Positions 1 through 44,430 of a stretch of DNA of 44,430 nt are shown here, in pieces; position 1 is the stretch's first letter, and every line of letters starts with the position of its first letter. The position numbers and the translations under genes were made by a program. Source of the DNA: a virus; IMG/VR virus record IMGVR_UViG_3300000553_000081, positions 1 through 44,430 of that record; one strand, 5' to 3'. Under the pieces are notes generated by a model. The model did not search any database, was not told the DNA's origin, and worked only from the letters and a program-made list of their open reading frames with translations.

Positions 1-104
1 ATCCACGACCACTGATATTTTAAAACTTAAACTGGGTTAGGGACAATCCAGGCGTAGCGTAACGTAAAACATTGGTTTAAGCGTGCTGCGTAGAAACAAC
101 TACT
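1..104. other. Window-end segment of unusual composition, no gene seen
   Basis: No reading frame extends through this stretch on either strand. It is visibly richer in G and C than the rest of the window and contains a local reiteration of GCGTA/ACGTA-like words around positions 50-70. It lies downstream of the stop codon of the DUF6165 gene. It could be an intergenic repeat, the end of an unrelated gene, or a short chimeric end of the assembly. I cannot decide between these. Confidence 0.3.
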
Positions 105-488
105 TTAGTGTTGTTGTAGTTCATAATCTTGATATGATTTCTCTTCCACAAGATAAGATGAATGTTCAATATTAATCTTTCTTTTAATTTCACATCTTTT
201 ATCATTTGTGTAATAAACTGCTCTTGCTAATTCTATAAATTCAGAATCAAACTCTTTCATTTTTTCTTTTATTCTGATTTTATCCTCAATTTCCCATAGT
301 TTCTGATTTATATTTAACAATTCTATAAAATTTTCATCACTCTCTGATAAATCGAGAAGAAGAATTAATTCATTATATTCTTTATTAATATTTTCCAGTT
401 TTTGTGGATCTGTTATATTATTTATTTTGATTTTCAAAATAGTAATCTTGTCTACCAATTCACCTAAAGAAATAGGAATCATTATCAT
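105..488 (-). CDS. DUF6165 family protein
   Basis: This is a 127-residue protein that opens with IPISLGELVDKITIL, the signature start of the DUF6165 family as I remember it, followed by two or three charged helices (residues 20-110) with no catalytic motif visible. The length fits the family. The function is unknown; bacterial members often sit in surface-glycan or glycosyltransferase loci. Here the gene directly follows a heptosyltransferase gene with one base between them, so the two are probably co-transcribed. A role as accessory factor in sugar transfer is inferred from context only. Confidence 0.6.
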   Translation of the reverse strand: MIMIPISLGELVDKITILKIKINNITDPQKLENINKEYNELILLLDLSESDENFIELLNINQKLWEIEDKIRIKEKMKEFDSEFIELARAVYYTNDKRCEIKRKINIEHSSYLVEEKSYQDYELQQH

Positions 489-489
489 A

Positions 490-1665
490 TTATTTCATTA
501 ATTTTTTTACACTATCTATCACATCTTTAGGTTGAATTGCCTTTGAACAAATAAAATCCATTCCTCTAGGGCAAAATTTCCAATCTTGACTATTAAATTT
601 TATTTTAGTGTCGTTAAAACAACCATTACAGACATTTTGATTATGTAATCTAATTATATTAGATTGAAATTCATACCAAGGTTTAGAAAAGCCACTTACC
701 ATCACAACTGGTGTTCCAATTGCCCAAGATAGCCAAGATAATCCAGAACTTATAGTAATCATCATTTGAGCATACTTGATATAATTCATTATATCTAATA
801 TACCCATATTCGTTTTATCTATTAAATTTTTACTTTTAGGTGCGTCATTCACAAAACCTATACCACCAAATCTTTTAAATTTATCAACTAATACAACCTT
901 ATATCCATTACGATTTAAAAAATCAAATAATCTTTCCCAACCGAATGGATTATTCCAATATTTGAGTTGCGCAGTTGATTGTATTGCCACCACGACATAT
1001 TTACCTTTTATTTTTGGACCATCGTCTCCAATAGAATTAACTTTTGGTACTATTTCAACATCAGGCAAACCAAGTATCTTTGATGCTATTGATTGTAATG
1101 ATATTTCACGATAATCAAAATTTATCACATTATGATACCTTTTCATATCACTTTGAGGTAAATCTGAGCCAGGAGAAAAATAATTTTCTCCTATTTTATA
1201 ATAAAAATTTATCTTAAATTTTTTGTCTACCTCATTAACATCCTCCAATAATGTATTTTTATCCATGAAAACAAGTTCCGGATAAACCTTATCAAATAAA
1301 TAATTGTGATATGTTGCAACATACACTTTTACATTATTTATTTTTCTATATTCTTCAACATATGGTATCCAAGAAATATTATCTCCTAATGATGCAGAAA
1401 CAAATTTAATAAAAACTGCGTTAAATTTATCTTCTTGTTTTCTTTCAAATACAACTTGTTCATTATGAGTAATTTTAATTAACCAGTTTCTTTCAATAGT
1501 TGATTGCATTTCAGCCCATTCATTAATCTTTATATTATTTGAGTATTCAATCTTATTTGTATTAAGATCAATAAATTCTATCAAGTAATTGTCAGAGATA
1601 ATAGGATCACCTATTATTTCTAAATAAACACCATTATCTTTAAATCTGGATATAAATTTCACCAT
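490..1665 (-). CDS. Autotransporter-type O-heptosyltransferase (TibC/BAHT-like)
   Basis: The 391-residue protein matches the bacterial autotransporter heptosyltransferase family, which transfers heptose from ADP-heptose to Ser residues of proteins. The C-terminal GT9-like half has the conserved run ITISSGLSWLSWAIGTPVVM near residues 303-322. It is followed by cysteines C346, C349, C365 and C374 (CNGC, then DWKFCPRG and FICSK), the cluster that binds iron in this family. It lies 17 bases downstream of nrdJ on the same strand. A heptose-phosphate kinase gene occurs at 19882-20844, so heptose use by this phage is plausible. The target (phage structural protein, host surface protein or glycan) is unknown. 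The 391 residues are close to the usual length of about 400. Confidence 0.8.
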   Translation of the reverse strand: MVKFISRFKDNGVYLEIIGDPIISDNYLIEFIDLNTNKIEYSNNIKINEWAEMQSTIERNWLIKITHNEQVVFERKQEDKFNAVFIKFVSASLGDNISWIPYVEEYRKINNVKVYVATYHNYLFDKVYPELVFMDKNTLLEDVNEVDKKFKINFYYKIGENYFSPGSDLPQSDMKRYHNVINFDYREISLQSIASKILGLPDVEIVPKVNSIGDDGPKIKGKYVVVAIQSTAQLKYWNNPFGWERLFDFLNRNGYKVVLVDKFKRFGGIGFVNDAPKSKNLIDKTNMGILDIMNYIKYAQMMITISSGLSWLSWAIGTPVVMVSGFSKPWYEFQSNIIRLHNQNVCNGCFNDTKIKFNSQDWKFCPRGMDFICSKAIQPKDVIDSVKKLMK

Positions 1666-1682
1666 AAATTTTAGTTAAATTT

Positions 1683-4199
1683 TTAAGAACATTTAGAATG
1701 ACCACAATTTTTACATATTTCACAACCGTTTTCATAAATCATTTTTTCTCCACAATCTGGACATTTTTTTCCAAAATCACCATCTTTAATATATTTTTTA
1801 ATGGTTCTTTTAACACCAGCTTTCCAAGTTGAAATATTATCATCTGCAAACTTAAGATCATCAATTAAATCAACAACGTTCCTCAATGGCATACGGTGTC
1901 TTAGAATTGCACTAATCATCTTACCAACATTCCAAAATTCTGGATTAAACACCCGGTTTATACCTTGATAAATCTGAGAATAACCATCCTTATCTTTATA
2001 AACAAGATCATATCTAGATATATTATTTTCCTTACTCTTAACTATCTCTCCATGTTCAACATATTTCGGCAATATCATTGATTCTTGTGGACCTGTAAAA
2101 ATTTCATACGGTCTAAATTTATTATTACCATTTTTTATTAACCCTACAATACCTATCCAATCTTCTCCTTTATTTTTAAATCTATGAACATCACAAATTA
2201 AACTTTTTGGTCTTTTTGGTACATCTGTGTCAGAATAAATATCACTATTTTGATTTTTACTATTTTCATTACTTACCAATACTCCACTTCTACTACCCTC
2301 TCTATATATTGTAACACCCTTCAGACCCATTTCCCAACCTTTAAAATAGATATCACTAACAGTATCTGGAGTAACATCTGCTGATAAATTCAACGTACTA
2401 CTTATACTATGTGTAGTGTATTTTTGTATAATACTTTGCATTTTTATTCTTTTATACCAATCTATATTTACTGCGTCATTGTTAAAATATGGACTGTCCT
2501 CTATTTTCTTATTTTTATTTATATCTAAATATAATTTCAATTTAGGATGAAAAACATCAAACTCTATCCATTTATCACCGAGATCATCAATAAACATATA
2601 TTTATCATCATCAAGTACTTTTTTTCTTCTTCTATAGCTTAGCATGAAAACAGGTTCAATACCACTAGTTGTTTGTGTTAATAAGCTCAAAGATCCTGTA
2701 GGTGCAGATGTACTAATGGACACATTTCGCCTACCATATTTCATCATTCTTTTATAAATTTCTGGTAATTCATTTTTTAACATTAATATAAATTCTGATT
2801 GATTTTCAATTTCCGTATCAAACTCCATAAAAGAACCTCTTTCAATGCTCATATCTATAGATGAATCAAATTCAGCTTCACATTTAGTCTTGATTATTCT
2901 TTCAACAATATCCAATGATTCTTCACTATCATAATCATAACCCAATGCAGCAATAGTATCACCTAATGCAGTAAAACCTAATCCTGTTCTCCTACCATTT
3001 TTACCTATGTCATATAAAGATTTCCACGTTCTTCTTTCTACATCTTTAATGTAATCTGGTTCAACGTCACTGTCTATCTTTTTTAATATTTTTTCTATAG
3101 ATTCTAATTCTAAGTCTACTAAGTCATCATTTAACCTTTGTCCCTCATAAGATATTTCATACCATTTATTAAAATCAAAATTAGATTTATTTGTAAATGG
3201 TTCCTTAACACAAGAAAACATATTTAATGCTATCAATCTGCAACTATCATTACCCATTGAAATTTCAGCACACGGATTTGTGCTAATATTTTTATATTCT
3301 GGATATACAGACGATGTAGAATAATTATGATGTCTATCCCAAAAAATTAAACCTGGCTCTGCACTATTCCAAGCAGCCTTTATTATTTTATTCCATAATA
3401 ATTTTGCATTAATAGTTTTTGTTATTTTTGGATTTTTTGAATTTATTGGAAATTTCAAGATATAGTCTATATCATCTCTAACACATTTCATGAATTCATC
3501 TGATAGCTTTATACTAATATTAGCGCCTGTTACTTTTTTTAAATCTTGTTTAGAATTTATAAAATCTTCTATGTCAATGTGATTGACATCCATAGTTATC
3601 ATAAGAGCACCTCTTCTACCAGATTGAGCTACTTCACGGGTCGTATTTGAAAATCTATCCATAAATGACACAGCACCTGTGCTAGTTCCAGCAGCATTCA
3701 TAACTGATGTATCCTTAGGTCTCAATGTCGATAAATCTAATCCAACACCACATCTACGTTTCATCAATTGTACTAATTGTTGGTCAGCAAAACAAATTCC
3801 ACCATAAGAGTCAAAAATTTCAGGTATAACTATACAGTTACTTAGACTACTAATGTTGTATGGATTTCCAAGAGACGCCATAACACTACCTTGTGGAATA
3901 ATATATTTAAAATGATCAAGATAATTAAATATTTTTTCTTTAGTCAAAGGTTCTCTTTTTTGACCATACTCACTCAATGAATTGATCTTCGAATTATCTA
4001 TCTTATATGATTTTTCTATTCTATAAAATTCATCAGACATTCTATTATGCATATCAATCGGAGATTTTTCAACTATATCACCATTTTGGTTTTTTAAACT
4101 ATATTTATTAATCCATACGTCCGTCGATAACTCATCATCATCAAAATATTTCATAACATATTCTTTTATTTCTTCCCTTGTATAAACTTTATCGTTCAT
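1683..4199 (-). CDS. nrdJ: Adenosylcobalamin-dependent (class II) ribonucleotide reductase
   Basis: This 838-residue enzyme reduces ribonucleotides to deoxyribonucleotides for phage DNA synthesis. The class II active site is visible: C122 (NCIVIP), the NPCAEI motif with N308, C310 (thiyl radical) and E312, and C320 as likely partner of C122. APTGS and TSGIEP lie in the barrel. The C-terminal tail carries four-cysteine zinc-ribbon pairs (CPDCG, CEICKNCG) and a final HSKCS, as in vitamin B12-dependent NrdJ. NPC rather than NLC argues against class I, and no small subunit gene is present. The start overlaps the stop of the upstream endonuclease gene by four bases, suggesting translational coupling. 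The gene is intact, with no intein in it, unlike the neighbouring ATPase genes. Oxygen-independent activity would need host B12. Confidence 0.92.
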   Translation of the reverse strand: MNDKVYTREEIKEYVMKYFDDDELSTDVWINKYSLKNQNGDIVEKSPIDMHNRMSDEFYRIEKSYKIDNSKINSLSEYGQKREPLTKEKIFNYLDHFKYIIPQGSVMASLGNPYNISSLSNCIVIPEIFDSYGGICFADQQLVQLMKRRCGVGLDLSTLRPKDTSVMNAAGTSTGAVSFMDRFSNTTREVAQSGRRGALMITMDVNHIDIEDFINSKQDLKKVTGANISIKLSDEFMKCVRDDIDYILKFPINSKNPKITKTINAKLLWNKIIKAAWNSAEPGLIFWDRHHNYSTSSVYPEYKNISTNPCAEISMGNDSCRLIALNMFSCVKEPFTNKSNFDFNKWYEISYEGQRLNDDLVDLELESIEKILKKIDSDVEPDYIKDVERRTWKSLYDIGKNGRRTGLGFTALGDTIAALGYDYDSEESLDIVERIIKTKCEAEFDSSIDMSIERGSFMEFDTEIENQSEFILMLKNELPEIYKRMMKYGRRNVSISTSAPTGSLSLLTQTTSGIEPVFMLSYRRRKKVLDDDKYMFIDDLGDKWIEFDVFHPKLKLYLDINKNKKIEDSPYFNNDAVNIDWYKRIKMQSIIQKYTTHSISSTLNLSADVTPDTVSDIYFKGWEMGLKGVTIYREGSRSGVLVSNENSKNQNSDIYSDTDVPKRPKSLICDVHRFKNKGEDWIGIVGLIKNGNNKFRPYEIFTGPQESMILPKYVEHGEIVKSKENNISRYDLVYKDKDGYSQIYQGINRVFNPEFWNVGKMISAILRHRMPLRNVVDLIDDLKFADDNISTWKAGVKRTIKKYIKDGDFGKKCPDCGEKMIYENGCEICKNCGHSKCS

Positions 4200-5080
4200 T
4201 TCAATTTATTATTTTTTAATTTATTTTCAAGTTTTTTGTTTATATTATCATCATATGAAATTCTACATAACTGTATATTATTTTCTAAACAAAAATTATT
4301 TTTAATTGAATCATGTTTTTTTGTATAATTTAAATTATTCCAATTCAAAACTTCATAAAAATGTTGCTCACCGTCATATTCAACACACATATTATATTCT
4401 GGCAAATAAAAATCGAAAGGCAATTTATTTTTATCTCTACAATGCTCAAATTTTTTTTGTCTTTCAAAGATAATATTATTATTAATTAAATATTTCTCTA
4501 TAACTCTCTCACCTTTACTCTCATCACAAAAAGGACAACCATGACCCCTCAAATGATTATTTAACATTTGTTTAAATTCTTTATGTTTTGGACAAATTAT
4601 TAATATTTTATCCCTTGTTCTGTTAAATTCAGATAAAGAATAATCATATTTATTATTATGAACCGTATTTAATTTTTTTATGATTTCATCTTTATTTTTT
4701 TTACAATTCGGTGCACATTTTGGACAACCCTTTCCTATCAAATGATTTAATGTTATTTGTTCGAAATCACCATGTATTAAACATCTTATTTGAGATTTAT
4801 TATACATTCCTCTATATTTAAAATTTGTATAATCATATTTATCACCATGAATTTTTTTAAATTTATTTATAATGTCTATTTCATTTAACAATTTGCCACA
4901 TCTTTTGCAACCACATCTTTTATGATTAATAGGAGTTTGATTAAATATACCATGAATAGGACATATTATTTTTATTTTTGTATGCGCATTCTTATAATCA
5001 ACTAAACTATAATCATAATAAAAATTATGTTTTATTGACACCTCCATGATATATTTATCTACATCTCTCTTTTTACTCAT
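4196..5080 (-). CDS. Free-standing homing endonuclease, zinc-repeat (DUF723-like) plus nuclease domain
   Basis: The 294-residue protein has three imperfect repeats of about 60 residues (roughly 8-185). Each follows the scheme YDYS, then I.ICP.HG.F.Q, then H, then GC..C, a treble-clef-like zinc-binding module seen in phage homing endonucleases. The C-terminal part (about 186-294) carries LPFDFYLPEYNMCVEYDGEQH, a PD-(D/E)XK/Vsr-like nuclease core, followed by a conserved I.YD.N tail. It sits between an acidic unknown gene (1-base overlap) and nrdJ (4-base overlap) without breaking either. It is a mobile gene that would cut an empty allele nearby. Close relatives in this window are at 5729-6463 and the decayed copy at 38990-40125. 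Confidence 0.75.
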   Translation of the reverse strand: MSKKRDVDKYIMEVSIKHNFYYDYSLVDYKNAHTKIKIICPIHGIFNQTPINHKRCGCKRCGKLLNEIDIINKFKKIHGDKYDYTNFKYRGMYNKSQIRCLIHGDFEQITLNHLIGKGCPKCAPNCKKNKDEIIKKLNTVHNNKYDYSLSEFNRTRDKILIICPKHKEFKQMLNNHLRGHGCPFCDESKGERVIEKYLINNNIIFERQKKFEHCRDKNKLPFDFYLPEYNMCVEYDGEQHFYEVLNWNNLNYTKKHDSIKNNFCLENNIQLCRISYDDNINKKLENKLKNNKLK

Positions 5081-5742
5081 TATATAAAATTTATATTATT
5101 AAGGTTATCTAAATAACCAGCATGTTTCAATTCTATTATTATTTGTGTAGCATATTCTTTATCTAATAATTTAAACATATTAAATATATTGTCTGTGAAA
5201 TAGTAAGACAATTCTACAAAAATTTCTGATTTTGTATATTCCTTACCAATGTTATCAATTAACATTTTATAATAATCATTAAATGCTTGACGATTAGGCT
5301 TCCTTCGGTTACATGAAAAATCTAATTCTGTTTTTTCACTCAACATTTTATGTACATCTTTTGATAAGTTTTGCCGATTAACATAATCCTCATTATGTTT
5401 ACTTTCAAATTCATAATTTGTACCAACTTCTATTGGTAAACCATCATTAATATTAATATCATCTTGTTGTATATTAAAATACTCATCAACTTGATTTGGA
5501 TCTTCGTCAATTTTACCCTTGAAAATAGTATCTCGTTTGAGAGCATGTTTACCTTCTATTTTATGATTATTAGTATTAAATTTAAACATAATATCAACGT
5601 CAGATTGTTCGCTATCATCTTCCTCCACTGAAGATTCTAATATACTATCATCAACTGTGTCATCATCTTCAACACTTATAGTTTCTTCTATATCTGAGAT
5701 ATCTTCGCTTAAATCATCATCTAAAAATTCATCTTGATTCAT
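5080..5742 (-). CDS. Acidic protein of unknown function in the replication block
   Basis: I do not recognise this 220-residue protein. Residues 1-50 are extremely rich in Asp and Glu, the middle is polar and probably disordered, and the last 85 residues look folded and helical (a stretch around CNRRKPNRQAFNDYYKMLID). It is bracketed by two homing endonuclease genes, overlapping one by 1 base and the other by 14 bases. It lies between the helicase and nrdJ genes, so a role in DNA replication (for example as an acidic partner of a helicase or polymerase) is possible but only contextual. Confidence 0.6.
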   Translation of the reverse strand: MNQDEFLDDDLSEDISDIEETISVEDDDTVDDSILESSVEEDDSEQSDVDIMFKFNTNNHKIEGKHALKRDTIFKGKIDEDPNQVDEYFNIQQDDININDGLPIEVGTNYEFESKHNEDYVNRQNLSKDVHKMLSEKTELDFSCNRRKPNRQAFNDYYKMLIDNIGKEYTKSEIFVELSYYFTDNIFNMFKLLDKEYATQIIIELKHAGYLDNLNNINFI

Positions 5743-6463
5743 TATTTAAATTATTTTTTAAAAAATATAATTTTTCATTAATATTTTCATTATATTTAAT
5801 TCTTATCAAATTAATATTATTTTTTTCACAATAATCATTCTTTATCTCATCTCGTTTCTTAATTAAATTAAAATTCTTTTCTCCTCCAAATATTTTTATA
5901 CATTTATAATGCTGCAAACCATCATACTCTATACAAATATTTAATTCTGATAAATAAAAATCGAAAGGTAATTTTAATTTATATTTACAATCATCAAATT
6001 TTTTTTGCTGTTCAAAACTTATGTTGTTATCAATTAAAAAATTTTTTATTATTTTTTCTCCTTTAGATTCTTTACAAAAAGGACATCCACATCTCAAATG
6101 TATATTCGGTGTTTGTTCAAACTTTAAACCGCATTTTTTACAAATAATTAATATCTTAGTGTGTGCATTTTTATAATTCATTAATGAATAGTCATATTGA
6201 TAATTATGAAAATCATTAAAATCATTAATAATCTTAATATTATTTTTTCTTTGAGTAATTTTAAATTTTTCTTCTCCACACTTATAACAACCAACACCTC
6301 TTAAATGTGAATCTGGTCGTTGCTCAAATTTACCATGTTTTTTACATATTATATCAACATTAGATTTATTATTTTTATAATCCAACAAAGAATAATCATA
6401 AACAAAATTATGAATTAAATTAGATTTACTTACAAATTGATCTTTTGTTAATTTTGTACTCAT
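5729..6463 (-). CDS. Free-standing homing endonuclease, zinc-repeat (DUF723-like) plus nuclease domain
   Basis: The 244-residue relative of the 4196-5080 protein has two rather than three zinc-type repeats (about residues 9-62 and 75-132; HG.F.QRPDSHLRG..C.KCG and CG..FEQTPN..LRCGCPFC). The nuclease part has LPFDFYLSELNICIEYDGLQH and a C-terminal IRIKYNEN. Its start codon is two bases downstream of the stop of the helicase C-terminal half. Its 3' end overlaps the acidic gene by 14 bases. It is presumably mobile, and the conserved neighbourhood suggests that its target lies in this replication block. Confidence 0.75.
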   Translation of the reverse strand: MSTKLTKDQFVSKSNLIHNFVYDYSLLDYKNNKSNVDIICKKHGKFEQRPDSHLRGVGCYKCGEEKFKITQRKNNIKIINDFNDFHNYQYDYSLMNYKNAHTKILIICKKCGLKFEQTPNIHLRCGCPFCKESKGEKIIKNFLIDNNISFEQQKKFDDCKYKLKLPFDFYLSELNICIEYDGLQHYKCIKIFGGEKNFNLIKKRDEIKNDYCEKNNINLIRIKYNENINEKLYFLKNNLNNESR

Positions 6464-6465
6464 GT

Positions 6466-7548
6466 TTATTTTGCTCCTACCAAAACATCATTTTCCATGG
6501 TTAGAAATTTTGTATTAAAATCAAATCTAACTTGTTCCTCATGATGCTCACCATCTCTTAATTTTAATATTTTTAATCTGTAAATATTATTTCGCTTCAT
6601 TTCAGGATTACGAATTATACCCCACACAGAATCAGATGTATCAGCAATTGCCTTACTTTCTGGTATATCACCAAGTTTTATATCTGACGCACCCCAAACT
6701 GCCTTATCTGTCTGTGTTGCTGTAATCACAGCACATTCATATTTATCTGCAATTCTTCTCAATCCTTCTGCTAAATGTTTTCCTTTCAAATAAAGCATAT
6801 TAGTTATTTCATATCCTTTTTCAATAGACATAATATTAATATAATCGACAATTACCATTCCCACTTTGAGTCTTTTAACTTCTTCAAATTTTTTGATATA
6901 ATTATCTATATCAGTTACAGTACAGTCACTTGTATTATATTTTTTAACAAAAATTTTACCTGGCTGTGAATCAAATAAATTTCCAACCGTTGATTGTGAT
7001 TTTAAATTATTTAATTTCTGTTTCATGAAAGTCGAATCTTTTGATTTTTCATCATATTCATCTGAATTGATTTTTAATCTCATAGAACCTAACCTTTTCA
7101 TAACTTTTCTAGTTGCCATTTCTAGTGTTATAACCAATACATTAGCACCAGCATTTGCAGCATTAGTTGCTATATTATGAAGCCACATGCTATTATGGCT
7201 TAATATATCATTAGTATAAAATCTATGATTTATATCTTCTAATTGTAAATCAAACATATTTGATTTTTTATCAGAATTATAACATTTACAAACTACTTCT
7301 AAACCATTTTTAGTTTGTATTTTATCACCTACTATTAAATCTTTAACAAATATTTCATTCATATTTTCATCAAAAACAATATGAGTATCAGCACATGTTA
7401 AATTACAAGTTTGTGTTATTAAAATCCATTCATCATATTCAATAGTTTTTCCGATAGCTTTAATATCTGACCAACCTGAGTCAGTTTCAACTTCCCATTC
7501 ATCTATTTCTATTGTTTCTATAAATTTTCTATCAAATGTCATTCTCAT
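6466..7548 (-). CDS. Replicative DnaB/gp41-type helicase, C-terminal half fused to split-intein C-part
   Basis: Of 360 residues, 1-119 are the C-terminal part of a split intein: block B-like LTCADTHIVF, block F around DLQLEDINHRFYTND, and block G ILSHN ending in N119. The C-extein begins at S120 with SMWLHNIA, which continues the Walker A motif GETNVGK of the protein encoded at 8713-9435. The remainder is a RecA-fold helicase core: Walker B-like VGMVIVDYINIM, the ITATQTDK segment of motif H3, and a C-terminal RLKILKLRDGEH region. Joined by trans-splicing, the helicase would be 446 residues, close to T4 gp41 (475). Without splicing neither half has a complete P-loop. A Vsr-like endonuclease gene lies 4 bases upstream. 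Confidence 0.88.
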   Translation of the reverse strand: MRMTFDRKFIETIEIDEWEVETDSGWSDIKAIGKTIEYDEWILITQTCNLTCADTHIVFDENMNEIFVKDLIVGDKIQTKNGLEVVCKCYNSDKKSNMFDLQLEDINHRFYTNDILSHNSMWLHNIATNAANAGANVLVITLEMATRKVMKRLGSMRLKINSDEYDEKSKDSTFMKQKLNNLKSQSTVGNLFDSQPGKIFVKKYNTSDCTVTDIDNYIKKFEEVKRLKVGMVIVDYINIMSIEKGYEITNMLYLKGKHLAEGLRRIADKYECAVITATQTDKAVWGASDIKLGDIPESKAIADTSDSVWGIIRNPEMKRNNIYRLKILKLRDGEHHEEQVRFDFNTKFLTMENDVLVGAK

Positions 7549-7552
7549 TAAT

Positions 7553-8671
7553 TTAATTTTTCAAAAAGTCTATACATTGCTGTAAAATTTGCTGCTTCTT
7601 TCTATTGAAATCATCTTCCCATATTATTAATACATCAAATCCAACTTTTTTGATAGCATCTATTCTTATCTTATCTTTATCCCAAACTTCATAAGCAAAC
7701 ATTTGAAGATATTTATGAAAATAATTTGAATTATAATATTTAGGATTACAATGCCAATAATCACCATTAAATTCAATTAATTTTTTGCCAAAAACAAAAT
7801 CATATGAAAAAGTTCTACCCAAATCTGGGAAATATCTGAAAAATTGATCATCCCCATAATGAACTTTATCCTTTATTTTCAATTTATTTGATAAATAATC
7901 AAACAACTCAATTTCGCCCTTAGAATAAGGCTCTTTTGTAAATCTTGTAAATTTACCTTGTTTATATAAATCTTCAACTTTAGCACTCCACTTTTCTTGT
8001 CTATTATTGAATATTTTTAATCCTTCCTCCTCACCATATTTATCAATACAACTTTTTAAAGTAAATGTTCTTTGTCTTTCCTTTATTTTTTCTTTTGCTT
8101 CATCTTCCGAAAAACCTTTTTTCGTCCAATATCCTATTTGAGTTGTATTTACATCTTGATATAATTCAGGATTATTTCTTCTTTTATCCCAAGTTTTTTG
8201 ATGTATATCATTAAAAATATCTTCAACTTTTTTCTTAGCATCATCTTCTGTATATCCTCTCTTTAACCAAAATTCAACACATTGACGGGATTTTTCCTTA
8301 AAAAAATCTTTATTCTTAATAAAACTTTGATCTAATGATTTTTTTATTTTTTCACCTCTTTCCTTTGCTTTTTTAATTGTCATTAATAATGCATCTTTTT
8401 TAGACAATCCATATTTATACATTAAAAATTCAGGAGTTCCAGTTGCTCTTGTTTTACCTAAACATTCTCCAGATTTACATATTCTGTGATATCCTTTAGA
8501 TATATCTTTAAAGATCGCATCATCACCACAAAAATAACATTTCCCCTCGTCTTCTTTTTTGAGATATTTATCATAATAATCTTTCTTAGATACATCTTTA
8601 TGTTCTTTAGATAAATGAACAGACAAACCAACAATAGAATCAAATTTTTTATCACACAATTTACATTTCAT
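7553..8671 (-). CDS. Vsr-like homing endonuclease between the helicase halves
   Basis: The 372-residue protein starts with a C2H2-like finger (CKLCDKKF..L..HLSKEH, residues 3-24) and a second cysteine group (CYFCG, C..GECLG). The middle has repeated modules of the type YWTKKGFSEDEAKEKI, probably DNA-binding. The C-terminal domain (about 255-372) is Vsr-like: YDFVFGKKLIEFNGDYWHCNP, then a W.KD.IR..AIKK.GF strand and VLIIWEDD. It has its own TATATATA-type promoter-like sequence upstream (8686-8700). It probably mobilises the helicase intein by cutting intein-free helicase genes. The closest relative here is 25615-26598, in the same position within the AAA+ gene. Confidence 0.82.
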   Translation of the reverse strand: MKCKLCDKKFDSIVGLSVHLSKEHKDVSKKDYYDKYLKKEDEGKCYFCGDDAIFKDISKGYHRICKSGECLGKTRATGTPEFLMYKYGLSKKDALLMTIKKAKERGEKIKKSLDQSFIKNKDFFKEKSRQCVEFWLKRGYTEDDAKKKVEDIFNDIHQKTWDKRRNNPELYQDVNTTQIGYWTKKGFSEDEAKEKIKERQRTFTLKSCIDKYGEEEGLKIFNNRQEKWSAKVEDLYKQGKFTRFTKEPYSKGEIELFDYLSNKLKIKDKVHYGDDQFFRYFPDLGRTFSYDFVFGKKLIEFNGDYWHCNPKYYNSNYFHKYLQMFAYEVWDKDKIRIDAIKKVGFDVLIIWEDDFNRKKQQILQQCIDFLKN

Positions 8672-8685
8672 AACAATCTTTTATT

Positions 8686-8700
8686 TCTATATATAAAATA
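8686..8700 (-). promoter_or_regulatory. Promoter-like TATATATA element before the helicase-locus endonuclease
   Basis: On the minus strand this reads TATTTTATATATAGA and ends 15 bases before the endonuclease ATG. It lies inside the fractured gene, so the endonuclease may be transcribed independently of the helicase N-half. Confidence 0.4.
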
Positions 8701-8712
8701 AGAGAAACCAAT

Positions 8713-9435
8713 TTAGGACTTTTTATTTTTCATTAAATTAAAAAATTCACCGATAGTAATTTCCTTTATTTCGCCTGTTTTTTTGTTTCTAATTTTTATT
8801 GGTGTGTCTGATTTTGAGCACTTACCAACATTTGTCTCTCCCATAATTACACTCAATGTAGATTTGCTCCATCCGCCACCTAGAATAGAATCCACGCAGG
8901 ACCATCCTGACGGTATACAATTTTTACTAACCAATTGTTTATGTGATTCTGGATCATCAAAATCTGAACCTAAGTCTTGGTCGTCATCATCTACCAAAAG
9001 AACATTTCCAAACATTCCTTTTAATTTTTGTGCTATTTCTACCACATTGTCATATGTAACTTCGTCTAGTCCTCTAACCATATCAATACCCTTGATCATA
9101 TCACCTTTAATTTGGTTTTGAATTTTCCAACTTTTAAATCTTGGCACAAGCCATTCTTGACTTATGTCACTATTATCTGATTGTAATAATAATTTAACAA
9201 CTTTATCATTAATTTTATTATCTTGATCGGATAATTTGACCATAGAATAAATTTGTTGTATGCTAGGTACTATATGACTTTCACTCTTTAAGTATTCTTC
9301 TCTAATAACAGTGTATATAAATTGTATGTCTGAATTTTTAAAAAAGAAAGGTTCTACTTTGGAAAACTGATCAGGATTATCTATAATATAGATAAAATAG
9401 TGTTTTTCCATATTGGTATTCATCACTTCGGCCAT
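8713..9435 (-). CDS. Replicative DnaB/gp41-type helicase, N-terminal half fused to split-intein N-part
   Basis: Residues 1-160 form the helical N-terminal domain typical of hexameric DnaB/gp41 helicases. An acidic linker (DDDDQDLGSDFDD) follows, and then the start of the ATPase core with SGWSCVDSILGGGWSKSTLS and the P-loop GETNVGK ending at K205. C206 begins a 35-residue intein N-part that ends at the stop codon. The partner is the ORF at 6466-7548, which begins with the intein C-part and continues with SMWLHN. The gene starts 18 bases downstream of the recA C-half stop, in the same operon. The P-loop is interrupted exactly between the invariant Lys and Ser, so this polypeptide alone cannot hydrolyse ATP. 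Confidence 0.87.
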   Translation of the reverse strand: MAEVMNTNMEKHYFIYIIDNPDQFSKVEPFFFKNSDIQFIYTVIREEYLKSESHIVPSIQQIYSMVKLSDQDNKINDKVVKLLLQSDNSDISQEWLVPRFKSWKIQNQIKGDMIKGIDMVRGLDEVTYDNVVEIAQKLKGMFGNVLLVDDDDQDLGSDFDDPESHKQLVSKNCIPSGWSCVDSILGGGWSKSTLSVIMGETNVGKCSKSDTPIKIRNKKTGEIKEITIGEFFNLMKNKKS

Positions 9436-9453
9436 GGGTTTAGTTTTTTAATT

Positions 9454-10167
9454 TTATTCGAAAAGTTTATCATCATTATTTAAATCAAACTCTTCTTGAG
9501 ACATCATACTATCTTTATCTTCTATTTCATTTAATCTTTCGTCTACTTCTTCCAGTTCCTTAAGGCATTCATCATAGGTTGGATATTTAAAATACTCATA
9601 AATAATTGGATCCATTGATTTTAAGACTTCTGGTGTAAATACCTTCCTATTAAAGAGTTGTTTTTCAACTAAAGTTTTATCTAAATGCTTTACAAACCAA
9701 CGATTAGAAGGTTGATAAGTAATTTCTCCTGTTTCTTTATCGATAACCTTTTTAGCTTGTGCTATCCCAATTTTATCAAAATTCTCCATTGTGCAAAATA
9801 AATCTAGACCTTTATAAGGATTAATACCTTTGCTATAATCAATTTCAAATTTAACTTTCTTAGGTTTTGCTAATCTATTTTTAGCAGATCGTGCGGTGAT
9901 AATAGAGCCTGATCTTCCAAGATCCATTTCATCTTCTTCACCAGTTTTTAATTTTGCATCACTTAATAATAATATAACACTTGCTGCGTAATATAAACCT
10001 TCACCACCACTCATAATAGTTTGTGGAAACATATCTTGTGTATTATGTGATACAATACCACCTTCTAAGATATAATGATGAACACCTTCAACTTGAATGT
10101 CATATGTTGTTTCAGTTTCTTCTAAATATTCAACTTTTGATACTTTAACCTCTCTAAATTTTTTCAT
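9454..10167 (-). CDS. uvsX: UvsX/RecA recombinase, C-terminal half fused to split-intein C-part
   Basis: Of 237 residues, 1-42 are a canonical C-intein (TYDIQVEG..HYILEGGIVSHN, ending in N42) followed by the +1 residue T43. The extein part resumes with TQDMFPQTIMSGGEGLYYAAS, the counterpart of the TQEMF..TVM.GG segment of T4 UvsX. It continues through GSIITARSAKNR and the GINPYKGL stretch to an acidic C-terminal tail, as in UvsX. Joined with the N-half (10325-11320) the recombinase would be 422 residues (T4 UvsX is 391). UvsX forms filaments on single-stranded DNA and drives strand exchange and recombination-dependent replication. The helicase N-half gene follows 18 bases downstream. Confidence 0.88.
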   Translation of the reverse strand: MKKFREVKVSKVEYLEETETTYDIQVEGVHHYILEGGIVSHNTQDMFPQTIMSGGEGLYYAASVILLLSDAKLKTGEEDEMDLGRSGSIITARSAKNRLAKPKKVKFEIDYSKGINPYKGLDLFCTMENFDKIGIAQAKKVIDKETGEITYQPSNRWFVKHLDKTLVEKQLFNRKVFTPEVLKSMDPIIYEYFKYPTYDECLKELEEVDERLNEIEDKDSMMSQEEFDLNNDDKLFE

Positions 10168-10639
10168 TTTTTCATATTATTTTTTTTTATTCCATTTATT
10201 ATAATCCTTTTTATTTATGATTATAAACTCAAAACAAATTCCATTATTAATGCTGGAGTTTTTCTTAAGATTATTAATTGCAATATCTGAATTATATGTG
10301 TATTCAGATTTAACTTCATATATTTTATTTTCGCTCAATAGGTTTTTCATCAACAGCTAAAATTATATCTTTATCTGTTAAATCTTCTGCTTTTTTCCAA
10401 CATTCATTATTTTCATCACTGACCCAATCAGGTTTTACTAAAAATTTGTGTTGAGGTGTACATTTAATTTTTTCTCCGGTTTCTAATGTTATTTGAATTA
10501 TTGGACTTTTAGGATATTTAACCGTTTTAGTGATAATTTTATCACCTTCTAATGTTTGTATATAATCACCAATCATCAAATTTTCTATTAATTCAGAATT
10601 ACCATCAGCCTTGATTACTTTGTGACCGGCAGTTAAACA
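10042..10639 (-). mobile_element. Canonically split intein in recA/uvsX
   Basis: The N-intein is at 10325-10639: 104 residues, C1 right after NHVYL, block A CLTAGHKV, block B-like IKCTPQHKFLV. The C-intein is at 10042-10167: 42 residues ending VSHN, +1 residue Thr. The exteins rejoin as NHVYL|TQDMF, which aligns with NHTYQTQEMF of T4 UvsX, so the boundaries are well supported. The 104 + 42 split resembles gp41-1/NrdJ-1 type split inteins and differs from the two P-loop inteins in this window. The 157 bases between the two ORFs hold a relic of an endonuclease gene. Confidence 0.87.
10177..10350 (-). pseudogene. Relic of a homing endonuclease C-terminus between the recA halves
   Basis: A 57-codon frame (MKNLLSENKIYEVKSEYTYN ... 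NNGICFEFIIINKK ...) overlaps the end of the recA N-half by 26 bases in another frame and stops 9 bases before the C-half start codon. The phrase KIYEVKSEYTY, then a C..F.F.I strand, resembles the last 50 residues of Vsr/PD-(D/E)XK-type phage homing endonucleases (core E-V-K-S motif). No upstream part is present, so the gene has probably been deleted down to this tail. The family call rests on motif memory. The location, exactly where intact endonucleases sit in the other two fractured genes, supports it. Confidence 0.6.
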
Positions 10640-11320
10640 TAAATACACATGATTCGTACAAACTAATGGTATGTTCAAGTATCCTAAATCATTTGTAATA
10701 AGTCTAACAAGAGATTTAATTTGTTTTGCGCGGGTCATATCTTGTTTAACATCTAATTTAAGAGTATCAGCCTTTTCTTTTTCACTTGATAACATTCCAA
10801 TAGAATCAAGAAAGAAAATAGTTTTTGATACATCTGTACCACTATCTTTAAGTTTTTGTAGTGCGTCCAAAAATGACATCATGAACATTTTTATTTTTTC
10901 TACAATATTAGTTCTAATTAGCATAAATTTATTTGGATCAACAGTATCTATACCATACATATCAAAATCACTTTTTTCAATTGAATATTCAGTGTCGATC
11001 CAAACTATATTATATCCCATTTTTTGAGCATTTCTTGCAATATTCAAAGAAATAAAAGATTTACCTGTCTGTTTAGGTCCAGCTATAATTGTAATTTTAT
11101 TATTTGGTATGCCACCTTTTAAAATACTTTTAGATAGAAGTGCATCAAGAACATGAATGCCTGTGGAAATAAAAGTTTTTTCTTTCTCAAAATCTTCAAT
11201 TGAAATAATATCTTTTTTTGAAATATTTTCTATAAGATTAGATATTTTAGAAAAATCAAATTCATTTGATTTTTTTGTTGAGACATTTTTGGATATCGAT
11301 GCTTTTGTCGTCTTTGCCAT
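10325..11320 (-). CDS. uvsX: UvsX/RecA recombinase, N-terminal half fused to split-intein N-part
   Basis: Of 331 residues, 1-227 are RecA/UvsX extein. They comprise a Ser/Lys-rich N-terminal tail, STGIHVLDALLSKS, Walker A GPKQTGKS (81-88), a WIDTEYS segment, Walker B TIFFLDSIG (167-175) and the strand PLVCTNHVYL. C228 starts a 104-residue N-intein that runs to the stop codon. The P-loop is complete in this half; the break is after the NHVY motif, so the split differs in place from the helicase and AAA+ genes. The gene is the first of the minus-strand operon and starts divergently from the ORF at 11454. The partner half is at 9454-10167. Confidence 0.88.
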   Translation of the reverse strand: MAKTTKASISKNVSTKKSNEFDFSKISNLIENISKKDIISIEDFEKEKTFISTGIHVLDALLSKSILKGGIPNNKITIIAGPKQTGKSFISLNIARNAQKMGYNIVWIDTEYSIEKSDFDMYGIDTVDPNKFMLIRTNIVEKIKMFMMSFLDALQKLKDSGTDVSKTIFFLDSIGMLSSEKEKADTLKLDVKQDMTRAKQIKSLVRLITNDLGYLNIPLVCTNHVYLCLTAGHKVIKADGNSELIENLMIGDYIQTLEGDKIITKTVKYPKSPIIQITLETGEKIKCTPQHKFLVKPDWVSDENNECWKKAEDLTDKDIILAVDEKPIERK

Positions 11321-11425
11321 AATATTTGAATTATTTTTTTATTTAGATTAAATATAAATTATTATAATGAAAACATATGTAAAAGTTTAAATTATGTATT
11401 TTTTAAAAATGAACTCTATTATTGA

Positions 11426-11437
11426 AATATATAAAAG
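11426..11437 (+). promoter_or_regulatory. Promoter-like element before the 11454 gene
   Basis: AATATATAAAAG lies 16 bases upstream of the ATG at 11454, in the divergent gap between recA and the tail cluster. Confidence 0.35.
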
Positions 11438-11453
11438 AAACATATTTTAATCT

Positions 11454-11855
11454 ATGGACTTCTATGTAGTATTCGTTAAAAACAGAAAAAAACTTGATAA
11501 GTACACAAAAATCAATAAAATTAAAAAGAAAAAAATTATTGATATTAAACAAGAATTAGAAGATCATGGATTAGAAGATGTTTCTGAATGGAAAGAATAT
11601 TTTAATCTTATGATATATACCAAAATAACACAAAATATAAGAAAAAAATATGATATATATTATGTGCCAAATTTGAGTAAAATAAATACCTTAGAAATTG
11701 ATGAAATTTTTCAAATGAAAGAAAATTTAAGAGAAAAGGTAAATTTTAATTTACTTTTCTTTTTTGAAGATTTTAAAGATAATCAAAAATTATATGAAGA
11801 TTTATTATCCAGTATATCTTTATTTGATGCCATACAAATTATAAGAGATTATTAA
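11454..11855 (+). CDS. Hypothetical protein upstream of the tail cluster
   Basis: This 133-residue protein is not recognised. It is Lys- and Asn-rich, with a basic stretch (KKLDKYTKINKIKKKKI, residues 13-29) followed by mixed alpha/beta sequence, and has no membrane segment or catalytic motif. It is the first gene on the plus strand, 45 bases before the first tail gene. That gene has its own promoter-like element, so a tail role is not implied. Confidence 0.55.
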   Translation: MDFYVVFVKNRKKLDKYTKINKIKKKKIIDIKQELEDHGLEDVSEWKEYFNLMIYTKITQNIRKKYDIYYVPNLSKINTLEIDEIFQMKENLREKVNFNLLFFFEDFKDNQKLYEDLLSSISLFDAIQIIRDY

Positions 11856-11869
11856 TTTTGAAAGAAATG

Positions 11870-11886
11870 TTTTTTTATATATAAAG
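11870..11886 (+). promoter_or_regulatory. Promoter-like element for the tail/baseplate cluster
   Basis: TTTTTTATATATAAAG ends 14 bases before the ATG at 11901 and probably drives the run of baseplate genes through 19139. Confidence 0.45.
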
Positions 11887-11900
11887 TAAATTATAAGATA

Positions 11901-13655
11901 ATGGCACATTATTCAGAAATGGATTTTCTTTTCAGCAACACAGATAATAGAAATTATATTAATACCAGAGTAGATAATCAAGATAATACTCGTAATATTT
12001 TTAATACTGATAGAAACAATAATTCTTATGTTGTTTATAAAAATTCTTCTACAGGTGCAAAATGGAATAATGGAAATATTAATACTCAGGGAATAAAAAA
12101 TTATCTAAAAAATTCTGTTTATAATGATACTGTTGATTATAAAAATCCATATATTAAATTAATAGAAACTTTTAATACAACAAATGGTACACCGGGTGCT
12201 GGATTTAGAATTAAGGCATCTGATCTCGCATATTTAAGAGAACTCGGTGTTTATCCTATCAACAGAATGGCAATTTTAAGAAGATTTCCAGAAGGTGCGT
12301 TTGTTCCGGAAAATTTAGATGAGATGAAATTAGAGCCAATTTCAACAGTAATTGGTTGGATAAAACCAGATGAAAATTTTGGTAATATTTCTTTTAATGA
12401 AAATTGGACAATAACAAATAAAAGATTTGATGTTTTATTATCAGAAATCATAAGTAAAAATACTGGTGGAAAAATGGATTCAACATTAATGGCGCCACCA
12501 GAATTTGCTCAAGGTCTATTATTTGAATTTTATAACAGATCAGGTTTAATTGACAATAATCCTGAAGGTACAGATTGGCGAGAACAAAATTATGAATTAT
12601 ACAATGAAAGTATAAAGGAAAATTCAAATGGTTGGGGTTATAATAATATACCTGTTGGTGATCCTAACGTCTTAATGGAAGGTCCATTTAGAGACCCTAG
12701 TCAACAAAATATTCAATCTAAATTTACATTTAATATTGAAACTACATATGAGCAAAAATTATTAGGTGAGGTAGATCCGGGCTCAGCTATGTTAGATATT
12801 ATTGATAATCTTTATGCTATGGGCACATCAAATATGAAATATTATTGGAGCGAAAATAGTAAAACGATTATGTCTGCTAAATCTGCAGTTAATGATAGCA
12901 CAGATATTTTCGCTTGGTGGGTTTTTATAAAAGAATTTATGGTAAATTTTTCGCAAGGTATTGTAAGCATTTTTAATGATGTGTCTAGTAAAATAGGGCA
13001 ACTTGCCAAATCAGCATTAACAAGTGGTACAACTATTGGTAATTTTCTAAAAGAACCAATTAAAACAATAGACAATTATTTAGGTGATCCTGATTCGTTA
13101 GGTAAAAAATTTTTAGATAGTATAATGACAAGCACAATATCAATTTACAGATTTGAATTGAGAGGTTCTATTGAATTGATGACTGGTGCAAAAGATAGCT
13201 CAACACCTTGGTATTTGACTATTGGAAATCCATTTTCACCATGGTTATCAACTAATCATATTGTTGTAAAAACTGCAAATATTGAAACCAGCACAGAAAT
13301 GAGTTATCAAGATATGCCAACATGGATAAAAGTTAAATTTTCTTGTGAATTTTCTAGAAATTTAGGAAGACAAGAATTAATGAGAATGTTAAATAATACT
13401 TATACCAGAACATATACAAATTCTAGTAAGATAGGAGCATCACAAAATTCTCTTCAAAATTTAAAAGAAGTTGTAAATCAAGAAAGTGTACATCCTGGAA
13501 CCGATAATAATTTCTCCGGATTAAACAAAAATTCATTACAAACTAAAAACGTTCAACTATCTGGAAACGAAACGGTTATTGCATCTAATAAAAGTGGTTA
13601 TCAATATTCACCACCTAACACAGACCCAGGTAGTATTCAACCAAACACACTATAA
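11901..13655 (+). CDS. Probable baseplate/tail-tube cap or initiator protein (gp48/gp54-like fold)
   Basis: The 584-residue protein is the first gene of the baseplate cluster. The N-terminal 60 residues are Asn-rich. The body has GAGFRIKASDLAYLRELGVY. The C-terminal domain (about 440-500) has the look of tail-tube-fold proteins: YLTIGNPFSPWLSTNHIVVK, then ETSTEMSYQDMPTWIKVKFS, comparable in style to the tube-like domains of T4 gp48/gp54. The last 80 residues are Ser/Asn/Gln-rich and probably flexible. It is followed by LysM, hub, second tube-like and spike genes, so it should act at the baseplate-tube junction. Which T4 gene it equals is uncertain. Confidence 0.5.
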   Translation: MAHYSEMDFLFSNTDNRNYINTRVDNQDNTRNIFNTDRNNNSYVVYKNSSTGAKWNNGNINTQGIKNYLKNSVYNDTVDYKNPYIKLIETFNTTNGTPGAGFRIKASDLAYLRELGVYPINRMAILRRFPEGAFVPENLDEMKLEPISTVIGWIKPDENFGNISFNENWTITNKRFDVLLSEIISKNTGGKMDSTLMAPPEFAQGLLFEFYNRSGLIDNNPEGTDWREQNYELYNESIKENSNGWGYNNIPVGDPNVLMEGPFRDPSQQNIQSKFTFNIETTYEQKLLGEVDPGSAMLDIIDNLYAMGTSNMKYYWSENSKTIMSAKSAVNDSTDIFAWWVFIKEFMVNFSQGIVSIFNDVSSKIGQLAKSALTSGTTIGNFLKEPIKTIDNYLGDPDSLGKKFLDSIMTSTISIYRFELRGSIELMTGAKDSSTPWYLTIGNPFSPWLSTNHIVVKTANIETSTEMSYQDMPTWIKVKFSCEFSRNLGRQELMRMLNNTYTRTYTNSSKIGASQNSLQNLKEVVNQESVHPGTDNNFSGLNKNSLQTKNVQLSGNETVIASNKSGYQYSPPNTDPGSIQPNTL

Positions 13656-13669
13656 AAATAATAATTTAA

Positions 13670-14152
13670 ATGAAAATAACATCATTTGATAATCAAAACA
13701 ATAAAATATCCAGAGACACAAATCAAGATGGACTATTTAATTTATTTCAAAAAAATATAGTTTTCACTAAAAATATTAGTTTGAAAATATATTTAGTGCC
13801 AAGAGAATTTGAGATGAGATTAGATAAAATTTCAAATCATATCTATGGTTCACCTAATTATATTGAAGAGTTAATGGTTTTAAATGATATTATTAGTCCA
13901 TACTCGGTAAAGGAAGGTCAAGAAATATTATTCTGTTCATCTAGTGACTTAGGTTTATTATACGTAAAAGATGATCTATTGGTTGATGAGGATAAAAAGA
14001 AAAAATTAATTGAATCATCCCAACCAAATAGAGATAAGAAAAAATTAAGTAGTAATCAAAATTTACCACCAACTGTTAAACCACAAGGTCTCGATCAAAT
14101 AAAAATCGATAGAAACGCAAGAAAGGTTAAACTTATAAATTCATTTGAATAA
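13670..14152 (+). CDS. LysM-like baseplate protein (gp53-like)
   Basis: The 160-residue protein contains a LysM-like module at about residues 37-85 (MRLDKISNHIYGSPNYIEEL, then NDIISPYSVKEGQEILF). This fold occurs in T4 baseplate wedge gp53 and in small tail proteins of contractile systems. The C-terminal 60 residues are Lys-rich and probably disordered. It starts 14 bases after the tube-like gene and ends 2 bases before the hub gene, in a tight operon. It probably connects inner baseplate parts. The gp53 label is structural analogy only. Confidence 0.55.
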   Translation: MKITSFDNQNNKISRDTNQDGLFNLFQKNIVFTKNISLKIYLVPREFEMRLDKISNHIYGSPNYIEELMVLNDIISPYSVKEGQEILFCSSSDLGLLYVKDDLLVDEDKKKKLIESSQPNRDKKKLSSNQNLPPTVKPQGLDQIKIDRNARKVKLINSFE

Positions 14153-14154
14153 AT

Positions 14155-15540
14155 ATGATAGAAGTAAAAGACAAAGCAAAAATAAAAACCAAAGAATTTG
14201 AATTTAATTTAAAAGATGAAGCAAAAATTAATCAATTTGTTGAATCTTTTGATAAACTACCATTTTTACACTTGAGTAAATCTGATTCAGGTTCGACAAT
14301 CAATCCTAAAGAAATTATTTATGTAAAATTATATAATAGTAGATTTTTACCTGAGATAGAATTGTCTTGTTATGATTCCACTGGTGTATTTTTTACAACA
14401 CTTTACCCATCTGATCACGACTCAATTTTAAGCATTTTTGTCAAATCATCTTCAAATTTAAATTTTCCAATAAGAATGGATTTTAGAGTAACAGAATTTG
14501 AAACAACAAAATCTTCGACACCCGATCAAACATTAAAATATTTAATTAAAGGAATATTAGATGTGGACAGTCTTCAATATACTAGGTATGAAATGAGACA
14601 AGGTACTAGTTATAAAATAATTAGAGATATCGCACTTGAAATGAATCTAGGATTTGCCACAAATGTAGATAATAGTAATGATGAAATGAAATGGATAAAT
14701 CCTAGTGAAACTTACATAGAATTTATAACGGATACAACCAGAAGGGCATATGTAAAAGAAGATTCATTTGTTTGGACATTTATTGATTTTTATTACAATT
14801 TAAATTATGTAAACATAGAAACCGAATTAAATTTAAATCAAAAAGAGCAACAAACTTTAACGTCACCAACATTAATAAAAGATGCTGAGGATCAATTAGC
14901 AAATTTATATTTAACTAATAATCCGGCTTTCATAATGACTAACAAATTTATCGACAAATTTGATCTTGTTAATCAATCATATAAAGTTAATTTAGAAAAA
15001 TCATATAGAATGAAATCAACTTGGTATGAAAAAAATGAAAATAAAATTTACAGAGATTTTTTAGATGATATTGAAACTAATGATCCTAATCTGAAACCAT
15101 TATATGATTATAAAGCTCAAATTTATCAAGAAAATGTCAATGATGATTATTATATTGGAAAAGTTGAAAGTGATAACGTTCACAAAAACTATGCTGTAAC
15201 AAAGGCAATAAATTTATTCAATTTAAAAAATATCGAAAAAATGAAAATGACAGTTACATTACCACAAATAAATTTTGATATAAAAAGATTTCAGAATATT
15301 AGAGTTGAAATATATAATATTAGAGATATGTTTTCACAGAAATCAGGTTCACCATCTACAGGTGGTGGTACACCAGTAGATAACATCAATGAAACATTGT
15401 CGGGGTTTTGGTTTGTGACTGGAATAAACTATCTATATAGGAGAAGTAACGGAACACAACAAGAAATAACACTTATACGAAGAGATTTAAATCTAACATA
15501 TAAAGATAAATATGATTTTAGAAAAATCATGAAAAAATAA
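14155..15540 (+). CDS. Probable baseplate hub protein (gp27/gpD-like)
   Basis: The 461-residue protein lies between the LysM gene and the second tube-like gene and precedes the spike gene, the position of a hub. Features reminiscent of gp27/late-control-D hubs are a first beta-rich domain (residues 45-140), the phrase YLIKGILDVDSLQYTRYEMR followed by SYKIIRDIALEMNLGFATNV, and a late beta-rich domain with NIRVEIYN and GFWFVTGINYLYRRSNGTQQ. No catalytic motif is seen. Hubs form the trimeric adaptor between tail tube and central spike. The call rests on context plus style of sequence. Confidence 0.5.
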   Translation: MIEVKDKAKIKTKEFEFNLKDEAKINQFVESFDKLPFLHLSKSDSGSTINPKEIIYVKLYNSRFLPEIELSCYDSTGVFFTTLYPSDHDSILSIFVKSSSNLNFPIRMDFRVTEFETTKSSTPDQTLKYLIKGILDVDSLQYTRYEMRQGTSYKIIRDIALEMNLGFATNVDNSNDEMKWINPSETYIEFITDTTRRAYVKEDSFVWTFIDFYYNLNYVNIETELNLNQKEQQTLTSPTLIKDAEDQLANLYLTNNPAFIMTNKFIDKFDLVNQSYKVNLEKSYRMKSTWYEKNENKIYRDFLDDIETNDPNLKPLYDYKAQIYQENVNDDYYIGKVESDNVHKNYAVTKAINLFNLKNIEKMKMTVTLPQINFDIKRFQNIRVEIYNIRDMFSQKSGSPSTGGGTPVDNINETLSGFWFVTGINYLYRRSNGTQQEITLIRRDLNLTYKDKYDFRKIMKK

Positions 15541-15549
15541 TTTTATATC

Positions 15550-17088
15550 GTGCCTACAAGTTATAGAAATATTATTGATGGTAATGAACTCACCAATGCT
15601 ATTACAACTGGTGATTTTTCTAAGGCTATAAAACCTGAAAAAACAGCAGCAAAATATATTAAAGGATATGCTGATAAAACGGCAATAGAAACATTAGCAA
15701 ATTCATTAAATATAAATAAAGGAATTTTTAATCAATTTTTTGGTTTGGAGAATAAACAACTAGATGCATATGATCCTTATCATACACAAGATGCTAAAAG
15801 AGAAGAATTTTGGTATGATTCTACAGATAACAAAAAATTAGATGGTAAAACTATTCTAAATCAAGTAGATGAAAACACTTCTACATTTAAAAATGCCTTA
15901 TATAAAGAATATAACTATAGACAAAGTGATTTTTGGTATGAAGATCCATTAATACCTAGTTTCGAAATATCTTTTGATACAACTTCACCATTTTTTACAG
16001 GTAATGAAAATGAGGTTGAAAGAAACGTAGATTCAAATTCATTAAAATCTTTTTTACAGAAATACACAGAAATAGATCCTGATGGATATTCGAGTAGACT
16101 CACTTTATGGAATGAATTTAAAAATGTTTTTTTTAAAATTTTCGAAAAAGATATTAAGGGTGAGGAAAGTAGGAATCCTATAAACAAACCTTATTACATA
16201 ACTAAATTATCAGGGTTGGAATTTCTTAATAAAAAAATTATCAAATATGGTGAAGATAAAATCACAATAACATTAAATGAAGACATATCAATGGCAATTT
16301 GGTATATTGCAGAATTATATAACAATATTGCATATAGTTATAGAAATCAAAGATATATGTTTCCAGAAAATGTTTTAAGATTTGATATGACTATTAAAAT
16401 TAATGATATGAGAAATTTTGTTATTCCTGAAAGTGCAAATCAATCCTCACCTACAAATCCATTATTAAATAGAAATGATATTCAAGGCAATGAAAAGATA
16501 AAAAATATTCTTTCTAAAAAATCTAGAATAGTTTATACTTTACACGATTGTAATTTTAATTTTTTTGAAAGTAAAAATTATAATAATGAAATCGAAATGG
16601 GTGGTTTTGGTGTAGGTTCAAATATCACACCATCGACAGTATCTTTTGATATATTTTTCAAATCTGTTACAAGATGGAGTGAATTTCCTTTACAAGAAGG
16701 TATGCCAATCAATCCATGGGAAAAATATTTATATAATGAAAGTTATAAGCAAACATATTATGGTGATTTATCCATAATTAAATCTACCGCGCCAGCAGAC
16801 AAAGGTTATTTAAATCAACTTTTAACTAAATCAACTCAAAATGTTGTTAATTTGGGATTAAATTACACTGATAATCTCGAAACAAGTTTGAGAGAAGTCA
16901 GAGGTGGTGTTGTTAATGATTTATTAAAACAGTTCAGAAATTTAACAAATATAAACAAAATTGAACCAGATAATATTTATGGACCAAATTTCAATAGTGC
17001 AACAAATTTTGCAATTTTTGGAAAACAAGTTGGTGCAAGTCTACTAAATGATATGGAAACAGCAACAAGAAATGCAACAAATTTTTAA
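15550..17088 (+). CDS. Probable second tail-tube-like baseplate protein
   Basis: The 512-residue protein begins at a GTG codon (GTG CCT ACA) 9 bases after the hub gene stop; no ATG fits the start of the conserved frame. The segment RYMFPENVLRFDMTIKINDM (about 274-293), then YTLHDCNFNFFESKNYNNEI and STVSFDIFFKSVTRWSEF, resembles the tail-tube fold used by tube, gp48 and gp54 proteins. It may be the tube initiator that sits on the hub. It is followed 14 bases later by the spike gene. The assignment is tentative. Confidence 0.5.
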   Translation: MPTSYRNIIDGNELTNAITTGDFSKAIKPEKTAAKYIKGYADKTAIETLANSLNINKGIFNQFFGLENKQLDAYDPYHTQDAKREEFWYDSTDNKKLDGKTILNQVDENTSTFKNALYKEYNYRQSDFWYEDPLIPSFEISFDTTSPFFTGNENEVERNVDSNSLKSFLQKYTEIDPDGYSSRLTLWNEFKNVFFKIFEKDIKGEESRNPINKPYYITKLSGLEFLNKKIIKYGEDKITITLNEDISMAIWYIAELYNNIAYSYRNQRYMFPENVLRFDMTIKINDMRNFVIPESANQSSPTNPLLNRNDIQGNEKIKNILSKKSRIVYTLHDCNFNFFESKNYNNEIEMGGFGVGSNITPSTVSFDIFFKSVTRWSEFPLQEGMPINPWEKYLYNESYKQTYYGDLSIIKSTAPADKGYLNQLLTKSTQNVVNLGLNYTDNLETSLREVRGGVVNDLLKQFRNLTNINKIEPDNIYGPNFNSATNFAIFGKQVGASLLNDMETATRNATNF

Positions 17089-17102
17089 ATTAATTTTATA
17101 AA

Positions 17103-19139
17103 ATGGATGTCGAAAAAAAGTTATATGTAGGTATAGTAGAAGAAAATATTGATCCTAGAAAACAAGGTAGAATAAAGGTTAGAGTTCAAACTCTTTATCA
17201 TGAAATTACTACCGAAGATATACCTTGGGCATCACCTTTTGCAACTTTAGCTGGCAAAGGATTTGAGGTTCCTGCTATCGGCAAATTAGTTAATGTATTA
17301 TATTTTCAAAATGATTTATACGATCCATATTATATATTTTCAGAAGATTATAATATCAATCTTCAAAACAAACTTAAAGATTTGAGTGATGATGAATATA
17401 TAAGATTCATTGCACTTCTATTTGACGATAGAACTCAAATTTTTGCAGATAGTAACGAATTAACATTAGATCATTATTTTAATAAAATAACAATTTCAAA
17501 ATGGGGAATTAATCATGAGTTGAAAGATAAAAATCAATTATTAAATTTAGGTAGTAAAAGTGCAGATCAAGAAGCAGTTCTAGGTACTAGATATTTCGAA
17601 TGGATGGATAGATTTATAGCAGAAATAGCAAAACCATCTTCATTTATTGGTAATATGGGCGCACCAATATTAAAAGCAAAAATAAATCAACTCTGTAGTG
17701 AATATCAAACAATAAGAAAAGATTTCGTTTCAAAACACGTAAAAATAGTAGATAATGATAAAGTATCAACATTAGAAAGAGATACAGTACCTTATCAACA
17801 TGATATAGATTTAAATATACCAGAAGACGGAATGTCACCAAATTTAAAAGATAAAATATATCAGCAAACAAAAAATGCTTGCGGAAGTATATCAGATTCA
17901 TCACCGAGTGGTGGAGTTGGGGAAATTCCGGAAGAATTACCAGAACCTACAAGTAACTCTGTTGTCTTCACAGTTAAAAGATATAATTTTATGAGTGATA
18001 GGACAATAGGAAGATTATATCTTAATGATGGTACAGGTGATAAGTTCGTCTGTGATACACTAGAAGATAAAGTTAGAGACTTTAAAACAGAAAAAAAAGT
18101 TAAAGGTGAAACTGCAATTCCTTACGGAATTTATAAATTAACAGTTGGACCTACAGGTCTCAGTCGAAGTACAGCGCCAACAGGAAGGTTACCATTGGTT
18201 AATGATGTACCATATTTTGAAGGTATTAGAATTCATAAATGGGGCAGACCACAAGACACCGAAGGTTGTTTATTAGTTGGAAATATTGATAACACAACAA
18301 ATACTTTAATAAATTATGATATAATTGCAACAAAAGTTTTAATGATATGTGAAGCTTATTCTAAAAAAGGTATAAAAATGACAATAACATATACAAAAGA
18401 TGAAAATTCACAAGAAATTAAACCAGATTCCAATAATAATTACGGTGGTTCTACATATGTACAAAAAACAAACAGTGATCCCACCACAGAAGGCAATTCT
18501 TCTTGTATAAAAACCAAACCAGATTCTTCTTGGACGGATAATTTAGAACTACAAGACTTTAAACTTAATGGTGAAACTTTGGATTATTCGGGGAAAGAAT
18601 ATATAGTTACTTTAGATCAATTAAAATATATTATGCCTAGAGCATCTAATGATAATTTAAATAAATTTTTAATTCCTATTAATATCACTTTAGATAAATT
18701 TAACATAAAAACACCTTTAAGAATTGCTGCATTTCTTTCTCAAGTAGCACAAGAAAGTGGCTCATTACTTTATACTGAAGAATTAGCATCAGGTGTTGCA
18801 TATGAAGGAAGAAAAGATTTAGGAAACATCAAAAAAGGTGATGGTATAAAATATAAAGGAAGAGGTTTAATTCAAATTACAGGAAGAGCAAATTATGAAG
18901 AGGTTTCTAAATCTATGGATGTTGATTTTATAGAGCAGCCGGAATTACTTAAAACCACCGTATGGGCATCATTATCCGCAGGTTTATGGTGGAATAAAAG
19001 GGCAGCTAAGCTAAATACTGCTGCTGATAACAAAGATATCAAAAAAATAACAAAAATCGTAAATGGTGGAACTAATGGTTTAACAGAAAGAACACAATTT
19101 TATAATAGAGCATTAAAAATCTTTAATATTAGTTTATAA
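17103..19139 (+). CDS. Central baseplate spike with OB, DUF5675 and GH19 lysozyme domains
   Basis: The 678-residue protein has three recognisable parts. Residues 1-95 are a gp5-type OB domain (YVGIVEENIDPRKQGRIKVR, then IPWASPF and GFEVPAIGKLVNVLYF). Residues about 286-432 match DUF5675 (GRLYLN, CDTLED, IPYGIYKLTV, IRIHKWGRPQDTEGCLLVG with H378 and C389). Residues about 506-678 are a GH19 chitinase/lysozyme-type domain with AQESG (E551 as probable catalytic acid) and KGRGLIQITGRANYE. The middle helical part (100-260) probably trimerises or binds the hub. The role is to pierce the envelope and cut peptidoglycan on injection. The 3' end overlaps a convergent kinase gene by 11 bases. Confidence 0.8.
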   Translation: MDVEKKLYVGIVEENIDPRKQGRIKVRVQTLYHEITTEDIPWASPFATLAGKGFEVPAIGKLVNVLYFQNDLYDPYYIFSEDYNINLQNKLKDLSDDEYIRFIALLFDDRTQIFADSNELTLDHYFNKITISKWGINHELKDKNQLLNLGSKSADQEAVLGTRYFEWMDRFIAEIAKPSSFIGNMGAPILKAKINQLCSEYQTIRKDFVSKHVKIVDNDKVSTLERDTVPYQHDIDLNIPEDGMSPNLKDKIYQQTKNACGSISDSSPSGGVGEIPEELPEPTSNSVVFTVKRYNFMSDRTIGRLYLNDGTGDKFVCDTLEDKVRDFKTEKKVKGETAIPYGIYKLTVGPTGLSRSTAPTGRLPLVNDVPYFEGIRIHKWGRPQDTEGCLLVGNIDNTTNTLINYDIIATKVLMICEAYSKKGIKMTITYTKDENSQEIKPDSNNNYGGSTYVQKTNSDPTTEGNSSCIKTKPDSSWTDNLELQDFKLNGETLDYSGKEYIVTLDQLKYIMPRASNDNLNKFLIPINITLDKFNIKTPLRIAAFLSQVAQESGSLLYTEELASGVAYEGRKDLGNIKKGDGIKYKGRGLIQITGRANYEEVSKSMDVDFIEQPELLKTTVWASLSAGLWWNKRAAKLNTAADNKDIKKITKIVNGGTNGLTERTQFYNRALKIFNISL

Positions 19140-19821
19140 TTATTTTTTCTATTGGTACAATTTTATAATTTTTATTTACTCCGACATCAAAATAAACCAG
19201 ATTGGTATCTACAAATTTATAACCTAGATTGCCTGAATGTACATCTAAAGGATAAATACCCAAATCATCAGCTTCTATTGATAATTTTTTAAGTTCTTGA
19301 AAATTTTTACTTATTTTACTATCAGATATAGAATTTTCTTTGCTATAATTTTTATATTTTTCTATAAATTGTTGAATGTAATCTTCATTAAAAATATTTT
19401 TATAGAAATCTTCTTTTTCACCAAAATTAAAATTAAAAAATTCAAAAAACAATTTATTTTTTGGATCACCATCTCTTACTGAGAAAACATAATCCATTAT
19501 AAGTACCCATAAATCAGTATCCAAATATATACATTCTATTTTTTTAACATCATAATAGTTAACTATATGTTCAGGTTTTTTATCTATTAACATTTTAGCA
19601 GTGTAAACTTCACTAACATCCGTGGTAAGTTTTAGAACTCTAAATTTTGAAATTTTAAAAGCTGCACCATATGAACCAGAATCAATATAATTAATAAGTT
19701 CATAATCTAATTTATTGGCAATTTTTCTTGCAAATTCAATTAAAGTATAATATCTTAAATCGATTTTATCATGTGACCGTTGATTATTAAAATTGTTGAA
19801 ATTGTTTAAATAAGGAGGCAT
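19129..19821 (-). CDS. Small protein-kinase-like protein
   Basis: The 230-residue protein shows the main kinase landmarks: glycine loop GSYGAAFKI (49-57), a candidate ATP-binding lysine in VLKL (K64), a catalytic-loop-like LDVHSGNLG with D193 and N198, and FDVG (D212-G214) in place of DFG. The length is below that of a normal kinase, so the C-lobe is minimal. The catalytic loop order resembles aminoglycoside-kinase-like and phage kinases more than eukaryotic HRD types. It might phosphorylate host proteins or be a regulator. The gene is convergent with the spike gene. Confidence 0.65.
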   Translation of the reverse strand: MPPYLNNFNNFNNQRSHDKIDLRYYTLIEFARKIANKLDYELINYIDSGSYGAAFKISKFRVLKLTTDVSEVYTAKMLIDKKPEHIVNYYDVKKIECIYLDTDLWVLIMDYVFSVRDGDPKNKLFFEFFNFNFGEKEDFYKNIFNEDYIQQFIEKYKNYSKENSISDSKISKNFQELKKLSIEADDLGIYPLDVHSGNLGYKFVDTNLVYFDVGVNKNYKIVPIEKIIIN

Positions 19822-19881
19822 AAACTATATATTAAAACTTTTGCTGTATTTTTTTATATATTTAAAAAATAATGATGTTGA

Positions 19882-20844
19882 ATGGAATTATTTATAAATA
19901 AAAAAATTTTAATAATTGGTGATGTAATGCTTGATTCATACCTATTTGGTAATGTGGAACGAATATCACCTGAAGCACCAGTACCTATTGTAGATGTCAT
20001 AGTCAAACAAGATAAATTAGGTGGTGCAGCAAATGTTGCTTCCAACATAAAAAATTTAGGTGGAACACCAATTATATGTTCAATTATAGGAAGAGACCAA
20101 AAAGGAGAAATTTTTATAAATCTATTGAGAAAGCAAAAAATAGAAACAAATTATATTTTACAATCAGATAATAGAATAACAACTTCAAAAACAAGAATTA
20201 TTGGCAACAATCATCAAATGTTAAGAATTGATGAAGAAATTAAATCGGATTTAGGCAAAGACCAGAAGGATTTTATTTTAACTATAAATAAAATTTTTGA
20301 AATAGAAGAAATTAATTGCATATTATTTCAAGATTACGATAAAGGCATCATAAATGAAGATGTTATAAATAGAGTTACACACAAAGCAAACTCATTAAAA
20401 ATTCCAATTATTGTAGATCCAAAGAAAAATAATTTTTCATTATATAAAAATGTTACGTTATTTAAACCAAATTTCAAGGAATTTAAAGAAGGAATAAACT
20501 TAACAGATTCCAATAGGAAAGAATTACTAGAAACGGGTGCCAAAATTTTACATAAAAAAGGTATAGAAATAGTTTTTGTAACACTTTCAGAAAATGGCAT
20601 ATTTTTATCGTATAAGAAAGATAAAAAAATTATTAGTAAAATTATACCCGGAACAGCAATAGATATTGTTGATGTGTCTGGTGCTGGAGATAGCGTAGCA
20701 TCTGTTGCATCTATGTTATTAAATGATATAAATATTGAAGAAATTGCTAAAATTGCTAATTTAGCAGGTGGTATGGCATGTGAGGAAATTGGTGTTGTGC
20801 CTATTGATAAAGATAAATTATTAGAAAGATATGGAGAAATTTAA
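19882..20844 (+). CDS. D-glycero-beta-D-manno-heptose-7-phosphate kinase-like (HldE N-domain, PfkB family)
   Basis: The 320-residue protein aligns by eye with the kinase domain of HldE (RfaE): IIGDVMLDSYLFGNVERISP (11-30), PVPIVDV, LGGAANVASN (46-55), IVDPKK, FKPNFKEF and the PfkB signature DVSGAGDS with probable catalytic base D270. The ATP-binding end ACEEIGVVP also fits. HldE kinase makes heptose-1,7-bisphosphate on the way to ADP-heptose. The nucleotidyltransferase half of bifunctional HldE is absent, and no isomerase or phosphatase of the pathway is in this window. The gene complements the heptosyltransferase at 490-1665. Divergence from the usual DTTGAGD leaves a small chance of another sugar phosphate substrate. 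Confidence 0.8.
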   Translation: MELFINKKILIIGDVMLDSYLFGNVERISPEAPVPIVDVIVKQDKLGGAANVASNIKNLGGTPIICSIIGRDQKGEIFINLLRKQKIETNYILQSDNRITTSKTRIIGNNHQMLRIDEEIKSDLGKDQKDFILTINKIFEIEEINCILFQDYDKGIINEDVINRVTHKANSLKIPIIVDPKKNNFSLYKNVTLFKPNFKEFKEGINLTDSNRKELLETGAKILHKKGIEIVFVTLSENGIFLSYKKDKKIISKIIPGTAIDIVDVSGAGDSVASVASMLLNDINIEEIAKIANLAGGMACEEIGVVPIDKDKLLERYGEI

Positions 20845-21145
20845 AGAAATTCATAATTATTTAAATAATACAATTGAACTTGGTTCTAAAATCTTAAAAA
20901 AGGATATAAGTACTATTCTATCAAAATATTTAAACAATGGTGCAATATATGATTATAGTATTGTTTGTGATAATACAAACAACCCGCCGCATATTGTTGT
21001 CAACAAACTTATAAATATTGATGTTTATTTTCAAAAAGATAAAGTTTCGGATACTCTATTACACTCTATTACTATAAAAGTCGACGAAATTAAAATGCTT
21101 CATAAAAAAAGAAAGAAAAAATTAGAAAAATTAAATGGAATATAA
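20831..21145 (+). CDS. Hypothetical protein, resembles tail-sheath C-terminal fold
   Basis: The 104-residue protein contains ISTILSKYLNNGAIYDYSIV followed by CDNTNNPPHIV and a strand with IDVYFQK. This closely follows the style of the C-terminal domain of phage tail sheaths (GAI.DY.V.CD.TNN, then DIYIKP). The rest of a sheath is missing, so it may be a small stand-alone structural protein rather than a sheath. It overlaps the heptose-kinase gene by 14 bases and the next gene by 11 bases. The C-terminus is strongly basic (HKKRKKKLEKL). Confidence 0.45.
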   Translation: MEKFKEIHNYLNNTIELGSKILKKDISTILSKYLNNGAIYDYSIVCDNTNNPPHIVVNKLINIDVYFQKDKVSDTLLHSITIKVDEIKMLHKKRKKKLEKLNGI

Positions 21146-21407
21146 CGATGATTACAATGAAGAGAATAATTCTATTGATGATATGATTGATAAATTAAAT
21201 CATTGTAGATTAGATTATTACAAACTTCATAAAAAAGATTTTAAAGTTGCCTCTATCAGACTAAGACATAATCTAGAATTTGTTATTCAAGCCGCAAAAC
21301 AAATGAAAAGGGATGCGCTCAAGTATAGAAAAGACATAGAAGAAAGACAAAGATTAGCAAAAGAAGAATATAAATTAGAAAACGGAGAATCAGATATTAA
21401 GGACTAA
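21135..21407 (+). CDS. Small charged helical protein
   Basis: The 90-residue protein is almost entirely predicted helix, with an acidic N-terminus (EYNDDYNEENN) and a long basic then mixed-charge helix (RLRHNLEFVIQAAKQMKRDA, then KDIEERQRLAKEEYK). It somewhat resembles small histone-H1-like or scaffold-type helical proteins, but I cannot assign it. It is co-transcribed with the preceding gene (11-base overlap) and overlaps the convergent phosphatase gene by 18 bases. Confidence 0.55.
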   Translation: MEYNDDYNEENNSIDDMIDKLNHCRLDYYKLHKKDFKVASIRLRHNLEFVIQAAKQMKRDALKYRKDIEERQRLAKEEYKLENGESDIKD

Positions 21408-22097
21408 TGCTTTATCTTTATTCCATAAACAGTCACAAAAAGTTATAGAACTTGTATTATCTCCAATTTTAATTATATCATAAATTTTATTATGACCACA
21501 GATTTGATGAAAACCCGTCAAATAATCTTGATAAACTTCCATTCTATCAGCCCAAATTAAACTTCCGAATTTATCTCTTCCACCTCTATAACTAGACACA
21601 TCACCAAATATCTCTCGCCATTTTGGGTCTCTACCAATCTTATTTATTATCATTGCTAAATTACTCATATCTGGATTTAATCCAAAATATTCAAATAATC
21701 TACGATATTCATTAAACCAGCCATTACTTATACCAGCGTGTGTAAAAAGATAATTATCTTTTTGAATTGCAAATTGAAATAATCCTTTATTTTCTCTAAA
21801 TAAACTTAGAATTTCAGATAAATGTTTTTCGTTCGCTAAAGCACCAGTTCTAAAATTAGGATAAAAAAGATATTGCGCATCATGATTACCAATCAATAAA
21901 CTAACTTTATTATGAAAATTCTTTTTAAAATCTATTAACATTTCTAAATTTTCAACTGCTTCATCAGTTTCTATGAATTCATTTGAATAAGGATCTACAT
22001 AATCTCCTAAAAAAATAAAATTACTATTGTTATGTTCTCCTACAATATCAATCCAGCCATCTCTACCATGAATATCACCCACACATACAATTTCCAT
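21390..22097 (-). CDS. Calcineurin-like metallophosphatase
   Basis: The 235-residue protein has all motifs of the phosphoprotein-phosphatase type metallophosphoesterases: GDIHGRDGW (7-15), FLGDYVDP, LIGNHDAQYL, FTHAGIS and QICGHN near the C-terminus. These supply the two-metal site. Substrates could be phosphoproteins or dinucleotide polyphosphates. A phage kinase gene lies 1.6 kb away, but a link is only speculation. It is transcribed from the minus strand with its own promoter-like element (22121-22138). Confidence 0.82.
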   Translation of the reverse strand: MEIVCVGDIHGRDGWIDIVGEHNNSNFIFLGDYVDPYSNEFIETDEAVENLEMLIDFKKNFHNKVSLLIGNHDAQYLFYPNFRTGALANEKHLSEILSLFRENKGLFQFAIQKDNYLFTHAGISNGWFNEYRRLFEYFGLNPDMSNLAMIINKIGRDPKWREIFGDVSSYRGGRDKFGSLIWADRMEVYQDYLTGFHQICGHNKIYDIIKIGDNTSSITFCDCLWNKDKALVLNI

Positions 22098-22120
22098 ATT
22101 TTATAAACTATTTTTACAAA

Positions 22121-22138
22121 TGTATATATAAAAAATAA
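22121..22138 (-). promoter_or_regulatory. Promoter-like element before the metallophosphatase gene
   Basis: On the minus strand this reads TTATTTTTTATATATACA, 23 bases upstream of the ATG at 22097. Confidence 0.4.
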
Positions 22139-22151
22139 CATAAAAAAATTT

Positions 22152-22186
22152 CTCATTATAAAAATACTTAAATACCGAATAATGAG
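22152..22186. repeat. Inverted repeat in a divergent intergenic gap
   Basis: CTCATTAT (22152-22159) and ATAATGAG (22179-22186) are exact inverted copies with a 19-base spacer. They lie between the divergent metallophosphatase and 22207 genes, 20 bases before the latter's ATG. This could be an operator for a dimeric regulator or an RNA hairpin in the leader. In such AT-rich DNA chance is not excluded. Confidence 0.35.
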
Positions 22187-22206
22187 CAAAAAATCATAAA
22201 TTTTTA

Positions 22207-22716
22207 ATGGATGATATATTAAAAATGAAAATTATTAGAGACTTCGACAAACTTCACTATAAACCTACCACTTTATTCAATATGTCTCAATTGAATAAAA
22301 TCAGATCAACCTTCAATCCTAATTATCTAATTCTTTTAGAATTAATAAAAACTGATTGGCTCCAAAAAGTTATAATACCAACAAAAAAATTCAAAATCTC
22401 AGATTTAAATACTATTGATATTGATTTTTTATATGATATTTCACTTTGTCATAATATCAAAATAACAAATAGTCCTCTTTTTCATCACTTATATTTCGAA
22501 GATAATGAATTAAAAAATAGAACACTCACAGTACAAGATCTTAGAGGTATAGACACAAAACATTTTATCAAAAGTCATCCTTTTGATTTATTTTATATTT
22601 ATACGATAACAAGATCTAATGCTAGATGGAAACAACTTAAAGATGATAAAGGATTATTAAGATATGAAAGAAAATTAAAATTAGAACAATTAAAAAAAGT
22701 AGAAATAGAATTATGA
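22207..22716 (+). CDS. Hypothetical protein
   Basis: This 169-residue protein is not recognised. It is mixed alpha/beta, Lys/Ile-rich and without transmembrane segments, and has a basic C-terminal helix (RYERKLKLEQLKKVEIEL). Its stop overlaps the ATG of the next gene by 4 bases (ATGA), so it is translationally coupled to the gamma-glutamylcyclotransferase-like protein. Confidence 0.6.
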   Translation: MDDILKMKIIRDFDKLHYKPTTLFNMSQLNKIRSTFNPNYLILLELIKTDWLQKVIIPTKKFKISDLNTIDIDFLYDISLCHNIKITNSPLFHHLYFEDNELKNRTLTVQDLRGIDTKHFIKSHPFDLFYIYTITRSNARWKQLKDDKGLLRYERKLKLEQLKKVEIEL

Positions 22717-23144
22717 AATATTTTGCATACGGGAGTAATATGAATGAGAAAAGAATGATTGATAGAGGCGTATCATTTAAGTCTAAAGTAAAAGGAATTC
22801 TTAAAGGTTATAGATTTGTTATCAATAAAATGTCACAAAAAGATAATAATATTGGATTTGCAAATATTATTAAAGACGATACATCTGAAGTAGAAGGTAT
22901 TGTATATGAAGTTGCACACGAAGATATTCTAAAATTAGATAAATATGAAAGTGCACCAAAACATTACCGTAGAGAAATTCATAAAATAAACGGTGAAGAT
23001 ACAATAGTTTATATTGCAAATGATTTATGGATATCTAAAAATACACTAGAAACAACAGAAGAATATAAGAATCACATCTTAGAAGGTAAAGATTTTTTAT
23101 CAGAATCATATTATAATAAATTATTAGAAATAAAAACAATATGA
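22713..23144 (+). CDS. Gamma-glutamylcyclotransferase-like (AIG2/GGCT fold) protein
   Basis: The 143-residue protein starts with KYFAYGSNMN (residues 2-11), the substrate-loop signature of the family. It has GILKGYRFVIN in the first strand pair and the catalytic-Glu region LDKYESAPKHYRRE (E79). The length is typical. Members cyclise gamma-glutamyl amines or peptides to 5-oxoproline, and in phages their substrate is unknown. It is linked to its neighbours by 4-base overlaps on both sides. Confidence 0.8.
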   Translation: MKYFAYGSNMNEKRMIDRGVSFKSKVKGILKGYRFVINKMSQKDNNIGFANIIKDDTSEVEGIVYEVAHEDILKLDKYESAPKHYRREIHKINGEDTIVYIANDLWISKNTLETTEEYKNHILEGKDFLSESYYNKLLEIKTI

Positions 23145-23540
23145 ATTTTCCGTTAAATATAGATGGGCTTGATGTTGAAATTATAAAACTTGATATTCAA
23201 CAATTTGGTAATAACTCTACAAAAGTTCCAGGAAATCAATCTATAAAAATGATTGGATTAGTTGCAAATAAAGATTATATGAAATTAGAAGGTTGGTTTA
23301 ATGGTGTATTAGGAAGAAATTATTTACCATCATATTTACCATCATCTCCAGCAACTTATAAAAAAATATAATTTTCAACACCATTCAAATTATGGGAATA
23401 TTTCCATTTATACTTTTAATCAATCAGGTATTGAAGTTGCATTTTCAGTTGATTACCTAAGTGGTGATTTAGAATTATTCAAAATTCAAAGATTAAGAAA
23501 AGAAAAACTCAAAAAATTAAACTCATTAAGTAATGTCTAA
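23141..23540 (+). CDS. Hypothetical protein with an apparent frameshift at a run of seven A
   Basis: The first frame runs from ATG 23141 to a stop at 23369-23371 (76 residues, ending SPATYKKI). The +1 frame continues without a stop from the A7 run (23360-23366) to 23540, reading YNFQHHSNYGNISIYTFNQS, then GIEVAFSVDYLSGDLELFKI and a basic end. The codon use and hydrophobic pattern are those of a real gene. Removing one A would give a single protein of about 132 residues. The end of this second frame overlaps the next gene's ATG by 8 bases, as normal for this genome. Either a sequencing or mutational indel, or slippage at the homopolymer, restores the full product. Function unknown. Confidence 0.6.
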
Positions 23541-24507
23541 AATATACATTATCAGCAATACACATTTTAATATTCAAAAAAATCTTTCTGGAAAAGAATG
23601 GTTAAAAAACATGGACTACTATTTCTATAATGAATTTTTGCCATATTTAACTAAAACGGTGCAACCTAACGACATTTTAATTCATTTAGGTAACTTTCTA
23701 TACAAATCAAAATCGATTGACCTAAACTCGTTAAAATTCATCCAAGAACTTTTTGAAAAAATTGCATCTATATTACCTGTTTATATTATAGAAGGAGAAA
23801 ATGATAATCTGGGATTAAATATTTTGAAAAATTTTAATAATATTGAATTTATAAAAGAACCAAAGCAAATTGAAATTTTACTATCACAAAAATTTACAGT
23901 ATTACCCAATAGCACAAAAATTGAAGATATTGATCAATTTGAATCAGATTATTGTTTCTTAAATATAAACTATCTTAATTCACCGAAAAAGGATATAATT
24001 GTCAGTAAATTAAAGAAATTTAAGAAATGTTATAATGGCTACTATGATAAAAATAGTGTAACAGGGCAAATTAAAAATTTAGGATCACCGTATAATATTG
24101 AGGGTGATGATAAAAAAGGATTTATTATATTAGATGCATATGAAGACAAAGATAAATTTATACAGAATAAACTAAGTCCTAATTTCAAAAAAATATCTAT
24201 TGAAAAAGAATCTGATCTAAATATATCTGATGATGTTTTTAAGAATAATTATGTGAGTTTAACGATAAATAAGCGACTTTTGTTAGACAATAAACTAAAA
24301 ATTGAGATGTTAATCAGCGAGCATGAAATCACCTCTGTAATCTATTCTGATGATGAAATTTTAAAAGATAAGGAAGAAATTACTTTAAATGAATCATCAT
24401 TATCCTTAAATGAAATGGTGATTGATTATATTAATCAATCACCATCCGAGAACAAGAAAAAAATTCTTGAAGAGTTTAAAAATATTGTAGAACTTAATCA
24501 GAAATAA
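23533..24507 (+). CDS. gp47/SbcD-like protein with degenerate metal-binding site
   Basis: The 324-residue protein follows T4 gp47 (SbcD/Mre11-type nuclease subunit) from end to end. It has the N-terminal strand then HF (IISNTHFN), LIHLGNFL, IIEGENDN, the capping part NLGSPYNIEG..KKGFIILD, and a C-terminal helix (SLNEMVIDYINQSP) like that of gp47. Almost every metal ligand is changed, however: SDxH is SNTH (N9), GD is GN (N54), GNHD is GEND (89-91), and GHxH is GYYD (169-172). It is therefore probably catalytically inactive, perhaps a structural or regulatory paralogue of an active copy elsewhere in the genome. No gp46 partner is in the window. Confidence 0.7.
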   Translation: MSKIYIISNTHFNIQKNLSGKEWLKNMDYYFYNEFLPYLTKTVQPNDILIHLGNFLYKSKSIDLNSLKFIQELFEKIASILPVYIIEGENDNLGLNILKNFNNIEFIKEPKQIEILLSQKFTVLPNSTKIEDIDQFESDYCFLNINYLNSPKKDIIVSKLKKFKKCYNGYYDKNSVTGQIKNLGSPYNIEGDDKKGFIILDAYEDKDKFIQNKLSPNFKKISIEKESDLNISDDVFKNNYVSLTINKRLLLDNKLKIEMLISEHEITSVIYSDDEILKDKEEITLNESSLSLNEMVIDYINQSPSENKKKILEEFKNIVELNQK

Positions 24508-24782
24508 TCAAATATTATATTTTTTGCATCTTTTTTCATGATATATGTATCAATATAAAACTTTGCATCGTCTATATCAATTTTATTATACTCACAAAAA
24601 TCAATTAATTCTTTATTTGTAATAACAGAAAAATCATCTCCATGTAGTGTAGTAAAATACCTTATCACTTTATCTTCATTTGTTAATTTTTCCCAATCAT
24701 CAACAAATTCATGTGAAAACGATGGTCTTCCGAAAGGATCTCTATCTATATCTATCTCGTTTAGTTTTTTTATATGTTTCAT
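24498..24782 (-). CDS. Hypothetical protein
   Basis: The 94-residue acidic protein begins MKHIKKLNEIDIDRDPFGRP, a start that weakly resembles the capsid-targeting-like N-termini of the 28-31 kb genes. The rest is helical (ELIDFCEYNKIDIDDAKFYI). It overlaps the AAA+ C-half stop codon by 1 base and the convergent gp47-like gene by 10 bases. Function unknown. Confidence 0.55.
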   Translation of the reverse strand: MKHIKKLNEIDIDRDPFGRPSFSHEFVDDWEKLTNEDKVIRYFTTLHGDDFSVITNKELIDFCEYNKIDIDDAKFYIDTYIMKKDAKNIIFDYF

Positions 24783-25642
24783 TAATCATTTCCAGGGATT
24801 TGAAATCCCATTTTTTTTGTTGTTACATCACTATCAATCAACTGTTTACCAGTTTTTTCTTCATAGATTTCTGCAAGAGTTTTAGGTTCAGTATATTCCT
24901 TATTTAAACCAATATGTTTAGAAAGTTTAGTTGCTTGAATTGCAGTCAATTTTTTAAATTTATAATCAACCATCAATCTTCCTTTGCGAAGTAATGCTTC
25001 ATCAATAATTTTTTTATTGATATTAAATGTTGCAATTATTTGCATATCCATATGATCATTCAATAAACCATCACTAATATTAAGAATATTTGTTACGGCT
25101 TGTGTTCTTTCTTCCTGTGATGATGTTAAAATAGATTCAGCATCTTCTAATAAAAGAATAGAATTTCTAAATTTAGAAATAAATGAAATCAATTCAGGAT
25201 TAGCAATATCCCACATAAAATATGAAGGTACATAAATAATAGTTTTATCTTCTGCAAGATCAGTAACAAGTTTACGAATTAATGTTGTATTATGGCTTAA
25301 AATTCCATTTGTATAATATTTACAGTTATTCTCACTTAACTCAAAATCCCACATTTCTTTTTCGTAACCACAATTTATAACATCTAAAATCTCTTCAATT
25401 CCATCAATTGTTTTTATTTTATCACCTAAAACTAAATCTTTTACAAAAATTTCTTCATCATTTTCTAAAAAAACCTTATGAAAATCAGCACATTTTAATT
25501 CTTTATTTTCTAAAATTAAATTAAAAACTTGATATGGTATAGTTTTATGTAATGCCACAACATCTTTAAATCCCTCGTCTGTTAATATTTCATAATCAGA
25601 TATAATCTTTGAACTTATAAATTTTTTATCCATTCTATACAT
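24782..25642 (-). CDS. AAA+ ATPase, C-terminal half fused to split-intein C-part
   Basis: Of 286 residues, 1-118 (or 4-118 if the second Met is used) are an intein C-part: LKCADFHKVF (block B-like), DFELSENNCKYYTN (block F, with Cys where His is usual) and GILSHN ending in N118. The extein starts at T119 with TTLIRKLV, completing the Walker A motif GDPGTGK of the ORF at 26649-27386. Then follow Walker B SILLLEDAE, sensor-1 IIATFN and the RKGRLMVDYKF arginine-finger region, as in BCS1/spastin-like AAA+ proteins. The spliced protein would be 383 residues. Its start overlaps the end of the endonuclease gene by 28 bases. Confidence 0.86.
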   Translation of the reverse strand: MYRMDKKFISSKIISDYEILTDEGFKDVVALHKTIPYQVFNLILENKELKCADFHKVFLENDEEIFVKDLVLGDKIKTIDGIEEILDVINCGYEKEMWDFELSENNCKYYTNGILSHNTTLIRKLVTDLAEDKTIIYVPSYFMWDIANPELISFISKFRNSILLLEDAESILTSSQEERTQAVTNILNISDGLLNDHMDMQIIATFNINKKIIDEALLRKGRLMVDYKFKKLTAIQATKLSKHIGLNKEYTEPKTLAEIYEEKTGKQLIDSDVTTKKMGFQIPGND

Positions 25643-26598
25643 TTATTTTTTATTTTTTCTTTATCTTTTTTATAATCATTTTCCCATATTATAAGAATTT
25701 CAAAACCTTTTTTTTCAATTAAATCAATTCTTTCATAATCTCTCTGCCATATTTCTTCAACTTTGAAATGTTTATATTTACTACCTACTATTTTATCAGC
25801 ATCATATAATTTTGGATTGCCATGAAAATAATCACCATAGAATTCTATGATTCTATTTTCACACATAAAATCAATATAAAAGCAAAAATATTTTCCTTGA
25901 TCATCATAAAATTGGACTATTTTTTCATTCTTACCATAATAACATTTTTCATTAATATTTTTTTCAATTTCTACAAATAATTCTATTGATATTTTTGAGT
26001 ATTTATTAAATCCACTTTTTCTAAGTCCATTCTTTATATTATTAATTCTTTCTGTATATTTTTCTATACCAAATTTATTAATTAGAGTCTCTTTACTACT
26101 ACCTATTTTTTTAGATTCTATATTCTTATTAAAATTTTCTTGACCATGCTTTTTAATAAATTGCTCTTTAGTTAATCCTCTTTTTTTATTTAAATCATAT
26201 TTGTCATTATTGTTATTTAATGTTTTTTGCCATTTTTCTTGTCTATCCTGATAAACTCGTCTACCTTCAATTTCACCATATTTTTTAATACATGTATCTA
26301 TTGTAAATGTTGTTTGTCTTTCTCTTAATTTTTCTTTTGCCGTTTCAATATCATATCCTTTATTTAACCAATAATCTAACCTAGTTGGATTAGGTTTGTT
26401 TTTTTGATCAACTTTAGTAGCATTATTTTTTTGAATCTCACTTATTTTTTCCTTCGCCTCAATTTCTGTTAAACCTTTTCTTATCCAGAACTCAACACAA
26501 TATCTATTAGTTCGTTCTTTTAAATCTTTAATTTTTTCCTTAGCTTCATCTTCACTCATTCCTTTATTTATCCAATGTTCAATATTATAATAATTCAT
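25615..26598 (-). CDS. Vsr-like homing endonuclease between the AAA+ halves
   Basis: The 327-residue protein has repeated modules with a W-x-x-K-G-x-[ST]-x-x-E-A-K-E-K-I pattern (for example WINKGMSEDEAKEKI at residues 9-23, and WIRKGLTEIEAKEKI), probably DNA-contacting. A C-terminal Vsr-like nuclease follows: CFYIDFMCENRIIEFYGDYF, HGNPKLYD, then W.RDYERIDLI.KKGFEILIIWEND. It lacks the N-terminal zinc finger of the helicase-locus enzyme but is otherwise its paralogue. The stop lies inside the start of the C-half ORF (28-base overlap), so reinitiation could couple the two. It probably spreads the AAA+ intein. Confidence 0.82.
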   Translation of the reverse strand: MNYYNIEHWINKGMSEDEAKEKIKDLKERTNRYCVEFWIRKGLTEIEAKEKISEIQKNNATKVDQKNKPNPTRLDYWLNKGYDIETAKEKLRERQTTFTIDTCIKKYGEIEGRRVYQDRQEKWQKTLNNNNDKYDLNKKRGLTKEQFIKKHGQENFNKNIESKKIGSSKETLINKFGIEKYTERINNIKNGLRKSGFNKYSKISIELFVEIEKNINEKCYYGKNEKIVQFYDDQGKYFCFYIDFMCENRIIEFYGDYFHGNPKLYDADKIVGSKYKHFKVEEIWQRDYERIDLIEKKGFEILIIWENDYKKDKEKIKNKCIEWIKNL

Positions 26599-26610
26599 AA
26601 TGTTTTTATT

Positions 26611-26625
26611 GTATATATAAAAATA
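26611..26625 (-). promoter_or_regulatory. Promoter-like element before the AAA+-locus endonuclease
   Basis: The minus strand reads TATTTTTATATATAC, 12 bases from the endonuclease ATG, and gives this mobile gene its own possible transcript, as in the helicase locus. Confidence 0.4.
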
Positions 26626-26627
26626 TT

Positions 26628-26651
26628 ATGGCTGGAACAGGCAAAACATCA
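26628..26651 (+). other. Inverted copy of the P-loop junction sequence
   Basis: On the plus strand this reads ATGGCTGGAACAGGCAAAAC then ATCA, translating to MAGTGKTS before two stop codons. The intein-less junction of the AAA+ gene would read GGTACAGGAAAAACAACAT on the minus strand. The plus-strand stretch here agrees at 16 of 19 positions, two of the three differences being at third codon positions. It overlaps the stop codon of the N-intein. It may be a scar of the rearrangement that fractured the gene, or chance. Confidence 0.35.
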
Positions 26652-27386
26652 TAATAATTTATTAAAATCTTCAATATTTATATTTTCAATTTTACCAGTT
26701 TTTTTATTTCTCAATGTTACAATAGTATTACCATCCACACATTTTCCTGTACCGGGATCTCCGTGAAAAAGAAACAATCCGTACTTATTGTTTTTAATTT
26801 TATCTAAAATATTTTGATATTTTTCAACAAATGCTTCTCCATAATTTAATTCTAATGGGATATCAAATTCTTTGATATTAGCTGGACGAAGTTCATATCC
26901 GGAAGAAGAAGAAGAAGATATAATAAAAAATGTTTTATTGATTGGAGGAAAGAATAAAATTTTTCTAAGTTCATTTACCATTTTATCAACAAATTCAAAT
27001 GAATCATAATCGAAATATATCATTAAATCAGAAATTTTGTTTCTTTGGTCTTCTTCTGTTGGATAAATATTAGGATCTTTTACTTTTTCTTCATCGTAAA
27101 ACTGAAGCATCAGTTTACAAGGTTTATCTATTTTAACAATATATCTATAAATTTTTTCAATTCTATTTTTAACATCTGAATGAATGTCACAAAAAACAGT
27201 TATGTTTTCTGGTTTAATGTTAAAATTTTCTTTTAAATAAATCCAAAAATCCTCAGAAAAAAGTTGATCACTCATCACATATCTATTAACAATCTTTCCA
27301 AAATCATTATAAGCATACACATCTTCTCGTCTATCTAAAGTTTGGTCTGATAGTAAAAAATTAAGTTTATTTTGTTTTTCAGTCAT
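26649..27386 (-). CDS. AAA+ ATPase, N-terminal half fused to split-intein N-part
   Basis: Residues 1-200 are a phage-specific N-terminal region of mixed alpha/beta character. GLFLFHGDPGTGK (203-215) is the AAA+ Walker A motif. It is cut after K215, where C216 begins a 30-residue intein N-part. The C-terminal partner is at 24782-25642. The protein has the size and core motifs of BCS1-like phage AAA+ ATPases. Its job is unknown, possibly protein remodelling in the replication or packaging programme. It directly follows the GT25 gene with no gap, which suggests one transcript. Confidence 0.84.
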   Translation of the reverse strand: MTEKQNKLNFLLSDQTLDRREDVYAYNDFGKIVNRYVMSDQLFSEDFWIYLKENFNIKPENITVFCDIHSDVKNRIEKIYRYIVKIDKPCKLMLQFYDEEKVKDPNIYPTEEDQRNKISDLMIYFDYDSFEFVDKMVNELRKILFFPPINKTFFIISSSSSSGYELRPANIKEFDIPLELNYGEAFVEKYQNILDKIKNNKYGLFLFHGDPGTGKCVDGNTIVTLRNKKTGKIENINIEDFNKLL

Positions 27387-28028
27387 CTATTTTATATTAT
27401 TTTTAAATCTTTCTTCTATATATTCTTGATTAACAGGTCGTTTTTCAATATCACTGTAGTCGTTCATTTGTGTTGTCAGCATAGGATTTGTCATCAAACA
27501 AATAAATTTTTCTTGATAATATTGTGCAAGGAAAACATCTAATATATCATTAAACTGCTTAATTTCTTTTAATTTTGAATATTTCTCTATAAAAGAATCA
27601 TAAGCAAGTTTACTATATGCCATAGAATGAACAGCAAATGAATTTTTCAATAAGATTAAATTTGGTTTAAATTTAATTAATTTGTCGTGTGTATTTGCAC
27701 CTAAATAAAACAAATGCCAGTTTATTCCTTGTAATTGATTTATTGATAATTCTAGAATTTTATTTGTATCTTTTGTAATAAATTGGACATCATCTTCAAA
27801 TATTAGAACATTATTTAATTTTTGATTTTTTGCAGATTTTACAATCTCTAAATTAGATTTAATCACACCAACACGACCATCTTGTTCTTTAATGGCGGAA
27901 AATCTTTTAACTCTATCTAAGATTCCAACCTTAGAAAATTCTTCTTGAGCATGTGTCCAGCGATCTACTCGTTCATCTAAATTGATACAATATATTGCGT
28001 CAAAATAATCAAATGAATTATTATTCAT
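27387..28028 (-). CDS. Glycosyltransferase family 25 protein
   Basis: The 213-residue protein shows GT25 features: FDAIYCINLDERVDRW (7-22), FSAIKEQDGRVGVIKSNLEI (the G..KS(H/N).. helix) and the nucleotide-sugar/metal motif LIFEDDVQF with E78, D79 and D80. Members transfer galactose or other sugars to lipooligosaccharide or proteins. It is a little shorter than bacterial LPS enzymes. Together with the heptosyltransferase and heptose kinase it suggests modification of a phage or host surface glycan. It has its own promoter-like element and lies immediately upstream of the AAA+ N-half. Confidence 0.75.
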   Translation of the reverse strand: MNNNSFDYFDAIYCINLDERVDRWTHAQEEFSKVGILDRVKRFSAIKEQDGRVGVIKSNLEIVKSAKNQKLNNVLIFEDDVQFITKDTNKILELSINQLQGINWHLFYLGANTHDKLIKFKPNLILLKNSFAVHSMAYSKLAYDSFIEKYSKLKEIKQFNDILDVFLAQYYQEKFICLMTNPMLTTQMNDYSDIEKRPVNQEYIEERFKNNIK

Positions 28029-28040
28029 ACAAAATCATTT

Positions 28041-28056
28041 TTCTTTATATAAGAAA
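28041..28056 (-). promoter_or_regulatory. Promoter-like element before the GT25 gene
   Basis: The minus strand reads TATTTCTTATATAAAG, 12 bases upstream of the ATG at 28028. Confidence 0.35.
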
Positions 28057-28076
28057 TAATTTTTTAAATGTTTATT

Positions 28077-28090
28077 TTAATATATAGATT
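28077..28090 (+). promoter_or_regulatory. Promoter-like element before the ankyrin-like gene
   Basis: TTAATATATAGATT lies 5 bases before the ATG at 28096. The same string, AATATATAGATT, precedes the gene at 33753. Confidence 0.4.
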
Positions 28091-28095
28091 AAGAT

Positions 28096-28536
28096 ATGAG
28101 ATATATAAAAATATATGAAAATTGGTTTACGAATTATTTCAAAACTGAAATACCAAAACAAAATCAAGAAAAAATTGATCGAGAATTATATTATCTAATT
28201 GACAGTCTTGGATGTCGAGATACATTTCGGACACTTAATATTTTAAGAAAAGGTGCAAATCCAAATCAAGTATATACCGTTGGCCGCAATGAGTGTTCTT
28301 TGTTGATGTTTGCTTCTGCTACTACTATTTTTAACAAAAAAATTTTAGAGGAATTAATAAAATGTGGTGCAAATGTTTATTATAAAACTGATACGGATTT
28401 GGATTATTGGAATTGGATTAATAAAGTTGTTGATCCAAATAGAATACCTCAAATATATAAAATTATTAAAAAATATCATCCTGATTTTGAAGAAGAAAGA
28501 GAATTAAGAAAAGAAATAGATAAATATAACTTATAA
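28096..28536 (+). CDS. Ankyrin-repeat-like protein with capsid-targeting-like N-terminus
   Basis: The 146-residue protein starts MRYIKIYENWF, one of the repeated N-terminal signatures of this region. The body has ankyrin-like units: NILRKGANPNQVYTVGRNEC, then SLLMFASATTIF...LEELIKCGANVYYKTD. Two to three repeats would give a short protein-binding solenoid. It could bind a host protein. If the N-terminus is a capsid-targeting tag, it may be packaged and delivered into the host. Function not known. Confidence 0.6.
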   Translation: MRYIKIYENWFTNYFKTEIPKQNQEKIDRELYYLIDSLGCRDTFRTLNILRKGANPNQVYTVGRNECSLLMFASATTIFNKKILEELIKCGANVYYKTDTDLDYWNWINKVVDPNRIPQIYKIIKKYHPDFEEERELRKEIDKYNL

Positions 28537-28601
28537 AACACCTTAAATATTTTATTAGTAAATTTAGAGTTTCTATATAATATGCAAAAATATAATTTAT
28601 A

Positions 28602-29180
28602 ATGATAAAAAAATACTCACAATATATCAAAGAATCAATCACTACTGATGTAGATGGATTATTATCCAGCATTAACGATAAGAAAGTTGATTTCTTTAGC
28701 ATTCATTTATCTAATGATAAATACATCAATAAAAACATAGAATTTTTATATAATGATGCAAATTTTAATCAACAATTATTTAAAGATAATCTTAAAAAAG
28801 GTGAAATAGAATCTACACTTGAGATAGAAAACTTTTTAAGAAAAGATATTGATATGAAATTTTTCTTTCTTTACAATAGAAATGAATCAATATTAGATAA
28901 TCCTGATTTTTTAATTTTACAATACTACAAAGATAATAAATGGTATCCTATTGAAATTTATTCTATTAAAGGTGCTGTAAAAAAATTTTATGAAAAACTA
29001 ACAGCAAAAACAATAGAATTAAATTTTAATAATAATATATATAAATATGAAACGTCAAACTCTGGGAACAATTGGATACTACAGAGTGACAACAAAAACG
29101 ATAAATTTAAAGAAAATTTAGAAACAGAAGACATAAAAAATTTAATCAAAGACGGAGCCAAATTAAGAATTATTAAGTAA
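28602..29180 (+). CDS. Hypothetical protein with capsid-targeting-like N-terminus
   Basis: The 192-residue protein begins MIKKYSQYIKESITTD, comparable to the T4 tag MKTYQEFIAE. The rest is mixed alpha/beta with a beta-rich C-terminal part (IYKYETSNSGNNWILQSD). No family is recognised. A TATATAA-type element precedes it (28575-28583). It stands in a plus-strand row of similarly tagged genes, each with its own leader. Confidence 0.6.
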   Translation: MIKKYSQYIKESITTDVDGLLSSINDKKVDFFSIHLSNDKYINKNIEFLYNDANFNQQLFKDNLKKGEIESTLEIENFLRKDIDMKFFFLYNRNESILDNPDFLILQYYKDNKWYPIEIYSIKGAVKKFYEKLTAKTIELNFNNNIYKYETSNSGNNWILQSDNKNDKFKENLETEDIKNLIKDGAKLRIIK

Positions 29181-29233
29181 AAAAATGAAAATTTTTATTA
29201 ATATATAGTCATATAAAAAAAAAAAATTAAAAC

Positions 29234-29656
29234 ATGAAACATTTAAATCATTTACAAACATTTGAATCATTTGATAATGATATGATGATAAACGAGTCGG
29301 TTCAACTTAGTGATAATTTGAAACAAAAAATTAAAGAATTTGTTGCTAAATATCGTAACATCTTAGTTAAAATTCTTGCACCTTTTAAAGGCAAGTCAGA
29401 ACAAGAAATTATACAAGCAATTCAAACTAAAACAGGAGCAAATGAAGGATGGAGTGATATTAAAAATATAATATCTAAATTTTTCAATATTGCATCTATG
29501 GGAACATCAGGTGTAGGTTTGTTATCAGCATTATATGGATTATTTCAATTAGCACAAACAGATATGGCTGGGAAGCCTTTAATAGGTGGTGCAATAGCAA
29601 TCTTAGCAGCAATCGTGATGTATGCTGTAAGTCAGATTTTTTCAACTACTGATTAA
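29234..29656 (+). CDS. Small membrane protein with tagged N-terminus
   Basis: The 140-residue protein begins MKHLNHLQTFESF, similar to the tags of its neighbours. A basic helix follows (residues 26-60), then two hydrophobic segments (about 83-103 and 112-134: GLLSALYGLFQLAQ and GGAIAILAAIVMYAVSQIF), so it is probably an integral membrane protein with a short periplasmic or cytoplasmic loop. It might act in lysis or membrane takeover, or be a packaged membrane-active protein. A strong terminator follows 17-25 bases after the stop. Confidence 0.6.
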   Translation: MKHLNHLQTFESFDNDMMINESVQLSDNLKQKIKEFVAKYRNILVKILAPFKGKSEQEIIQAIQTKTGANEGWSDIKNIISKFFNIASMGTSGVGLLSALYGLFQLAQTDMAGKPLIGGAIAILAAIVMYAVSQIFSTTD

Positions 29657-29673
29657 TCAAAATGTTTAAAAAC

Positions 29674-29701
29674 AAAAAAAGCCGTCTTGAACGGCTTTTT
29701 T
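29674..29701. terminator. Bidirectional intrinsic terminator
   Basis: The stem GCCGT/ACGGC is extended by flanking A and T runs (AAAAAAAGCCGT, loop CTTGA, ACGGCTTTTTTT). It follows the membrane-protein gene on the plus strand and the small gene at 29721 on the minus strand, so it can stop both. Confidence 0.85.
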
Positions 29702-29720
29702 AGTTTTAAATATTTGATCA

Positions 29721-29909
29721 TTAAACAATTTCCAATTTACGACAAAGTTCAAAAGATATGGGCAAACAAATAAGCATCACAATATAATAAAGCATCTGAG
29801 TACTAATAAAAATAGTACTTCCAAATATAAGTACAGGAATTACATAGCCAAATGCATAGGCAATAAAAGAAAACATTTTTGTCTTTGAAAATTTCAAAAT
29901 CGCCTTCAT
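29721..29909 (-). CDS. Small two-span membrane protein
   Basis: The 62-residue protein has a basic start (MKAILKFSKTKMF) and two hydrophobic helices (about 14-32 and 38-54), ending CRKLEIV. It lies between a shared terminator and a divergent promoter region with nothing in the other frames, which supports it being real. Function unknown; a holin-like or immunity role is only a guess. Confidence 0.5.
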   Translation of the reverse strand: MKAILKFSKTKMFSFIAYAFGYVIPVLIFGSTIFISTQMLYYIVMLICLPISFELCRKLEIV

Positions 29910-30003
29910 AATCTGAATCTTTTTTTATTATATATTAATTTCTATAAATACAAAATTACATAATTTAATTCACATAAAAAAATTAAATTTTCATCTTATT
30001 TTA

Positions 30004-30021
30004 TTTATATATATAATAAAA
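30004..30021 (+). promoter_or_regulatory. Promoter-like element before the deoC-like gene
   Basis: TTTATATATATAATAAAA ends 11 bases before the ATG at 30033. Confidence 0.4.
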
Positions 30022-30032
30022 GATTTCTCAAG

Positions 30033-30725
30033 ATGATAATTTATAAAAAAATAAATGAATATCTAGATAACAAAGAAAAAAATCAATATCATCAGATGAT
30101 TGATTATACTAGACTTGCTGATAACTTAGATAATGATAAAATTAAAGAGATTTGTAAAGAAGCAGAAACTAATGGATTTTATTCTATTTGTATTCAACCA
30201 CAATTTGTTGCAATGACATATTCATTTGTTGCTAATGAAATTAAAATCGTAGCATTAATTGATTTTCCTAAAGGTGATAGTGAGACAAAGAAAAAAATAA
30301 ATGAGATTGATCAAACAATTGTTAATGGTGCAGAAGAGATTGATGTTGTGATCAATTATAATTTAATTAAAGACCCAGATGAGCATGAAACTTTAGAAAG
30401 AGAAATAAGAGAAATAACAGAATATTGTCATCGTGAAGGTGTAATTGCTAAAATAATTGTAGAAATTGGCGCTTTAAATTATCAAGAAATAGAATCCATC
30501 TGTAAAATGTGTATTGATAATAATGCAGATTATGTAATGACATCAACAGGAAAATTACCAAAAGATGATACCTTTGAGAAAAAACTTGAAAAAGTTAAAT
30601 TCATGAGAAAAATTTTACCAGAAGAAATAAAAATTAAATTCTCTGGAGGCGTTCGAAATTTATCACAATTAAAAGAACTCAAAGAATATTGTGATCGAAT
30701 TGGAACATCAACTATACCTCAATAA
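30033..30725 (+). CDS. DeoC-like deoxyribose-phosphate aldolase homologue lacking the Schiff-base lysine
   Basis: The 230-residue protein follows DeoC along its whole length: IDYTRLADNL (substrate loop), ICIQPQFV, EEIDVVINY with D104, IVEIGAL, YVMTSTGK, IKFSGGVR with K202, and RIGTSTIP as phosphate site. In DeoC the Schiff-base lysine stands in IKTSTGK (K167 in E. coli); here this position is M169. Classical aldolase activity is therefore doubtful. The N-terminal 17 residues (MIIYKKINEYLDNKEKN) are an extension not expected in DeoC and resemble the tags of neighbouring genes. DeoC would salvage or degrade deoxyribose phosphate. This version may have another role, or bind ligand only. Confidence 0.8.
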   Translation: MIIYKKINEYLDNKEKNQYHQMIDYTRLADNLDNDKIKEICKEAETNGFYSICIQPQFVAMTYSFVANEIKIVALIDFPKGDSETKKKINEIDQTIVNGAEEIDVVINYNLIKDPDEHETLEREIREITEYCHREGVIAKIIVEIGALNYQEIESICKMCIDNNADYVMTSTGKLPKDDTFEKKLEKVKFMRKILPEEIKIKFSGGVRNLSQLKELKEYCDRIGTSTIPQ

Positions 30726-30756
30726 TTTTTTATTTGTGTAAATTATTTTTAATTTT

Positions 30757-31410
30757 ATGATATATATCAAATCCTATAAATTTTTTAATATGAATGAATC
30801 TATTTCAAATTTTGATCTTTCAAAATTAGTTACTGTTATTGCGTTAAACAAAGATGAAGAAGGTAACTGGATTTACACAACGAAAGATAATAAAAAATTA
30901 ATTTTACCTAAAAAACAAATAGGTGTAATATCATTAGTTGATGATAAATTGGCAAATTTTGTTAATTCGGGACATCCTATTATTAAATATTTTGAACTTG
31001 ATGGTGAAACAATTATTTTTGCTGCCAATTTTGCTGCCGATGCGATTCCATTTAGAAAAGGTCAAGTTTATTTAATAGACAGAATTGATGGTAGAGGATG
31101 GGCGATACCTGGTGGATTCATTGATCCAGGCGAAACTCCTGAACAAACTGCCTCAAGAGAACTTCAAGAAGAAACATTAGCAAAACCAAAAGATATCAAA
31201 AATATAGAGTTTATAGGAATGTTCAAAGTTAATGATCCCAGAGAAATAGTTGTTTATTCTTATCTACATCTTATCCACATGAAAGGTTCGGCAGAACTAA
31301 AATTTGGAGATGATGCAAAATCTGGTAAGTGGGTATCACTTAATCATGCTATTAAAATGTCATTAGCATTTACACATCATAATGAATTTCTAAAAAAAGT
31401 CAATTACTAA
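30757..31410 (+). CDS. Nudix hydrolase with tagged N-terminus
   Basis: The 217-residue protein has a perfect Nudix box from G120 to E139 (G-x5-E-x7-REL-x-EE). It is preceded by RGWAIPGGFIDPGE, which resembles ADP-ribose/NAD-type or NMNAT-associated Nudix enzymes of phages. An extra N-terminal region (1-90) starts MIYIKSYKFFNMNES, again like the tag family. It hydrolyses nucleoside diphosphates linked to another moiety, and may cleanse or alter the host nucleotide or NAD pool. The last 4 bases overlap the convergent repeat-protein gene. Confidence 0.85.
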   Translation: MIYIKSYKFFNMNESISNFDLSKLVTVIALNKDEEGNWIYTTKDNKKLILPKKQIGVISLVDDKLANFVNSGHPIIKYFELDGETIIFAANFAADAIPFRKGQVYLIDRIDGRGWAIPGGFIDPGETPEQTASRELQEETLAKPKDIKNIEFIGMFKVNDPREIVVYSYLHLIHMKGSAELKFGDDAKSGKWVSLNHAIKMSLAFTHHNEFLKKVNY

Positions 31411-32690
31411 TTACTATTATCAAAAAGTATTTTATTATCTCTAATTTTATTATCATCTTCTACATTTATATAAGCACCTATTACAACCAAAGATTCTCCA
31501 TGTAGTGTGTTATTATCATCTTTATTTATATATAAATATTCACCATGTAGTGTGTTATTATCTTCTATTTGCTTATAAAGATTAGATGATTCCATTTTTC
31601 TTTCAAATTTTTTATTTTCATAAATTGACTCGTTACTCAAAGAATTATTTTTTTCTTTATTTTTATAAAGTAATGTGCCATTTAATGTTGATTTTGATTC
31701 AATGTTATCAAAAACAGATTCATTATTTAGATGATTAGATTTTTTAATGTTTATAAAAATATTTTCGTTTTTTAATTTGTTATTTGCATCAATATTGACA
31801 TAGACGTTCTCATTATTTAATTTATTCTTAGCATCATTATTGACATAGACGTTCTCATTATTTAATTTATTCTTAGCATCATTATTGACATAGACGTTCT
31901 CATTATTTAATTTATTCCTAGCATCATTATTAACATAGACATTCTCATTATTTAATTTATTTTTAGAATCATTATTAACATAGACGTTCTCATTATTTAA
32001 TTTATTCCTAGCATCATTATTAACATAGACATTCTCATTATTTAATTTATTCCTAGCATCATTATTAACATAGACATTCTCATTATTTAATTTATTTTTA
32101 GAATCATTATTAACATAGACATTCTCATTATTTAATTTATTTTTAGAATCATTATTAACATAGACGTTCTCATTATTTAAATTGTTTTTCACTTCTATAT
32201 TTGAAAAAACATCTTCATTATTTAAACTATTATTTACATTTTCGTCAGTAAATAAAAATTCACCATTAAGATTATTATTCTTTATTTTAGTGTTAAATAA
32301 TAATTCCTTATTTAACTTATTATTTACGTTTTTAGCATCAAATAATATTTGATTTTCTGGATTTTTACTAATATCAATATTATCATATATTTTTTCATTA
32401 TTTAATGAATGATTAACATCATATCCGTAAAATAAAGTTTCATCGTTTGGTGTGTGATTAACATCATAATCATTAAATAAAATCTCTGGTTTTATGACTT
32501 TATGTTTTAGATCTTTATTTGAAAATAGAACATCAGGACCAGTTGGAATTTTACCTTCCCTTAATAGTAATTGATCATTCTCATTTAGATTGACAAAAAC
32601 ACTTTTTGAACCAGCATCACTAGGTTTTTTATTCAACAAATCATGGTTATTAGGTACAATTTTATCTATTATATTTGAATCTTTATTCAT
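31407..32690 (-). CDS. Protein made of 15-residue tandem repeats
   Basis: The 427-residue protein is almost entirely a solenoid-like series of 15-residue units with consensus KLNNENVYVNNDxxN, from about residue 35 to 415. About nine central units are nearly identical at DNA level (31787-32190), differing mainly at DSK/DAR/DAK. Outer units are diverged (for example SLNNEKIYDNIDISK, TLHGEYLYINKDDNN). Regular Asn and hydrophobic positions suggest a beta-solenoid or fibre. The first 35 residues form a different cap. It overlaps the upstream unknown gene by 8 bases. It could be a fibre, decoration protein or tape-like spacer. No family recognised. Confidence 0.7.
   Translation of the reverse strand: MNKDSNIIDKIVPNNHDLLNKKPSDAGSKSVFVNLNENDQLLLREGKIPTGPDVLFSNKDLKHKVIKPEILFNDYDVNHTPNDETLFYGYDVNHSLNNEKIYDNIDISKNPENQILFDAKNVNNKLNKELLFNTKIKNNNLNGEFLFTDENVNNSLNNEDVFSNIEVKNNLNNENVYVNNDSKNKLNNENVYVNNDSKNKLNNENVYVNNDARNKLNNENVYVNNDARNKLNNENVYVNNDSKNKLNNENVYVNNDARNKLNNENVYVNNDAKNKLNNENVYVNNDAKNKLNNENVYVNIDANNKLKNENIFINIKKSNHLNNESVFDNIESKSTLNGTLLYKNKEKNNSLSNESIYENKKFERKMESSNLYKQIEDNNTLHGEYLYINKDDNNTLHGESLVVIGAYINVEDDNKIRDNKILFDNSN
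31787..32190 (-). repeat. Nine 45-bp near-identical coding tandem repeats
   Basis: A 45-base unit containing ACATAGACGTTCTCATTATT recurs nine times in frame with the 31407-32690 gene. The mostly A/G and C/T differences between units look like recent duplication or conversion. Confidence 0.9.
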
Positions 32691-33132
32691 TACTCATTTT
32701 TCTTTTTTTGATCATTTCTTCAATATATTGATCAGTGGGTAATTTAATATTTGGTGTATTTTTCTTAATAGATTTCTCTTGATTATCTTTTATTCCTTCT
32801 TTTTCATTTATTTCTTGAATGATTGATGCTAAATAATTTTCTGGGCTTATTTTAGCATCTTCTTCTGTATAACGTAAACCATAAATAGATTCATCATTAA
32901 ATAAAAAAAATTCATTTTGCGGTAAAGTAAAATCTTGATAAAAAATTAATTTACCAATTGTACCATAAGTTAAAATTTGTTTACCCGTCATGCTAAAATA
33001 TTTTAGCATAAATCCATCCGTAATATTAATTTTTTCTTGTTTTAAATCAATTAAATTTCTTCCCAAATCTAATTTAAATATGGATATTTTCCTAAAAATA
33101 TTTAACATATTTGTATTTGCTACTACTATCAT
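32683..33132 (-). CDS. Hypothetical protein
   Basis: The 149-residue protein is not recognised. The first 95 residues have beta-rich character (NITDGFMLKYFSMTGKQILT, then FFLFNDESIYGLRYTEEDAK). The last 50 residues are charged and end MIKKRKMSNE. It overlaps both neighbours (8 bases with the repeat gene, 4 with the upstream gene), so the three minus-strand genes form an operon starting at 33692. Confidence 0.6.
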   Translation of the reverse strand: MIVVANTNMLNIFRKISIFKLDLGRNLIDLKQEKINITDGFMLKYFSMTGKQILTYGTIGKLIFYQDFTLPQNEFFLFNDESIYGLRYTEEDAKISPENYLASIIQEINEKEGIKDNQEKSIKKNTPNIKLPTDQYIEEMIKKRKMSNE

Positions 33133-33692
33133 TGTTCATGTATATCGTCTTTTAAATCATTCTTATCAACGCCATTTTTATCTGATTTATCTTTTAATTG
33201 ACCAATCTTATCAATTATAAAATCTTCTTTTATATCCTCAACTTTAACTTCTTCTACCAATTCTGCTCTTTCTTTATTTTCTTCATCAAATTGATGAATT
33301 TTTAAAAGTACTTTATTAATTTCCAATTTTTTACCCTCTGTTGGTGTTTCTACTGGTGCCGCTTGACCACCCTGAGCAGGTTCACCCTGAGTAGATTGTT
33401 CATCACCTTTCATTTGATCAAGTCTAATCATAAAAATAACTCTATATCTAAATGATGAATTGCCTTCACCATTTGCATCCTGTACTGGTTCAACTGGTTC
33501 AACAAAATTAAAAATTAAAAATTTCTCCATTGGATTGTAATTAGAAATTTGTATTTCACCATCTAATTCACAACCTTGTGCACCTAGTGATCCTTGTGTA
33601 AACCATTTTTCAATTTGTGCTGATAATTCCTTAAAAAAGACAGAAATTTTATAATCACCTGATTCAACATATTCCTCAAATAATTTTTTCAT
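33129..33692 (-). CDS. Hypothetical acidic protein with tagged N-terminus
   Basis: The 187-residue protein begins MKKLFEEYVESGDYKI, similar to the capsid-targeting-like starts seen at 28-31 kb and 36.6 kb. A beta-rich domain (20-95) is followed by a Gln/Gly/Pro-rich linker (GDEQSTQGEPAQGGQAAP) and a charged helical C-terminus ending KNDLKDDIHEQ. Similarity in style to the 36614-37177 protein (helical tag, then beta-rich domain with many Lys and Glu) suggests related structural roles. Function unknown. Confidence 0.6.
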   Translation of the reverse strand: MKKLFEEYVESGDYKISVFFKELSAQIEKWFTQGSLGAQGCELDGEIQISNYNPMEKFLIFNFVEPVEPVQDANGEGNSSFRYRVIFMIRLDQMKGDEQSTQGEPAQGGQAAPVETPTEGKKLEINKVLLKIHQFDEENKERAELVEEVKVEDIKEDFIIDKIGQLKDKSDKNGVDKNDLKDDIHEQ

Positions 33693-33705
33693 AATTGTTA
33701 TTTTT

Positions 33706-33724
33706 TCTCTATATATAAAAAATA
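33706..33724 (-). promoter_or_regulatory. Promoter-like element before the 33692 operon
   Basis: The minus strand reads TATTTTTTATATATAGAGA, 13 bases upstream of the ATG. It faces the plus-strand element at 33738-33752. Confidence 0.45.
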
Positions 33725-33737
33725 GTTAAGTAAAAAT

Positions 33738-33752
33738 ATTAATATATAGATT
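33738..33752 (+). promoter_or_regulatory. Promoter-like element before the 33753 gene
   Basis: ATTAATATATAGATT directly abuts the ATG at 33753, so a transcript starting about 10 bases after the TATA core would be nearly leaderless. That may mean the real start is a later ATG or the element is not the promoter. Confidence 0.3.
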
Positions 33753-34496
33753 ATGAAAAAATTAGAAAGTGTTGAAGTAACTCAAGGTAACACTTCAGGA
33801 AAGGCTGGAATTAGTTCTTTGCCTAATGGGGGATACTATACATCAGGAAATAATGGTGCTCCAGGTATAGAATTTACTCCGAGTGGTGAACCAAGTTTTA
33901 AAACTTATAAAGGAATGAAACACTCAAAAAAAAATATAAGAAGAAAAATGAGAAAATTTAATAGTTTTATTAAAGAATATTATTATCATAAGGATATTAC
34001 AAATCCAATAACATATGACGAAATAGAACTTATTGATGTATCTTTTCACGATCCATATAATGGATTTATAAGATTTAAAGGAGACAATAAAATTCTAAAT
34101 GATCATGTTAGATTATATGATTATGGTAATGTACAATTTGATAAATTTTATTCAGAAGATATTTATTATCAATTAGTAGCATATGTTTATGAAAATTTAC
34201 CAGAGGGAGAATTAAAAACATCAATTGGTCAATATTTTGATCTTAAACCTCTGTCTGACGATTCATATGATATTGTAGATTTAATTAAAAATGAAGATGC
34301 TACAGCAACAATGGGCAATACTGGTGGAATGGGTCCAGTTTCTCCTGCAATACCATCATCTACACCAGGAGACGTTGCAGGTTCAACTCCGGGTAGCGGT
34401 GATATTGGGCAATCACTTGGAACTTATACAAAACCTGGTATAAATTTAAAAAAAAGAAAGAAAAAATTATCATCATTTGCAAATTTTAAACCATAA
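33753..34496 (+). CDS. Hypothetical protein with Gly/Ser/Pro-rich ends
   Basis: The 247-residue protein has a Gly/Ser/Asn-rich N-terminus (GKAGISSLPNGGYYTSGNNG). A basic segment follows, MKHSKKNIRRKMRKFNSFIK, whose MRKFNSFIKEY end looks like the targeting tag of other genes. Then come a folded domain (90-175) and a Gly/Pro/Ser-rich tail ending in a basic KKRKKKLSSFANFKP. An internal start at the basic segment cannot be excluded, but the upstream frame is open and starts at the promoter-like element. Function unknown. Confidence 0.55.
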   Translation: MKKLESVEVTQGNTSGKAGISSLPNGGYYTSGNNGAPGIEFTPSGEPSFKTYKGMKHSKKNIRRKMRKFNSFIKEYYYHKDITNPITYDEIELIDVSFHDPYNGFIRFKGDNKILNDHVRLYDYGNVQFDKFYSEDIYYQLVAYVYENLPEGELKTSIGQYFDLKPLSDDSYDIVDLIKNEDATATMGNTGGMGPVSPAIPSSTPGDVAGSTPGSGDIGQSLGTYTKPGINLKKRKKKLSSFANFKP

Positions 34497-34554
34497 TCTT
34501 TTAAAAATTTTTTAACTATATTATTAAAAGTTCATTAAAAAGGGGTAAATAAAA

Positions 34555-34881
34555 ATGTCAGTTAAAGAATTTAAAGATAAAGTTACATATGAGATGTCAG
34601 GACCACCAAATCCTAATTATTGGACACACAAAGAAGATTTTGTTACAGATATGCAGAAATGGGGTTACACACATACCACATTAAATAAAAACACAGATAT
34701 GCTAATTGTTCAATATGAAGATTTAGGAACTCTTAAATGTCAAAAAGCAAAAAGGTATGGAATACCAATTTACACATATAAAGAGGCTTTTGATAAGAAA
34801 GAAAAACTCTATATAAGAGTTGTTAGAAATAAAAAATTAATAAATCTAAATAAAAATCAAGAAGAAAACACCTCACAGTAG
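34555..34881 (+). CDS. Stand-alone BRCT domain protein
   Basis: The 108-residue protein resembles a single BRCT domain: a start strand with YEMSGPPNP, the helix EDFVTDMQKWG, the strand NTDMLIVQYED, then LGTLKCQKAKRYGIPIYTYK with the KA.K.GI.I pattern of bacterial ligase-type BRCT domains. No ligase or other domain is attached. It may bind DNA ends or nicks, or a phospho-partner. The leader contains AAAAAGGGGT 7 bases before the ATG, an unusual Shine-Dalgarno-like sequence in this window. The stop codon lies within the terminator loop. Confidence 0.7.
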   Translation: MSVKEFKDKVTYEMSGPPNPNYWTHKEDFVTDMQKWGYTHTTLNKNTDMLIVQYEDLGTLKCQKAKRYGIPIYTYKEAFDKKEKLYIRVVRNKKLINLNKNQEENTSQ

Positions 34882-34888
34882 GTGTTTT
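34865..34888 (+). terminator. Intrinsic terminator after the BRCT gene
   Basis: AAAACACCT (34865-34873), loop CACAGT and AGGTGTTTT (34880-34888) form a 9-bp stem followed by a T-rich tract. The gene's TAG is at 34879-34881, at the loop edge. Confidence 0.8.
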
Positions 34889-34912
34889 TATTTTTTAAAA
34901 CAACATAGTTAA

Positions 34913-34926
34913 AACTATATATAAAT
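34913..34926 (+). promoter_or_regulatory. Promoter-like element before dnaJ
   Basis: AACTATATATAAAT lies 20 bases before the ATG at 34947 and just after the preceding terminator. Confidence 0.45.
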
Positions 34927-34946
34927 GAAAGAAAAAAATTAAATAA

Positions 34947-35957
34947 ATGGATTATAATAAAAACTATTATCAAGAATTAGGAGTAGATAAAAACGCATCA
35001 GATGATGATATTAAAAAAGCATATCGTAAATTAGCACATAAACATCATCCAGATAAGAACCAAGGTGATAAAAATTCAGAAACTTTATTTCAAAGAGCAA
35101 ATGAGGCAAATCAAATTCTATCAGATCCTAAATCTAGACAAGAGTATGATTTAAGAAGTCCTCATGGAAATTCATACTCTCCAAATCCATTTGGAAATGG
35201 ATTTGAATTTCATTTTGGAAACGGTCCCGGCGATATTTTTAGTCAATTTTTTGGTGAAAACAGTCCTTTCGGTTTTAATCCTTTTCGTAGAGAAGAATTT
35301 CAAGAAAATCTGGAAATTAATGTCACATTAAATATCAATCTTAAACAAATTTATACAAACGAAAATTTTAATATCAAATTTAAAAGAAATGTCACCTGTG
35401 AAAATTGTAAAGGCACAGGATTTGACAATAAGAGCAAATCTGACACTTGTGAAGTTTGTGAAGGTTTAGGTAGAGATAGATATGGAAAAACTTGCATTTA
35501 TTGTAAAGGCGATGGTAAAATATATACCGGTCAATGTAAAACTTGTAAAGGTGAAAAAGTAGTGTCTGCAGACACCGAAATTACAATGCAAAATTTGTCT
35601 CAATTAAGACAAAGTGTTAAAAATGTTCAAAGAGGATATGGTCACCAATCAAAACACTATAAAGATAAAGTTGGAAACCTAGTATTAAACATAATCGTAG
35701 ATAAAAATGATAAATATCAAATTGTAAATAATTTTGAGCTACACCAAGTTTTAGATGTTCATTTTCAAGATGCTATTGATGGATTTGAATTTCTATACGA
35801 TCATATAGATGATACTAAATTGAAAATAAAACTACCAGAAAAAACTAAAAATAATGATATTATCAGAATTAAAGATAAAGGCTTATTAATCAATGAGAAA
35901 GATAGAAGCGATTTATATCTAAAGATAAGTATTATAATTGATTATGAAAGATTATGA
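34947..35957 (+). CDS. dnaJ: DnaJ/Hsp40 co-chaperone
   Basis: The 336-residue protein has a J domain (residues 4-70) with HPD at 34-36 and a Gly/Phe-rich linker. It has four zinc-binding repeats: CENCKGTG, CEVCEGLG, CIYCKGDG and CKTCKGEK, the last lacking the final Gly. The C-terminal substrate-binding part ends early compared with about 375 residues in bacterial DnaJ. J proteins activate host DnaK. Phages use them for virion assembly or replication complex remodelling. The start follows a terminator and a promoter-like element, so it begins a new transcript. Its last 20 bases overlap the next gene. Confidence 0.92.
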   Translation: MDYNKNYYQELGVDKNASDDDIKKAYRKLAHKHHPDKNQGDKNSETLFQRANEANQILSDPKSRQEYDLRSPHGNSYSPNPFGNGFEFHFGNGPGDIFSQFFGENSPFGFNPFRREEFQENLEINVTLNINLKQIYTNENFNIKFKRNVTCENCKGTGFDNKSKSDTCEVCEGLGRDRYGKTCIYCKGDGKIYTGQCKTCKGEKVVSADTEITMQNLSQLRQSVKNVQRGYGHQSKHYKDKVGNLVLNIIVDKNDKYQIVNNFELHQVLDVHFQDAIDGFEFLYDHIDDTKLKIKLPEKTKNNDIIRIKDKGLLINEKDRSDLYLKISIIIDYERL

Positions 35958-36225
35958 TTTCTATATTTACGATGAAGAAAAAGATAAAATGAAAATTTAT
36001 TGTGAAGATCTTCACAATTACTTTGAAACTAATTTTAACATTAAAATTGATAGCATCGATTTTGATACACAATTCAATGTTATATTATATTGTGAACAAT
36101 TACCAACAGAAAATATAAATTTAGAGAAAATTTTACTAAAACAAATTCATCATCTTAATGATATCGAATTTAGAAATATGAAAATTATATTGTATTTCAA
36201 TTGTAAAGAAATTGAACTTTGTTAA
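35938..36225 (+). CDS. Hypothetical protein downstream of dnaJ
   Basis: The 95-residue acidic alpha/beta protein (EDLHNYFETNFNIKIDSIDF, then MKIILYFNCKEIEL) has no recognised family. It overlaps dnaJ by 20 bases and the convergent 36222 gene by 4 bases. The tight coupling to dnaJ hints at co-expression only. Confidence 0.55.
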   Translation: MIMKDYDFYIYDEEKDKMKIYCEDLHNYFETNFNIKIDSIDFDTQFNVILYCEQLPTENINLEKILLKQIHHLNDIEFRNMKIILYFNCKEIELC

Positions 36226-36506
36226 ATTTCTTCAAAACTCTTTCTTAATTCATTTAATTCTAAATTAAGATTATCAATATAATATTGTAAAGTTCCTTGA
36301 ATAAAAACTTCTGTAGCAATTTCATTTTCTCTAAGATTAACTTCGCATTCACCTTCAACTGGAACCTCAGCAAATTCTGATTCATTAGTAGCGAGTATTT
36401 TGAATGTTTTTTTATTTTGAATTTCTTGTAAACCAAAAATTGTTTTTTCCAATTTATCCATTCTTTCTGCTATACCTGCGGCAACATCAAATTCTTTTCT
36501 ATTCAT
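36222..36506 (-). CDS. Hypothetical protein with coiled-coil ends
   Basis: The 94-residue protein has helical ends (IAERMDKLEKTIFGLQEIQN near the N-terminus and YYIDNLNLELNELRKSFEEI at the C-terminus) around a short beta-rich middle (KILATNESEFAEVPVEGECE). This layout suggests a small oligomeric structural or scaffolding protein. Function unknown. Confidence 0.55.
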   Translation of the reverse strand: MNRKEFDVAAGIAERMDKLEKTIFGLQEIQNKKTFKILATNESEFAEVPVEGECEVNLRENEIATEVFIQGTLQYYIDNLNLELNELRKSFEEI

Positions 36507-36520
36507 ATTAATTGTTATTT

Positions 36521-36536
36521 TCTTTATATATTTAAA
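36521..36536 (-). promoter_or_regulatory. Promoter-like element before the 36506 gene
   Basis: The minus strand reads TTTAAATATATAAAGA, 14 bases from the ATG. It lies just downstream of the terminator of the preceding minus-strand gene. Confidence 0.4.
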
Positions 36537-36556
36537 AATCGTGGTTCTTTAAAAGA

Positions 36557-36594
36557 AAACCCGTTAGCAGTTCTTACGGTATGCTAACGGGTTT
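36557..36594 (-). terminator. Strong intrinsic terminator after the 36614 gene
   Basis: A 13-bp perfect stem (AAACCCGTTAGCA and TGCTAACGGGTTT) with a 12-base loop is followed on the minus strand by TCTTTT. It is the most GC-rich hairpin in the window and sits 20 bases after the stop codon. Confidence 0.88.
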
Positions 36595-36613
36595 ATTATC
36601 AAATAATCAGGAT

Positions 36614-37177
36614 TTATTTGATACGAATTTTTTGTCCACCTTCTTCACCAATCAATACTTTTAATTGATCTGTCGCACATTTATTATATGCAGTTTTTGA
36701 CATATATAAACGATTGTCTGAGCTATCCCACTCACATTTTTGTTTTTCACCTTTAATAAATTCTATAACTTTTGTTGGTTTTTCTTCAAATTCCCATGCC
36801 AATTCAATTTCTTTTTCCTTGTTTTTTACATCATCCGCAGGTTTTAATTTAATTTTAAATTTAATTTTAAAGATAGGTTTCTCTTCTGTACCTTCTTTTG
36901 ATTTAGAAGAATATTTTAAAGAGACTTGATATTTCCTTTTTGCAAGAACACCTGATGAATATTCCATTTTTAATTCTTCATCATAATCTAATTTATAATC
37001 ACTTGCATCTATTTCAAATTCAACATTCTCTGGTTCACCGTTTTGATCACCAGAAAATTTAATATTTTTACCGACCGCAAACATTTCACCAATAATTTTC
37101 TTTGCTTCCTTTTGAACTTCACTTCCACCTGCATTTTCGTTTAAAAATGAACCAAAATCATATATTCTATTCTTCAT
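36614..37177 (-). CDS. Hypothetical protein with capsid-targeting-like N-terminus
   Basis: The 187-residue protein starts MKNRIYDFGSFLNENAGG, which has the M-x-F-x-x-F-L-x-E layout of T4 capsid-targeting sequences and a plausible cleavage site after LNE. The rest is a Lys/Glu-rich beta domain (FKIKFKIKLKPADDVKNKEK). It forms a single-gene transcript with its own promoter region and strong terminator, as expected for an abundant product. The function is unknown; an internal head protein is one possibility. Confidence 0.6.
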   Translation of the reverse strand: MKNRIYDFGSFLNENAGGSEVQKEAKKIIGEMFAVGKNIKFSGDQNGEPENVEFEIDASDYKLDYDEELKMEYSSGVLAKRKYQVSLKYSSKSKEGTEEKPIFKIKFKIKLKPADDVKNKEKEIELAWEFEEKPTKVIEFIKGEKQKCEWDSSDNRLYMSKTAYNKCATDQLKVLIGEEGGQKIRIK

Positions 37178-37230
37178 ATTTTTTAATTATTTTTTCTTTT
37201 TACATATATATTAAATTTTAATTTCATTAT

Positions 37231-37270
37231 TTTATATATAAAATAAACAAACAATAAAAATAAATATATA
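37231..37270 (+). promoter_or_regulatory. Promoter-like elements before the bS21 gene
   Basis: TTTATATATAAAATAA (37231-37246) and AAATATATAGAAATT (from 37262) precede the ATG at 37277. The distal copy is the better placed; the proximal one is only 7 bases away. Confidence 0.4.
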
Positions 37271-37276
37271 GAAATT

Positions 37277-37474
37277 ATGTTAATAATAGAAATTAAAAAA
37301 GGCGAGAATATTGATGTTGCTCTCAAAAGATTGAAGACAAAATTCAAAAAAACAAAGGTTGTTGAACAATTAAGAGATAGAATGTGCTATGATAAGCCAT
37401 CTGTTCAAAAAAGAGAGGTAAAACAAAAAGCAATTTATATTCAAAAACTGAAAGATCAAGAAGAAAATTCTTAA
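37277..37474 (+). CDS. rpsU: Ribosomal protein bS21
   Basis: The 65-residue protein matches bS21 throughout: an N-terminal strand (LIIEIKKGENIDVALKRLKT, with the family's GENID.ALKR.K.KF), KTKVVEQLRDRM, YDKPSVQKREVK and a basic helix AIYIQKLKDQ. The KPS-x-K/Q-R pattern after Y.. is like that of Bacteroidota bS21. The protein binds the 30S platform near the anti-Shine-Dalgarno end of 16S rRNA. Phage copies are known in several large phages and are thought to replace the host protein to favour phage mRNA. It is preceded by a TATATATA promoter-like sequence and followed by a hairpin shared with rtcB. Confidence 0.88.
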   Translation: MLIIEIKKGENIDVALKRLKTKFKKTKVVEQLRDRMCYDKPSVQKREVKQKAIYIQKLKDQEENS

Positions 37475-37490
37475 TTTTCTTTAAAAAAAA

Positions 37491-37511
37491 GAAAGGTCTT
37501 AACGACCTTTC
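37491..37511. terminator. Bidirectional terminator between bS21 and rtcB
   Basis: GAAAGGTC, loop TTAAC, GACCTTTC. On the minus strand it is followed by eight T, so it ends rtcB well. On the plus strand a weaker ATTTTTC follows for the bS21 transcript. It overlaps the rtcB stop codon. Confidence 0.8.
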
Positions 37512-38935
37512 ATTTTTCTCATTTCTCTACGGTTTCTTCTATCATCTTTTTCTTTATCCGTTCTATGTTTTTTAAGATTATAGTCAACTGGTAATTTTCC
37601 TTTTTTTTCTAACTCTTTTTTTTGTTTCCACGATAATTCTTTACCAGTATCTTTAACATTCCAGATAGGTTTTATTCTATCTAATATGGTAGCAGTTGGT
37701 TCAATTAATTTTTCAATCATTTCTGAGTTTTTATATGCGAAAACAGATTCATCAACAGTTTCTTTACAAACTGACGTAGTATAAATACCTTTCATAGATT
37801 TTTTTACATCTTCTACTGAATATTTTTGTTTGGCAACAGAGCGACTTTCTTTTCTACCAGATCCATGTGGACCACTATTTAACCAATCATCATTAGATTT
37901 TCCTTCACATAATAAAATACCATCTTTTTGATTGAAAGGTATAATCATTTTTTGACCAACATAAGAAGCAATAGCACCTTTTCTTATAATCATATCTTTC
38001 ATATCAATATAGTTGTGAACAGTTGATATAACTTCATCAAAATTATCAACACCAACTATTTTTTGAATAATATTCAACATTGTCAATCTATTCCATTCTG
38101 CATATTTTTGCGCAAATATCATATCAAACAAATATCCAATCATATTTTCACCTTGCAAAAATTCTTTATTAACACCAATTTTATAATTATCTTTTAGTTC
38201 CTGTATTTTTTTAGGAATTAAATTTTTAGGAAAAGTATTTAATTTAATACTTTCTAATTCTTTATTATAGATCTCTGGTGCTATATTCATTTGAGATTTA
38301 GCAACATTGGTCCAATAATCAGCAATCTTAAGTCCGAAATTTCTTGAACCACTATGAATAGTAATCCAATAATCTCCATTAGAATCAATACCCAATTCCT
38401 GAAAATGATTGCCACCGCCTAATGTTCCTATTGCATTCCAAAATTTAGTTTCATCTATTTTAATAGATTTTAATTTACTAGATAACCATTTTTCATTAAA
38501 AATAGGTGCAACATAAGATGTATTAAATTTTTTATTATATTCTATTATAAATTTATCAGCAACCTTCTGAACATCATCAAAAGGAACAAATTTAAATACT
38601 GGTAACTTATGAATATTAAAACCCATAGGAATATTCATTTTAACTTCAGAATCAAATTTTTCTAAATTTATTTTATAATCACCTGAAAATCTAGCACTTA
38701 ACATACCACAACCTATATCAACTCCTATATGAGCGGTATTCAACATATTAGTCATAGGCATACAAAATCCGATACAAATTCCCTTTCCAACGTGAGTATC
38801 AGGCATTATCCTAATTTTCACATTTTCGGATACTTGCTGATCTAAAATTGATTGTATTAAAGTATATGCTTCAGATTCTATGTCATCTATAAAAATCTTA
38901 CAATCTTTATTATATTTTCCTTTTAATTCTATCAT
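37499..38935 (-). CDS. rtcB: RtcB RNA ligase
   Basis: The 478-residue protein shows the RtcB signatures: MPDTHVGKGICIGF with H48, HIGVDIGCGM with D73 and C76 (metal site), GTLGGGNHFQELG with the conserved NH, HSGSRNFG and GPHGSGRKESR near the guanylate site. The C-terminal 55 residues are very basic and extend past the usual end. RtcB joins 3'-phosphate or cyclic phosphate to 5'-OH RNA ends. In phages it can repair tRNAs cut by host anticodon nucleases. It is transcribed alone, with a strong terminator. Confidence 0.92.
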   Translation of the reverse strand: MIELKGKYNKDCKIFIDDIESEAYTLIQSILDQQVSENVKIRIMPDTHVGKGICIGFCMPMTNMLNTAHIGVDIGCGMLSARFSGDYKINLEKFDSEVKMNIPMGFNIHKLPVFKFVPFDDVQKVADKFIIEYNKKFNTSYVAPIFNEKWLSSKLKSIKIDETKFWNAIGTLGGGNHFQELGIDSNGDYWITIHSGSRNFGLKIADYWTNVAKSQMNIAPEIYNKELESIKLNTFPKNLIPKKIQELKDNYKIGVNKEFLQGENMIGYLFDMIFAQKYAEWNRLTMLNIIQKIVGVDNFDEVISTVHNYIDMKDMIIRKGAIASYVGQKMIIPFNQKDGILLCEGKSNDDWLNSGPHGSGRKESRSVAKQKYSVEDVKKSMKGIYTTSVCKETVDESVFAYKNSEMIEKLIEPTATILDRIKPIWNVKDTGKELSWKQKKELEKKGKLPVDYNLKKHRTDKEKDDRRNRREMRKMKGR

Positions 38936-38989
38936 AATTTTATTTTTTATTTATAATGCAAATATACAAAAAATATATGGTATAAAAAA

Positions 38990-40125
38990 CTAATTGATAA
39001 ATTTTTTACTCAAAATTTCATTAATATTTTCATCATATTTTATAACAATCAATTCTATTGATTTTTTATTGCAGTAATTCTTCTTAATTTCATCATTTAT
39101 TTTTGTCTTTTCAAATCCAACATCACCACCGAACCAATTATTTGAATAATAGTGTTGTGTTCCATTATATTCTATACAAACATTAAAATGTGGTAAATAA
39201 AAATCAAAAGGTAGCACATTCTTGTTTCTACAATCATCAAATTTTTTCTGCCTGTTATATTTTATTTTATTTTTTATCTGTTTTAGTGTTTACCTTATTT
39301 AAAACAACAGGTTTTTTATCTAAAAATTTCTTACTATTTTTCTCCATGAGATTCATTGCATATAGGACAACCACTTCCATTCATATGTAAATTAGCCTCT
39401 TGTTCAAATATATCATGTTTAAAGCATATTATTTTAATTTTATTATGTAAATTATCAAAACTTACAAGACTATAATCATATTTATCTAAATGTATAGTTT
39501 TGCATCTTTCTATAAAAATATTTTTATCAAGTCTAAATATTTTGGACAATTTTTCTAATCCACATTTTGGACAACCTTTTCCATTTAAATGTTTACCTGA
39601 CATTTGTTTGAATTTTCCATGCTTTGGGCAAATTATTTCTACTTGATTGTTCCAACCTGTATAATTAGTAAGTGAATAATCATAAAAATTAAAATGCTTA
39701 TTACTACTTCTTGTTATAAAATCAACATTACTTATTTTGCGATTATCACTAGAACACTTAGCACATTCTGATCCTCTAATATGAACTTTAGGTATTTGCT
39801 CAAATTCACCATGAATTGGACAAATTATTTTAACTTTTGTTTTCATATTTTTATAATCTACCAACGAATAATCGTACCTATCTCCGTGAATATTTTTTGA
39901 TTCTTTTATAAATTTGTCTATATTTTTTCTTTTGTCGCCACATTTAGAGCAGCCCTTTCCAGATAAATGATTGTATGGTATTTGATTAAATTCACCGTGA
40001 ATTGAGCAAATTATTTTAACTTTTTTACGGTTACCAACATATTCAACTAAAGAATAATCATATTTATTACCATGAACTAATTTACAATCCTCTATAAATT
40101 TCTTCGTTGTTTTTAATCTTTTCAT
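38990..40125 (-). pseudogene. Decayed zinc-repeat homing endonuclease
   Basis: The first part (39334-40125, 263 codons) has four zinc-type repeats (YDYSLV.Y then KIICSIHGEF.Q and GKGCSKC) and stops right after ESHGEK. Homologues at 4196-5080 and 5729-6463 continue directly into the nuclease core. Here the core reappears in another frame from about 39258 down to 38990 (KYNRQKKFDDCRNKNVLPFD, then FYLPHFNVCIEYNGTQH). The join contains about 88 bases where homologues have about 45, with an in-frame TAG and TAA. The gene is therefore broken by an insertion/frameshift. The repeat part could still be made as a DNA-binding protein. Its start overlaps the small ribbon-helix-helix gene by 4 bases. Confidence 0.8.
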
Positions 40126-40286
40126 ATTATCATTTTATTTATTCTTTCTTTAAATTTATCAACCTTTATTAACTCTTGTATGATACAATATTCAATAAAC
40201 TTTGATCTATTAGTAAAATTATCCTTTATGTACAATAATACTTCTTGATTTAAAGATACACTTACTTCAGATTTTGATTTTTTCAT
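40122..40286 (-). CDS. Small ribbon-helix-helix protein
   Basis: The 54-residue protein has a SEVSVSLNQEVLLYIKDNF strand-helix start and a TNRSKFIEYCIIQELIK second helix, the pattern of Arc/CopG/MetJ-type DNA-binding proteins. The stop overlaps the ATG of the decayed endonuclease by 4 bases. The N-terminus is basic (MKKSKS). It is too short for most gene finders, but the promoter-like element (40301-40316) and the domain fit support it. A likely role is autoregulation or control of nearby genes. Confidence 0.65.
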   Translation of the reverse strand: MKKSKSEVSVSLNQEVLLYIKDNFTNRSKFIEYCIIQELIKVDKFKERINKMII

Positions 40287-40300
40287 AAGATGCTTTTTAT

Positions 40301-40316
40301 TCTATATATAAATAAA
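40301..40316 (-). promoter_or_regulatory. Promoter-like element before the ribbon-helix-helix/endonuclease pair
   Basis: The minus strand reads TTTATTTATATATAGA, 14 bases upstream of the ATG at 40286. Confidence 0.4.
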
Positions 40317-40372
40317 ATAAAGTCATATTTTGACATTTTTATAACTTTTTTATATGATAAACTATTTAAAAT

Positions 40373-40400
40373 AAAAAAAGGAAGTTTAACTTCCTTTTTT
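40373..40400. terminator. Intrinsic terminator after the second ribbon-helix-helix gene
   Basis: AAAAAAAGGAAG, loop TTTAA, CTTCCTTTTTT. It works in both directions by sequence, and on the minus strand follows and overlaps the end of the 40386-40559 gene. Confidence 0.75.
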
Positions 40401-40559
40401 ATCTTTTTTAATCTGTTTTAGAATTAGATTTTCAATAACTTTTGACTTATTATCATAATCATTTTCTTTCATCCATTCCTCCAACATATCATTTATTTTA
40501 GAATCTATTGTAGTTGTTACACCTTTTCTTTTCTCTTTGTCTGGTATTTTACTTCTCAT
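40386..40559 (-). CDS. Second small ribbon-helix-helix protein
   Basis: The 57-residue protein begins MRSKIPDKEKRKGVTTTIDS, a basic tail followed by the beta strand GVTTTID. Helices KINDMLEEWMKEN and DNKSKVIENLILKQIKKDKK follow, with the (K/R)SK(V/F)IE turn shared with its neighbour. It is typical of CopG/Arc-like repressors. It is the last gene before a terminator and lies 17 bases downstream of the UVR-motif gene. No toxin partner is recognised. Confidence 0.65.
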   Translation of the reverse strand: MRSKIPDKEKRKGVTTTIDSKINDMLEEWMKENDYDNKSKVIENLILKQIKKDKKGS

Positions 40560-40576
40560 ATTTTATTGCTTTATTT

Positions 40577-41041
40577 TTAACACGATTTAATCATATCTCG
40601 CACTCGAGCAGCATTTTCATAATCTTCAACACTCACATATTCTTTCATTTTTTCACTTAAAAATCCCTTTTGAATTCCACGAATTTCAGGATCATTATAT
40701 TTATAATTTTCCAATAGGTCTTCAAAAATCTTTTTATATTTATTTGTTTCATTCATCATCATATCTTTATCTACGAATGGCATTTTAATCATATCCATCA
40801 TTTGATTAACTTTATCCTCGGTTATCTTTAATTTGTGATAAAGATGATAACCATCAATCATAAGATCATCAATATGATGAATACTTGTATCAAATGGAGT
40901 GTTCTTTAATTTGTAAGTTTCTGCTTGATCGAGTAAACTTTCATAATTAAATTTCTTACCGTCTATAATATAGAATGTTTTAATCCATAAAATTAAATGT
41001 AAAAAATTATCAATGTCCACTTTTGTTTTCATGTCTATCAT
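40577..41041 (-). CDS. Hypothetical protein with C-terminal UVR-like motif
   Basis: Residues about 125-154 (LSEKMKEYVSVEDYENAARV, then RDMIKSC) match the UvrB/UvrC interaction motif found in UvrB, UvrC, ClpC and McsA. The N-terminal 120 residues are helical and unrecognised. The start overlaps the stop of the upstream gene by 4 bases. A function as adaptor for a UVR-binding partner is possible, but no Uvr protein is encoded in the window. Confidence 0.6.
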   Translation of the reverse strand: MIDMKTKVDIDNFLHLILWIKTFYIIDGKKFNYESLLDQAETYKLKNTPFDTSIHHIDDLMIDGYHLYHKLKITEDKVNQMMDMIKMPFVDKDMMMNETNKYKKIFEDLLENYKYNDPEIRGIQKGFLSEKMKEYVSVEDYENAARVRDMIKSC

Positions 41042-41478
41042 AATGTTAAAAGTTTAATATAACGTTCATACTGTTTTAAATATTCTTCGGTATAATTTTT
41101 TAATATGTAATGAATTCCAGTATTATAGTAAGAATTATCATTAATGTTGTTTACTTCACCTATATATTTTTTAAATATTTTCAAATTATAACTAATATGT
41201 TTTTGATAATCAATATTTTCAATAAAATTTATTATATTTAAAAATTTATTATATTCTTCTTTCTCTTTTTTTGTTATGGGAAATAAATTCTTATAAAAAA
41301 GTGAATGGTGGACAGGATTTCTAGTAAAAAAATTATGAGGTGCAACACCAATTAAAAAATCATACTTTTCTAGAATATAATCTGGTGATGTATATTCCAA
41401 TGTTTGATCCATCCATAAAGAACAAAAATTAAATAAGTTATATATCTGATTCTTTGTCATTTGGAAAAATTTCATCAA
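41038..41478 (-). CDS. Hypothetical protein
   Basis: The 146-residue protein is rich in Tyr, Phe and Asn and mostly helical (for example IGVAPHNFFTRNPVHHSLFY, then KKEKEEYNKFLNIINFIENI). No motif recognised. It overlaps its neighbours by 41 bases (upstream) and 4 bases (downstream), so it is part of the 42184-40386 operon. An internal ATG would shorten the overlap. Confidence 0.55.
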   Translation of the reverse strand: MMKFFQMTKNQIYNLFNFCSLWMDQTLEYTSPDYILEKYDFLIGVAPHNFFTRNPVHHSLFYKNLFPITKKEKEEYNKFLNIINFIENIDYQKHISYNLKIFKKYIGEVNNINDNSYYNTGIHYILKNYTEEYLKQYERYIKLLTL

Positions 41479-41827
41479 TAGTTAAGAGTTCATCTACAGA
41501 AAGATTCAATAAAAATGTGCTTAATTTGTCTTCATCAATATTTAGAATTTTTCTAATAAGTTCATCAACAAGTGGTTTTTTAGCTAGTCTTTCAAGTTTC
41601 TTTTTCCTGTCTTCTTTTATAAAAGAAGGTAATTTATTATCAATATACATTTCGAAGGCTTCTTTAGATTCTTTTAGAAAACCACCAGTCCATTCTTTCA
41701 ATGCTTTAACTGCAGCGAGTTTTTGATTATTACGAATATATTCATCTATTTCATCTTTGTGTTTGTATATAGCTTCAGAAGCCTTTGATAAAAATTCTCT
41801 TGATGGTACATCATTATAACTTGTCAT
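41438..41827 (-). CDS. Hypothetical helical protein
   Basis: The 129-residue helical protein has a charged middle (IKEDRKKKLERLAKKPLVDE) and an acidic Leu-rich end (KLSTFLLNLSVDELLTIDEI). It may be a small scaffolding, chaperone or adaptor protein. Its 3' end overlaps the next gene by 41 bases. Not recognised. Confidence 0.55.
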   Translation of the reverse strand: MTSYNDVPSREFLSKASEAIYKHKDEIDEYIRNNQKLAAVKALKEWTGGFLKESKEAFEMYIDNKLPSFIKEDRKKKLERLAKKPLVDELIRKILNIDEDKLSTFLLNLSVDELLTIDEIFPNDKESDI

Positions 41828-41878
41828 AATTTTTTATTTATTTTCTACGAAATTAAGAAATAAATTTAAAAGAAAAAA

Positions 41879-42184
41879 TTATTTATAGAGTTTTTTTAAC
41901 TTCATCTTTCTAATAATTTTGATACCATTCAGTATTTCTATATGATGAAATGAATCTTTTTCTAGTTTTTTTGCAACGAAAACCTTATTAAATCTAGAAA
42001 ATAAAAAATAACTTTCTTTAAAGAGTGGATGACTTTCTGTTATTCTATCGTTTAATTGAAATAGTTTTAACTTAAAAAGATAAAATTTAAATATCTCAGA
42101 TTTAGTTGATAAATCGATTGGAAAACTTTTAGAAATATGAAAATTTATATCTTTAACAAAATCATATGATTGATATGTTGACAT
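41879..42184 (-). CDS. Hypothetical protein
   Basis: The 101-residue basic protein has aromatic-rich helices (FYLFKLKLFQLNDRITESHP, then LFKESYFLFSRFNKVFVAKK). Not recognised. It starts 2 bases after the stop of the NG/W-repeat gene and is therefore probably in the same operon as that structural gene. Confidence 0.55.
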   Translation of the reverse strand: MSTYQSYDFVKDINFHISKSFPIDLSTKSEIFKFYLFKLKLFQLNDRITESHPLFKESYFLFSRFNKVFVAKKLEKDSFHHIEILNGIKIIRKMKLKKLYK

Positions 42185-42186
42185 TT

Positions 42187-43305
42187 CTAATCCATTGATT
42201 TAGGTGCTACTGATTGAGCTGTATTCATATTTATTATTTGTTGTTGTAATTCACTTGATGGTTGATATCCTAATTTTCCATTATTAAAAATTATATTATT
42301 AAATAATCCATATATAAAATTACCATTATTTACTACACCATTTAACCAAAATCCATTTTCCCAATAGCCATTATTGAATGTTCCACCGAGCCATACACCT
42401 TCAAACCAATAGCCATTATTAAATATTCCGTCATTATGAGTACCACCAAACCAAGTACCATTAAACCAAGTACCAGCAAGCCAACATGTTCTATTGTGAT
42501 TGTCTGATGTTAAAGTTTTCCCTGAAACTATATTCAAGCCAGAATGAAATTCTCCGTTTAGAAATTCACCATTATACCAATATACTGTTGTACCTGTGTT
42601 AGTTGTTCCAGTAAGTGGCATTGAACCAAATCTACTTTTAACATTTGGATTTGTTTGATTAAATTTTCCTGTCAACCAATATCCAAGAATAAAATCTCCA
42701 CCTGTAAAATTACCGTTCCACCACTTATATCCTTGAAACGTACCATTTGAAAAAATACCATTTAACCACTCACAATTATAAATTACACCATTCTGAAACA
42801 TTCCATCTATCCATGCTGAATTTTGCATTATTCCATTATAAAAAACACCATTTTCCCATCTAGGTTGTGTATAAATTATATCAACATATGCAGATAATGA
42901 CCAATCAACAAAAATATCAGCACCAAAATATCCATTAAAAAATTCTCCTCTACGCCAAATTCCGTGTCTAAATTGCGAATAAATTGGATTATCTTTTTCT
43001 AAAATTCTTTTATTTCTTTGTAAAAGTTGTCTTGTATCAAAACGATAAGAATACCATTTACCATTCTTCCATTCACCATCATACCAAATTCCAGAGTACC
43101 AGGTTCCATCTTCCCATTCACCTGCTCTCCAATTACCTGAATACCAAACAAGTCCATAATCATCTTGACCAATAATCGCATTTTCAACAATTGCATTTAA
43201 TAGCCAAATATATTTTCTTTTAATAATATCTGGTGTCACACCATCAATCAATGTTACGTTAGTAAATATATTACTATAATCTATAATATCATAAGTTTTT
43301 GTCAT
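42187..43305 (-). CDS. NG/W-repeat structural protein
   Basis: The 372-residue protein is built from some 30-40 short units of the type W-x-N-G-x-[WF] (for example WYSGIWYDGEWKNGKWY, and near the end GIFNNGYWFEGVWLGGTFNN). The five-residue periodicity resembles pentapeptide or MORN-like beta-structures seen in phage fibres and structural proteins. The N-terminal 50 residues (YDIIDYSNIFTNVTLIDGVT) and last 30 residues are non-repetitive caps. It lies between the collagen-like fibre gene and small unknown genes, with a clear promoter-like element. It is probably a virion appendage or fibre-associated protein. Confidence 0.65.
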   Translation of the reverse strand: MTKTYDIIDYSNIFTNVTLIDGVTPDIIKRKYIWLLNAIVENAIIGQDDYGLVWYSGNWRAGEWEDGTWYSGIWYDGEWKNGKWYSYRFDTRQLLQRNKRILEKDNPIYSQFRHGIWRRGEFFNGYFGADIFVDWSLSAYVDIIYTQPRWENGVFYNGIMQNSAWIDGMFQNGVIYNCEWLNGIFSNGTFQGYKWWNGNFTGGDFILGYWLTGKFNQTNPNVKSRFGSMPLTGTTNTGTTVYWYNGEFLNGEFHSGLNIVSGKTLTSDNHNRTCWLAGTWFNGTWFGGTHNDGIFNNGYWFEGVWLGGTFNNGYWENGFWLNGVVNNGNFIYGLFNNIIFNNGKLGYQPSSELQQQIINMNTAQSVAPKSMD

Positions 43306-43307
43306 AT

Positions 43308-43322
43308 TCTATATATAAAAAA
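43308..43322 (-). promoter_or_regulatory. Promoter-like element before the NG/W-repeat gene
   Basis: The minus strand reads TTTTTTATATATAGA, about 3 bases from the ATG at 43305 (GAATATGAC lies between core and gene). Together with the 27-base gap to the fibre gene it marks a transcript start. Confidence 0.4.
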
Positions 43323-43331
43323 TAATCTCTT

Positions 43332-44430
43332 TCAAATTTTAATTTCAACGTCTAGTCTTTCCACATCTTTTCTTTCTGCAAATATAGTAAAATGAATGTC
43401 TATAATTTGATTTTCTTCATCTGTTGTAATATAAATAATATCATTTATAATCGAAGAAACATAAACTTTTTGAAATTTACTTATAGATGTCATATTAACA
43501 GTTATTGAATCCAAATGAACTAAATCCTTCCAATAGTATGGTAATGATATCATTGCAGTTGTCACACCGGTAGATCTCAAAACACCTCTCACATAAACAC
43601 CATGTTCTGGACCTTCTAATGACCCATATTTTAATTTCCAACCATCTTTACTTGGATGATCAATCAAGAAAGACTTAGTCGTTGCTCTAACATTACCATT
43701 AACAGTAACATCACCTGTAATTGTTAATAAATTAGAAGCTTTTGTCCAAGTTAAATTAGTTGTACCTGAGTACTTATAAGGTGCTGATGAATCTGCCCAA
43801 ATTAAATTATAATCAGATGTTACTGATGGTAAAAGTCCTGAGGAACCAGAACTACCTGATGTTCCATTCGTTCCTGAACTACCTGAACTACCCGAAGAAC
43901 CTGAACTACCTGATGTTCCATTCGTTCCTGAACTACCTGAAGAACCAGAAGAACCAGAACTACCCGATGTACCATTCGTTCCTGATGAACCTGAACTACC
44001 TGATGTTCCATTCGTTCCTGAACTACCTGAAGAACCAGAAGAACCAGAACTACCCGATGTACCATTCGTTCCTGAACTACCCGAAGAACCTGAACTACCT
44101 GATGAACCAGAACTACCTGATGTTCCATTCGTTCCTGAACTACCCGAAGAACCTGAACTACCTGATGTTCCATTCGTTCCTGAACTACCTGAAGAACCAG
44201 AAGAACCAGAACTACCCGATGTACCATTCGTTCCTGATGAACCTGAACTACCTGATGAACCTGAACTACCTGATGTTCCATTCGTTCCTGAACTACCCGA
44301 AGAACCTGAACTACCTGATGAACCTGAACTACCTGATGTTCCATTCGTTCCTGAACTACCCGAAGAACCTGAACTACCTGAAGAACCAGAACTACCTGAT
44401 GTTCCATTCGTTCCTGAGCTACCTGAACTA
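43332..44430 (-). CDS. Collagen-like tail fibre protein, 3' part (5' end outside the window)
   Basis: The frame is open from the window edge to the stop at 43332 (about 366 codons). The first 195 or so codons are Gly-X-Y triplets (GSS, GTS, GTN), a collagen-like triple-helix stretch. Then follows GLLPSVTSDYNLIWADSSAP, a beta strand LTWTKASNLLTITGDVTVNG and the conserved phage-fibre phrase KSFLIDHPSKDGWKLKYGSL with EGPEHGVYVRG, after which a beta-rich tip continues to the end. Such proteins are tail or baseplate fibres that contact the host. The start codon is not in the window. A short ORF beginning at a TTG near 43667 is only its C-terminal part. Confidence 0.8.
   Translation of the reverse strand, partial: SSGSSGTNGTSGSSGSSGSSGSSGSSGTNGTSGSSGSSGSSGSSGSSGTNGTSGSSGSSGSSGSSGTNGTSGSSGSSGSSGSSGTNGTSGSSGSSGSSGTNGTSGSSGSSGSSGSSGSSGTNGTSGSSGSSGSSGSSGTNGTSGSSGSSGTNGTSGSSGSSGSSGSSGTNGTSGSSGSSGSSGSSGTNGTSGSSGSSGLLPSVTSDYNLIWADSSAPYKYSGTTNLTWTKASNLLTITGDVTVNGNVRATTKSFLIDHPSKDGWKLKYGSLEGPEHGVYVRGVLRSTGVTTAMISLPYYWKDLVHLDSITVNMTSISKFQKVYVSSIINDIIYITTDEENQIIDIHFTIFAERKDVERLDVEIKI
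43838..44430. repeat. Collagen-like GXY coding repeat tract
   Basis: Nine-base units coding Gly-Ser-Ser, Gly-Thr-Ser and Gly-Thr-Asn are arranged in higher-order blocks of about 45-54 bases, each marked by a Gly-Thr-Asn-Gly-Thr-Ser. The tract runs off the window. Copy number could be miscounted by an assembler. Confidence 0.88.

What the first reader, a model, noticed from the sequence alone, without database searches (positions are those of the whole stretch)
6466..9435. Helicase gene fractured inside its Walker A motif by an atypically split intein
The replicative helicase is encoded as two ORFs. The first ends GETNVGK + a 35-residue intein N-part. The second begins with a 119-residue intein C-part ending SHN, then SMWLHN. 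Trans-splicing would restore GETNVGKS. Most natural split inteins break near residue 100 (about 100 + 40). A break near residue 35 belongs to the small atypical class (AceL-TerL type) and gives a short N-part. The phage cannot make a working helicase without splicing.
Basis: partly seen in the sequence, partly recalled or inferred. Interest (0 to 1): 0.85.

Follow-up and report, generated by a model that had tools for sequence, protein, structure and literature searches.

The report
Phage helicase gene split by intein
In this phage the gene for the enzyme that unwinds DNA is broken in two by a mobile element, and two self-cutting protein fragments (a split intein) almost certainly stitch the halves back together through the enzyme's ATP-binding site; the arrangement is known in kind, but here it can be seen in many stages of its life cycle in close relatives.

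Summary
Confirmed. Splicing would restore GETNVGK|SMW, the Walker A motif. Fifteen intein-free relatives carry the continuous gene, with nothing between the exteins. Scored relatives keep Cys1, terminal His-Asn and +1 Ser/Thr. Intein and HEG are under purifying selection and moved between phages more recently than the helicase diverged. A contiguous relative is predicted as an intein fold (pLDDT 93), weakest in the loop where this one is split; nearest solved structure VidaL. So it is a 'fractured gene' with an S2-type atypical split intein: a new member of a known kind. Corrections: the class is not small (115 split loci here, in four Walker A ATPases: helicase, terminase, gp46, gp44), and UvsX next door is a second fractured gene, canonically split, with a decayed HEG. 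Worth testing: HEG loss nearly always leaves the HEG 3' tail in front of IntC, which may explain why genes stay split. Trans-splicing itself is untested.

The parts
8821..9435 (-). helicase N-extein, 205 aa, ending GETNVGK (Walker A without its Ser)
   Evidence: phrog_19 DnaB-like helicase E 7e-16; coordinates
8716..8820 (-). IntN, 35 aa, beginning with Cys1; corresponds to strands 1-2 and helix 1 of the intein fold
   Evidence: homologous to the first part of the contiguous intein in L044
7553..8671 (-). free-standing homing endonuclease gene, 372 aa: C2H2-like zinc finger at the N-terminus, probable Vsr/EDxHD-type nuclease fold at the C-terminus
   Evidence: Foldseek best hit 3r3p I-Bth0305I catalytic domain (prob 1.00, E 0.076), then 1vsr Vsr; phrog_22677; weak zf-C2H2
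7192..7548 (-). IntC, 119 aa, with block-B His (CADTH), ending SHN
6466..7191 (-). helicase C-extein, 241 aa plus stop, beginning SMWLHN (+1 Ser)
   Evidence: PF03796 DnaB_C E 1.5e-17; phrog_19 E 2e-43
10640..11320 (-). UvsX N-extein, 227 aa, of the neighbouring second fractured gene
   Evidence: phrog_97 UvsX E 1e-46
10325..10639 (-). IntN of the UvsX intein, 104 aa plus stop (canonical split)
   Evidence: PF14890 Intein_splicing E 3e-9, TIGR01445 intein_Nterm
10177..10353 (-). remnant: the 3' end (about 55 codons) of the roughly 410-aa HEG that is intact at this place in L005, L025 and L032
10042..10167 (-). IntC of the UvsX intein, 42 aa, ending SHN
   Evidence: TIGR01443 intein_Cterm; PF14890
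9454..10041 (-). UvsX C-extein, 195 aa plus stop, beginning TQDMFPQ
   Evidence: phrog_18112 recombinase E 6.5e-12, phrog_97 UvsX 8e-6

Best explanation
The phage's gp41-type replicative helicase is a fractured gene. A mobile unit made of an atypically split intein and a free-standing homing endonuclease (probably EDxHD type) is inserted at the codon junction Lys|Ser of the Walker A motif. The two precursors (N-extein-IntN, IntC-C-extein) are translated separately from one gene cluster. IntN (strands 1-2 and helix 1) docks into IntC to complete the intein fold, and standard class 1 splicing (Cys1, terminal Asn, +1 Ser) joins them into a 446-aa helicase with an intact P-loop. The endonuclease is proposed to cut intein-free helicase alleles in co-infecting phages so that the unit is copied in. 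Shown: anatomy, exact empty sites, conserved catalytic residues, purifying selection, repeated gain or loss, more recent transfer of intein and HEG than of the exteins, predicted fold of a contiguous relative. Inferred: splicing in the cell, endonuclease activity and target, docking order.
For: Exact halves of one helicase family. Continuous intein-free alleles with 0 nt at the junction, up to 92% identical to the spliced product. Intein presence or absence needs at least 4 changes on well-supported branches of the extein tree, 6-7 over bootstraps; the window's nearest relatives are intein-free L017 and L018. Cys1 in 68 of 68 scored loci, SHN in 68 of 69 (the other is cut off by the contig end), +1 Ser/Thr in 68 of 68. 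For window versus L003, fraction of synonymous sites differing: IntN 0.25, HEG 0.34, IntC 0.41, but N-extein 0.73 and C-extein 0.60; dN/dS 0.16 (IntN), 0.25 (IntC), 0.09 (HEG). Contiguous relative L044 predicted as an intein (pLDDT 93.1), weakest block residues 31-40 where the window is split; Foldseek best hit VidaL 6vgv E 1.3e-11. Profile to VidaL E 1.8e-10, gp41-1 9e-8. HEG model's top fold hits are I-Bth0305I and Vsr. No RNA intron family in the window. No second copy of the C-extein in 12 related records.
Against: No experiment. The record is a 44-kb metagenomic fragment, so an intact helicase elsewhere in the genome is not excluded. The HEG model is weak (mean pLDDT 57) and its Foldseek match does not reach E 0.001. 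The published 'fractured gene' papers could not be read here.
Confidence: 0.94

Rival explanations
1. Genes in pieces without splicing: the HEG broke the helicase gene, the intein parts are dead, and the two halves work by non-covalent association, as in the MobE-split NrdA of phage Aeh1.
For: Such a case is described for NrdA of Aeh1 (PMC3653736).
Against: Catalytic residues are kept in all scored loci and IntN and IntC are under purifying selection. The break separates Lys from Ser of the P-loop with 35 and 119 extra residues on the two sides, which a non-covalent complex could hardly tolerate (inference).
Confidence: 0.03
2. Assembly or sequencing artefact, or a decayed pseudogene copy, with an intact helicase elsewhere in the genome.
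For: The window is a metagenomic fragment.
Against: The same split arrangement is found in 16 distinct helicase loci; dN/dS of the C-extein against close relatives is about 0.03-0.05, the same whether they carry the intein or not; a single C-extein copy in each of 12 related records of 27-146 kb.
Confidence: 0.03
3. An RNA intron carrying the HEG is removed and the intein-like ends are coincidental.
For: Phage HEGs are often found in group I introns (established knowledge).
Against: No Rfam match in the window. The protein junctions are exact intein junctions (Cys1, SHN, +1 Ser), and both ORFs have their own stop or start inside the insert.
Confidence: 0.005

Closest known systems
Fractured genes (Dassa et al. 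2009; the paper is not held, known here through citing papers and memory)
   Same: Conserved phage enzyme gene broken by a split intein with a free-standing homing endonuclease gene between the halves.
   Different: As far as I recall, most reported cases are canonically split; here the HEG sits at the N-proximal S2 position and the target is the Walker A K|S junction.
VidaL intein (PDB 6vgv)
   Same: Best sequence-profile and fold match; same A-x-x-H form of block B; short IntN.
   Different: VidaL is split after strand 2 (S1, 16-aa IntN; PMC13014065); here after helix 1 (S2, 35 aa). About 24% identity to the modelled relative.
AceL-TerL / GOS-TerL / Cat atypical split inteins
   Same: S2 split after helix 1; IntN 25-37 aa, IntC 104-115 aa (PMC11766414, PMC13014065).
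   Different: +1 Cys there (PMC11766414) and, from memory, a different terminase site; +1 Ser/Thr at Walker A here; profile match to Cat only E 1e-4.
gp41-1 split intein of cyanophage-like helicase
   Same: Split intein in a gp41 helicase; profile match E 9e-8.
   Different: Canonical split (from memory).
Split PolB intein with HNH HEG in jumbo phage MIJ3 (PMC6892783)
   Same: Published jumbo-phage replication gene broken by a split intein with a HEG between the halves.
   Different: PolB, HNH nuclease, different intein.
I-Bth0305I (PDB 3r3p), EDxHD homing endonuclease
   Same: Best fold match of the HEG C-terminal domain.
   Different: The window HEG also has an N-terminal zinc-finger-like part and lies between intein halves; model confidence is low.

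Membership tests
Inteins (class 1 splicing) | Nucleophile at residue 1, block-B His, C-terminal His-Asn, +1 Cys/Ser/Thr | tested here: met
   Cys1, CADTH, SHN, +1 Ser in the window; the same pattern across scored relatives
Inteins (class 1 splicing) | HINT fold | tested here: met
   contiguous relative L044 modelled at pLDDT 93; 61 PDB matches at E <= 0.001, led by inteins. The window's own split pair was not modelled.
Inteins (class 1 splicing) | Insertion in a conserved site, with intein-free alleles at the exact junction | tested here: met
   Walker A K|S; 15 distinct empty alleles with 0 nt gap
Inteins (class 1 splicing) | Splicing activity | not testable with these tools
   needs co-expression
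Atypically (S2) split inteins | Natural break after helix 1, short IntN (25-37 aa) and long IntC | tested here: met
   35 + 119; break falls in the loop after helix 23-31 of the L044 model; size range from PMC11766414 and PMC13014065
AceL/GOS-TerL intein lineage | +1 Cys | tested here: not met
   +1 Ser in the window, Ser/Thr in all 68 scored relatives; +1 Cys of AceL/GOS from PMC11766414
Fractured genes | HEG between the two intein halves | tested here: met
   ORF 7553-8671 lies between them; nuclease-like fold, see the EDxHD rows
Fractured genes | Related loci with HEG decayed or lost while the intein stays split | tested here: met
   L011, L013 in the helicase; 28 split loci with gap < 600 nt in the family
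EDxHD / Vsr-like homing endonucleases | Vsr-like catalytic fold | tested here: inconclusive
   top two Foldseek hits are I-Bth0305I and Vsr, but the model has mean pLDDT 57 and the best E is 0.076
EDxHD / Vsr-like homing endonucleases | Catalytic E, D, H, D residues | not tested
   window has LIEFNGDYWH; residue-level correspondence was not established
gp41/DnaB-type replicative helicase | Full P-loop helicase restored after splicing | tested here: met
   phrog_19 and DnaB_C matches; intein-free alleles are continuous across the junction with gap 0; GETNVGKSMW read in L144

The most novel reading that the evidence does not exclude
One split-intein lineage is specialised for the Walker A Lys|[Ser/Thr] junction and has spread among unrelated phage ATPases (helicase, terminase, gp46, gp44). 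Its genes stay split after the endonuclease is lost because the start of IntC translation lies in the 3' tail of the endonuclease gene; escape is by rare re-fusion, leaving out-of-frame endonuclease DNA as the linker. The same tail retention is seen in the canonical UvsX intein next door.
Probability: 0.4. Interest if true: 0.72.

Novelty: new member of a known kind. Interest (0 to 1): 0.55.

Why it matters
Replication of these phages would depend on joining two proteins through the ATP-binding loop of the helicase. The locus and its relatives give a natural series (empty, split with HEG, split with HEG remnant, one ORF) in closely related phages and at two adjacent genes, which makes the question of how split inteins arise, persist and revert directly testable. 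A 35-aa IntN may also be short enough for chemical synthesis, useful for protein labelling. Pfam and NCBIfam intein models miss the helicase intein altogether, so such genes are likely to be annotated as truncated.

Tried and rejected
Pfam and NCBIfam intein models do not detect the helicase intein, so it had to be shown by relatives and fold. Direct PDB sequence search with the HEG gave nothing useful. An alignment that mixed IntN rows with IntC rows misplaced the IntN rows and was replaced. RNA intron rejected. Filing under AceL/GOS-TerL rejected on the +1 residue. The intein tree is poorly resolved (36 of 73 inner branches open), so host-gene jumps are plausible (7 changes in the best tree) but starred branches force only one per group; I do not claim a number. 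L113 looked like a contiguous intein with an in-frame HEG; the HEG-like similarity is in another frame, so it is not counted as a simple contiguous intein. Dassa 2009, Stevens 2018 and Bachmann and Mootz 2015 are not held.

Full report
Observation. Both ORFs are present as described. On the minus strand, 8713-9435 encodes 205 residues of helicase ending GETNVGK plus a 35-residue tail starting with Cys; 6466-7548 encodes 119 residues ending SHN and then 241 residues of helicase starting SMWLHN. The extein halves match positions 157-366 and 368-578 of the same phage helicase family, phrog_19, and the C half matches DnaB_C.

Empty sites. Searching the viral collection with the second ORF gave 48 loci. 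Among distinct relatives with both exteins, 16 (the window included) carry the insert and 15 have the two exteins joined with 0 nt between them. The window's spliced product is 92% identical to the intein-free protein of L017. On the extein tree the label intein/free changes at least 4 times on well-supported branches, 6-7 times over bootstrap trees. Helicases of 541-735 kb uncultured and Lak phages in GenBank are intein-free homologues, so the window may come from a large phage; that is inference.

It moves and is maintained. Compared with L003, 25% of synonymous sites differ in IntN, 34% in the HEG and 41% in IntC, but 60-73% in the exteins; nucleotide identity is 85-95% over the IntN-HEG block (8850-7501) and 68-86% over the helicase halves on either side. 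The insert is therefore younger in these two phages than the split of their helicases. dN/dS is 0.16 (IntN), 0.25 (IntC), 0.09 (HEG). Cys1 was found in 68 of 68 scored loci, terminal SHN in 68 of 69 (the exception is truncated), +1 Ser or Thr in all 68.

Fold and split site. A contiguous relative in a terminase gene (L044, 153 aa) was modelled at mean pLDDT 93.1; the only weak block is residues 31-40, just after helix 23-31, which is where the window intein is broken. Foldseek places it with VidaL (E 1.3e-11), RadA, gp41-1, PolB16 and other inteins. By profile the order is VidaL (1.8e-10), gp41-1 (9e-8), DnaX (9e-5), Cat (1e-4), PolB16 (3e-4). In the terms of PMC13014065 this is the S2 split, as in AceL-TerL and GOS-TerL, not the S1 split of VidaL. 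Published sizes are 25+104 and 37+115 (PMC11766414); here 35+119.

The endonuclease. The HEG has a C2H2-like start and a C-terminal domain whose best fold matches are the I-Bth0305I catalytic domain and Vsr, on a weak model. Its relatives come with two different kinds of C-terminal domain. A second member of the same PHROG (phrog_22677) stands alone at 25615-26598.

The family. Across loci the same intein sits after the GK of Walker A in helicase, terminase large subunit, the SbcC-like gp46 and the clamp loader. Of 141 distinct loci, 115 are split, 8 read as one ORF and in 18 IntN was not found. The 13 helicase inteins around the window form one supported group (97).

Second fractured gene. 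UvsX, directly upstream, is broken into 10325-11320 and 9454-10167 by a canonical split intein (104 + 42). Its HEG is reduced to the last 55 codons or so; L005, L025 and L032 carry the intact HEG of about 410 aa, L010 a contiguous intein, and most relatives no intein.

A pattern worth testing. Of 28 split loci with a short gap, 17 have a detectable HEG remnant. At E 0.01 all 17 keep the HEG 3' end in front of IntC and 8 keep a 5' piece; 9 keep only the 3' end, none only the 5' end. At E 1e-4 it is 8 against 1, and at 1e-6 10 against 3. Simulated 90-nt remnants are easier to detect at the 3' end (77 of 85) than at the 5' end (61 of 85), so part of this is bias, and the loci are not independent. 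UvsX in the window follows the same rule. IntC starts carry a Shine-Dalgarno-like motif in 43% of loci against 12% in shuffles, although not in the window itself. Two one-ORF inteins (L232, L254) have a linker whose DNA matches HEG 5' sequence in another frame, and in L254 the residue at the IntC start Met is Ile. This fits re-fusion of a split gene, but an ancestral linker overprinted by the HEG is not excluded.

Judgement. The finding is real and correctly read, and it is a new member of a known kind. Whatever is new lies in the family pattern, not in the existence of the helicase split.

Noticed in passing
9454-11320 (-): UvsX is a second fractured gene: canonical split intein (104+42) with a decayed HEG whose 3' tail (10177-10353) remains; relatives show intact HEG, a contiguous intein or no intein.
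   Followed up: partly
L232, L254: Terminase inteins in one ORF whose 46-aa linker is identical over its first 39 residues and whose DNA matches HEG 5' sequence in another frame: possible re-fused split inteins.
   Followed up: partly
L215: One ORF runs IntN-304 codons-IntC while a near-complete HEG (match to residues 3-278 of 279 of L083's HEG frame) is encoded in an overlapping frame.
   Followed up: partly
L011, L013, L049, L080, L082, L088, L104, L160, L186, L189, L203, L219, L220, L223, L246, L292: HEG-deleted split inteins keep the 3' end of the HEG directly before IntC; detection bias only partly controlled.
   Followed up: partly
4196-5080 and 5729-6463 (-): Two further endonuclease-like ORFs (phrog_559 HNH endonuclease), one directly downstream of the helicase; presence next to the helicase varies among relatives.
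   Followed up: no
24782-26598 (-): Stand-alone relative of the helicase HEG (phrog_22677, 25615-26598) next to an unknown ORF and an SbcD-like gene (23533-24507).
   Followed up: no
1683-4199 (-) and 37499-38935 (-): Class II (B12-dependent) ribonucleotide reductase and an RtcB-type RNA ligase; no intein model matched either.
   Followed up: no
6466-7548, 8713-9435: Pfam and NCBIfam intein models do not detect this intein, so such genes are likely to be annotated as truncated helicases.
   Followed up: yes
L047, L049, L072, L084, L102, L111: Terminase genes with two or more inteins of this kind (Walker A site plus other sites, most with +1 Cys).
   Followed up: no
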